Positions 1 to 37,176 of a stretch of 37,176 bases of DNA are shown here, one piece after another. The stretch's first letter is position 1; every line of letters starts with the position of its first letter. Under the pieces are notes generated by a model. The model was not told where the DNA came from. It saw only the letters and a program-made list of their open reading frames with translations, and did not search any database. The position numbers were made by a program, and so were the translations under genes. Source of the stretch: a virus; IMG/VR virus record IMGVR_UViG_3300050035_000593, positions 1 to 37,176 of that record. The stretch is one strand, 5' to 3'.

Positions 1-166
1 AGCGACAAACAACAAAGTCATCCGGGCGAATCATGCTGGATAAACCAGGTAAGGATTCTGCGCCATAAAATGTTTTAAAAATGTGAAACCAATTTTTGGC
101 ACGGACGATTCCCACACGTTTGATATCATCAATATTCTTTTTAACTTCTACTTTAAAGTCTTCCAT
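1..166 (-). CDS. Hypothetical protein, 3' part cut by window edge
   Basis: An open frame starts with ATG at 164-166 and runs off the left edge without a stop. The visible N-terminus begins MEDFKVEVKKNIDDIKRVG and is followed by a Trp/Phe-rich stretch. It starts one base after the stop of the HTH gene at 168-479, so the two are probably co-transcribed. I do not recognise the family; only about 55 residues are visible. Confidence 0.6.
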   Translation of the reverse strand, partial: MEDFKVEVKKNIDDIKRVGIVRAKNWFHIFKTFYGAESLPGLSSMIRPDDFVVCR

Positions 167-167
167 A

Positions 168-479
168 TTATTCGTCTTTTTCTGTTGCAATTTTTATGCG
201 GTCTTCATGTTGAATTTTTTCAGTTTCAAGTTGCTGATAAACATAGTTCAAGGTTGCCATGTCATCCAACTTATATGTGGTATTACCTTTAATATAGTTT
301 TCATACCTTTTGGGACTTATGTGAAATAATTCACAAAATCTTTCCTTGTCAAGTTTATACCTCTTAATGAGCATCTGTAAGTTGCTCACTATCTGTATAC
401 TTAATTCCAAGTATCGAAATTCAACTGAGGTCAAGTTCTTTAAAAATGCTTGAACCTTTTTACTATCAAGTTTTTCCAT
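168..479 (-). CDS. Small helix-turn-helix protein
   Basis: A 103-residue protein. Residues about 37-75 read like an XRE-type helix-turn-helix: a helix around LIKRYKLDKERFCELF, then the turn and recognition segment around ISPKRYENYIKG, then DMATLN. The C-terminus is charged. It is probably a DNA-binding regulator; small HTH proteins of this style are common in Bacteroidota phages. It is near the end of the gene run headed by the promoter at 1949-1979. The target is unknown, and the HTH call rests on pattern recognition alone. Confidence 0.65.
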   Translation of the reverse strand: MEKLDSKKVQAFLKNLTSVEFRYLELSIQIVSNLQMLIKRYKLDKERFCELFHISPKRYENYIKGNTTYKLDDMATLNYVYQQLETEKIQHEDRIKIATEKDE

Positions 480-491
480 TGTTTATTTTGT

Positions 492-716
492 TTAATAGGG
501 TAAATCTTGTTTTGTTATACTATGTATAAAATACGCAAATAAAATAACAACTCCAACACTAAAACCAACAGCATAGTGTGTCATCCAATCTCCGGGTTGT
601 AAAAGTTTTCCACGAAAATACGCAATGGCGATAAAAATTCCTGGAACCAAATTGAATCCTACGATTAAAAAGAATAGCATTTTCGCCATAAGCCATATGA
701 ATTTTAATACTTTCAT
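492..716 (-). CDS. Two-segment membrane protein
   Basis: A 74-residue protein with two hydrophobic segments, about residues 5-30 and 46-66, separated by a short polar stretch with Lys, Arg and Asp. It should sit in the inner membrane as a hairpin. Its ATG overlaps the stop of the upstream gene by 4 bases (ATGA), so translation is coupled. No family is recognised. Confidence 0.65.
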   Translation of the reverse strand: MKVLKFIWLMAKMLFFLIVGFNLVPGIFIAIAYFRGKLLQPGDWMTHYAVGFSVGVVILFAYFIHSITKQDLPY

Positions 717-1021
717 GCTACTTCTCCGTATTTTCCCACAATTTTTCCATCGATGACAATATCGTTATTATTTTGGAGATATCCTAATTCTGTTAGATAA
801 ACTTGCTCTTGTATAAAACGTATGTCAGGTCTATATGGTAAAATGCTACCAAACTTCGTCATAAGCATGTGATAAACCTCACGTTTAGTTTCAGCATCGT
901 ACCATTTTGCAAGTACAAAATGTGTATAATAATAGATATTACTTAAGTGCTGATGTGTTATTTCGTCAACAGGTATATATCTATTATCCCAAGTTATCCA
1001 ATAACCTTTTAACATAGCCAT
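713..1021 (-). CDS. Conserved phage-type hypothetical protein
   Basis: A 102-residue soluble protein rich in aromatic residues (YWITWDNRYIPVDEITHQHL, then NIYYYTHFV). A 'x-x-HLxNIxxY' pattern like this appears in small proteins of Bacteroidota phages, but I cannot name a function. The start shares one base with the preceding stop and the end overlaps the next gene by 4 bases, so it is embedded in the operon. Confidence 0.6.
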   Translation of the reverse strand: MAMLKGYWITWDNRYIPVDEITHQHLSNIYYYTHFVLAKWYDAETKREVYHMLMTKFGSILPYRPDIRFIQEQVYLTELGYLQNNNDIVIDGKIVGKYGEVA

Positions 1022-1413
1022 TATTTTAATGAAATTTGTATTTCAACTGGTAATACAATTAAATCATCACAAGTACCTTTGCGGTCAGTTTGACCGTAAA
1101 TTTTTACGTAATAATTCATTACTCTTTCAGCATCATCTTTACTACTGAAAGTCCGGGCATTCTTAATTCTATCGGTGAAGTATTCACCCCAATTAAGATA
1201 GTTCTTATATTTATTGTTATAAATAACATAAGCAATATTTTCTTCTGCAATAAGATTTAATCTTTCAGAAACTTCAATTCCCCACTCAGCACCTTTGCAG
1301 AAAATATCACGTACAGTACCTTCTTGAAGAAAGTAACCTTCGGCAACTTTCCTATACTTAGTGATTCTCTCGGTATTCAAATCACCCAATTTATATATGT
1401 CAGGTTTTATCAT
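1021..1413 (-). CDS. Hypothetical protein
   Basis: A 130-residue protein with no signal peptide or membrane segment and mixed alpha/beta composition. The middle is Tyr/Asn-rich (around residues 60-80). It starts inside the stop of the upstream coiled-coil gene (ATGA overlap). No family is recognised. Confidence 0.6.
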   Translation of the reverse strand: MIKPDIYKLGDLNTERITKYRKVAEGYFLQEGTVRDIFCKGAEWGIEVSERLNLIAEENIAYVIYNNKYKNYLNWGEYFTDRIKNARTFSSKDDAERVMNYYVKIYGQTDRKGTCDDLIVLPVEIQISLK

Positions 1414-1772
1414 GTTCCTTGTGTTGAGTCAATATCAATGAATTTTAATATTTTGTGTGAAGTATCTGACCATGCACCAGTTCCTGTACTTATGTCATTC
1501 ATAAATGTTTCAACCTCTTCTTTGGTAAGACAAATTACTGAAGGTTTTTCGACTTTCCTAATTAAGCCAAGTTCAAGCATCTGCTTGATGGCATTTTCAT
1601 GTGAATTAATTACTCGTTCCATTTCAGCAATGACTGTACGGTATTCACTTGCCTTTGTAGTAAGTCTCTCCTGTTTACGAATATCGTGTTCACTGCCATT
1701 GCTCTTGAATTCTTTGAGCATGGTTTCAGCAGTACCTAACCTTCTTTTGTAGTCTTCAATAAGTTCTTTCAT
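1410..1772 (-). CDS. Coiled-coil hypothetical protein
   Basis: A 120-residue protein. Residues 1 to about 70 are highly charged and helical with heptad-like spacing (LIEDYKRRL ... AEMERVI), followed by a short globular tail from about residue 78 (SVICLTKEEVETFMNDIS). The 'ELIEDYKRRL' start resembles small coiled-coil proteins of Bacteroidota phages and prophages. Function unknown. It is the second gene after the promoter at 1949-1979. Confidence 0.6.
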   Translation of the reverse strand: MKELIEDYKRRLGTAETMLKEFKSNGSEHDIRKQERLTTKASEYRTVIAEMERVINSHENAIKQMLELGLIRKVEKPSVICLTKEEVETFMNDISTGTGAWSDTSHKILKFIDIDSTQGT

Positions 1773-1775
1773 ATA

Positions 1776-1943
1776 TTAATGGTATTTAAGATTAATCCAT
1801 TTTGCCATAGCAATTTTCAAAGCTGCACAACTAACACTCATCTGCCATTCAAGATTCTCAAAATCGAAGGTAGCTTCTTTTATGAAGTATCTCAGAGTTG
1901 GGTCTGAATTAATTACATTATCCAATGTTAAATTGCTTTCCAT
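1776..1943 (-). CDS. Small hypothetical protein, promoter-proximal
   Basis: A 55-residue protein beginning MESNLTLDNVINSDP and ending KWINLKYH. The TACGTATAAC box of the promoter at 1949-1979 ends only 5 bases upstream of the ATG, and the stop lies 3 bases before the next gene, so the gene fits the operon exactly. It is probably soluble and helical. The close promoter suggests a leaderless or almost leaderless message. Confidence 0.6.
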   Translation of the reverse strand: MESNLTLDNVINSDPTLRYFIKEATFDFENLEWQMSVSCAALKIAMAKWINLKYH

Positions 1944-1948
1944 AGACG

Positions 1949-1979
1949 GTTATACGTAATGTTAATTGAAAATGTTACA
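1949..1979 (-). promoter_or_regulatory. Phage promoter element, copy 1
   Basis: Minus strand: TGTAACATTTT, 10 bases, then TACGTATAAC. It matches the other nine copies almost exactly. The TATAAC end is 5 bases from the ATG at 1943. It heads the run of genes from 1943 down past the left edge. Confidence 0.8.
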
Positions 1980-1996
1980 GAAAATCACAAATATTT

Positions 1997-2341
1997 TTAT
2001 CGTGCGTATAATACCTCTCCTTTTCCTTCTTGCCAATAATACTCGTAAGTCTTAAAACCTTCATACTCGCCACCGTATTTCAAAGCATTTGCTTTTTCAT
2101 TTTCGAAGTCCTGTACTTCTTTATCGAGTTCTTCCTTAGTCATCCCGGCAACATGCTTGTTCCAATAATCAATAAGATGACCTACCCATCCTGTTACTAA
2201 GCATTTTGTCCTTGCTGATTGTTTACGGCAATTAGGGCAAACAATATCATAAGGTGTTGGTCCGTACCAAACACTGTAATGGTTGGGTTTAAAACCACAT
2301 ATACAAGGTTTTAATTCATCTGTATTAAATTTTGATTCCAT
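1997..2341 (-). CDS. Lar-like zinc-ribbon protein
   Basis: A 114-residue protein. The first half has the layout of Lar-family restriction alleviation proteins: LKPCICG near residue 10, then a VCPNC pair about 25 residues later, then a segment ending in 'DYWNKH' that corresponds to the family's A-x-x-x-W-N-x-R end. The four cysteines should bind one zinc. Lar proteins in lambdoid phages modulate host restriction, but many phage proteins with this ribbon have no shown activity, so the function is inferred. The C-terminal half is charged, followed by Tyr-rich sequence. Confidence 0.65.
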   Translation of the reverse strand: MESKFNTDELKPCICGFKPNHYSVWYGPTPYDIVCPNCRKQSARTKCLVTGWVGHLIDYWNKHVAGMTKEELDKEVQDFENEKANALKYGGEYEGFKTYEYYWQEGKGEVLYAR

Positions 2342-2342
2342 G

Positions 2343-2579
2343 TTATAATTTACTTAAGTCTTCAACAAATGCTTCGGGTGTCCATAGACCGTATTCGCCT
2401 TCAATTTTCACCCACACAAGTCGGTCATCATACCAAATGTCTGGGCATGTATGCGAGTAATGACCTTTCTCAATAACAGTTTCACTTACTACAACCTTCT
2501 GTCCTTCGGTGAATATAATTTGACCACCAATTGTAAATATTTCGGACTTAACTGTTATGGTGTCACCCGCTTTTACCAT
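2343..2579 (-). CDS. Small beta-rich hypothetical protein
   Basis: The chosen start gives 78 residues beginning MVKAGDTITVKSE; an earlier ATG at 2621 would overlap the upstream gene by 59 bases and is less likely. Alternating hydrophobic residues and the 'VKAGDTITV' opening suggest a small beta-barrel of SH3-like type. Function unknown. The end abuts the Lar-like gene. Confidence 0.6.
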   Translation of the reverse strand: MVKAGDTITVKSEIFTIGGQIIFTEGQKVVVSETVIEKGHYSHTCPDIWYDDRLVWVKIEGEYGLWTPEAFVEDLSKL

Positions 2580-2877
2580 CAGTTTTTGGCATTTCGTCTT
2601 CTTGTGGTAATTGAATTTCACACCAATAACAAGGCTTGAACGTTTCAGAATTTTTCAATGGTTTTGTGATGAACATACCACCAAAAATTTGACCAATAAA
2701 GTCTGTATTGGTTGACCAATGTGGACCATCGATATCAAGTGTTTCCAAAGAGCCAACCACTCCATAAAACTTATTGTCTCGTTTTTCAACAAGCAGTACT
2801 GATTTCCTGAATTTTGGTAGATTGAGCTGCTCAACTCCGGGAACTACTATACGTTGCCAATTCCATTTAGTTGTCAT
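2563..2877 (-). CDS. Hypothetical protein
   Basis: A 104-residue soluble protein with scattered Trp and Cys residues and a CYWCEIQ motif near the C-terminus. The two cysteines two residues apart are not enough for a zinc ribbon. It overlaps the preceding and following genes by about 11 and 17 bases. No family recognised. Confidence 0.55.
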   Translation of the reverse strand: MTTKWNWQRIVVPGVEQLNLPKFRKSVLLVEKRDNKFYGVVGSLETLDIDGPHWSTNTDFIGQIFGGMFITKPLKNSETFKPCYWCEIQLPQEDEMPKTDGKSG

Positions 2878-3286
2878 TGTCTTCCCTTTCGTCTCTTAGA
2901 ATATCATTAAATAAGCCTTCTTCTGTTATGGGACGTTCATCGTCCTGGCTCTGCATGTCGTTTTCTTCATTTTCCATCAGTCCTTCAAATTCCTGTTCTT
3001 CTTGCCGAATTTCTAATTGTTGAAGTTCTTCTTCTTCGACTTGATGTTCTTCTTCTTGCTGTTTTTGCCTTTCGAATTCACGTTGCTCTCTGTCGGCTTC
3101 AATCTGACGTTCTTCTTCTCTTATTCTTTGTAGACTTTCTTCGTCTTTTCTGCCATGCCAATAAGCCACATCTTCGGGTTCATCACTGTATTTGTCATGG
3201 TCATAATCTCTGCGATTATTTTGTACGTCTTTATGACCCTTTTTGTTGGCTTCTTGTTCTTCGTCTGTTTCGTAATATCTGTTCAT
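2867..3286 (-). CDS. Glu/Gln-rich coiled-coil protein
   Basis: A 139-residue, strongly acidic low-complexity protein. Residues about 50-110 are almost only E, Q, R and a few L/I, the composition of a long single helix or coiled coil. The N-terminus is Asn/Asp/Tyr-rich and the C-terminus acidic (RPITEEGLFNDILRDE). It may be a scaffold, decoy or spacer protein, but nothing specific can be said. It overlaps the next gene by 11 bases. Confidence 0.6.
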   Translation of the reverse strand: MNRYYETDEEQEANKKGHKDVQNNRRDYDHDKYSDEPEDVAYWHGRKDEESLQRIREEERQIEADREQREFERQKQQEEEHQVEEEELQQLEIRQEEQEFEGLMENEENDMQSQDDERPITEEGLFNDILRDEREDNDN

Positions 3287-3306
3287 TTCTGTTGTTATTA
3301 ATAAAA

Positions 3307-3669
3307 TTATTTTTCGAAGTCAAAGCCACAAGTAAAATTAACCCTCTTGGCTTTCAAGACTTCTTCAATATAATATCTCATGGAGAGTTCTTTTTTAAAT
3401 TCTTTATTGATTTTCCAATATTTTCTCTGAATTTTTGCACGTTCATTTGAGGTTGATTTGTTGGGGTATTTGAATTCGACTGCGCCACTTTCGTTGCAAA
3501 ACATATCAACACCTTTCTCAGTATAAAACTTGGCTTGATATGTGCTATATACCATCCAAACATCGAATAATTCGTTGTCGGTATGATAGACGTTAGAAAC
3601 TACTACTTCGTAAGTATCTTCTTCAACGTAGCCTTCGCCTTTATTCAATACTATAATCGTGCCTTTCAT
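3307..3669 (-). CDS. Hypothetical protein
   Basis: A 120-residue soluble protein. The N-terminal half looks beta-rich (MKGTIIVLNKGEGYVEEDTY), the C-terminal half basic and helical with many Lys and Arg. No family recognised. It sits between the acidic coiled-coil gene and the gene at 3715-4221. Confidence 0.55.
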   Translation of the reverse strand: MKGTIIVLNKGEGYVEEDTYEVVVSNVYHTDNELFDVWMVYSTYQAKFYTEKGVDMFCNESGAVEFKYPNKSTSNERAKIQRKYWKINKEFKKELSMRYYIEEVLKAKRVNFTCGFDFEK

Positions 3670-3714
3670 ATGTTTTATATCAATTGTGTCAGCTTTGCGC
3701 TGACTGTATTACTA

Positions 3715-4221
3715 CTAATAATCAGTATATCGTCTTACTTCATCGGCATTACCATTTTCACCAAACCATACAGACATAACTTTGCCTTTTGGCTTAACTC
3801 CGTGGTTCATCAAGAAGTAATTTTTAATCTCTTGAGTTTCATCCCTGCCATTGTTGCCCATAGCAGCAAAAATGCCAAGCATTCCTGACATCACACTTCT
3901 GTCATCATATTCGCCATTTTCGTTTTTGGGAATACTAATACCATTGGCTTGGTGCTCTTTAGGTTTCTTTGTGTACTTCCAACTATTCTGAAAGAGCATA
4001 TAAAGTTCTTCGAGAAAGGTTGTAGCTGACAGTACTTTGATATCGTCAACCATTTTAACGAAGTTTTGTGCAGCTCTCTTGCCAAACTCTTTTAAGATGC
4101 CTTGGTAAATTTTTTCAAGTTGAGTACCATTGAGGTCACAGGTTATTGCACCCCTGCCAGAATAATATTCGGGACGTGTGCTCATGTTTGCGTTACGGAG
4201 AATTTCTTTTAGCTTTTCCAT
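3715..4221 (-). CDS. Hypothetical protein
   Basis: With the start at 4221 (MEKLKEILRNANMS) the protein has 168 residues and begins 10 bases after the upstream stop; an in-frame ATG at 4254 would overlap that gene by 23 bases. The sequence is mostly helical, with a central hydrophobic stretch (FLEELYMLFQ) and a flexible region around GNNGRDETQ. No catalytic motif is visible. Function unknown. Confidence 0.55.
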   Translation of the reverse strand: MEKLKEILRNANMSTRPEYYSGRGAITCDLNGTQLEKIYQGILKEFGKRAAQNFVKMVDDIKVLSATTFLEELYMLFQNSWKYTKKPKEHQANGISIPKNENGEYDDRSVMSGMLGIFAAMGNNGRDETQEIKNYFLMNHGVKPKGKVMSVWFGENGNADEVRRYTDY

Positions 4222-4231
4222 ATTATCGGGT

Positions 4232-4402
4232 TTAAAAAATGTCTTTGATTTCATCCATGTCTTTTTTCAACTCTTTCATGCGTTTTTCTTTGAACTCTTT
4301 GAGTTGTCTTTTCCTGGTTTCTTCATCTGCTTTGACAAGACTATAGCCACCGCTTTCAGTTTTAACGGCAACCCATTCCCAAGGTTTGTGTTCTATATTC
4401 AT
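4232..4402 (-). CDS. Small charged helical protein
   Basis: A 56-residue protein starting MNIEHKPWEWVAVKTESGG, chosen because this ATG lies 2 bases after the upstream stop. The second half is a run of Lys, Glu and Arg (residues about 28-52) that should form one long helix. Function unknown. Confidence 0.6.
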   Translation of the reverse strand: MNIEHKPWEWVAVKTESGGYSLVKADEETRKRQLKEFKEKRMKELKKDMDEIKDIF

Positions 4403-4404
4403 AA

Positions 4405-4878
4405 TTATTCTTGTTTCCAAAGTTTATCTGATGACAATTCTTCTTGAACTCTAATCTTATTGCCGAGTTCAACAAACATTTTAGTATTGAGTTCAATTGC
4501 TTTTGCTTTTGCTTCTTCAAATGTCAGAAGGTCTTCTTCTTGAAGTTTTCCACTAAATAAGAACCCTACATCACTATTACTGACCATTTTGGCTTTCTGA
4601 ACATAATATTCTTGAGTAGAATTTTTTTCGCCTTCCAAGATATTAAACTCACTTCTTTTTACTACTTTATACATGTCTCTTACAGCTTCTTCGGCAAAAG
4701 GATTCCAAAGAAAACCTTCAATATTGTGATTCTTTATAAAACCCAATGCACTTTTAGCAGTAAATCTACCTGCCTCACGAATTTTTTGAGTAAATTCTGC
4801 ATGGGGAGTTTTAGTTTCCATATCAAAAGTTGAACTTTTGACAAAGCCTTGTCCTGTAACTATAAAAACGTTTGCCAT
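4405..4878 (-). CDS. Hypothetical protein
   Basis: With the start at 4878 (MANVFIVTGQGFVKSSTFD) the protein has 157 residues; this ATG is one base after the upstream stop, while the longer frame would overlap it by 53 bases. The opening resembles a beta strand followed by a Gly turn. No recognised motif. The C-terminus is a charged helix. Confidence 0.55.
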   Translation of the reverse strand: MANVFIVTGQGFVKSSTFDMETKTPHAEFTQKIREAGRFTAKSALGFIKNHNIEGFLWNPFAEEAVRDMYKVVKRSEFNILEGEKNSTQEYYVQKAKMVSNSDVGFLFSGKLQEEDLLTFEEAKAKAIELNTKMFVELGNKIRVQEELSSDKLWKQE

Positions 4879-4879
4879 A

Positions 4880-5149
4880 TTATTCATTATTAGTATTATC
4901 AACAGGTTCAAAACATGCTGTAGAAGGTTCATTGAGACTTGACAAATGAGTTACTGTAAAAGTACCTAAGTAACCCTCAATTACCCAATGATTACTTTGA
5001 TGATAGTATCTTGCAAATGAATACCCACAGAACATTCCGTCTCTATCAGTTACTATTACAACAACTTTCTGCGAGACTTTCTGTTCTGCATCGAATTTAT
5101 CTGCCATATTGACTGCAGGTTTTACATTTGATGTGTTCCAGTCTATCAT
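4880..5149 (-). CDS. DUF551-like small protein
   Basis: An 89-residue protein. The layout resembles DUF551 proteins: an opening with W, a central VVVIVTDRDG strand, aromatic residues around HHQ...HWVIEGYL, and an ending VTHLSSLNEP close to the family's 'ThWmpLPepP' signature. DUF551 proteins are small phage and prophage proteins of unknown role. The match is by eye and moderate. The start overlaps the preceding gene by 4 bases. Confidence 0.5.
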   Translation of the reverse strand: MIDWNTSNVKPAVNMADKFDAEQKVSQKVVVIVTDRDGMFCGYSFARYYHQSNHWVIEGYLGTFTVTHLSSLNEPSTACFEPVDNTNNE

Positions 5150-5328
5150 GATTTCTGATATTGAGATTTACGTTCTGATACGTCAAAAAGTACTGCTTTG
5201 ATTTCATCCCGTCTCTTTTTCATATCATCGAGATTCTGAGTACTCCAACCACCTGCTTCAGTATTGGCTATCCACTTATTTAAAAGTGATAAGTCTTTTC
5301 GTAATTCTGCTATAAGTTTTGCTTCCAT
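5146..5328 (-). CDS. Small helical protein
   Basis: A 60-residue charged protein (MEAKLIAELRKDLSLLNKW at the start). It is the first gene after the promoter at 5346-5376, whose TATAAC box ends 17 bases upstream. It overlaps the next gene by 4 bases. Helical; function unknown. Confidence 0.6.
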   Translation of the reverse strand: MEAKLIAELRKDLSLLNKWIANTEAGGWSTQNLDDMKKRRDEIKAVLFDVSERKSQYQKS

Positions 5329-5345
5329 TATTACTAATTTTTCTT

Positions 5346-5376
5346 GTTATACGTAAAGCAAATCAAAAATGTTACA
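5346..5376 (-). promoter_or_regulatory. Phage promoter element, copy 2
   Basis: Minus strand: TGTAACATTTT, 10 bases, TACGTATAAC. The TAA inside TGTAAC is the stop codon of the gene at 5372-5536. It heads the genes from 5328 down to 1997. Confidence 0.8.
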
Positions 5377-5536
5377 GAAAAAGCTGACTTTCTGGTTTAT
5401 AATATGTCATAAAGCCACCACTGCAGGGTATCATGTTAGGTATGGTGACTTGACAATTGGGTGGAATCATAATATAATTCATTGGATTTGAAATTATATT
5501 ATAAATTGCCGGATAATAAATTGCTGTTGATATCAT
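5372..5536 (-). CDS. Small hypothetical protein ending inside a promoter
   Basis: A 54-residue protein beginning MISTAIYYPAIYNIISNPM, started one base after the upstream stop. It is rich in Ile, Pro and Tyr, with a central IPPNCQVTIPN segment. It is the last gene of the run headed by the promoter at 7926-7956, and its stop is part of the TGTAAC box of the next promoter. Function unknown. Confidence 0.55.
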   Translation of the reverse strand: MISTAIYYPAIYNIISNPMNYIMIPPNCQVTIPNMIPCSGGFMTYYKPESQLFL

Positions 5537-5537
5537 A

Positions 5538-5813
5538 TCAATCTTCTTTAGAATATTTTGTCGGGTCAAGTATTACTCTTCCGGATTCACTAAATACAAA
5601 GCCATCGGGTAATAAGTCTGAACAAGTAAATTTTACTTCTTTTAATGGTGAATTTTTTTTACCGTATGGATAAGTCTCAATGGACCATTCGAGTATCATT
5701 AATATATGCCGTTTTTCAAGAGAATGCTCAGGCATATGTTCATTAAGTGCTTTTATATCGGCATTAACAAGTTTGATATATGCTTCTTTAGTAAGTGTTA
5801 CTCCTTCACCCAT
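5538..5813 (-). CDS. Hypothetical protein
   Basis: A 91-residue soluble protein, helical in its N-terminal half, with a possible beta hairpin near the C-terminus (DGFVFSESGRVILDP). No family recognised. It is one base from each neighbour, as expected for an operon member. Confidence 0.55.
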   Translation of the reverse strand: MGEGVTLTKEAYIKLVNADIKALNEHMPEHSLEKRHILMILEWSIETYPYGKKNSPLKEVKFTCSDLLPDGFVFSESGRVILDPTKYSKED

Positions 5814-5814
5814 G

Positions 5815-6033
5815 CTATTCTGCTTTTATGTATCGGTGTCCATTAACGTAGACATTATGTTGTGTATTGAAACTATCTTTATGGTCGCCACCAATAAAAT
5901 ATTCGCTCCACCAAACTTCAAATCGTTCTTCAGGACTGTATTTGGTAAACCATCCTTCTTTTTCCATTTTTACTGCATCACAAAATGCTTTACATGCCAA
6001 TTCTTTGGCTGTTGTTGTAGGTTTTGCTGTCAT
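5815..6033 (-). CDS. Small hypothetical protein
   Basis: A 72-residue protein (MTAKPTTTAKELACKAF...). It has several Trp and Phe residues and a Gly-Gly-Asp turn. Its ATG shares one base with the stop of the 48-residue gene upstream. No family recognised. Confidence 0.55.
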   Translation of the reverse strand: MTAKPTTTAKELACKAFCDAVKMEKEGWFTKYSPEERFEVWWSEYFIGGDHKDSFNTQHNVYVNGHRYIKAE

Positions 6034-6179
6034 TATAATGTAGATATTAATATTAATAATAATCCAATTGCCATGCCAATAAGATAGTATTTAATCCTTC
6101 TTCTGTGACCTACTTTCCAGGGTTCACCAAACCATTTTTCAAAATCTCTTTCGAACTGTTCGTTTTCTTCTTTTGTCAT
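6033..6179 (-). CDS. Small single-pass membrane protein
   Basis: A 48-residue protein beginning MTKEENEQFERDFEKWFGE with a basic patch (HRRRIK) followed by one hydrophobic helix, residues about 31-48 (YYLIGMAIGLLLILISTL). The charged N-terminus should be cytoplasmic. The start overlaps the upstream gene by 4 bases and the stop shares a base with the next ATG, which supports it as a real gene. Confidence 0.65.
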   Translation of the reverse strand: MTKEENEQFERDFEKWFGEPWKVGHRRRIKYYLIGMAIGLLLILISTL

Positions 6180-6385
6180 TCGTCTTTTTTATTGAGTTCT
6201 TCTGCAGGTTTACCTTCGCAATTATCACCACGTGCAACCATAGTTTCCATTGCTACACGTGAATCCAAATATGCTTTGAGTTCTGTATTTTTTGCACATT
6301 CGAAACCCATAGGACCAATTACTAAATAACGGCAACAAGCATTACGTTGCCCTGCTTTACAGACATTTCTTACTTGATTATTCAT
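6176..6385 (-). CDS. Cys-rich small protein
   Basis: A 69-residue protein with five cysteines: VCKAGQRNACCRYL near the start, FECAK in the middle and GDNCEG near the end. The pattern C-x-x-G-x-x-x-x-CCRYL ... C ... GDNCxG looks like a conserved small phage protein of Bacteroidota. It may bind a metal. Function unknown. It overlaps both neighbours by 4 bases. Confidence 0.65.
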   Translation of the reverse strand: MNNQVRNVCKAGQRNACCRYLVIGPMGFECAKNTELKAYLDSRVAMETMVARGDNCEGKPAEELNKKDE

Positions 6386-6690
6386 TTTTCTTTGGGTATT
6401 ATTTCCATTATATGTAATTCACGCATTCTTACCGCATATGGCATATATTCAAAAATGATTTCATCACATTCACTGCATTTGATTTTTACAGTAGTATTGG
6501 AATTCATACTCATGTAGTTGGATATGAAATTCCAATGACCGTTTTTGCAATAAAATCGTTCCCCTTTATCTTTTTCAACTGGACTACAGTTGTATTTAAA
6601 CAAGAACTGAAGTTCTTCGTTTGGTTCGAGTTGACTTTTTAATTCAGCTAACTCATCTGCTGTTAATAGCTTTGTAATTACCTCACTCAT
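6382..6690 (-). CDS. Zinc-ribbon-like hypothetical protein
   Basis: The chosen start at 6690 (MSEVITKLLTADELAELKS) gives 102 residues; an in-frame extension upstream would run deep into the deformylase gene in another frame. The middle carries FYCKNGHW and, about 25 residues later, KCSECDE, which fit a C-x-x-x-H/C-x-x-C ribbon common in small phage proteins. The role is unknown. Confidence 0.55.
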   Translation of the reverse strand: MSEVITKLLTADELAELKSQLEPNEELQFLFKYNCSPVEKDKGERFYCKNGHWNFISNYMSMNSNTTVKIKCSECDEIIFEYMPYAVRMRELHIMEIIPKEK

Positions 6691-6721
6691 TAAATTTAGA
6701 TTTAAAGAGCAAATATATGAA

Positions 6722-7285
6722 TTATAAATATAACAAGCAACAATGTTTATATTTTTTTCCTGAACCACAAGGGCACTTATCATTTCTCTGTACGTCAAGT
6801 TGCTTGGGTTCAAGAAATTCGCTTTCTTCAATACGTTCAGCCATGCCATTAAGATGATTGACTTCGTGTTGCCATACCTGCGCCATAAATCCTTTGTAAA
6901 TTTCATTTAGGTGTGCATTACCTTGAAGGTCCACATAGCTGACTTTCACTGCACGACTACGTTCTGCAACAATTACTTTACCTTTCCATGTAAGACAACC
7001 TTCGCATTTGATTTCCTTCATGCCAATATATTCCTCAATTATAGGGTTAACGGCTAATCTCCAAAGTTTATCAAAACTGTCTCTATATGCAAATGCCCGG
7101 ACCATGAATCTATCACCATTAAGACTGACTTGGTTACAAGCCAATCCTGCTGCATTGTATCTCGTATAACAGCTTTCAAGAAACTCTTGAAGATACGGAC
7201 CATGCATTTTCAAATATAATTTGATGTCTGCAATTTCCTGTACTTTTGGAGTCTGCTCATTCGGTATAATTTCAAATACGTTCAT
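6722..7285 (-). CDS. def: Peptide deformylase with C-terminal SEC-C zinc motif
   Basis: A 187-residue protein. The three deformylase motifs are present with changes: AAGLACNQ (45-52, usual GxGLAAxQ), EGCLT (95-99, with the metal-binding Cys97), and HEVNH (140-144, with both His ligands and Glu141). The enzyme removes the formyl group from the first Met of new proteins. After the fold, residues 171-183 carry CPCGSGKKYKHCC, a SEC-C motif that binds zinc in SecA and many other proteins. Phage deformylases are known; this tail is unusual. The start is the ATG at 7285, inside the end of the small gene upstream. Confidence 0.9.
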   Translation of the reverse strand: MNVFEIIPNEQTPKVQEIADIKLYLKMHGPYLQEFLESCYTRYNAAGLACNQVSLNGDRFMVRAFAYRDSFDKLWRLAVNPIIEEYIGMKEIKCEGCLTWKGKVIVAERSRAVKVSYVDLQGNAHLNEIYKGFMAQVWQHEVNHLNGMAERIEESEFLEPKQLDVQRNDKCPCGSGKKYKHCCLLYL

Positions 7286-7370
7286 CTTTACCTATAATAT
7301 GTATGGCATTCCAATCAAAAACACCTTGGGTATCTTTGACAGGGTTATCAAATTTGAGAATATTTTCCAT
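7272..7370 (-). CDS. Very small hypothetical protein
   Basis: A 32-residue open frame (MENILKFDNPVKDTQGVFDW...) that fills the gap between the lipoprotein gene and the deformylase gene. It overlaps the first by one base and the second by 14 bases. The exact fit suggests it is real, perhaps coupling translation into the deformylase gene. No function can be given. Confidence 0.45.
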   Translation of the reverse strand: MENILKFDNPVKDTQGVFDWNAIHIIGKDERI

Positions 7371-7672
7371 TATCTTTTTCTTCTGCTACCTCTGAATGAT
7401 ACACCACCACTGCCAAGCGCACCACCAACTCCCAAAAGGAAACCGAAGTTATACCAACCGCCATTGTTGTTGACAGCATAGACAACATATTTTTCCGGGT
7501 TTATTAGGCTACCAATAAAGGAGATTCCTGCAGTCATACCATGCCACAAGCCATTCCAAAAGCCATAAACTCTGGCACCTGCTACACAAGTATCAATATG
7601 TACAGGAACAGCACAACTGGCAAGCACTACAACGAGTGCAATAAACAATAAAATTTTGGTTGAATTTTTCAT
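7370..7672 (-). CDS. Small lipoprotein
   Basis: A 100-residue protein with a lipoprotein signal peptide: KILLFIALVVVLASC, cleavage before Cys20. The mature part has the pattern GFWNGLWHG, then VVYAVNNNGGWYNFGFLLG, which I recognise as a conserved family of small bacterial and phage lipoproteins of unknown role. The C-terminus is basic (RGSRRKR). It should sit in the periplasmic leaflet of a membrane. A phage lipoprotein can act in superinfection exclusion, but that is only a possibility. Confidence 0.75.
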   Translation of the reverse strand: MKNSTKILLFIALVVVLASCAVPVHIDTCVAGARVYGFWNGLWHGMTAGISFIGSLINPEKYVVYAVNNNGGWYNFGFLLGVGGALGSGGVSFRGSRRKR

Positions 7673-7676
7673 TGGT

Positions 7677-7910
7677 TTAGTAATAAAATGTGTGTCTTAA
7701 TTTGTAAACATTGTATAGGTCTTTAACCCGTTTTTCATTATTGAATTCGCCTTTGGTTGCAAGAAATGGTATTTCGCCAAGCGAACAAATCATGGCTTTT
7801 TCATCAAGAGTAAGTTCTTCCCACGACTTATCCCAAAAAGTTATGTCTTTTTCTTCTACTTGAAGAATTTCTTCATTGGTAATCGGATTAATCTTGCCAG
7901 TTGGTTTCAT
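7677..7910 (-). CDS. Small hypothetical protein
   Basis: A 77-residue soluble protein starting MKPTGKINPITNEEILQVE, with a C-terminal basic/aromatic tail (YKLRHTFYY). It is the first gene after the promoter at 7926-7956. No family recognised. Confidence 0.6.
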   Translation of the reverse strand: MKPTGKINPITNEEILQVEEKDITFWDKSWEELTLDEKAMICSLGEIPFLATKGEFNNEKRVKDLYNVYKLRHTFYY

Positions 7911-7925
7911 TTTTTACTTTTATTG

Positions 7926-7956
7926 GTTATACGTAAGGTCTAATGAAAATGTTACA
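7926..7956 (-). promoter_or_regulatory. Phage promoter element, copy 3
   Basis: Minus strand: TGTAACATTTT, 10 bases, TACGTATAAC. It lies in a 47-base gap, with the ATG at 7910 15 bases downstream. It heads the genes from 7910 to 5372. Confidence 0.8.
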
Positions 7957-7957
7957 A

Positions 7958-8158
7958 TTAATCTTGATTATTTTCATCTTTGTTTTTTCTTTGTTTTTTA
8001 GTGAATACTGAAACTCCCCAAATGGATAGTATTATGAAGACCAGTGTGCAAATATAACCCCAAATTTTTCTATCCGGTTCTACCGATGTCATATAGGCTG
8101 AGTAGCTATAGACTATAAAGTAAATCACAATGATGAGTCCGGTCAGAAATTTCATCAA
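7958..8158 (-). CDS. Two-segment membrane protein
   Basis: A 66-residue protein with hydrophobic segments at about residues 4-25 and 33-52 and a basic, Lys/Asn-rich tail. It should be an inner-membrane hairpin with a cytoplasmic tail. No family recognised. The stop lies directly before the promoter at 7926-7956. Confidence 0.6.
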   Translation of the reverse strand: MMKFLTGLIIVIYFIVYSYSAYMTSVEPDRKIWGYICTLVFIILSIWGVSVFTKKQRKNKDENNQD

Positions 8159-8209
8159 ATTTGTGGGAGTTATATAAAGTAATGTTTACATTTCTTATTC
8201 TGATTATTA

Positions 8210-8458
8210 TTAAATACTCTTGAATTTACTATTAATCAATGGCAAACCAAGAGATTTATCTGTGGTTGCAACAATTTTTTTACAAGTTTTTTTATTTGCC
8301 CAATATGGCAATGGTGCTGAACCGCCACCTGTTTCATCCTTGAATTCCCATACACCGTAGTTTTCAGTCAATACCCAATCACCATTTTGTGGTATGTCGT
8401 CTGAAACAACATAAAAATTGTCTTTATATCTGAGTGGTATGCCTGTGCGTAATTCCAT
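8210..8458 (-). CDS. Small hypothetical protein
   Basis: An 82-residue protein (MELRTGIPLRYKDNFYVVS...). A Gly-rich turn (DETGGGSAPLPYW) lies in the middle; the rest is probably beta-rich. The ATG overlaps the stop of the 47-residue gene upstream by one base. No function known. Confidence 0.55.
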   Translation of the reverse strand: MELRTGIPLRYKDNFYVVSDDIPQNGDWVLTENYGVWEFKDETGGGSAPLPYWANKKTCKKIVATTDKSLGLPLINSKFKSI

Positions 8459-8601
8459 TAGTCCTCAAGTAATTCTTCAATTGTCTTATGGCAAATTTTA
8501 CATTTCTTGTCTGGCGTATCAAAGTCATGTTTATGGCGTGTAGGGTCAACTATTTTGACAACAGGTATTTCAATTTTACTATAGTCTTTATTTTCGCCCA
8601 T
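8458..8601 (-). CDS. Small Cys/His protein
   Basis: A 47-residue protein ending HKHDFDTPDKKCKICHKTIEE. Two His and a C-x-x-C-H set could form a small zinc site. It overlaps the upstream gene by 14 bases and shares a base with the next ATG, which supports it as a gene. Function unknown. Confidence 0.55.
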   Translation of the reverse strand: MGENKDYSKIEIPVVKIVDPTRHKHDFDTPDKKCKICHKTIEELLED

Positions 8602-8854
8602 GTTTGAGAAGTATATCAAGTTTGGACTCAAGTTTGGACTTTAGTACAAATAAATCCAGTCCGCAAGATAAACCATCAAGTGCAGTATCAAGAGTGGTAT
8701 GATTTGGAGGACTGATAATTTCAACACATGCATCGAATTCCGCTTGCTTTTTAGCAACGACCTCTTTCAATTCTTGGGTTTTAATTTGATGAATTTTATC
8801 TGCCCATTCTTCAATTGAGACATTATCATAAACTGGAGATAGTTCTTCTATCAT
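8588..8854 (-). CDS. Small hypothetical protein
   Basis: An 88-residue, mostly helical soluble protein (MIEELSPVYDNVSIEEWAD...). It has a central loop with SPPNHTT. No family recognised. It lies between the Cys/His protein and a single-pass membrane protein in the same operon. Confidence 0.55.
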   Translation of the reverse strand: MIEELSPVYDNVSIEEWADKIHQIKTQELKEVVAKKQAEFDACVEIISPPNHTTLDTALDGLSCGLDLFVLKSKLESKLDILLKHGRK

Positions 8855-8856
8855 GG

Positions 8857-9174
8857 TTATTTGTGTTTTATATTAACATTCACAGTATCATTTATTGGTT
8901 TAGATGTACTCCAATGCTCAAAATAAGGATTGCTTGTCCATACATAAGTACTATCATTTATAGGACGAACTTTTATATCGCCTTTCAGAGCATCTGCTTG
9001 ACCTTGTACATATCCTGCTTCCATTATACTTTTTAATACAATCAGCGCATACGTGGTATTGGCTTTATCTTGCTTCTTTGAAAAATGACTTGTGAGAATG
9101 AGCATTACAACACATAAGATAAATCCTATACTTCCACCAATCAGCATATTTCTTGTGTATTTATCTATTTTCAT
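8857..9174 (-). CDS. Single-pass membrane protein
   Basis: A 105-residue protein with a short basic N-terminus (MKIDKYTRN) and one hydrophobic helix, about residues 10-30. The rest should be periplasmic and looks beta-rich. It may be a small envelope protein or a spanin-like protein, but no lysis genes are seen nearby. Function unknown. Confidence 0.6.
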   Translation of the reverse strand: MKIDKYTRNMLIGGSIGFILCVVMLILTSHFSKKQDKANTTYALIVLKSIMEAGYVQGQADALKGDIKVRPINDSTYVWTSNPYFEHWSTSKPINDTVNVNIKHK

Positions 9175-9392
9175 TATTTTGCAAGTTTTTTCATTCCAGT
9201 AAATTGTGCAACTTTAAGTCCTTCAAACTTAAAGCTATATTCATACATTGTAGCATGTTTTTTCATTGCTTCCACGAGTTCAGACTCATGATATGCCTGT
9301 TTGAAAATCGGAGAATTACCGAGATTCTGACGAACTTCTTTGTCTTCGACAGGTGAGTAAACCTTTACGGGTTCTAATGCGACTTTATCCAT
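9174..9392 (-). CDS. Small hypothetical protein
   Basis: A 72-residue soluble protein (MDKVALEPVKVYSPVEDKE...). It is the first gene after a gap of 57 bases that holds a Bacteroidota-type promoter candidate (9416-9446) rather than the phage-specific element. No family recognised. Confidence 0.55.
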   Translation of the reverse strand: MDKVALEPVKVYSPVEDKEVRQNLGNSPIFKQAYHESELVEAMKKHATMYEYSFKFEGLKVAQFTGMKKLAK

Positions 9393-9415
9393 GTTAAGTA
9401 TATAAATTTAATTAG

Positions 9416-9446
9416 CAAACTTAATTCAAATTAATTATATAATCAA
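9416..9446 (-). promoter_or_regulatory. Host-type (Bacteroidota) promoter candidate
   Basis: Minus strand: TTG, 20 bases, TAAGTTTG, close to the Bacteroidota housekeeping pattern TTTG-N19/21-TAnnTTTG. It lies 23 bases upstream of the ATG at 9392. AT-rich sequence makes chance matches possible. Confidence 0.4.
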
Positions 9447-9449
9447 GCA

Positions 9450-9956
9450 TTATTCAAAATATTGCGGAGAAAATGTATTGGGATTGAGAAATCCAACTAT
9501 GCCTGGTTCCATTTCCCAATCATCAGCACCATTATAATAATCAAATGAACTCGAATAGCAAAGTTCAACTATCATAATATTTGTGGTTGGAAACACAAAC
9601 TTCGACAGGTTTTCTTCGGGTTCGGGTTTAAATGGAGTTTTATCAAGTAATGCTTTAAAGTTAATTTCATTAAACAATTCAGCTATACCAGATTCGCCAA
9701 ACTCATAATCTAACTGATGGTCGACAGGATAGATATTAACGAATATAATTTTTTGTGGCTCTCGCACTTCTTCAATACCAATAAATTGAAGATATTCATC
9801 TGCACGAGATAAATGCCCGTCTGCCCTTAAACAGTATTCTGGAAGATGGTCGAAAACTTCATTGTGGTTCTTATGTACTTTCCAAAGTTCAGCAATGAAA
9901 TTTTCAGAAATTTCATGCAGCTCCACCGACATTAAACATCTGATTACTTTTGACAT
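9450..9956 (-). CDS. Hypothetical protein
   Basis: A 168-residue soluble acidic protein (MSKVIRCLMSVELHEISEN...). Several short hydrophobic strands (KIIFVNIYPV; NIMIVELCY) suggest an alpha/beta fold. It has no motif I can assign. It is the last gene of the run headed by the promoter at 12058-12088. Confidence 0.6.
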   Translation of the reverse strand: MSKVIRCLMSVELHEISENFIAELWKVHKNHNEVFDHLPEYCLRADGHLSRADEYLQFIGIEEVREPQKIIFVNIYPVDHQLDYEFGESGIAELFNEINFKALLDKTPFKPEPEENLSKFVFPTTNIMIVELCYSSSFDYYNGADDWEMEPGIVGFLNPNTFSPQYFE

Positions 9957-10276
9957 TATCGTGTATGTGTTATAAAATAATAGTGAAATTCTCCACCAAC
10001 GCCAAATTGTTGTCCGACTGAGTTTCTTACAATTATTTCATCCGTATTATCCAATACGGGAACAAGAAGCGGTTCTTTATATCCCAACAAAGGCATTACA
10101 TCTTCATTGGTTGTGTGTTCCAATACTCTACCTATGATTAAGTACTTACCGTCACGACCATCAAACAGACATGAGATATTTTCCTTATCGCCATTTAAAT
10201 CCCAATCCTTATAAGCATCATATGGTACTGATATGCCGTACATGAAATATTGATTGACTGTCTTAATTTTGTTCAT
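9956..10276 (-). CDS. Hypothetical protein
   Basis: A 106-residue protein that appears beta-rich, with many Asp, Gly and Tyr (VPYDAYKDWDLNGDKEN). No signal peptide or membrane segment. Its stop shares a base with the next ATG. Function unknown. Confidence 0.55.
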   Translation of the reverse strand: MNKIKTVNQYFMYGISVPYDAYKDWDLNGDKENISCLFDGRDGKYLIIGRVLEHTTNEDVMPLLGYKEPLLVPVLDNTDEIIVRNSVGQQFGVGGEFHYYFITHTR

Positions 10277-10280
10277 ATTC

Positions 10281-10673
10281 TTAGTATATTAGTTTGTAAG
10301 CCAAGTACATAAGTACCAAGTGCATTGTGTTGTCGGTTACAGTATAAATTACGGCAGTGAAACCAGCATGAAGTTCTCCATGTAAATAGCCACGGTAATC
10401 ATCCATTTCCATGCCTTTAATATGTCTCAAGTACCATTTACCAAATGCAAATTTATCGATGAAGAAATGTGAGCAAAATACTGCCACAATCCAAATTAAT
10501 TGAAAATTCCACATGAATAAGCACACTGCAAAAGTATATATAATGCAATGAATAAAAGCTGCACACCATCCGGCAAGGTCATTACCAGATTTATTTTTTG
10601 CCATCCAGTCATTTTGTAAAAGGTAGTCGCCAACTAAGTGACCGAGCAACATTTGAAAAAATATATTATCCAT
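10281..10673 (-). CDS. DUF3307 membrane protein
   Basis: A 130-residue integral membrane protein. The opening FFQMLLGHLVGDYLLQNDWM matches the DUF3307 signature (G-H-x-x-G-D-Y-x-x-Q), followed by three further hydrophobic segments (about residues 35-55, 58-75, 105-128), a conserved HFFIDK and an HGELHA segment. DUF3307 proteins are found in bacteria and phages; their function is not known to me. Conserved His and Asp residues in the membrane are consistent with an enzyme, but this is not established. Confidence 0.75.
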   Translation of the reverse strand: MDNIFFQMLLGHLVGDYLLQNDWMAKNKSGNDLAGWCAAFIHCIIYTFAVCLFMWNFQLIWIVAVFCSHFFIDKFAFGKWYLRHIKGMEMDDYRGYLHGELHAGFTAVIYTVTDNTMHLVLMYLAYKLIY

Positions 10674-10881
10674 TGTTTAATTTTTCAATTAATTTATCTG
10701 CGATTTTTACCGCATTTTCTGAAATTTCATTTATTTCATTTTGAGTAAGTGCATTTGTATCTCTATATCCTGCGAGAATGCCATTCATTGCATCTTTAGC
10801 AAGTGCAGTTCTGATATCCATTCCTGTACTATATCCATGTGTTGGATATGCATTGTCTGTTGGGTTGATTTTATTTTTCAT
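10666..10881 (-). CDS. Conserved small phage protein
   Basis: A 71-residue protein. It starts with AYPTHG and continues GMDIRTALAKDAMNGILAG, then ends with a helical KIADKLIEKLN. This is the layout of a small phage protein family ('GLTxREYFAxxAMQGLLA ... ADxLIxxL') of unknown role. It overlaps the DUF3307 gene by 8 bases. Confidence 0.6.
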   Translation of the reverse strand: MKNKINPTDNAYPTHGYSTGMDIRTALAKDAMNGILAGYRDTNALTQNEINEISENAVKIADKLIEKLNNG

Positions 10882-10891
10882 ATTATATAAA

Positions 10892-11173
10892 TTATTCGTT
10901 ATATTCGGGTTGACTTGTTAAGTGCCAAAAGCCACATATTCCACATTTATAGCTTCTAATAGGTCTGATGTCTTTTTTACCCATTCTCCTGTTAGACCTT
11001 TTACCATTTATATATCTTCTATGATTCTTACCATAGTTGATAACTGCTTGTGCCTCCTTAAATGACCTGTACTGTATTTTTACACAGAGTGGTTCTTGAA
11101 CAAGGATTTCATCTATTTCGATTTTTTCAATTAAATCCTTGTTAGCTTTGGGTAATAATTGTTCGGGAAACAT
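10892..11173 (-). CDS. C-terminal zinc-knuckle protein
   Basis: A 93-residue basic protein. A central stretch of Arg, Lys and Asn (HRRYINGKRSNRRMGKKD) precedes YKCGICGFWHLTSQ, which has two Cys and a His spaced like one half of a zinc finger. Small phage proteins ending 'YxCxxCxxWHLT' are frequent. It is probably a nucleic acid-binding protein; the role is unknown. Confidence 0.6.
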   Translation of the reverse strand: MFPEQLLPKANKDLIEKIEIDEILVQEPLCVKIQYRSFKEAQAVINYGKNHRRYINGKRSNRRMGKKDIRPIRSYKCGICGFWHLTSQPEYNE

Positions 11174-11178
11174 GGCTT

Positions 11179-11523
11179 TTATTTTATTAGTTCTTTAATA
11201 ATAATTATTGCCAATAATAATATTGAAACAATACCATCAATGCATAAGTAATTTTTAATGGTCTTATTGAATTCTGTGAATTCCATTACATCATCCATAA
11301 CTTGAAATGCAGTAATTAGTGATACTACCAGTATGGATAATCCGATGTACCAATATTCGATAAAAAACAATGCAACCAAGTATACAAAATACGATAATTC
11401 AATGGATGCTAATACCGAATGTTTTTTGCGTTCCAAAGAGGCATACCAATATTCTTCAAGCATTAAAAGTTTCAGTACCTCAAAGATTATAAAACAAATT
11501 GTTAGCCAAAGTATTATTTTCAT
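11179..11523 (-). CDS. Multi-pass membrane protein
   Basis: With the start at 11523 (MKIILWLTICFIIFEVLKL) the protein has 114 residues; the ATG at 11541 would overlap the upstream gene by 16 bases. Hydrophobic segments lie at about residues 1-18, 40-58, 60-77 and 92-110. It should be an inner-membrane protein. No family recognised. Confidence 0.6.
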   Translation of the reverse strand: MKIILWLTICFIIFEVLKLLMLEEYWYASLERKKHSVLASIELSYFVYLVALFFIEYWYIGLSILVVSLITAFQVMDDVMEFTEFNKTIKNYLCIDGIVSILLLAIIIIKELIK

Positions 11524-11525
11524 AA

Positions 11526-12041
11526 TTATTGAATTTTCCAAGTTTCCAAATAGTCCAATAAATTGTCACCTGCCAAAGCAATTTGTTTTGATACTTCATC
11601 TTCTGGTTTACGCTTCTGTGCATCCCAGATTTTTATGAGTTGGTTTTTATTAAATACACCCCAAGGGAATGCTTTAATTGAATAAATATTGAGTGTGACA
11701 AGAGTATTTGGTGCGAGTTTGCCTTGTAAATAATATAAGTAAATAACTGCATTTCCTGGACTGTCAATATACATTAATAACATAATAAGTGCTCCAAGAG
11801 ACATTTTTAGCGTTGTTAATGCTTCCATTCTTTTTAAGAATATCTGTGCAAGAAACGAATTAATCAAAGGCTCGAAATGCTGATATATTTCAGAATTTTT
11901 ATCCAATTCATTAATATCGATATTCATATTATTGTCCTTAGACATCAAAAGACTCATAAGAATTTTCGAATCTTTTACTGTCATTGGTGTTTTAGGTACA
12001 TTATTTTCAAATGCTTTATCTATTCTATCAATGTAATTCAT
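11526..12041 (-). CDS. Hypothetical helical protein
   Basis: A 171-residue protein starting MNYIDRIDKAFENNVPKTP. It is largely helical, with a moderately hydrophobic centre (LKMSLGALIMLLMYID) that may be buried or membrane-associated. It is the first gene after the promoter at 12058-12088. No family recognised. Confidence 0.6.
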   Translation of the reverse strand: MNYIDRIDKAFENNVPKTPMTVKDSKILMSLLMSKDNNMNIDINELDKNSEIYQHFEPLINSFLAQIFLKRMEALTTLKMSLGALIMLLMYIDSPGNAVIYLYYLQGKLAPNTLVTLNIYSIKAFPWGVFNKNQLIKIWDAQKRKPEDEVSKQIALAGDNLLDYLETWKIQ

Positions 12042-12057
12042 AATTGCGATTTTATGG

Positions 12058-12088
12058 GTTATACGTAGAAACCATTAAAAATGTTACA
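12058..12088 (-). promoter_or_regulatory. Phage promoter element, copy 4
   Basis: Minus strand: TGTAACATTTT, 10 bases, TACGTATAAC, 16 bases before the ATG at 12041. It heads the genes from 12041 to 9450. Confidence 0.8.
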
Positions 12089-12099
12089 GTAAACTTCGA

Positions 12100-12825
12100 T
12101 TATTTCTGGTTTTTAATTCTCAAATATTGCCAATAATGATAATATAATATAAGTCTTTTTTTAATTGTTAATTCTGACAGTTTAAGCCGATATTCAAAAT
12201 TTATGTGTGAAAATAATTGAAAAAAATCTGGAAGATTTTCACAGACTAATCTATATGCTTCTGTATCTGCAGCAAGTTCGCTCCTGTCACCATTAGCTTT
12301 TATTGCAAAGTGATGTCCAAATTCGTGAAAATATGTGCTATAATAACTCACCAATCCACCAAATTTCATCGTCTCCTCTTTACATATAAGAATTCTTGGT
12401 ACAATAAGCGTATCTTCTTTCATGTTACATTCATCGCCAAAAAAATCACAAATATCTTTATACGGTCTTTTCCATTTCTTCTCCAAATCTCGAACTTCTT
12501 GTAGAGCATCATCGCATTTTTTTTGTTGCTCAGGAGTACCTGCATGCACATACAAACCAACTGCTTTATCTTTGTCTTCTGGATAATTCTTATTGAGTTC
12601 TTCATAGGATTTAAAGAATACCGGAACATGTTCTTGTTCAGAAAGTTTTTTCAAAACATCTTCAACCATTGCAATAAGTATGGGATGTTCTTCTATTTTA
12701 AAACGAAGAAAATAAATGTGAATATTAATCCAATATACAGAAAGACCTAAATATCCAATCATTCCTGCAAAACTAATTGCGCATACTGTTGCAATGCCAA
12801 TCGCTATAACACTAACGGTTTCCAT
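12100..12825 (-). CDS. Membrane-anchored zinc metallopeptidase-like protein
   Basis: A 241-residue protein with a hydrophobic N-terminus (about residues 5-40, one or two membrane segments), then a soluble domain with the zinc protease motif HEFGHH at 167-172 and a downstream ERSELAAD-like segment (SELAADTEAYRL, 182-193) that could supply the third ligand. It is therefore probably a zinc peptidase acting at the membrane surface. The domain's substrate cannot be told. The gene overlaps the upstream gene by one base. Confidence 0.7.
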   Translation of the reverse strand: METVSVIAIGIATVCAISFAGMIGYLGLSVYWINIHIYFLRFKIEEHPILIAMVEDVLKKLSEQEHVPVFFKSYEELNKNYPEDKDKAVGLYVHAGTPEQQKKCDDALQEVRDLEKKWKRPYKDICDFFGDECNMKEDTLIVPRILICKEETMKFGGLVSYYSTYFHEFGHHFAIKANGDRSELAADTEAYRLVCENLPDFFQLFSHINFEYRLKLSELTIKKRLILYYHYWQYLRIKNQK

Positions 12826-13376
12826 TAGACTACTGCTTGAGTTTCAACTATTTCTTGGTGTCCTGCAATTTTTGTGTCAAGATTTGCATATCTTATAACT
12901 TCATCATCGACACTGAATTTATATGGTTCTGGCTCATTTGTTTGAAAATTATTTACCATTTCGTCATGAATCATTATAACAATGCCACGCTTGCATGATT
13001 TTAATTCCATTTTCAGTTGTTCGTAGTTGTCAATGAATCTGTAACTGTCAACAAAAACCATCATTAGCTTATCAGGTTTACCGACTTCAATTACAGGTTC
13101 GTTTTTAGCAAATAATCCGGTGTCACCATTCATTGGAAAGAATGCATGATAAACAGGATTGATTATGTTCTTATCAATATCATACGTAAAAGTAGGCTGA
13201 AACACAAAACGAACCTTACTAATTGGTACTCCGTGGTCAGTTAGAAGATTTTGATTCTTCTTTATAAGATTTTGCTGTACTGCAGTAACATCAGTAGTAC
13301 CGAGTGTATGTTTTTCATACACGGTACGTCCTTTGAAAATATTGATTCTTCCAAAAAATCTTTCTAAAAAATTCAT
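12825..13376 (-). CDS. Hypothetical protein
   Basis: A 183-residue soluble protein (MNFLERFFGRINIFKGRTV...). Alternating strands and helices (KLMMVFVDSY; RGIVIMIHDE) suggest an alpha/beta fold. No motif assigned. It lies between the HD phosphohydrolase gene and the metallopeptidase gene with 4- and 1-base junctions. Confidence 0.55.
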   Translation of the reverse strand: MNFLERFFGRINIFKGRTVYEKHTLGTTDVTAVQQNLIKKNQNLLTDHGVPISKVRFVFQPTFTYDIDKNIINPVYHAFFPMNGDTGLFAKNEPVIEVGKPDKLMMVFVDSYRFIDNYEQLKMELKSCKRGIVIMIHDEMVNNFQTNEPEPYKFSVDDEVIRYANLDTKIAGHQEIVETQAVV

Positions 13377-13380
13377 GGCT

Positions 13381-13950
13381 TTATTGTATTATATCGTCAC
13401 ATAAATCTGAAAACCAACTGTAATTATCTTGAGACTTATCTCCTGTTGCATTGTCGCAACGATAGAACTTCAAATAAAGGTCAAGGCAATCAAGTGCATT
13501 TAATTCATTTATAAGTTTTTCGGCACGTCTTTTTGCTTTATACCAGTCACCATGCCTTCCACCTGCAGACCATGCGTTATATGCATCATCATGCAATTGA
13601 ATAACAGTAAGTACTTCGGTATTGTGGCAATAATCCAGAGCAAATCTTTCAGCAATCATACCATGATGATTTTCACCAACTTTCGGCTTGGTTTGGTCGA
13701 CTTTATGCTTAAATGTATCATGAAGTATTGCAATCAATCGCAAATCTTTCCTATCTTCATCATCAACATAAAACTTGTCGATGTTAGCCAATACTTCTTT
13801 AATATGATAGATTACTGCGCCCTCTTTATGTCCTGGACGTGGTTTTCCATAGTTTACACCTATAATAAATTCGCTGTTATTACAAATTGCTGTTTCAATA
13901 CCATTTTCCGGCTTAACAATTTCTAATATTTCTTTAATTTGCACATTCAT
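13381..13950 (-). CDS. HD-domain phosphohydrolase
   Basis: A 189-residue protein. The HD layout is present: GHKEGAVIYH gives the first His (residue 49), LRLIAILHDTFKHK the HD pair (near residue 77), HHGMIAERFALDYC a further His, and VIQLHDDAYNAW another. Such proteins hydrolyse phosphate esters of nucleotides or oligonucleotides. The substrate is unknown. The 5' end overlaps the 3' end of the homing endonuclease gene by 17 bases. Confidence 0.75.
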   Translation of the reverse strand: MNVQIKEILEIVKPENGIETAICNNSEFIIGVNYGKPRPGHKEGAVIYHIKEVLANIDKFYVDDEDRKDLRLIAILHDTFKHKVDQTKPKVGENHHGMIAERFALDYCHNTEVLTVIQLHDDAYNAWSAGGRHGDWYKAKRRAEKLINELNALDCLDLYLKFYRCDNATGDKSQDNYSWFSDLCDDIIQ

Positions 13951-14794
13951 TTTCTATAAAATTAACACATTTCAATATAACATTTTCTTTATTTTCAATA
14001 TATTCACTTTCCCAAACAATTTTTATATCATATCCACCATCTTTTGCTTTTTGTATTTTAATTTCATCTTCTTTCCAAATATCTTCGGCTTTTCTATTAA
14101 TGAATTTTAATGGAATATCCGAAGATTTATATTTTTGGGGATTTGCATGAAATTTATCACCATTAAATTCAATAATCTTTTTCACGTCTTCAACAACAAA
14201 ATCAAAATTACATGCATGAATACCACAACTAAATTCATGATTAAATTCTCCAAAATATATTTTATTGTATTTAACAGTTAATTTTTCACATATCTTCCAA
14301 AATAATTCTTGAGAAATAGGTGACCAATTATTTTTATTTGATAGATTATATTTTCTAAAATAAGATTTTTTTGATGTATTTTCACTTCGTTCACAATATT
14401 TTATATTTCCTTCAACATCACCATATTTTTTTATAAACCAAGGCAATGAAAAAACGCCTATCATGCTTTTTCTAAAATTTTCATACTGCTCAGTACTTAA
14501 TCTTTCCTTTTTCGTACCAATTAGATTGCTTTGAGCATTACTTAATCTAATTGATTTTAAAATTTTCCTTTCCCCTCTTTTACTGTCCCATTCAATATTG
14601 ATTTTATCAACATCAATATTGAGATAATTTAATAGATAATCTTGATATAGCATTCCATTATGCTTATTAAGTAAATGGGATGCTATACCGGATGCACTTT
14701 TAAATTCTATTCCACAAATCTTACAAATAAATGGTGGAAGAATTTTAATTTTTACTTTGGTTTTATATCGTTTTTTTGAACAAATTTTATTCAT
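13934..14794 (-). CDS. Homing endonuclease: zinc finger plus Vsr-like nuclease
   Basis: With the start at 14794 (MNKICSKKRYK) the protein has 286 residues. It opens with a basic segment and a C2H2-type finger (ICKICGIEF ... SHLLNKH), then a long linker, and ends with a nuclease domain: FDFVVEDVKKIIEFNGDKFHANP, then WKEDEIKIQKAKDGGYDIKIVWESE. The Asp, Glu and His of this part match Vsr-type (EDxHD) homing endonucleases. It is Lys-rich, unlike its neighbours. It overlaps the gene upstream by 8 bases and the HD gene by 17 bases, as expected for an insertion that kept both. Confidence 0.8.
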   Translation of the reverse strand: MNKICSKKRYKTKVKIKILPPFICKICGIEFKSASGIASHLLNKHNGMLYQDYLLNYLNIDVDKINIEWDSKRGERKILKSIRLSNAQSNLIGTKKERLSTEQYENFRKSMIGVFSLPWFIKKYGDVEGNIKYCERSENTSKKSYFRKYNLSNKNNWSPISQELFWKICEKLTVKYNKIYFGEFNHEFSCGIHACNFDFVVEDVKKIIEFNGDKFHANPQKYKSSDIPLKFINRKAEDIWKEDEIKIQKAKDGGYDIKIVWESEYIENKENVILKCVNFIENECAN

Positions 14795-15203
14795 TTTTTG
14801 GTTCTTTATAAAATTCTGTTGGGTTTTCTTCATCGATTTCAAATCCCCAATATCCGTAATAAAAATTCTGTAATTGATGAACGTATTTGATGTGTTCTAA
14901 AATTGTTTTTACTCCACCCATGCCATGATATACAGTTATGGCTTTATTGTATTCGATTATTCTTATACCGGGTGCTTCTGCAATCCAATCATAATTTGTA
15001 CGGGTTGTTGATGTAGGTATAACAATCTCTGTATTCATTTTAAGTGTCTTGCACCATTCTAAAGTAATTGGGATACCAACCATAAAGTGCCAATATCCTA
15101 AATCATCATATTTAACACGATAGAAAGGTTCAAGTGCTCTTCCTCTGGAAGAGAACTCAAACTCTTTCACGTAATTGCCTTCACGTATATCATTTAGCTT
15201 CAT
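14787..15203 (-). CDS. Conserved Bacteroidota phage protein (YVHQLQN type)
   Basis: A 138-residue protein. The order 'RxGNYV ... IPITLEWCKTL ... KYVHQLQNFYYGYWG' is that of a protein common in Bacteroidota phages and prophages, usually with 'PIPLTEEWLxKFGF' and 'KYVHQLQNLYFALTGxEL'. Its function is unknown to me. The stop lies inside the first codons of the homing endonuclease gene, and the start shares a base with the kinase gene's stop. Confidence 0.7.
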   Translation of the reverse strand: MKLNDIREGNYVKEFEFSSRGRALEPFYRVKYDDLGYWHFMVGIPITLEWCKTLKMNTEIVIPTSTTRTNYDWIAEAPGIRIIEYNKAITVYHGMGGVKTILEHIKYVHQLQNFYYGYWGFEIDEENPTEFYKEPKNE

Positions 15204-15598
15204 TATAGTTCGATGTTATTTATCAAACGGTTCTTGAACTTCTCAAGAGTTTCTTCTGAAACACCATGAGTGTTCTGACCGCCATGACGGTTTTCAACAA
15301 TTAATGAGAAATACTTATAACCGAACTGTCGTGCTAAGTCTTCGTATGGACGTAATTCTCGTGCAGACGTAAATGTGTTAGCAACAACAATTATATCAAT
15401 TTGCTTCTTCATGAATCTCCTGCATTTACGTTCACACCAACAGTGAGCTGCATAGAGTTTACCTACATTCCACACGTACTTACCATTATGCATAAAGTAA
15501 TCATCAGCGCAACACACTGCTTTAATTCCAAGTGCTTCTGCCAATGATGATTTTCCGCTGCCAGGTAATCCACGTAATATGATAAGTGCTTTCTTCAT
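15203..15598 (-). CDS. Polynucleotide kinase-like P-loop protein
   Basis: A 131-residue protein with Walker A GLPGSGKSS (10-18), then CCADDYFMHNGKYVWN, then a helix with AHCWCERKCRRFM, then IIVVANTFT and an NRHGG lid. This is the order of the AAA_33 / Pnkp 5'-kinase family (DDYF ... W ... AH ... C ... V.N). It probably phosphorylates a 5'-OH of RNA or DNA. It lacks the T4 Pnkp phosphatase domain; a separate HAD phosphatase is at 30968-31567. It is the first gene after the promoter at 15605-15634. Confidence 0.75.
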   Translation of the reverse strand: MKKALIILRGLPGSGKSSLAEALGIKAVCCADDYFMHNGKYVWNVGKLYAAHCWCERKCRRFMKKQIDIIVVANTFTSARELRPYEDLARQFGYKYFSLIVENRHGGQNTHGVSEETLEKFKNRLINNIEL

Positions 15599-15604
15599 AG
15601 TGCA

Positions 15605-15634
15605 ATTATACGTAAAATCTATGAAAATGTTACA
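15605..15634 (-). promoter_or_regulatory. Phage promoter element, copy 5
   Basis: Minus strand: TGTAACATTTT, 9 bases, TACGTATAAT. The end of the box is 6 bases from the ATG of the kinase gene (15598). The TAA in TGTAAC is the stop of the gene at 15630-15848. Confidence 0.8.
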
Positions 15635-15848
15635 CTAATACGAAGTTTTTTTCAAGAAAGGTTTCAAGAGACTCATATATTTCGGGATGTTTTTCCCAAT
15701 ATATTACCGTATTAATCAGTTCTTCAGTGGCTTCCTGTCCCTCTTTATTTCTTATTTTGAATTTCTCTTTTAATGGTTGAACTAAGTTTGGCAGACCATT
15801 AACGTCTTCCAATCTTTGCTCCATGATAAAATTAAGTATTTCTTTCAT
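15630..15848 (-). CDS. Small hypothetical protein ending inside a promoter
   Basis: A 72-residue soluble helical protein (MKEILNFIMEQRLEDVNGL), started one base after the upstream stop. It is the last gene of a short run, and its stop codon is part of the next promoter. No family recognised. Confidence 0.55.
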   Translation of the reverse strand: MKEILNFIMEQRLEDVNGLPNLVQPLKEKFKIRNKEGQEATEELINTVIYWEKHPEIYESLETFLEKNFVLV

Positions 15849-15849
15849 A

Positions 15850-16134
15850 TCAATTCTGATTTTCTGTTGGTGTTTCTTTATCGAAAATACCGTCTGCTTC
15901 ACCCATCTTATTATAATATTCTATACAGCCGGGTGTGGCAGGATAAAAACGTAGTTCGTCTACAATATCTTCCATTCCAAATTGTGGGTCATTACGAAGT
16001 TCTTCTTTTATGTGGTCGGCATCTGCATCCGTTGGCTTTTTCCAATAACCGACAAAATGAATAATTGTATAGTTATCGTCATTAGTTTGTTCGTTTGGAT
16101 TAATGACCATTATGCCATACTTAAATTTCTTCAT
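15850..16134 (-). CDS. Small hypothetical protein
   Basis: A 94-residue acidic soluble protein (MKKFKYGIMVINPNEQTND...), with a KPTDADADHIKEEL helix. Alternation suggests a small alpha/beta fold. No family recognised. Confidence 0.55.
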   Translation of the reverse strand: MKKFKYGIMVINPNEQTNDDNYTIIHFVGYWKKPTDADADHIKEELRNDPQFGMEDIVDELRFYPATPGCIEYYNKMGEADGIFDKETPTENQN

Positions 16135-16137
16135 ATA

Positions 16138-16242
16138 TTATTTGATTATTCCCTTACTTGCCAATATTCCGTATGCGATACAATATATTATACATAATAT
16201 TGGAAACCAGAAGAATTTAATTATTTCAATAGTTTTTTTCAT
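16138..16242 (-). CDS. Small single-pass membrane protein
   Basis: A 34-residue protein MKKTIEIIKFFWFPILCII followed by YCIAYGILASKGIIK. Almost all of it is one hydrophobic helix with Lys at both ends. The ATG lies 6 bases after the TATAAC of the promoter at 16249-16278, which strongly supports it as a gene. Confidence 0.6.
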   Translation of the reverse strand: MKKTIEIIKFFWFPILCIIYCIAYGILASKGIIK

Positions 16243-16248
16243 AATATA

Positions 16249-16278
16249 GTTATACGAATAATATTTAAAATTGTTACA
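16249..16278 (-). promoter_or_regulatory. Phage promoter element, copy 6 (diverged)
   Basis: Minus strand: TGTAAC, then AATTTT, about 9 bases, then TTCGTATAAC. It differs from the consensus at two positions. The 79 bases between it and the NADAR gene end (16279-16357) hold a half of a GC-rich terminator string but no clear hairpin. Confidence 0.7.
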
Positions 16279-16357
16279 AATATATAAAATTTATGAATAG
16301 CATGAAGGGTAGAAATGCACTGAAAAACAAAAAAGAGCCGTTTAATGAAAAAATAAT

Positions 16358-16852
16358 TTACTGATTTTTTCGTATCTCATTTCTCACCATCATTAATGCT
16401 TTACCTAAAAGGTTCTGACCTTTCCATTTACTTTCGTCAAGAACGTCATCGTCTTCCCAATGCAACCCAATTCCCCAAATAGTATCATACGGACTGGCTT
16501 CGACAATTATCTTGTCTTCTGTTGATAATAATAATGCCTTAAGTCTTGGACTCTGACTGTATTTGGCATAGTTAACATCAACCATAAATTGAAAATTAAC
16601 CTGTGACCATTTCTCTACGTCAAAACCCTTTACTTGTCTTCCCAATTTCTTGTTTTCTTTTGGGTTGGATGTTTCAACTATTTTCTTGGCAATTTCCATG
16701 TCGCCAAAGTATACGGCTTTTTCCCACATGAACGCCTGTTCACTGTTGAAAAACGTAATGCCTTTATACTTTATGAATGGTACTCTACATTCATACCAAT
16801 TGGAGAGTTCCGACCCCCAAAAGAATACGTATTTATCTGTTACTCTTTCCAT
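16358..16852 (-). CDS. NADAR (YbiA/DUF1768) family protein
   Basis: A 164-residue protein with the whole NADAR layout: FFWGSELSNWY (10-20), ITFFNSEQAFMWEKA (32-46), ASPYDTIWGIGL (119-130) and WKGQNLLGKALMMVR (143-157). NADAR domains act on N-glycosidic bonds; members hydrolyse riboflavin intermediates, and some remove ADP-ribose from guanine in DNA, reversing DarT-type modification. In a phage this could be counter-defence or NAD/nucleotide metabolism. The gene belongs to a two-gene run behind the host-type promoter at 16969-16999. Confidence 0.85.
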   Translation of the reverse strand: MERVTDKYVFFWGSELSNWYECRVPFIKYKGITFFNSEQAFMWEKAVYFGDMEIAKKIVETSNPKENKKLGRQVKGFDVEKWSQVNFQFMVDVNYAKYSQSPRLKALLLSTEDKIIVEASPYDTIWGIGLHWEDDDVLDESKWKGQNLLGKALMMVRNEIRKNQ

Positions 16853-16854
16853 AA

Positions 16855-16944
16855 TTAACTTTGTGTATAAATATATAATACAAATATCAATAAAAGTGCA
16901 ATTGATATTATTATGATGTACTTTCGTTCTTGTTTATTATTCAT
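16855..16944 (-). CDS. Small single-pass membrane protein
   Basis: A 29-residue protein, MNNKQERKYIIIISIALLL followed by IFVLYIYTQS, with a basic N-terminus and a single hydrophobic helix. It ends 2 bases before the NADAR gene and starts 24 bases downstream of a well-matched host-type promoter. Probably real because of this exact fit. Confidence 0.5.
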   Translation of the reverse strand: MNNKQERKYIIIISIALLLIFVLYIYTQS

Positions 16945-16968
16945 TATCTTAGTAATTTTAATTAAAAA

Positions 16969-16999
16969 CAAAAATAATATATTTTTCCGTAAAACCAAA
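16969..16999 (-). promoter_or_regulatory. Host-type (Bacteroidota) promoter
   Basis: Minus strand: TTTG, 19 bases, TATTTTTG, a full match to the Bacteroidota consensus TTTG-N19/21-TAnnTTTG. It should drive the 29-residue membrane protein and NADAR genes. Its TTTG touches the palindrome at 17000-17016. Confidence 0.55.
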
Positions 17000-17016
17000 G
17001 TATTTATCGTAAATAC
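17000..17016. promoter_or_regulatory. 17-bp palindrome, candidate operator
   Basis: GTATTTA, TCG, TAAATAC: two perfect 7-base arms. It lies 10 bases before the start of the ribbon-helix-helix gene and directly beside the -33 box of the divergent promoter. It is a natural binding site for the adjacent regulator. Confidence 0.5.
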
Positions 17017-17025
17017 ATTGTCAAT

Positions 17026-17178
17026 ATGAAAAATAAAGAAATAAAAAAAATGTATTCATTAAGAATACACAAAGAACAAATTGAATATCTACGAGAAGTT
17101 GCAGATAAGAATTTCACCACAGTAACCCAATATATCTTGGACTTAATAAATGCTGATATGAAAATCAATAAGAAATGA
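17026..17178 (+). CDS. Ribbon-helix-helix regulator
   Basis: A 50-residue protein on the plus strand, opposite to its surroundings. MYSLRIHKEQIEYLREVA, then TTVTQYILDLINADMK, is the strand-helix-turn-helix of the MetJ/Arc class: a strand (YSLRI), helix A, and helix B beginning TTVTQY. It should dimerise and bind short inverted repeats. A perfect palindrome lies just upstream (17000-17016). Its TGA overlaps the ATG of the GIY-YIG gene (ATGA), so the two form one cassette. It may repress the nuclease gene and the divergent promoter. Confidence 0.7.
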   Translation: MKNKEIKKMYSLRIHKEQIEYLREVADKNFTTVTQYILDLINADMKINKK

Positions 17179-17771
17179 AAAGACAAATTATAACTGGAAT
17201 ATATAAAATCACTTCACCAAGTGGAGGAATTTATATCGGACAATCTAATGATGTCATAAGAAGAAAGTGGGAATATGCTTCAATAAAATGCCTCGACCAA
17301 CCAAGATTATATAATTCATTAAAAAAGTATGGGTGGAATGCTCATACATTTGAAATAATCTGCGAATGTTTAGAGCCGGAATTAAATGAATTGGAGAAAT
17401 ATTATATTAAGCATTATAGTACTTTTAATACTGAGCACGGCATGAATTTAACCGGGGGCGGTGACCATTTTATACGTTCAGAAGAAACAAAAGAAAAAAT
17501 AAGTAAATCACGTATGGGTATTGTTTATGGTAACGATATTATTGAGAAAACTAAGAAAACAAAAAGAAATAGAACATATGAAAGTCGTGCTGGTAGTTAT
17601 GAAATATATAATCAAAATAACGAATTAATACATAAATTTCGTGGCGATTTTAGAAAAACTTTAGAAAATTTAAATATACCATACAAAAGTTTCAATAGAA
17701 CGCATAATTTCAATAGAAAAATAAAAAAGGGTAATTATATTGGTTGGTATGCAATTAAATTACACATCTAA
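17175..17771 (+). CDS. GIY-YIG homing endonuclease
   Basis: A 198-residue protein. The GIY-YIG core is clear: GIYKIT (8-13), IYIGQSND (19-26), then R29/R30 with KWEYA, a Glu in CECLEPELNELEKYYI (about 63-79), and a 'NLTGGGDHF' segment. The rest (SEETKEKISKSRMG, ending KGNYIGWYAIK) resembles the DNA-binding NUMOD-type tails of segmentally arranged phage homing endonucleases. Such enzymes nick or cut DNA at a homing site and spread with it. It is convergent with the Dda gene and overlaps its end by 12 bases. Confidence 0.85.
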   Translation: MKRQIITGIYKITSPSGGIYIGQSNDVIRRKWEYASIKCLDQPRLYNSLKKYGWNAHTFEIICECLEPELNELEKYYIKHYSTFNTEHGMNLTGGGDHFIRSEETKEKISKSRMGIVYGNDIIEKTKKTKRNRTYESRAGSYEIYNQNNELIHKFRGDFRKTLENLNIPYKSFNRTHNFNRKIKKGNYIGWYAIKLHI

Positions 17772-19322
17772 TTTGGTAGTTAACACCACTGCCGAAATTG
17801 CGGGTCTTGTCAGTGCAGTATATTTCAACTGATTTCTTTCCTTTAATATCCAATTCTCATTAATATCATTCTCCATCACCATAACATATTGATATGTAGA
17901 GCCTTGCGCTTTATGACATGTTATGGCGTAGCCATAATCTAAGTCTTTCTTTATAGTATCAGAAGAACTACGAAGAGTTCCGTTACGAAATTTTTCAATA
18001 GACACCATAATAATATTGTGCCTACGAAATTCATAGTATTTATTCCACATTTTTTTATTCGACATTCCCATATCTCGGAAAAAGTCATGCATTTCGGCAT
18101 ACTGATGTAAATTAGCGTGGTCATTAGAATCTACAACAAAAACGTCAACAAACTTAAATTTGCCGTGTGTTAAATTTTCCCTAAGTTTAACCATCCAACC
18201 CTTAATTTCATAATGGTTCTCTTCTAAGTTACCCTTTTCCATTACACGGTAATCTGCACTGTTTTCAATAATATTATATCTTTGGTTCTCTGAACTGACA
18301 CTTCTATATGCCATTAAAACATCACCTACTTCTATTACATCTTTTTTTTCTATTCCAAGTAGTTCAGTTCGGATGATTTTATTTGCAGCCATAACAGTGC
18401 TATTTTTCCAAGCAATGAGTTTAAGTAAATCCGTATCTTTTTTATACTCATCACTTTTGAATTTCTCCATCATTCTCTGACGAAATTCTGCTTTATTAAC
18501 AGTAAAGATAACACCTTCGCCCAAATTGTTCATATTACTTTTTCTCAAAAAACCACCGTCAAGCCTATTTAGATTGTTTCTAAGAGCATCATATATAAAG
18601 GCAAGAGGATTGGTATCATTCTGTCTTTCAATCTTTGTAAGCCAATGAATTTCAATATTATTTTGTGTGAATACAACCGATTCTTTTTCACCTACAGGCG
18701 GGAGTTGCGCTGGGTCGCCCATGAATAATATTTTGGTTCGACTACCTTCTGTGAGTTTCTTAATAAGTTCAAAGAGTTCTTTATTAATCATAGATGCTTC
18801 GTCAATAATAACGAAATTATAGTCTGTGATTCTAGGTATTGCAATTGGATTGAAAATAGGTGAGTTTGGGTTGAATTCGTCTAAATTTACATCTGGACGT
18901 AATCCACAAAGTGCATGAAGGGTTTGTCCTTCCTCACCAGTGAGATTCATTACGACCTTTTTGGCTTTATGCGTTGGTGCACTGACTACGACACCCCAAT
19001 TATATTCATCGAGAATTTTCTTAACACAAGTACTTTTACCAGTACCTGCATAACCCGCCAATGTAAAAAAATTATCACTTTCCTTTTTCATCCATTTGCG
19101 AATTTTATTAACGCCTTCGTATTGTTCGGCATTGAAAGTGATTAACTTACCGCTTGGCAATAATAGTTGGTCATCCCTATCAGTTAATGTTTTGACGTTC
19201 TGACTACCTCTTAAAAGCGTATCTAAATCGCCTAACTTAAATTCTTTCGATATACTCTTTATTATTGCTTTGCGTGGACGACTATCGAATCTGTCTCGAA
19301 GGTCTTTGAAATCATCCTTCAT
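17760..19322 (-). CDS. dda: Dda-like SF1B DNA helicase
   Basis: A 520-residue protein. Walker A GYAGTGKST (90-98), Walker B IIDEAS (172-177), motif III GDPAQLPPV (202-210), and in the C-terminal part YGYAITCHKAQGSTY and KYTALTRP, which match the UvrD_C_2 / RecD2-Dda type. T4 Dda is a 5'-3' helicase for replication start and recombination. About 60 extra residues precede the helicase core and their role is unknown. The start (ATG 19322) overlaps the MmcB-like gene by 4 bases, so replication/repair genes are coupled. Confidence 0.9.
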   Translation of the reverse strand: MKDDFKDLRDRFDSRPRKAIIKSISKEFKLGDLDTLLRGSQNVKTLTDRDDQLLLPSGKLITFNAEQYEGVNKIRKWMKKESDNFFTLAGYAGTGKSTCVKKILDEYNWGVVVSAPTHKAKKVVMNLTGEEGQTLHALCGLRPDVNLDEFNPNSPIFNPIAIPRITDYNFVIIDEASMINKELFELIKKLTEGSRTKILFMGDPAQLPPVGEKESVVFTQNNIEIHWLTKIERQNDTNPLAFIYDALRNNLNRLDGGFLRKSNMNNLGEGVIFTVNKAEFRQRMMEKFKSDEYKKDTDLLKLIAWKNSTVMAANKIIRTELLGIEKKDVIEVGDVLMAYRSVSSENQRYNIIENSADYRVMEKGNLEENHYEIKGWMVKLRENLTHGKFKFVDVFVVDSNDHANLHQYAEMHDFFRDMGMSNKKMWNKYYEFRRHNIIMVSIEKFRNGTLRSSSDTIKKDLDYGYAITCHKAQGSTYQYVMVMENDINENWILKERNQLKYTALTRPAISAVVLTTKLDV

Positions 19323-19885
19323 TTAGTTGCAGCTTTAAGAATCTTAACAAGTTTTTTTAGTTGCTTTAAATTACGAAATTGAATTTCAGGTATTTCATAT
19401 AATTCAACTTCATATCCACCCTTGATTTTTTCATCGTTACTGCATGAAATAAGTACTCCCTTTTTATCACGTGTTTCAAATACATAATAATGATATTCAC
19501 TATCTAATGCACTTGCACCTTCCCAACTTCCTCTTTCACATGTTAATATTCCCGCTTCTTTCGGTATAATATCTTTACATTTTTCATACAATGTTTCCGG
19601 CATTGCATAGTAAAAATAAGTTATTCTTCCCGCTCTGTCCTTATGGTCGTGTCCTTTTTTAAAGTCTGCAAGTAAATCTGACTTGCTTATTTTAATTTCT
19701 ATCTCTGTTGCAATTCCTGCTTTTGTTACTATAAACATATCGCATTCGTGCATCCAGTGGAATCCCCAACTGATATTCGGTACGATTATGTTTTTTCTTA
19801 CTCCGTAGTATTTTGCTATCGCTACTTCAATATCAATTGTTTTTATTGGTTTTACTTTCGGTTTTACCGTTCTCTTTACTGCCAC
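19319..19885 (-). CDS. MmcB-like PD-(D/E)XK nuclease
   Basis: A 188-residue protein. SWGFHWMHECDMFIVTKAG, then EIEIKISKSDLLADFKKG, places Glu47, Asp49, Glu63 and Lys65 as a PD-(D/E)XK centre, in the layout of the MmcB family of DNA repair proteins. MmcB in Caulobacter is a putative endonuclease of DNA repair; phage members are seen but not characterised to my knowledge. It lies directly upstream of the Dda helicase gene with a 4-base overlap. A basic N-terminal extension precedes the fold. Confidence 0.7.
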   Translation of the reverse strand: MAVKRTVKPKVKPIKTIDIEVAIAKYYGVRKNIIVPNISWGFHWMHECDMFIVTKAGIATEIEIKISKSDLLADFKKGHDHKDRAGRITYFYYAMPETLYEKCKDIIPKEAGILTCERGSWEGASALDSEYHYYVFETRDKKGVLISCSNDEKIKGGYEVELYEIPEIQFRNLKQLKKLVKILKAATK

Positions 19886-19909
19886 TTCTCATATGTATTG
19901 TCTTTAAAG

Positions 19910-20449
19910 TTATTTTTCATTCAATGGAATATCTTGCTTTCTATAGTGTGTTATTTTATATAAAAAGTTAGTCTTACTCAGATGCCAACCATTTTCTTCA
20001 TAAGCTACAAAGTTAGCAAATAATCTGTCAATCGGAAACCTTTTATTACCATTTGGTATATTTATATTTACCCAAGTAATGATACATTCATCACAATAAT
20101 CTAATAATGTGTCATATATCATTGCTCCACCCGCAACAAAAACTTCATGAACATCACAATTTATATTATTTAATTGAGGTAAAATCATATCCAAATCCCG
20201 GAATTGATAAATATCGCAACCAAGGTCAGTTATTGGAACACTGTTGTTTAATACTATATATTCTCTGCCTTCAAATGCTTTGGGTGGAAGAGTTTTAAAT
20301 GTATTATAACCAACAAGAAGCATATGACCCATTGTAGTCTTACGGAAGTGCTGAAAATCTTCTGGGATTCTCCAAGGAATTTCATTATCAATGCCGATAA
20401 CACCATCAACACTGACGGCTGCTATTATGGTTAACTTGCAGTGCTTCAT
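19910..20449 (-). CDS. folA: Dihydrofolate reductase
   Basis: A 179-residue protein. It has LTIIAAVSVDGVIGIDNEIPWRIPED (6-31, Asp/Glu acid and substrate loop, with W), then FRKTTMGHMLLVGYNTFKTLP, and FVAGGAMIYDTLLDYCDE (the GG of the cofactor site). It reduces dihydrofolate with NADPH and supports thymidylate synthesis during phage replication. The ATG is 20449, overlapping the small gene upstream (ATGA). No thymidylate synthase is in the window. Confidence 0.93.
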   Translation of the reverse strand: MKHCKLTIIAAVSVDGVIGIDNEIPWRIPEDFQHFRKTTMGHMLLVGYNTFKTLPPKAFEGREYIVLNNSVPITDLGCDIYQFRDLDMILPQLNNINCDVHEVFVAGGAMIYDTLLDYCDECIITWVNINIPNGNKRFPIDRLFANFVAYEENGWHLSKTNFLYKITHYRKQDIPLNEK

Positions 20450-20529
20450 CCGAATATAAATATATGTCCAAGTATGTATAAAATTATAAGTAAAAATAAT
20501 ATCACACCAAATTTCTGTAAGCGGTTCAT
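20446..20529 (-). CDS. Very small membrane protein
   Basis: A 27-residue open frame, MNRLQKFGVILFLLIILYI then LGHIFIFG, nearly all hydrophobic with a basic start. It ends TGA overlapping the ATG of the DHFR gene. The junction supports it, but a protein this short cannot be confirmed by eye. Confidence 0.4.
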   Translation of the reverse strand: MNRLQKFGVILFLLIILYILGHIFIFG

Positions 20530-20556
20530 GCTAATTTTTATAATTATTTCATAATT

Positions 20557-21153
20557 TTATGCCAACTTCTTATCTTTTATAAGTTCACGTAAAAAAACAT
20601 TCTTCACTCCACCAACGAATCTTACCCATTCCTTATAATAATCCGGAAACATTTCTTGAACAACTTCAACTGGTTTTATTTTGAGATTAACCCATAATTC
20701 CGGATTGTTTTTCAATGCTTCTTCTTTTGCATCGGGATACATTTTAATATCCAAAAGCCAATCAATGAAGTTCGGATAATCCTTTCTGTTAAATACCCGT
20801 TCATCACAAATAAAGCAAACTGCTGTCAATGCATCATTTAAGTCCGGTTCTTGGAAGTATGAGAATGGTATGTCGTTTTCAAGCAAGGAATCCGCTATTT
20901 GGTTAAGACTTCCCATTACAACACCATCAAAGTCTCTGCGTTCATTGGTTGTTCCACCATCGAGAATTACCCACGTTTTATGTTCTCTGACGAACTTAAT
21001 GAATACTTCATCCCCGGCAAACTTGTCGGCATATTCAAGAGCTGCATGCCCTGCTTGAATTGCTTTTTGTATTGGACTTATGTTGTACGGTACAAAGAAG
21101 TACATGCGTAGTTCAAGTACTTCTACTTCACTGTAATTGCTATTATCTCCCAT
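20557..21153 (-). CDS. Peptidyl-tRNA hydrolase PTH2-like protein
   Basis: With the start at 21153 (MGDNSNYSEVEVLELRMYF) the protein has 198 residues; an upstream ATG (21183) would overlap the gene before by 20 bases. QAGHAAL (33-39) is the PTH2 'QxxHA' signature, and WVILDGGTTN, IPFSYFQEPDLNDALTAVCF (96-114) matches the later 'DaG..qi.pgs.Tv' part loosely. PTH2 proteins release peptides from tRNA, although several phage and bacterial relatives have other roles. The C-terminal 80 residues are not part of the usual domain. Confidence 0.5.
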   Translation of the reverse strand: MGDNSNYSEVEVLELRMYFFVPYNISPIQKAIQAGHAALEYADKFAGDEVFIKFVREHKTWVILDGGTTNERRDFDGVVMGSLNQIADSLLENDIPFSYFQEPDLNDALTAVCFICDERVFNRKDYPNFIDWLLDIKMYPDAKEEALKNNPELWVNLKIKPVEVVQEMFPDYYKEWVRFVGGVKNVFLRELIKDKKLA

Positions 21154-21163
21154 TATCGTAAGT

Positions 21164-21415
21164 TTATTTATCGCATCTTTCAATTAATCGTGATTCATCT
21201 ATCCATTCAATAACACAACGAGTTTTTTCAAATATATCATAGCGATATATTATAAGGTATTGTGTTTTTCCAAATAGTAATTTTCTTTTTCTACCGAATG
21301 TAACTGCAGGAAAGGCAAGTACTCCGGGCACATATTCATACCACAGTTTTCTTTTATGATTGACTGCAGGTCTGCTTATGCCAATTGTTAGTTTATTCCA
21401 AATATTTACTCCCAT
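21164..21415 (-). CDS. Small hypothetical protein
   Basis: An 83-residue basic protein (MGVNIWNKLTIGISRPAVN...). The middle, FGRKRKLLFGKTQYLIIYRY, is basic and beta-like. No family recognised. It lies between the overlapping peptide pair and the PTH2-like gene. Confidence 0.55.
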   Translation of the reverse strand: MGVNIWNKLTIGISRPAVNHKRKLWYEYVPGVLAFPAVTFGRKRKLLFGKTQYLIIYRYDIFEKTRCVIEWIDESRLIERCDK

Positions 21416-21426
21416 TGTAGTATTAA

Positions 21427-21603
21427 TTAAAAAGGTGAATCAAAAGGACTGTCAAACGCTCTGTGAGGTTTTGGAGGGTGCGGTGGATGAGGCGGGTGCG
21501 GTGGATGGTGAGGATGACTCATCATGCACAGACTTATCTGATTGTCCAACGCTACTTTTATTATCTCTGGCTTTACGTATTTCTTTTTTTCTTTCTTTTC
21601 CAT
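21427..21603 (-). CDS. His/Pro-rich peptide with KxYVKPEI...DNxISL...MS signature
   Basis: A 58-residue protein. KKYVKPEIIKVALDNQISLCMMS is the head of a known class of small Bacteroidota peptides (K-Y-x-K-P-x-I ... L-D-N-x-I-S-L-x-M-M-S, usually followed by Pro-rich sequence and DPF/SPF repeats). Here the tail is four HPP units (residues 31-43), then KPHRAFDSPFDSPF. The role of the class is not known to me; some similar peptides may be precursors. The gene lies almost wholly inside the 21452-21688 gene in another frame, so one of the two must tolerate overprinting. Confidence 0.55.
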   Translation of the reverse strand: MEKKEKKKYVKPEIIKVALDNQISLCMMSHPHHPPHPPHPPHPPKPHRAFDSPFDSPF

Positions 21604-21688
21604 GTTTATATAAAAATATACCAAACATTACACATATGAATATTATGGTAACAATAAGAGAAGTCAATAAACTATTAATTGCATCCAT
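21452..21688 (-). CDS. Single-pass membrane protein, overprinted
   Basis: A 78-residue protein with one hydrophobic helix (residues about 8-30, SLIVTIIFICVMFGIFLYK) followed by a basic and then Ser/Pro/Ala/Lys-rich hydrophilic tail. The ATG is 17 bases downstream of the promoter at 21705-21735, as for other copies. The tail overlaps the His/Pro peptide gene in a different frame; the tail's low complexity (SSPSTAPASSTAP) is what reading the HPP repeat in another frame would give. Confidence 0.5.
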   Translation of the reverse strand: MDAINSLLTSLIVTIIFICVMFGIFLYKHGKERKKEIRKARDNKSSVGQSDKSVHDESSSPSTAPASSTAPSKTSQSV

Positions 21689-21704
21689 AACAATCTGTTT
21701 TGCT

Positions 21705-21735
21705 GTTATACGTAAACAAAACAGAAAATGTTACA
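21705..21735 (-). promoter_or_regulatory. Phage promoter element, copy 7
   Basis: Minus strand: TGTAACATTTT, 10 bases, TACGTATAAC. It heads the genes from 21688 through the DHFR, nuclease and helicase genes down to 17760. Confidence 0.8.
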
Positions 21736-21740
21736 CAAAA

Positions 21741-22502
21741 TTATATATATTTTTCAATTAAAGAACAATACTTCATATATTTTCTATCTAAATATATAAT
21801 TGAATTATTATAAAGATAATTTAAACATTTAAATGCTGATTTGCCCGAATAAAAAATTGCAGAAATTTTTCCATTATATGTTATATCTGGCATTTTTTTG
21901 CTTCTTAATATTATTTTTACGTTTTCATGAAAATATTTTCTTATAAAATCAATAGTTTGTTCAGTACCAACAAAACTTATTGTATCAGTAGTTGTATATG
22001 TAATACACCCATCACCATCAAAATAACCACGAATATAATCTTTAAGATATTTTTTTGGTATTTTATTACTAATAGTACATGTTAATGACTTTTTAGTATA
22101 TATTTTATAATTATTTTGTAAATCTTTAATTATTTGTGGTGAAGATATAGTAATACTGTAATATTCTTCTCTTTCAATTATTCTACCTTCATATCCAATT
22201 GCTTTTTTGAATTTATATAAATGATTAACATCTTGTTTTTGTAATTTAATTTCCAATGTATACCTATTCTTTGTTCTAATATATCCATCAGCTAATATAA
22301 AACCTGCCCAATAACAATTTTCTTTATTGTATTTTGAAAAATAAAAATTATTTACTTTTATTCTTGACGTTCTTTTTCTGAGTTCGATATTTTCACTTTT
22401 TAAATATTTTTGAATCGTTACTCTATGTAATCCATATTTAACAGCCAATTCTTGCGTTCCCAAATAATTATTAACATAATCATTAATTATCGCTTTTTTC
22501 AT
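21741..22502 (-). CDS. LAGLIDADG homing endonuclease, free-standing
   Basis: A 253-residue protein. Two LAGLIDADG motifs are visible: WAGFILADGYI (about 65-75) and IRGYFDGDGCI (about 155-165), the double-motif, monomeric type. The N-terminus (GTQELAVKYGLHRVTIQKYLKSE) is a helix-turn-helix. It is Lys/Asn/Tyr-rich compared with its neighbours. It is the last gene of the RNA ligase run and is preceded by a 9-bp hairpin (22508-22547), which may keep expression low. Confidence 0.85.
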   Translation of the reverse strand: MKKAIINDYVNNYLGTQELAVKYGLHRVTIQKYLKSENIELRKRTSRIKVNNFYFSKYNKENCYWAGFILADGYIRTKNRYTLEIKLQKQDVNHLYKFKKAIGYEGRIIEREEYYSITISSPQIIKDLQNNYKIYTKKSLTCTISNKIPKKYLKDYIRGYFDGDGCITYTTTDTISFVGTEQTIDFIRKYFHENVKIILRSKKMPDITYNGKISAIFYSGKSAFKCLNYLYNNSIIYLDRKYMKYCSLIEKYI

Positions 22503-22507
22503 AATAA

Positions 22508-22547
22508 ATGCTTTTCAAATAAATACTAAGAAATATTCGAAAAGCAT
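22508..22547 (-). promoter_or_regulatory. Hairpin before the LAGLIDADG gene
   Basis: Minus strand: ATGCTTTTC, 22-base loop, GAAAAGCAT, nine perfect pairs. It ends 5 bases before the ATG at 22502 and is followed by TTATT. It may terminate the upstream transcript or hide the start of the homing endonuclease message. A weak tail argues against a strong terminator. Confidence 0.5.
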
Positions 22548-22570
22548 CTTACTGTCTATAATATCAATAG

Positions 22571-22708
22571 TTATTTTTTCTTTTTATGTGTAACTAATCT
22601 ATCGCCCTTTAAGTAACGCTTGTATGCAGCAGTAACCTTCTTTGGTGATTGATAGCTTTTTGCAAAATTTGCAAATTCAATCATGTCCTTGCGTGAATAC
22701 TTGCCCAT
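22571..22708 (-). CDS. Small basic protein
   Basis: A 45-residue Lys-rich protein (MGKYSRKDMIEFANFAKSY at the start, ending THKKKK). About a third of residues are basic, so it may bind nucleic acid. It begins one base after the stop of the gene at 22710-23156. No family recognised. Confidence 0.55.
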   Translation of the reverse strand: MGKYSRKDMIEFANFAKSYQSPKKVTAAYKRYLKGDRLVTHKKKK

Positions 22709-22709
22709 G

Positions 22710-23156
22710 TTATTTCGATTTTAAATATAGGGTTTGTGTATTTTTATCCCATGATACAACTTCTGCTTCTCTAATTTCTGCAGTAGTGGGTATCTTCTCT
22801 TCCTTTCCAAACCTATTCTTAATGACTTTATCATCAAGAAATACTTGATTGCTTTTCCGAATTTTTTTTATTATTGATTCAGAATTATCCGTCTTTATTT
22901 TACATGGACACCATTTGGGTATTGGTGTTTTATCGTGCCATTCAACATACCCGGCAATATACTTTAGCATAACCAAATGACTGTCTTTCATAATAAACAG
23001 TCTTTCTTTTTCAGCTTCTTCGTTTGGTGCTTTAGCATCAGCATTCATACACCACCAATATTCCGGTCTTTCAAAACTATCGGCAGTTGGGTAGGGAGTT
23101 GCCATATGATGTGGGCAATCACTACAACTTTTGACTTCAATCTGAATTTTTGCCAT
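22710..23156 (-). CDS. Conserved Cys-rich phage protein
   Basis: A 148-residue protein. CSDCPHHM near the start, WWCMN, and IPKWCPCK at about residues 80-88 give six cysteines and two His, the layout of a common phage protein that probably binds zinc or iron-sulphur ('CxxCPxx ... WxCxx ... IPxWCP'). The C-terminal part is charged and helical. Function unknown. It begins directly after the RNA ligase stop. Confidence 0.6.
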   Translation of the reverse strand: MAKIQIEVKSCSDCPHHMATPYPTADSFERPEYWWCMNADAKAPNEEAEKERLFIMKDSHLVMLKYIAGYVEWHDKTPIPKWCPCKIKTDNSESIIKKIRKSNQVFLDDKVIKNRFGKEEKIPTTAEIREAEVVSWDKNTQTLYLKSK

Positions 23157-23157
23157 A

Positions 23158-25269
23158 TTAACTAAAATTAGAATTCATATAATTTAACCAAAACATTCTT
23201 GCTTTTGCAGAAACAGCACTTCCAATTTTTTTGGAGTCGATGCCGTTGGTAACCATAGTATCACTTTCTTCTTTCACAACATCATTATATACCCATCGGA
23301 GATATTCACCCGTTGTTTTAGGCTCAATAGGTAGTCCCAATTCTTTCATTTTATCAATACCTTGTAATAACCGATTTTCGGTAACAGCATATTCAATAAA
23401 TGCTTTTAAGTTTTCAACTTCTTCAACATTAACTGTTGTAAGTGTTTTAACTTTGGAATTCTGATGTTTTTCGCCTTTTACCTTGAAAATATATCGTTCT
23501 TCACCATTAATATATTCCCACACAATACCTTCACCAACACCTTCAATTCCAAAATACTTAGCAACTGGACATTCTTTTTCAACTTCATTGGTTAATTCAA
23601 TTAATTTATTTTGTATTAATTCAGGAGAATTAAAATCAATATCAATTGAAAACTTAGAAAATTGCATAATGTTATATATCTGCTCTTCTTCAATTTTAAG
23701 ATGCGTAAAGTTTTTCATGTCTTGATATACATCATCAATCTTAACTGCAAATATTACAAACATCTTAGGTAATTGTGTAATAGCAACACTTTTCTGAATA
23801 CCCGAATTATGTACTAATGTATTGTTTGCAAAATAATTATGATTATCTTCAATTTCAATATCATATCTTACTCTATGCTCCCTTTTTAATGGTGTATAAT
23901 TTTCAATACTTTCAACATTTGCCTCAACCAATGAATTATCATAATCGTTTAAATAATGACTCCACCATGTAATCTTTTCAACACTTTGAAGTATTTTGGG
24001 GAGTTTATAATTAAATTCTTTTAAAATATATGGTGCTATTGTATATAAAAATGAAGCAGCACCTTCTACAGTAAATCTTATTTCTGTTCCCCTTTCAATA
24101 TTTTCATTTATCGTATTACAATAATATCCACGAGAATTAAACCACTTTTCAATTAACTTAACATTCTCTGTGCCAAATCCTTGACAATGCAATGAACACC
24201 GATATTGCCTACTTTTTCCATTGTGTAGCACAATTGACCCATCATCCATATACCAAGTAGCTAACGCTAATGGGCTTAACTTATTTAAATAATCAACCGT
24301 TACTTGTTTAGATTTACTATTATTTAAATGCAGTTCATCATATAAATCTTCAATTTCTGGAAATGCATTGCTGTGATGAATTCTCATATTACTACCGTAT
24401 CCACTAATTATATTTTGTGGAATTGAGAATATATTCTTTAAATTTTCCACAATAAAATCATTATAAAACTTTTGATTATCGTCAGAATGTGATATTTGTA
24501 TACTCCTTTTTTCTGCAAAACTTGCATCTCCCAATAAACTTCCCATTAAAAATTGTTTAACGTTAAACGTTAGTACTTTACCAGAAATCAAAACCTTATC
24601 ATTTATTTTAATTTCGTTTGCAAATTTTTCAATAATTAAATTATTTTCTTTTATAAATATTTTATGATTGGGTGTAACGATAAATCCTGTTGAGCGTCCG
24701 CCTCTTTTTCTTCTCTGAATATTAAGTTTCAACCAATTATCCGTCTCACCATTTTTAAACCAATTTTTTATTTTTTTTGGTTCCAATTTCCCTGTTTCAA
24801 AATTATATGAAAGTATTTCAACATCTAATTTACCGTTAACAATTTTTCCAATTGGCATCGATGTGTCATCAGATAATAAAATAGGTGTGCCATATGGAAA
24901 ACATCCACACCATTCTCCATAAATAGCACAAGATTCATTGAATTCGATGCCCTTAAAGAGTTTACGATAATCTTTGGTTAACATAGTTCTCATGAATCCG
25001 GCATTATCTTGTTCAAGACTCAGCACATTCTCCCTGGATTGAAATTCAAAATGATACTGCTCACCATCAACAAAATCAGATTGTTTGTATAACACAATTG
25101 CTGAGTTAGTACCATGCAATTTTACAGTACCTCTGAACGTAAATACTGGATATGGTGTGCTATGGCTATATTTTGCATCACCATTTTCATCCTTGCCCAT
25201 ATAATCACAATGAGACCTTACTTCTCTAATGACGTTTCTAAACTGTTCAATTTCTGTAAATTTTTTCAT
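23158..25269 (-). CDS. RNA ligase (T4 Rnl2-like) interrupted by an intein
   Basis: The chosen start (MKKFTEIEQFRNV, ATG at 25269) lies past the noncoding RNA and terminator; an earlier in-frame ATG (25305) is in the terminator loop and unlikely. Motif I is TVKLHGTNSA with the catalytic Lys; then FEFQSREN, and motif IIIa AIYGEWCG. At this point an intein is inserted, and the extein resumes SGIQKSVAI. Further motifs are EGVGEGIVWEY (motif IV-like) and YIFKVKGEKH (motif V-like). The enzyme joins RNA ends via Lys-AMP. The spliced protein would be about 337 residues, the Rnl2 size. Its neighbour is the structured RNA at 25290-25727. Confidence 0.88.
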   Translation of the reverse strand: MKKFTEIEQFRNVIREVRSHCDYMGKDENGDAKYSHSTPYPVFTFRGTVKLHGTNSAIVLYKQSDFVDGEQYHFEFQSRENVLSLEQDNAGFMRTMLTKDYRKLFKGIEFNESCAIYGEWCGCFPYGTPILLSDDTSMPIGKIVNGKLDVEILSYNFETGKLEPKKIKNWFKNGETDNWLKLNIQRRKRGGRSTGFIVTPNHKIFIKENNLIIEKFANEIKINDKVLISGKVLTFNVKQFLMGSLLGDASFAEKRSIQISHSDDNQKFYNDFIVENLKNIFSIPQNIISGYGSNMRIHHSNAFPEIEDLYDELHLNNSKSKQVTVDYLNKLSPLALATWYMDDGSIVLHNGKSRQYRCSLHCQGFGTENVKLIEKWFNSRGYYCNTINENIERGTEIRFTVEGAASFLYTIAPYILKEFNYKLPKILQSVEKITWWSHYLNDYDNSLVEANVESIENYTPLKREHRVRYDIEIEDNHNYFANNTLVHNSGIQKSVAITQLPKMFVIFAVKIDDVYQDMKNFTHLKIEEEQIYNIMQFSKFSIDIDFNSPELIQNKLIELTNEVEKECPVAKYFGIEGVGEGIVWEYINGEERYIFKVKGEKHQNSKVKTLTTVNVEEVENLKAFIEYAVTENRLLQGIDKMKELGLPIEPKTTGEYLRWVYNDVVKEESDTMVTNGIDSKKIGSAVSAKARMFWLNYMNSNFS
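23806..24903 (-). mobile_element. Intein with LAGLIDADG homing endonuclease
   Basis: 366 residues in frame inside the RNA ligase. The N-terminal splicing block starts CFPYGTPILL; block B is FIVTPNHKIF with the TxxH; endonuclease motifs are FLMGSLLGDAS and LATWYMDDGS; block F/G end in NYFANNTLVHN and the following extein residue is Ser. All residues needed for splicing (Cys1, TxxH, HN, Ser+1) are present, so it should be active. It is inserted in the nucleotidyltransferase motif IIIa region, the typical place for an intein: an invariant active-site motif. Confidence 0.9.
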
Positions 25270-25289
25270 ATTATTCTGCATTTTAAAAT

Positions 25290-25316
25290 AAAAAAACCAG
25301 TTCATTTATCCACTGG
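25290..25316 (-). terminator. Rho-independent terminator
   Basis: Minus strand: CCAGT, 10-base loop, ACTGG, then a run of seven T after one further T. The hairpin contains the ATG at 25305, which makes that ATG a poor start. It ends the noncoding RNA segment or attenuates transcription into the RNA ligase gene. Confidence 0.6.
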
Positions 25317-25412
25317 CAAGTTAGGTTTAGTTGCCAACTTTCCTTTGTAGCGGTGCTTCCTTCACAGTCATAAGACTCGGCATGTTATCCGCTATTTGAA
25401 CACGCAGCCATC
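25317..25412 (-). ncRNA. Structured noncoding segment between tRNA-like domain and terminator
   Basis: No open frame fits. The minus strand can form a six-base stem TAGCGG/CCGCTA (25389-25394 with 25348-25353) enclosing AGTC-TTAT-GACT, and AGTTGGCAACT. With the terminator behind it this suggests the RNA continues in a structured way to 25290. No known family is recognised. Confidence 0.4.
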
Positions 25413-25516
25413 AGCGCAGTGTGGGAGTTGAACCCACAAGATAGCGATACTTGGTGCACCTTTCTACTATCCACCATCCTTTCGGGAAGTGCCGTAACCA
25501 ATTGAGCCACCCACGC
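25413..25516 (-). ncRNA. tRNA-like domain (degenerate or unusual)
   Basis: The minus strand has a good D-arm region (TGGCTCAATTGGTTACGGC, with GG) and a perfect T-arm (GTGGG-TTCAACT-CCCAC), flanked by GCGTGGG and ACTGCGC that pair with one mismatch and two wobbles. The middle does not give a normal anticodon arm: the hairpin around CCGAAAGG lacks U33, and GATAG/CTATC adds a long variable-like arm. At 104 bases it is longer than a tRNA. It is not a confident tRNA; a decayed tRNA gene, or a tRNA-like domain of a longer RNA, is more likely. Confidence 0.45.
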
Positions 25517-25518
25517 AT

Positions 25519-25727
25519 AAAAAATCTTTCTGTCCGTTCCAATTCGAAATAGTTTTTCAGTCCGCTATGGGTCTGTGTGCTCCTTAGAGGCGCATTGTAA
25601 AGAGGCGCAAGGAACTACTGCTACCTTTCAGCAAACAACGTCACCTTGGAGTGACTATAACTATAGTTGCCCAAACCCAACTACTCCGTGAGTTTCCTCA
25701 ATTACTGTTTACCTACAACAGAAAGAC
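25519..25727 (-). ncRNA. Structured noncoding RNA with closing stem and U-tail
   Basis: The ends are complementary: minus-strand TCTTTCTGT (25726-25718) pairs with ACAGAAAGA (25533-25525), nine perfect pairs plus wobbles, followed by TTTTTT. Inside are several hairpins: CTGTT/AACAG, GAG-GAAA-CTC, AGTTG/CAACT, GTCAC/GTGAC and TGCT/AGCA. No start-to-stop frame fits the strand. An RNA of about 205 bases with a long-range stem is therefore likely. A short RNase P-like string is seen but not the P4 pairing. No family recognised. Confidence 0.5.
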
Positions 25728-25767
25728 TAAATTTTCAAAGAACTTAATTTTACAAATATATAAAATA

Positions 25768-26175
25768 TTATAACAAATTTGATATGTATTTAATATTTTC
25801 TTCGGATTTTAACATTTCTTTTTTTATGAATGGCAAAATCTTTTCACGATGCAACGTATCATCTAATGCATTATCGCTTTCAGTAAAATATATACGAAGT
25901 AATGAAATAAGGTTCAAAGATGGAGTAAGTTTATTACGAATATCTGCACCAACAGTATTGACTTCAAAATATTCAATTTCCACTATTTTGTAGTTCTCCC
26001 AATCAATATCAATATCTTCAACATTACAAAGTTTTTTCAAACCTTCAATTGTTGCTTCATTGCCAAGCCATTTTGGATGCTCGTGAGTATACATTTCACC
26101 TTCTGCATCTATTGATGCATATTCGTCATATTTACTATCAACAGGACTAACCCGTTTTAATGTTTTAAATTTCAT
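25768..26175 (-). CDS. Hypothetical protein
   Basis: A 135-residue acidic soluble protein (MKFKTLKRVSPVDSKYDEY...). It is helical in the C-terminal half. No family recognised. It overlaps the upstream gene by 4 bases; 40 bases after its stop the noncoding RNA begins. Confidence 0.55.
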   Translation of the reverse strand: MKFKTLKRVSPVDSKYDEYASIDAEGEMYTHEHPKWLGNEATIEGLKKLCNVEDIDIDWENYKIVEIEYFEVNTVGADIRNKLTPSLNLISLLRIYFTESDNALDDTLHREKILPFIKKEMLKSEENIKYISNLL

Positions 26176-26360
26176 AATCGTTCAATATATCCTTTTATTT
26201 CATTTAATCCTTTGTATGAATATGCAACACCCGGAACAATTAATGTTGGTACATCAGCATCTGAACTCAGTACTGTAATGAAATCGACTTTGGCTTCTTT
26301 CAGAAGTTTTTCGGCTTTAATTCCGTCACTATGTGTGGATTGTAAAAGTTTGATTTTCAT
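26172..26360 (-). CDS. Small thioredoxin-fold-like protein without CxxC
   Basis: A 62-residue protein. MKIKLLQSTHSDG, a helix, VDFITVLSS, VPTLIVPG and a final helix with KGYIE follow the order of a minimal glutaredoxin/thioredoxin fold, with 'VPTLIV' at the cis-Pro place. The active-site position carries STHSDG rather than CxxC, so it would not be an oxidoreductase. The resemblance is by eye. Confidence 0.45.
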   Translation of the reverse strand: MKIKLLQSTHSDGIKAEKLLKEAKVDFITVLSSDADVPTLIVPGVAYSYKGLNEIKGYIERL

Positions 26361-26614
26361 AATTTATCGAATTCTTCTTGTGTTATAAAACTTTCCAATA
26401 CAATTTCATTATCGGGATTTATTCTGTCAGATTTATCAATTGCAAGTACACAACGGTCTTCAAGATTAACTTCAACTATTATAGCTTTAAAATAATCAAA
26501 ATCAAGTGCTGCAGGAACTTCTTGATAAATGGCATCACCTGGTTTGAGTGCTCTCCAACGTTTGTCCTCTTTGACAAAATCTTCCATTATTTTATAAAAT
26601 TCACGTGGTTTCAT
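26357..26614 (-). CDS. Small hypothetical protein
   Basis: An 85-residue acidic protein (MKPREFYKIMEDFVKEDKR...), probably with a small beta sheet in the C-terminal part. No family recognised. Both ends overlap neighbours by 4 and 14 bases. Confidence 0.55.
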   Translation of the reverse strand: MKPREFYKIMEDFVKEDKRWRALKPGDAIYQEVPAALDFDYFKAIIVEVNLEDRCVLAIDKSDRINPDNEIVLESFITQEEFDKL

Positions 26615-26813
26615 ATTCTTTTATGTATTTAACTAATCCCGAATTTCTTACTATGGGATTTTTCATAAAATCCTTTATTCTGTCACCCAAACAAACGAGT
26701 TGTACTGCCATAAAGCTACTATCAGTATTTTCATCCAAAAGACTGGTAATTTTCTTGCAGGTTTGAGAAAGATTCTCAATGTTTTCCTTAGTAAATGTCT
26801 GTTCCATTATCAT
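26601..26813 (-). CDS. Small helical protein
   Basis: A 70-residue protein (MIMEQTFTKENIENLSQTC...) that should be helical throughout. No family recognised. The ATG overlaps the upstream stop by 4 bases; the ATG two codons later is also possible. Confidence 0.55.
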   Translation of the reverse strand: MIMEQTFTKENIENLSQTCKKITSLLDENTDSSFMAVQLVCLGDRIKDFMKNPIVRNSGLVKYIKEYETT

Positions 26814-27097
26814 TTTGTTAGTTCTTTTTTAATTTTAAAACTCTGCCCATCAGCTTTTGCTTTTGCCTTCAATTCATCCCGTAGCTTGTGACCAATTCTT
26901 TCAGAAGCAATAAGCGCATTTACACAATGGCTCAAATCTTCTGTATATTGTCTGTCACTAACAACCACATGACCTTCCCAAACATTTCTGCCGGGTTGAT
27001 TAAAACCCTCATTCATTTTGAGTTCTACCGTAACAATTAAGTCTTTCAACTCTTTGTTAAGTGTGTACGATAGTTTATATATTCCCTTTAGAACCAT
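26810..27097 (-). CDS. Small hypothetical protein
   Basis: The chosen start (27097, MVLKGIYKLSYTLNKEL) gives 95 residues and overlaps the upstream gene by 23 bases; the longer frame would start well inside it. The protein is basic and helical, with a GFNQPGRNVWEGH loop. No family recognised. Confidence 0.5.
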   Translation of the reverse strand: MVLKGIYKLSYTLNKELKDLIVTVELKMNEGFNQPGRNVWEGHVVVSDRQYTEDLSHCVNALIASERIGHKLRDELKAKAKADGQSFKIKKELTK

Positions 27098-27353
27098 TTC
27101 GTATGAGATTAGCAATAAATTCATCAGATTCCGGAGTACGAAGTTCTGCAGGATATTCTGAAAGGTGTGCTGCAATATTCTGTTCGACCCTTTCATCAAT
27201 TATCCTGTACGCTTCTTCTTCACTAATGTCTTTGGCAACAACTTTAAGTTTGCTACCGACATTTATTTCTCCATCAATATAGACTGTCATAAAGCGTGTT
27301 CCCCTGTACTGAGGACTTGCTTCTTCCGTGTATTCGTAAACAATGTATGTCAT
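27075..27353 (-). CDS. Small hypothetical protein
   Basis: A 92-residue protein. The first half looks beta-rich (MTYIVYEYTEEASPQYRGT), the second a charged helix (EEEAYRIIDERVEQNIAAH). No family recognised. Confidence 0.55.
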   Translation of the reverse strand: MTYIVYEYTEEASPQYRGTRFMTVYIDGEINVGSKLKVVAKDISEEEAYRIIDERVEQNIAAHLSEYPAELRTPESDEFIANLIRNGSKGNI

Positions 27354-27358
27354 TATTC

Positions 27359-27544
27359 TTAAGTATTATATTTATTAAATTTATCACACACTTCATTGGC
27401 ATATCTTTCATCAGTCATTTCATCTGTAATGGTATACCAAATGTTTAAGATACCTCTTTTTTTAATTACGTATCTTGCTTCTGCACCTTTACCATACACA
27501 TCATGATTTACTGTATGAACCTTGTATCTTTTTTGTTTTTCCAT
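27359..27544 (-). CDS. Small hypothetical protein
   Basis: A 61-residue basic protein with a Tyr-rich beta-like centre and a charged C-terminus (MTDERYANEVCDKFNKYNT). No family recognised. It lies one base after the upstream stop. Confidence 0.55.
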   Translation of the reverse strand: MEKQKRYKVHTVNHDVYGKGAEARYVIKKRGILNIWYTITDEMTDERYANEVCDKFNKYNT

Positions 27545-27545
27545 A

Positions 27546-27758
27546 TTATTTTAATTTTAATCCAACAAAAAATCCATTTGCCCAATAAGCACGGTCATGA
27601 TATACGCTATGAGTAAATCTACTCAATTCTTTGCCGTTTTCATCAGTTACTATTGATTCATATACCGAACCAATATAATCTCCTTTTGGGTCTACATAAT
27701 CCGATGTTTCAATATGAATTGTCATCGGAAAACCGTTTTCTTTTAAGTATGATAGCAT
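27546..27758 (-). CDS. Small hypothetical protein
   Basis: A 70-residue protein of mixed composition, with an aromatic C-terminus (HDRAYWANGFFVGLKLK). No family recognised. It is a member of the run behind the promoter at 29118-29147. Confidence 0.55.
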   Translation of the reverse strand: MLSYLKENGFPMTIHIETSDYVDPKGDYIGSVYESIVTDENGKELSRFTHSVYHDRAYWANGFFVGLKLK

Positions 27759-27762
27759 ATAA

Positions 27763-27951
27763 TTAAATATTATCTATGGTTAATGTAATAAATTCTTTAC
27801 CATTTTCATACTTACCCGCTTTGACAGCACGAAGCATAGTGCCAGGAGTTTTAATAAGTTTTACAATATGGTCCTTATCCGTAAAGACAGTACCTTTATT
27901 ATATGTCTCTTGATAAATGATGTTAGTTGCAGGGTCTTTTTTCTTTGCCAT
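27763..27951 (-). CDS. Small hypothetical protein
   Basis: A 62-residue basic protein (MAKKKDPATNIIYQETYNK...). It ends in a short beta-like stretch (EFITLTIDNI). No family recognised. It follows the DNA ligase gene by 4 bases. Confidence 0.55.
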   Translation of the reverse strand: MAKKKDPATNIIYQETYNKGTVFTDKDHIVKLIKTPGTMLRAVKAGKYENGKEFITLTIDNI

Positions 27952-27955
27952 AATA

Positions 27956-29104
27956 TTATAGTTCTACTTTGAATCTTAGTGCCACGGGAAAACGTGGCTT
28001 TTTATTTTTTCTCGTATATCCTTGGTATTGAACAGTAACTATTTTACCAACAACTTTTGTTTTATCGTCAGCATATAATTTAAGGTCATCAAGTTTACCT
28101 TTGAGTTTACAGTCAAAGGTCACACCTTCGGGTAGCTGTTGGTCTTCACGTGTTCTTTCACATATAAACACTGCTTTACCTGCCATAGTACCCTTTGTAC
28201 CGACTTTAATATCAACAATGCGGAATTCATCATCGTCATATATTTTGACCTTCTGCAGGTCATAGGAACGCTTATTAACGTATTTTCCATCGAAGTTTCT
28301 GACAATAGCACCCTCATATCCCATTTCCATAAAGTCCTCATAAGCAAGCATGAGTTCTTCTTTGCTGTTGACAATACGAGTTTCAACGATATGAATTGGT
28401 GTATTTTCAAATTGTGGTCGCCAGCTTTCAAGTAATAAATACCTGTCATAATTTGTCAGATTTGGAAGTGCCAAATCATACACATGATATTGAATATTCT
28501 CATAGCCTTCTCTGGGTTCATCAGGAGTTATCAGTGAAGTCAAGTCTTCAAAATTTTCCTTATATGCATGGTTGTAAAGTTCGCCATCAAATCTGTCAGC
28601 AAGACCACAATTTTCAAGGCATTCAACAATATGAGGAATGCTTAAAATCGGCTTACGGGTTCTTGACCACATAGTAACAACACCACCATCATATTGACTT
28701 GTACACCTGTGACCATCGAGTTTTGGCTGTGCAAGTGCTGGAAATTTAATCTTATGTCCTTGTTCCCAAAACTTATGTGCGAGAATCGGAAATACGCCAC
28801 CTTCAATAATTGCATCAACAGTACCTGCTTGAGCATCTTCAATATTCTGAACATAACCTTTCTTCAGTTGTTTTTCCCAACGGCTTTTGGCTTGTGATTC
28901 TGCCTGTTCCATTGCAGTTGTTGCATTTGCTCTGCCAGTATTTTTACCACTGAGAACCTGTTCATGGCTGTATTGTATCTTACCGCCAACCTGACCAAAT
29001 TTATTGATTATGGTAGGAATACCGTTAATTTCATCAACACTGACTGTCCATTCTTGAATAGCACCTGTTGTTGTCTTTTTGAAAAGTTTTGGAAATTCTT
29101 TCAT
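27956..29104 (-). CDS. ATP-dependent DNA ligase with N-terminal WGR-like domain
   Basis: A 382-residue protein. Residues about 5-85 (LFKKTTTGAIQEWTVSVDE ... SGKNTGRANATTAMEQAESQA) look like a WGR domain. The ligase core follows: ALAQPKLDGHRC (124-134, KxDG with catalytic Lys128), FDGELY, MGYEGAIVRN (motif IV) and LQKVKIYDDDEF (motif V), then an OB-fold with KKPRFPVALRFK. It seals nicks in DNA. The WGR part is known in some phage ligases and may bind DNA ends. It is the first gene after the promoter at 29118-29147. Confidence 0.92.
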   Translation of the reverse strand: MKEFPKLFKKTTTGAIQEWTVSVDEINGIPTIINKFGQVGGKIQYSHEQVLSGKNTGRANATTAMEQAESQAKSRWEKQLKKGYVQNIEDAQAGTVDAIIEGGVFPILAHKFWEQGHKIKFPALAQPKLDGHRCTSQYDGGVVTMWSRTRKPILSIPHIVECLENCGLADRFDGELYNHAYKENFEDLTSLITPDEPREGYENIQYHVYDLALPNLTNYDRYLLLESWRPQFENTPIHIVETRIVNSKEELMLAYEDFMEMGYEGAIVRNFDGKYVNKRSYDLQKVKIYDDDEFRIVDIKVGTKGTMAGKAVFICERTREDQQLPEGVTFDCKLKGKLDDLKLYADDKTKVVGKIVTVQYQGYTRKNKKPRFPVALRFKVEL

Positions 29105-29117
29105 ATTATTTTTATTG

Positions 29118-29147
29118 ATTATACGTATACTAATTAAAAATGTTACA
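29118..29147 (-). promoter_or_regulatory. Phage promoter element, copy 8
   Basis: Minus strand: TGTAACATTTT, 9 bases, TACGTATAAT, 13 bases before the ligase ATG. The TAA in TGTAAC is the stop codon of the ATP-grasp gene. Confidence 0.8.
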
Positions 29148-29892
29148 TATTATTGAACAAATATTCTTGAAACCAATTATAAAGCATTCTCGGAAGCAGA
29201 TTTAAGTCTGCAAATCCATACAATCCGCAGGAAAAGAAGTCGTGTACTTCAATAATGAAAGTACCATCCAATGTATTAACTCCAACATCGAGAGTATAAG
29301 CTATTGGTACTGAGTCTGAATGCTCATATCTACCAATCATATCACTAATTGCATGTATATCGGGAAAATAAGTAAAAGAACCACTGTAGTTCTTTAATCC
29401 AACGAGTTTTCCACCATATACAAATGCTCGCCATTCACTGTCAATATCAATGACTTCAGAAATCTGATAATTACCTTCTGGAACATCCACATTATCAGTA
29501 ACAATCTCAGTATATGCTTTTATTTGGTCATTAGATTTGACGAATTTCTCACCAACAATCTCTTTCTCTGTGCCATTAAAGACAAAGCGTTTGGTAAATT
29601 TAATATCAAGTAATTCTTGTGGAATGTTTATTGGTTTGACAGGATAGCCGTAGAAGTGTTTGATAAATTCCGTAACGAATTCTATCGAACCAACAGGAAC
29701 ATAATTTTTGTGTTGTGGTTTAAAATCGAATTTAGTAAATACTCGTTTTTCCCGGTCAAATTCTGTGTTTATAAATCTTGTTATTATTTTTTCCCTATCA
29801 AGCAGCCAATCATTAAAATGAACTGCTTCGAGCAGGGTAAAAGCAAAGTCATGCCTGACTTGCTTACTGCATTTTTGTATTAAAAATTTCAT
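29143..29892 (-). CDS. ATP-grasp protein, R2K-like
   Basis: With the start at 29892 (MKFLIQKCSKQVRHDF) the protein has 249 residues; two ATGs up to 7 codons upstream are also possible. YVPVGSIEFVTEFIKHF, then IVGEKFVKSNDQIKAY, ISEVIDIDSEWRAFV, YTLDVGV and IIEVHDFFSCGLYGF follow the order of the R2K clade of ATP-grasp enzymes. These ligate a carboxylate to an amine using ATP, in peptide modification or in nucleotide/amino acid conjugation. The substrate is unknown. The gene follows the PurA-like gene. Confidence 0.75.
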   Translation of the reverse strand: MKFLIQKCSKQVRHDFAFTLLEAVHFNDWLLDREKIITRFINTEFDREKRVFTKFDFKPQHKNYVPVGSIEFVTEFIKHFYGYPVKPINIPQELLDIKFTKRFVFNGTEKEIVGEKFVKSNDQIKAYTEIVTDNVDVPEGNYQISEVIDIDSEWRAFVYGGKLVGLKNYSGSFTYFPDIHAISDMIGRYEHSDSVPIAYTLDVGVNTLDGTFIIEVHDFFSCGLYGFADLNLLPRMLYNWFQEYLFNNM

Positions 29893-29932
29893 CATTTTGT
29901 CTGATTTTATCATACAAATGTATGAATAAATT

Positions 29933-30796
29933 TTAATAATGCAAGAATCCTTTATCTGAATTACTAACTTTAACATTAAATATACCCAACCAATTAGCTA
30001 ACTGCGTGGGATACAGACTCTGTAGTACACCATTTTTTGTTACAGGAATAATACTTTCCTTAACTTGGTCCAAACAAGTAAACACTATCGTTTTCTTGGA
30101 GTCGGGATTATGATGCAAATCGCAACGTAGTGCATATTTCAATAAGTCATAATCCAATACTGACCTTCTAAAAATTCCTTGATATCCAGTATCAACATTG
30201 GTTTCATTTGGGTTTGGCGTGATATAGTTGATATCCATACCTTCGTTACTCATATAGCCATTACCGTGGCGTGTCTGATAGGCACGGGTGACATAATAAG
30301 TTTCGATGTTTCTATCAGCTAATCCGTTGTTTTTAATGAATTCCATTGCATTCCTGGACGTACAATAGCTTCTCGTAACATTTGGGAAGAACCCATACTC
30401 CATATCAAGCAAAATGCCTTGTCCACCCTCAAATATTAAGTTATCATATTTTTCAGATAGTCCAAATTGTTTAAAATTCTCTACAATATCATATCTTTCG
30501 ATGAACTGAGTACAGGCATCAACAAAATTATCGTAATGTTTTTGTCCGATTGCATTTAATGGTATAGTATAACCATAATAATTTAGAATGTTTTTGAGTT
30601 TTGCATCACGAATACTTGGAAACAATAAATCCCGAACATATAGATGATGAAATTCTTCATTTCTCTTAATGGTAGTACCAAATCCTACACCAACAGTGCA
30701 ACAACTTCCTATTGGTAGGAGTGACGATATACTCAATTCGCTTTTCAAAAACTTTAAATGGTCCGGCTTCATCGATATATCCAACACCGTTTTCAA
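29933..30796 (-). CDS. N-terminally truncated adenylosuccinate synthetase-like protein
   Basis: A 287-residue frame. After about 30 residues without similarity it enters PurA sequence: VGVGFGTTIKRN (GxGIG region), FEGGQGILLDMEYGFFPNVTRS (EGAQG...VTSS), YYVTRAYQTRHGNG, and GIFRRSVLDYDLLKYALRCD. The first ~120 residues of PurA, with the GDEGKG loop and catalytic Asp/His, are missing. Without them catalysis is not expected. The related phage enzyme PurZ makes the base Z, but nothing here shows that. The upstream gene ends out of frame in the same place, so a deletion fused the two. Confidence 0.65.
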   Translation of the reverse strand: MKTVLDISMKPDHLKFLKSELSISSLLPIGSCCTVGVGFGTTIKRNEEFHHLYVRDLLFPSIRDAKLKNILNYYGYTIPLNAIGQKHYDNFVDACTQFIERYDIVENFKQFGLSEKYDNLIFEGGQGILLDMEYGFFPNVTRSYCTSRNAMEFIKNNGLADRNIETYYVTRAYQTRHGNGYMSNEGMDINYITPNPNETNVDTGYQGIFRRSVLDYDLLKYALRCDLHHNPDSKKTIVFTCLDQVKESIIPVTKNGVLQSLYPTQLANWLGIFNVKVSNSDKGFLHY

Positions 30797-30971
30797 GCAT
30801 GTCTTTATAATGATTCATTTTTGCCATTGCATCACCTGCTGATGATAATTTACAAAAGTCGGGATGAATTAATTTACTATAACCTAAGTATAGTTTTTTC
30901 CAATCATCGGGGAAAATGTCTGAGGGTTTTGTTGACAATAATAGTTTGTCAATGAGTTCAACGTCTGTCAT
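30666..30971 (-). CDS. J-domain-like protein, C-terminally truncated
   Basis: A 101-residue frame. WKKLYLGYSKLIHPDFCK, then AMAKMNHYKDMLENG, is the helix-II/HPD/helix-III layout of a DnaJ domain, with HPD at 36-38. It would stimulate a DnaK/Hsp70 ATPase. After about residue 90 the sequence turns into the out-of-frame translation of the PurA-like gene, so the natural C-terminus is lost. The ATG overlaps the HAD gene's end by 4 bases. Confidence 0.6.
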   Translation of the reverse strand: MTDVELIDKLLLSTKPSDIFPDDWKKLYLGYSKLIHPDFCKLSSAGDAMAKMNHYKDMLENGVGYIDEAGPFKVFEKRIEYIVTPTNRKLLHCWCRIWYYH

Positions 30972-31567
30972 GTTCGTTTTATTGTATGGTTAAAAAATCT
31001 TTCTATTTTATATATGGTATTCGGAGTCAAACCGCTATAATTATCAATTTGAAAAAAATTATATTGTTGCCAAAGCAACATATCTGAATCATCATCAATG
31101 ATTGCATAACGGCTGAATTCATGACCATGCATCCCAAACCATTTCATGCAGTTATCCTGTAGCCATTGATGTATTTCAACTCCACGTATTCTGCATTGAC
31201 AATATCCTGTTTTATCTATTATAGTAAAGGTAGCACCGCAATAATTGAAAATTTCTTGGAGTTCTTCAACGGTCCAACCGCTTCTCATAGAGGCTGAGAG
31301 AACTACCGCACTATTTGTTTCTTCACAAAGTTCATTAAGTAATGACATACGCATAGGGCACATTTCGGCTTTATAGTATTCAAATTTATTGAACTTTTTC
31401 TCTTTAAGCATTTTGCGTAAATACTTTTTTACCGTCTTATAAAAGGGTATACCATCATATCGAGTCAGATGATTATACCTTTCAGTATAAAACAACTGAC
31501 AATTCAACACGCCATCAATGTCCAAAAATAGGATGTGGTCGTACTTATTTAAGACGGGTTCAATCAT
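30968..31567 (-). CDS. HAD-family phosphatase, RNA-repair type
   Basis: A 199-residue protein. HILFLDIDGVLNC (11-23) gives the DxD nucleophile/acid (Asp16, Asp18); VVLSASMRSGW gives motif II (Ser91); a basic segment follows; and YAIIDDDSDML (154-164) is the acidic motif IV. The 'LDIDGVLN ... LSASxR ... AIIDDDSDM' layout matches the HAD domain of the RNA-repair ('Swiss army knife') family. It may remove 3'-phosphates from broken RNA. Together with the kinase (15203) and RNA ligase (23158) it could complete a T4-like repair set. Confidence 0.8.
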   Translation of the reverse strand: MIEPVLNKYDHILFLDIDGVLNCQLFYTERYNHLTRYDGIPFYKTVKKYLRKMLKEKKFNKFEYYKAEMCPMRMSLLNELCEETNSAVVLSASMRSGWTVEELQEIFNYCGATFTIIDKTGYCQCRIRGVEIHQWLQDNCMKWFGMHGHEFSRYAIIDDDSDMLLWQQYNFFQIDNYSGLTPNTIYKIERFFNHTIKRT

Positions 31568-31827
31568 TTTTGTTCGGCATCAATGCGTGCTTGCTGTTCT
31601 TCAAAGGTAGTTATTTTGCAATCATCACCAACATAATCTTGGTATGTCAAGTTTAAACGTGCCCGGAATTCTTCGAGTTCGTCTTGGTTGTCAAAATAGA
31701 AATCTCCTTCGAGTCTCCATTGACTTTCATTAATTCCCACTGATGGGTCGCCAGGAAATATGATGTAGAAACCTGTGACCTTAATGATTTTTATGATGTT
31801 CTTAGCCATTTTTTCGAATTTTTTCAT
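31564..31827 (-). CDS. Small hypothetical protein
   Basis: An 87-residue protein; the ATG at 31827 lies 16 bases after the promoter at 31844-31874, and an inner ATG (31809) is also possible. The basic N-terminus is followed by an acidic C-terminal half (NQDELEEFRARLNLTYQDY). It overlaps the HAD gene by 4 bases. No family recognised. Confidence 0.6.
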   Translation of the reverse strand: MKKFEKMAKNIIKIIKVTGFYIIFPGDPSVGINESQWRLEGDFYFDNQDELEEFRARLNLTYQDYVGDDCKITTFEEQQARIDAEQK

Positions 31828-31843
31828 TATCGATATTTTCTTG

Positions 31844-31874
31844 CTTATACGTAAACTATCATGAAAAGGTTACA
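31844..31874 (-). promoter_or_regulatory. Phage promoter element, copy 9
   Basis: Minus strand: TGTAAC-CTTTT, 10 bases, TACGTATAAG. One base change in each box. It heads the genes from 31827 to 29143. Confidence 0.75.
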
Positions 31875-31911
31875 AATATATGCAAATAAATTTATTATGC
31901 AATGGCAAATA

Positions 31912-31958
31912 ATAAAAAATGAGTGAGATGACATAGTTATACGTCAAACATCACTCAT
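31912..31958 (-). terminator. Terminator with a -10-like string in its loop
   Basis: Minus strand: ATGAGTGA ... TCACTCAT, eight pairs or an extended bulged stem (with inner TGAC/GTCA), followed by TTTTTTATT. It ends the run from the OmpA and membrane protein genes. The loop contains ACGTATAAC, the -10 half of the phage promoter, without a TGTAAC partner at the right distance. Confidence 0.7.
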
Positions 31959-31983
31959 TTCTTGAAAACAAAATTTTTTGTCT

Positions 31984-32169
31984 TTAAACGTGTACGCCTC
32001 CCAAATAAGCGAATACTCCGAATACTTTAAGTAGCCATAATACAACAGCAATAATTGCTACAATATTAAGCACTTTTTTTATTTTACCATCCATAGGGAT
32101 GTATGTGTTAACAAGCCATAGGAGAACACCTATAACTATTAATACGATTAAAATTGTAATTAATGGCAT
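31984..32169 (-). CDS. Thivi_2564-like small membrane protein
   Basis: A 61-residue protein: a first hydrophobic segment (MPLITILIVLIVIGVLLWLV), the conserved loop NTYIPMDGKIKKVLN, and a second segment (IVAIIAVVLWLLKVFGV). This matches the short Thivi_2564-type membrane proteins, found in bacteria and phages and of unknown function. It is probably co-transcribed with the OmpA gene. Confidence 0.75.
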   Translation of the reverse strand: MPLITILIVLIVIGVLLWLVNTYIPMDGKIKKVLNIVAIIAVVLWLLKVFGVFAYLGGVHV

Positions 32170-32199
32170 GATTTCTATTTTTTAATCTAAAATTATTTT

Positions 32200-33564
32200 T
32201 TATTTGCTGACAATAGCAACAACAATGAGATTAGACCTGCGATTTAAAGCATAGTTTGTTTCATTGATTTTGCCGTCATTATTATTATCAAATATTATTG
32301 TTTTACCAAGTCCTTTAGAATTAATACGTGATAGAGCAATGCCCTTGCTAATTAAATAATGAACAACTGCATCACCACGTCTTATTGAAAGACTCATATT
32401 ATACATGTCACTTCCTCTTTCATCTGCATACGATTTAATTTGAATGCCAATTGTTGAATCACGCTTTAAGTCAATAATTAATGCATCAAGATTTTTAATT
32501 GTTTCATTATCAAGATTAGATTCATCAAATTTAAAATATAATGAATAAGCAGCAACAATATTAACAGGTACGTCAACCGTTACTACTGGTTTAGGTACAG
32601 CAACAACCACAGGTTCAGGTGCTACTACAGGTTTTGGTACTACAACAGGTGCAACCGGGACTACTACCACAGGTATTATTATTACCACAGGTGGTTTTGG
32701 CTTCGGAGCAACTTTCACTTGTCCAAATTTCAGTATTGCACCAACTCTAAATGTGGTTAAATTCCATGTTTCAATTGAACGTGGGTCTTGACCAAAATAT
32801 GGATGAAAATCTACAAATGGTGATAGCACAACTTGTTTATAGGTTTTACCTACTTCAGCATTACCTTTAGCTTTATTTGAAAGTAATATGTCATAACCAG
32901 CACCAATGTGCATGGAAATTACGACACTGTGCATTTTAGTAAAATCACCCTTTAACTCAGGGTCTGCAGGTATTAAACCATCTGCACTCATACCTTTATT
33001 ATAAGTAAATGATTTACCTAAATTGAACGCTAAACGTGGACCACCATATAGATAGAAATTACCTTTGAATGGTGCAACACGTAAACTTGGTTCAATTGTT
33101 AAATAGCTAAGATTGGTTTTTAAATCTGCAGGACAATTACATGGAGTTGTTACTTCATCAAATTTTCCTTTACGACTATCATAACCTATTTGTAACATAC
33201 CGCCAAAAATCTTTTCAGGATTCTGATATATAATGGTAGGTGTAACATATAATCCCAATCCGCTACCATCATGAAAAGCGGGATATGAGAATAAATCCGT
33301 ATTTACGTCTTGTGTTGAGCCACGATAGAAATTAAAATTTCCACCAACTGCTGCACCAAACCACCATGATGGTATAGTATCTTTTCTTGTTAATGAGGTA
33401 TCTGCATATATTTGAGTTTTTGCTCTTGCAGTTCCCATTCTTGAGTCATCTTTGTTTTTGTTTATCTGGCTCTCTTGTGCTTGAAGACCAACACCAATTA
33501 GTATCAAAACACTTAATATAAATGTTTTGATGCCAAATGTGTTCTTTCTGATTTTTGCTTTCAT
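32200..33564 (-). CDS. OmpA-family outer membrane protein
   Basis: A 454-residue protein with a signal peptide (residues 1 to about 29, FILSVLILIGVGLQAQ), an N-terminal beta-barrel (about 65-285, ending FRVGAILKFGQ), a Val/Pro/Lys-rich linker (290-335), and a C-terminal OmpA domain: LYFKFDESNL, IQIKSYADERGSDMYNMSLS, RRGDAVVHYLISKGI and NRRSNLIV. The OmpA domain binds peptidoglycan. The layout is that of a Bacteroidota cell-surface protein and is unusual in a phage. It may change the host surface during infection or be a captured host gene. Confidence 0.85.
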   Translation of the reverse strand: MKAKIRKNTFGIKTFILSVLILIGVGLQAQESQINKNKDDSRMGTARAKTQIYADTSLTRKDTIPSWWFGAAVGGNFNFYRGSTQDVNTDLFSYPAFHDGSGLGLYVTPTIIYQNPEKIFGGMLQIGYDSRKGKFDEVTTPCNCPADLKTNLSYLTIEPSLRVAPFKGNFYLYGGPRLAFNLGKSFTYNKGMSADGLIPADPELKGDFTKMHSVVISMHIGAGYDILLSNKAKGNAEVGKTYKQVVLSPFVDFHPYFGQDPRSIETWNLTTFRVGAILKFGQVKVAPKPKPPVVIIIPVVVVPVAPVVVPKPVVAPEPVVVAVPKPVVTVDVPVNIVAAYSLYFKFDESNLDNETIKNLDALIIDLKRDSTIGIQIKSYADERGSDMYNMSLSIRRGDAVVHYLISKGIALSRINSKGLGKTIIFDNNNDGKINETNYALNRRSNLIVVAIVSK

Positions 33565-33591
33565 GTTTATATTTATTATTTTTCTTTATAA

Positions 33592-34848
33592 TTATGGTTT
33601 GATAATAGTTGATGCGTTCAGAGTTACTGCTGTTTGAGCAAGTAATCTACCAGTAACGTGACCACCAGTATTTACTGAAATTAATGTTTTACATAAGATA
33701 TTTCCTTGGAAATTAACGTTTGTTCCTAATACTGCACCCGAACCAGCAACTACCCAAAAGATATTTTTAGCCTGTGCGCCATTCTGTAATGTAATAATTG
33801 CACTATTTGCTACTGTTAAATTTTGTGCTATTTGGAATATAAATGTCGCACAATTGTCACCGCCACCGTCCAATACAATACCATTTGTTATTGAAACGCC
33901 AGAACTCCATTTCCAAATACCTGCAGTTAATGTTTGACCATTAAGATTACCTGCCATGAATTCATTTGTAGGTGCTGGAACAACTAAGCCATTTGCTGTG
34001 GTATATGCTGTATGCATATCGCCACTTGTTGTAACCATATTAGCAGGTGAAGGTACTGCATAATCAGGTGCATATACTTTACCAACAACAAGACTTGATG
34101 TTGAGAATGCACTGCCTGCAGGAAGAATTAATCCAAATCCTGTTATTGCTGTTGATGTTACGGGATTTACACCGATATCACCAGTAATTAAGGTAACGCC
34201 AGTAGTTGAAATTCCAGATTCTGCAAATATTGCAAAATTGCCAGATAATCCCAAATTTACGACTGTAGGACAAACAACTACAATTGGGGTAAAATTAGCA
34301 ACCAAATTTTTGTTGGCTGTTAATGTAAAGGTATAAATCGAATTAGTTGAAACTACAAGTGCTCCATCAGTCCAATTAGTAAATGTGTAGCCTGCATTTG
34401 CTACTGCAGTAACAGTTACCGATGTACTTGGTGCAAAAGAACCGCTACCAAGAGTAGTTCCACCTGCAAGAGGATTTGATGTTGTTATTAAATTGAAATT
34501 TCCTGGTATTACTGGAGTAAAATTAGCAACCAATACTGTGTTTCCTACTAATGGAAACGTATAGCTTGAATTTGTTGAAACAATTACTGCTCCATTTGTC
34601 CAATTAGTAAATGTGTAAGCCAAACTTGGTGTCGCACCTACTGTTATGATGCTATCTTTAGCAAATGTTCCTGCTCCGATAGTTGTACCACCCGCAAGAG
34701 GATTTGACGATAATGCTACCGTAAATTCTATTTTTGGTTGAGGGCATATTCCGACAAGTTCTACGAAATTGTCTTTTTTGCATGTGATTAAAACAAGCAT
34801 TGCAATGAATATCGATGCAAAGATTGCCAATAATTTTTTTGTTTTCAT
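33592..34848 (-). CDS. Lipoprotein with InlB-like repeats and ice-binding-like (DUF3494) domain
   Basis: The chosen start (MKTKKLLAIFASIF) gives 418 residues; an ATG 7 codons upstream is also possible. The lipobox LVLITC ends the signal peptide. Two tandem repeats follow (about 36-115 and 118-190), each with NPLAGGTTxGxGxF, YTFTNWTxGAxVVSTN, and LVANFTP: the InlB B-repeat/SprB-type repeat. The C-terminal half (from LGLSGNFAIFAESGIS, with GDIGVNPVTS, LDGGGDNCATFIFQ, IFWVVAGSGAVLGTN) is DUF3494, an ice-binding or adhesin-like beta-helix. It should be surface-exposed. The two genes lie 27 bases apart. Confidence 0.85.
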   Translation of the reverse strand: MKTKKLLAIFASIFIAMLVLITCKKDNFVELVGICPQPKIEFTVALSSNPLAGGTTIGAGTFAKDSIITVGATPSLAYTFTNWTNGAVIVSTNSSYTFPLVGNTVLVANFTPVIPGNFNLITTSNPLAGGTTLGSGSFAPSTSVTVTAVANAGYTFTNWTDGALVVSTNSIYTFTLTANKNLVANFTPIVVVCPTVVNLGLSGNFAIFAESGISTTGVTLITGDIGVNPVTSTAITGFGLILPAGSAFSTSSLVVGKVYAPDYAVPSPANMVTTSGDMHTAYTTANGLVVPAPTNEFMAGNLNGQTLTAGIWKWSSGVSITNGIVLDGGGDNCATFIFQIAQNLTVANSAIITLQNGAQAKNIFWVVAGSGAVLGTNVNFQGNILCKTLISVNTGGHVTGRLLAQTAVTLNASTIIKP

Positions 34849-34869
34849 TTTATTACTATTATTATTCAT

Positions 34870-35171
34870 TATTTCTTATATTATAGTGTACTTTGTCAAA
34901 CTAAATGATTAAATGATTGTGTACTTCATATATCATAAATACTAAAATAACTTAATAAAAACATACATAGTTCTGGAAAAGGGTTACATAATTCCTATAT
35001 TTGAATTTAAATATTCTTTATTAATGAGTATTGTAAATTAAAAAACAATTCGTATGTTTGCGATGAATATTTTTGTTTCATATATTATAATGGTATAAAA
35101 TGGCGATAATTGAAAAATATGCATACTACACACGATAAATTAACTTTATGCATAAAATAATCGATAATAAT
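34870..35171. other. Divergent intergenic region
   Basis: About 300 bases without a gene, separating the minus-strand and plus-strand blocks. It is very AT-rich. On the plus strand it holds a possible host-type promoter (35031-35060), then the phage element. On the minus strand I see only a poor version of the phage element. No hairpin or long repeat stands out. Confidence 0.5.
35031..35060 (+). promoter_or_regulatory. Host-type (Bacteroidota) promoter candidate
   Basis: TTG, 19 bases, TATGTTTG, one base short of the Bacteroidota consensus. It points towards the plus-strand operon, 175 bases upstream of the first ATG. If real it could start transcription before the phage element (35172-35202) is active. 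Confidence 0.3.
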
Positions 35172-35202
35172 TGTAACATTTTTTGATTTGCTTACGTATA
35201 AC
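35172..35202 (+). promoter_or_regulatory. Phage promoter element, copy 10 (plus strand)
   Basis: TGTAACATTTT, 10 bases, TACGTATAAC on the plus strand, 32 bases before the ATG at 35235. It is the only plus-strand copy and heads the right-hand operon. Confidence 0.8.
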
Positions 35203-35234
35203 AAATCCAGAGATAAACTAAACAATTAAAGTTT

Positions 35235-35348
35235 ATGGACGAAGGATATTGGGTAATTATAGGATTTGTGGCATTTATTGCAATCGTTTCTACCATATTG
35301 GTGCTGAACGTCAATGGTTTTTTTGATAGATTTAAAAAGAAAAAATAA
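35235..35348 (+). CDS. Small single-pass membrane protein
   Basis: A 37-residue protein, MDEGYWVIIGFVAFIAIVS followed by TILVLNVNGFFDRFKKKK: an acidic N-terminus, one hydrophobic helix and a basic C-terminus, so the tail should be cytoplasmic. It is the first gene after the plus-strand promoter. No family recognised. Confidence 0.6.
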   Translation: MDEGYWVIIGFVAFIAIVSTILVLNVNGFFDRFKKKK

Positions 35349-35349
35349 T

Positions 35350-35952
35350 GTGAAAAAAGAAATGCCCGATTTTAAAATTATTGAAGCATACGCTATGCGC
35401 TGTTATAATGAAGCCAATTGTAATTATGGTGGTAGAAATTATTACCTACATATTACTATGGTATTGGATAACGTTAAAAAACATCAAATGATTTTCAAAA
35501 ATCCCCAAGATGCACTTTATACTATGGGTGCTGCGCATACACATGACCTTATGGAAGATGCAAGGCAGACCTACAATAATATTTGTGATGTATGCGGTAC
35601 TGATATTGCCGATATTACATTAAAAGTTACTGATGTTGATGCAGAAAATCGTATGATGAAGCATTTGCTTACTATGGGTAAAACAGTCAGAGACCCACGT
35701 GCCATCATACTTAAAATGTGTGATATTCTTGCCAATACAACTTTTAGTAAAGAAACTGGTAGTACCGATGGTTGTGGTTATTCTGTGACGATGATAATTC
35801 CGATAACTGATTGTATTGGTAATAAACTCTATGTGTCATTACAGGAATATCGTCAAACATCTGTTACATATACAACGATTCGTGGAGTTCCGTGTGCTCC
35901 ATATACTGTTTGTGTAAATTATTGTAGAACATGGATACCAAATTGTCAGTAA
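35350..35952 (+). CDS. HD-domain protein with unusual Cys/Tyr-rich tail
   Basis: Start GTG at 35350 or, more cautiously, ATG at 35362 (MPDFKIIEAYAMRCYNEA). The HD layout is present: YLHITMVLDNV, AAHTHDLMEDARQTYNNI (HD pair) and ILKMCDILANTTFSKETGS (second Asp). It resembles the hydrolase domain of RelA/SpoT-type or nucleotide phosphohydrolases. The family usually goes on with a helix after 'SKETGS'; here a Cys/Tyr/Thr-rich, beta-like stretch follows to the end (about 60 residues with six Cys). A frameshift or recombination in the 3' part is possible. Confidence 0.65.
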   Translation: MKKEMPDFKIIEAYAMRCYNEANCNYGGRNYYLHITMVLDNVKKHQMIFKNPQDALYTMGAAHTHDLMEDARQTYNNICDVCGTDIADITLKVTDVDAENRMMKHLLTMGKTVRDPRAIILKMCDILANTTFSKETGSTDGCGYSVTMIIPITDCIGNKLYVSLQEYRQTSVTYTTIRGVPCAPYTVCVNYCRTWIPNCQ

Positions 35953-35982
35953 TATATTATTAAAAAATAAAAACAATTAACT

Positions 35983-36141
35983 ATGGAAAACGAAAAATTT
36001 GAACAAAGGAATTATGTAAAACCTGCTTGGCAACCGACTGAAAAAGAATTGGCACAGGAGAAACAAATTATCACAAATGAGCCAGTAACACCAGAACCTG
36101 CTCCCATAACAACAGAAGGAGATAAAACAAACAAGAAGTAA
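35983..36141 (+). CDS. Small Pro/Glu-rich protein before TnpB
   Basis: A 52-residue hydrophilic protein, MENEKFEQRNYVKPAWQPT then a Pro/Glu/Thr-rich end (EPVTPEPAPITTEGDKTNKK). It is probably unstructured. Its stop is 2 bases before the TnpB ATG, so the two are coupled. No family recognised. Confidence 0.5.
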   Translation: MENEKFEQRNYVKPAWQPTEKELAQEKQIITNEPVTPEPAPITTEGDKTNKK

Positions 36142-36143
36142 CG

Positions 36144-37176
36144 ATGAAACTAATCAGGTCAACCAAATGTAGTTTGAAGTTCAGCACAAAGAAAAAAGTG
36201 TTGGAATTAACAACCATTCTCAATGAATACGGAAAGGTCGTTAACATCTTCATTCAGTACTTTTGGTTAAATCCTGATAAAGTCAGTAAAGTCCTTTTAT
36301 TAAAGGATATTGTTGATATTCCAGAGACATGGTTATCTGCACGATTAAGGAAGGTCGCAGCAAGGGAAGCCATTGATATGGTAACAGCGACAAAAGCAAG
36401 GTGGAAAGACAAACCAGACAAAATGGTTATGCCAGTTCACAAAGGTAATCGTATGTATGTTAGTTGTACTATTGCTGACTTAGTATCCACAAAGAACAAC
36501 GGTTATAAATCCGAAGGAAGCAGACTCTTCGATGCTTGGTTGCACATAGCAAGTGTCGGTAATAAAATGATAATGGACTTGCCGATTAAATACCATAAAC
36601 ATTTCAACAAATATAACAACATCGGTAAGAGATTGAACTCGTATATTATCACGAAGAATTATGTTCAGTTCAGTTTTGAAATTATAACTGAGACAAAGAA
36701 AGAAGGTTTGAAGTGTATTGGTATCGACACAGGTATAAACGCTTTGGCGAGTCTTAATAACGGAAATCAATACGGCAAGGATATCAAAGGTTGTATTGAG
36801 AGAGTAAAAAGATGTAAGCAGAAGTCCAAAGGTTATTATGTTGCTAAGAGAGCATTAAAACAAAGAATTGACGAAACAGCAAAAGAAATATTAGTGAAAG
36901 AAAACCCAGATTTGATTGTTGTTGAACAACTGAAAAATATGGGATACAAAACAAAACTCAAAGCACGATTGAGTAAAACTATTCGTGCTTCGATTGGTAC
37001 TTGGAATTGGAAGTATTGGTTAAAGCGACTTGAAATGCAGTGCGAATTAAACCGTGTTTCGTTCAGAACTGTTAGTCCTTATTATACCAGTACAACCTGT
37101 CCAGTATGTGGTCAAACCAATCGGGGAAATCGAAATGGAGAAAAGTTCTTGTGTCTCAATTGTGGTCACGGAGACA
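36144..37176 (+). CDS. tnpB: TnpB-like RuvC nuclease (IS200/IS605 family), cut by window edge
   Basis: 344 residues are visible and the frame is open at the edge. RuvC motif I IGIDTGINALASL (Asp195), motif II LIVVEQLKNM (Glu261), the zinc finger TSTTCPVCG ... FLCLNCGHGD (four Cys), and motif III starting at the last visible Asp344 are all in order. TnpB proteins are RNA-guided nucleases that keep IS200/IS605 elements in place and are ancestors of Cas12. It is encoded on the plus strand, 2 bases after a small gene. No TnpA is seen; the guide RNA and element end would lie beyond the window. Confidence 0.88.
   Translation, partial: MKLIRSTKCSLKFSTKKKVLELTTILNEYGKVVNIFIQYFWLNPDKVSKVLLLKDIVDIPETWLSARLRKVAAREAIDMVTATKARWKDKPDKMVMPVHKGNRMYVSCTIADLVSTKNNGYKSEGSRLFDAWLHIASVGNKMIMDLPIKYHKHFNKYNNIGKRLNSYIITKNYVQFSFEIITETKKEGLKCIGIDTGINALASLNNGNQYGKDIKGCIERVKRCKQKSKGYYVAKRALKQRIDETAKEILVKENPDLIVVEQLKNMGYKTKLKARLSKTIRASIGTWNWKYWLKRLEMQCELNRVSFRTVSPYYTSTTCPVCGQTNRGNRNGEKFLCLNCGHGD

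Follow-up and report, generated by a model that had tools for sequence, protein, structure and literature searches.

A bacterial DUF3494 lipoprotein and outer-membrane barrel operon, with a bacterial-type control region, carried by related phages

Results

A three-gene unit on the minus strand

The window (the whole stretch of DNA analysed), a linear virus record from IMG/VR with 37176 bases, contains phage replication and RNA-repair genes and, like most of the phage records used for comparison, is a fragment. The open reading frames give the following order, all on the minus strand: a gene for a DUF3494 (ice-binding-like) lipoprotein of 425 residues (33592..34869), a gene for an outer-membrane protein (OMP) of 454 residues (32200..33564) and a gene for a 61-residue, two-helix membrane protein of the Thivi_2564 family (31984..32169), which in a family search matched NF041949 at 76.5 bits against a cut-off of 33. 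An earlier note had described the first two as a lipoprotein with InlB-like repeats and DUF3494 and as an OmpA protein, and Pfam matches confirmed both as real genes. That note stopped at the pair; it missed that bacteria have the pair as an operon and share its control region, and it left out the third gene. As the 61-residue gene lies 3' of the OMP gene, with a spacing of 30 bp, the unit comprises three genes rather than two.

Folding gave an intrinsic-terminator-like hairpin followed by a T run 3' of the third gene (31914..31963, minus strand; -23.4 kcal/mol, z -4.4), with similar hairpins in the related loci L221, L002 and L004. Hence, the terminator said to set the pair apart exists as a strong hairpin, but it sits after the 61-residue gene. 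A terminator consensus scan returned 5 matches with 3.0 expected, the real hairpin having come from folding, and a sigma-70 consensus scan gave promoters not above chance. An Rfam search of the 31.5-36.5 kb region found no match, and an NCBIfam search with the small phage genes gave sub-threshold matches or none. On the far side of the control region, neighbourhood comparison showed a divergent, conserved HD-domain-like gene (35314..35952, plus strand), which belongs to the context and lies outside the unit.

The lipoprotein and its barrel partner

The lipoprotein contains PF11999 (3e-66; 223.5 bits, curated cut-off 28.7) and two PF18998 InlB B-repeats. Its model (pLDDT 81.5) matched crystal structures named ice-binding proteins at 54-55% identity and TM-scores of 0.87-0.88 by target length, the best Foldseek match being 9li0 (E 1e-20, TM 0.87 by target length, 55% identity). 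Domain score and known fold both place the protein in the DUF3494/Ice_binding (PF11999) family. The gene end given in the earlier note, 34848, corresponds to an internal start, MKTKKLL, which is probably the true start because the relatives align from MKTKKLL onward. Inspection by eye and a hydropathy screen indicated a lipobox-like sequence (..LVLITC, then KKDN).

The OMP begins with a Sec-type signal peptide (by eye and hydropathy screen) and has both a PF13568 barrel (1.6e-8) and a PF00691 OmpA domain (1.7e-14), each over the Pfam cut-off. Its model, of moderate confidence (pLDDT 63), shows eight long strands and a C-terminal OmpA-like domain, joined by a Pro/Val linker at about residues 289-342 that was modelled with low confidence. 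Barrel plus C-terminal OmpA domain make this an OmpA-type protein. Residues D381 and R396 are invariant in all six viral OMP sequences; we take them to be the equivalents of the peptidoglycan-binding Asp and Arg of E. coli OmpA.

The unit recurs in related viral contigs

In the viral collection, 9 and 4 loci came from two protein searches, and 7 from each of two alignment searches. The contigs compared were G001 (48.6 kb), G002 (69 kb), G003 (34 kb), G004 (218 kb), G005, G006, G007 and G010 (299 kb). PF11999 was present in nine of ten searched viral records (G001-G009) and absent from G010. All three genes are found in the window and in G001 through G006, and they stand in the same order in the window, G001, G002, G003 and G004; the 61-residue gene was directly 3' of the OMP gene in five of five aligned phages. 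G005 and G006 are probably near-copies, since their identities to the window equal those of G004 and G003, and they were not counted as independent. G007 has the pair only, its DUF3494 gene being cut at the contig end. Thus, the conservation in relatives that the earlier note had proposed to look for holds for the whole triad. The same note had raised the possibility that the segment is host DNA. As the window is a virus record with phage genes, and other viral contigs contain the pair as well, the pair is neither a chance occurrence nor stray host DNA.

The flanks on both sides, with HD-type and HAD genes, are common to G001, G003, G004 and G010 and less so to G002; an R2K gene is among the shared neighbours in G001, G003 and G004. 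G004, a contractile-tailed phage, encodes tail-sheath and baseplate-wedge proteins. It has a second DUF3494 gene (L005 12846-13580) between the OMP gene and the 61-residue gene, which falls in a different bacterial clade of the tree (97/97) and is taken to be a separate acquisition. G001 and G002 additionally have a small lipoprotein gene and a small gene that we call KAMDK. G008 and G009 encode more distant DUF3494 proteins without the pair. Two DUF3494-domain proteins from two other viral contigs, L009 9386-10645 and L010 9563-10690, have no obvious signal peptide and are perhaps structural. In a separate phage collection we found no DUF3494 match and only a C-terminal OmpA match, in an unannotated 1.5-kb record.

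Two relatives retain little or nothing of the pair. G010 has a DUF3494 gene cut back to ~76 N-terminal residues and has lost the OMP gene, with the upstream repeat described below and the 61-residue gene retained; in L221 (a 70.6-kb contig; 7343-7682) the control region leads straight into the 61-residue gene. These losses argue that the pair is dispensable.

Among the phages, identity over the DUF3494 domain is 90-92% (dS 0.5-1.1, dN 0.05-0.08, dN/dS about 0.1). This domain is the slowest-evolving part of the pair, the identities of the stalk, barrel and OmpA parts being 52-76%, 63-83% and 54-76%. Such a frozen head suggests a fixed ligand (ice, a glycan or a surface) more than a receptor arms race. 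The dS values of neighbouring genes are mostly higher, many near saturation; given that the pair lies below most of its neighbours, it may have spread between phages after these had diverged, or its codon use may be constrained.

The pair is a captured Bacteroidota operon

A genome scan gave 61 loci with matches, and by blastp an OMP gene stood directly after the DUF3494 gene in 14 of them (L015-L025, L027, L028 and L031). L016 has this arrangement twice, L026 and L040 had weaker OmpA-domain matches only, and G012 has a tandem array of three pairs. Among 395 Bacteroidia genomes PF11999 occurs in 65 and the barrel in 16, with 14 strong (E<1e-50) and 2 marginal matches (E 5e-4 and 8e-4). When the two tables were compared over these genomes, every one of the 14 strong barrels lay directly 3' of a PF11999 match on the same strand. 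The DUF3494-barrel pair is a strict operon in Bacteroidota, and the viral pair has its arrangement, with the DUF3494 gene directly before the barrel gene on the same strand. We know of no name for this operon.

In a barrel tree of 35 rows (29 bacterial) the six viral sequences form one clade (100/99) within the bacterial ones. In a DUF3494 tree of 63 rows the five viral domains likewise form one clade (100/99), sister to the bacterial G150 plus G181 (100/99); the barrel tree did not resolve the viral sister group. Both genes were therefore captured from bacteria, which fits the earlier note, where they were described as phage-borne and as resembling host surface proteins. That note had also named an ancient, virion-linked phage clade as the contrary outcome. 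The viral copies do form a single clade, but it is nested in bacteria and its members have secretion signals.

Phage and bacterial operons are alike in gene order, DUF3494 head, InlB repeats, barrel and the spacing of operator and promoter box (below). They differ in that the viral OMPs are shorter (401-454 residues versus about 640-710 for the bacterial partners), with the Pro/Val linker in place of the bacterial middle region, and in that the phages usually have fewer stalk repeats and no AraC gene was found in the phage DNA searched. As the bacterial partner OMPs resemble the phage OMP in the barrel only, and the phage OmpA domain is nearer to other OmpA proteins, the phage OMP may be a chimera.

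A tandem repeat and promoter box shared with bacteria

Upstream of the unit in the window, G001, G003, G004 and G010 is a tandem repeat, GAATTATGTAAC-N9-GAATTATGTAAC, with a period of 21 bp. In the window the putative operator reads GAATTATGTAAC-N9-GAACTATGTATG (34962..34994, minus strand) and matches 21 of 24 consensus positions. G001, G003 and G004 score 22, 22 and 23, and for each of these four operators 0 of 200 shuffles was as good; G010 (23) and L221 (21) were scored without a shuffle comparison. G002 has the genes but a poor operator (17/24; 7 of 200 shuffles as good). No phage of the set has a weaker second half of the repeat than the window, whose repeat escaped the stricter 37-bp pattern even with 3 mismatches allowed. 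A -7-box-like element, TATTTATG, follows 21-28 bp after the window operator (34934..34941, minus strand), in the position of the bacterial box that ends in TTTG.

The same repeat precedes bacterial operons at the same distance from a promoter box. Operator scores of at least 18 were found for 19 of 27 distinct bacterial promoters, and 17 of these have a TTTG whose end lies 28 or 29 bp downstream of the operator, against a shuffle rate of 1.8%. Three of the eight promoters scoring below 18, some of which have truncated upstream DNA, also have TTTG at 28-29. The TTTG fits the Bacteroidota -7 box, TAnnTTTG. All six operator-bearing phages share this layout, with TATTTATR at 20-27 or 21-28 bp after the operator, and G002 has none. 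As the phages have TATR where the bacteria have TTTG, the phage promoter may have been re-tuned.

A repeat scan of the whole viral collection (2.9 million contigs) gave six stretches, in G010, G004, G001, G005, G003 and L221. Five are in contigs already known to have the pair or its remnant, and L221 is a further relative; the stricter exact form of the repeat was found in G010 alone. Single half-sites at 2 mismatches occur in the window no more often than expected by chance, which leaves the tandem form as the one that counts. A role of the repeat as a general phage promoter was rejected, as the scanned DNA of each phage has one strong copy, and a LytTR-type site was dropped after inspection by eye. 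AraC-type promoters have tandem half-sites about 21 bp apart adjoining the promoter, and that is the layout found here.

Bacterial sites and an AraC family

With up to 2 mismatches the 37-bp site pattern matched 42 of 395 genomes, the reversed control giving 1 match; with up to 3 it was present in 12 of 13 chosen records (control, 1 match), and five genomes had 20, 18, 13, 11 and 9 sites. Operator genomes were enriched among those with PF11999 (24/65 versus 18/330, p 1e-10). Thirty loci, 27 bacterial and 3 phage, were examined for downstream genes, and 28 had an open frame downstream of the site. The proteins encoded, assigned mostly by eye, were DUF3494, outer-membrane, CsbD-like, ferritin-like, YtxH-like and permease-like proteins, a sensor kinase and AraC. 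In L201 two genes follow the site: first a homologue of phage KAMDK (44-46%), then a Thivi_2564 gene 64% identical to that of the window. Given this order, the phage genes appear to stem from more than one unit of a single regulon.

An AraC-family gene, recognized by sequence motif, was among up to three upstream genes at 11 loci, two of them from the same genome, and all five AraC-type proteins scanned matched PF12833/PF00165. Among the matches listed, the family is encoded in 204 of 395 genomes overall, in 36 of the 42 site genomes (p 2e-6) and in all 14 pair genomes, and site and AraC gene lie within 500 bp in at least 9 genomes. Six of the 42 operator genomes have no AraC match, including G236 with its 20 sites (up to 3 mismatches allowed). 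The link between family and site, as read from the genomes, is well supported but statistical, consisting of co-occurrence and adjacency. Tblastn found no AraC protein in the window, the whole G004 contig, G002 or the parts of G001, G003 and G010 searched. The bacterial loci L187-L216 and L171-L185 make up a Bacteroidota regulon, marked by the tandem GAATTATGTAAC site at a constant distance from a TTTG box; it includes surface and stress-type genes, together with a single AraC family. In the open-access literature searched we found no description of such a tandem-GAATTATGTAAC regulon and no paper combining ice-binding, AraC and Bacteroidetes.

Discussion

We consider it probable that the phages captured a host surface and stress unit together with its control region, and that the host regulator runs it during infection. 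An ancestor of large Bacteroidota-type phages would have acquired the operon of DUF3494 lipoprotein and dedicated OmpA-type barrel with its control region, and the Thivi_2564 gene would have come with the pair or beside it. What happens then we infer as follows, including binding, expression in infection, surface location and benefit. On infection an AraC-family regulator of the host, not encoded by the phage, would bind the 21-bp direct repeat by the promoter and switch on all three genes. The lipoprotein would reach the outer membrane and show its DUF3494 head on short InlB-type stalks, with the barrel partner beside it and the OmpA domain holding that partner to the cell wall. The infected cell would thereby keep a host-type stress and surface programme (envelope anchoring, adhesion, ice or surface binding) while the phage runs. 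As most members keep the bacterial on-switch, the host stress regulator may decide when the genes are used. A bolder statement, to which we give even weight for and against, is that the lineage is tied into an undescribed Bacteroidota stress and surface regulon, keeping operator and three genes without the regulator, so that the host stress state gates the phage operon, with operator and 61-residue gene as the retained core and the pair as swappable cargo.

Two other readings concern what the surface proteins do. The DUF3494 domain might bind ice and shield the infected cell, as its close match to structures named ice-binding proteins (54-55% identity, TM-score 0.87-0.88) would allow, and a cryoprotective role has been proposed for PF11999 genes of Arctic phages (PMC11515562, in the part available to us). 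We regard this as a possible but unlikely explanation, as PF11999 is found in 65 of 395 Bacteroidia genomes with no stated cold habitat, and membrane anchoring plus a cell-wall-binding partner suggests adhesion. T5 Llp is an exclusion-type phage lipoprotein, and the displayed lipoprotein and barrel could be likened to it and to TP-J34 Ltp, masking receptors or blocking adsorption or DNA entry of competing phages. The surface-type proteins, the dispensable pair and the likely lipoprotein suit such superinfection exclusion, and surface-exposed exclusion lipoproteins are known in phages (PMC3952083). However, the nearly frozen head does not look like the product of a receptor arms race, the barrel partner is a dedicated bacterial one and no known receptor, and control by a host regulon would be odd for such a design; we thus think exclusion distinctly unlikely.

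Three further readings concern the locus itself. The repeat could be a decoy that titrates the host regulator, the genes being passengers, for it outlives the pair in G010 and L221. Yet each phage has a single strong copy in what was scanned of its DNA, the 61-residue gene and promoter box are kept with the repeat in both relatives (as is the terminator in L221) and the proteins are under strong purifying selection, which makes a decoy improbable. That the DUF3494 protein decorates the particle might be argued from the two viral DUF3494 proteins that have no obvious signal peptide. A decorating protein would have no secretion signal, but here hydropathy and inspection by eye gave a signal peptide and a lipobox; the barrel partner, the bacterial operon origin and the absence of recognized adjoining structural genes in the neighbourhoods read also make a virion component very improbable. 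Finally, the bacterial descent of the genes is what host DNA or a chimeric assembly would give, but independent contigs, diverged in sequence, have the triad at one and the same position among phage genes, and one of them, of 218 kb, encodes tail sheath and baseplate proteins; we give this reading almost no credence.

Captured host genes under a retained host switch have a parallel in cyanophages, in which pstS and other phage genes are under host PHO boxes. There too the phage has a copy of a host gene with a host-type operator; the regulator is left to the host, as we propose for the present phages. The cyanophage case concerns nutrient uptake and PhoB, whereas here surface and stress genes, an AraC-type site and a putative induction are involved. 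Phage DUF3494 genes are not new, as PF11999 auxiliary genes on phage genomes were reported from the Arctic (PMC11515562); in the part of that paper available to us the membrane partner, operon and operator go unmentioned. PF11999 has been classed as an adhesive domain, and fibrillar-adhesin-like proteins combine such Ice_binding heads with stalk domains much as the phage protein does (PMC8286594); those proteins are bacterial, and the portion seen mentions neither phage nor a barrel partner. No paper combining DUF3494 with OmpA, or with phage, was found in the open-access literature searched.

Phage surface genes are usually read singly, as exclusion factors. In this case sequence alone shows that a phage lineage took up and kept a host operon with its control region and, apparently, the site of its regulator, which offers a direct way to ask whether phages exploit host stress signalling. 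The finding also defines a partner for a common type of DUF3494 adhesin, exposes a Bacteroidota regulon with its likely regulator and provides, in the repeat, a search handle for phage-host links.

Other genes of the window

The window has an Rnl2-like RNA ligase gene split by an intein with a LAGLIDADG endonuclease (23158-25305, minus strand); the G004 relative (L005 18489-19493) has no intein. A partial adenylosuccinate-synthetase-like gene (29933-30796, minus strand) matches phrog_1211, a family named for modified-purine synthesis. A TnpB-like transposon nuclease gene (36144-37176, plus strand), recognized by eye from a zinc-finger-like end, is cut at the contig end, and L081 contains genes similar to it.
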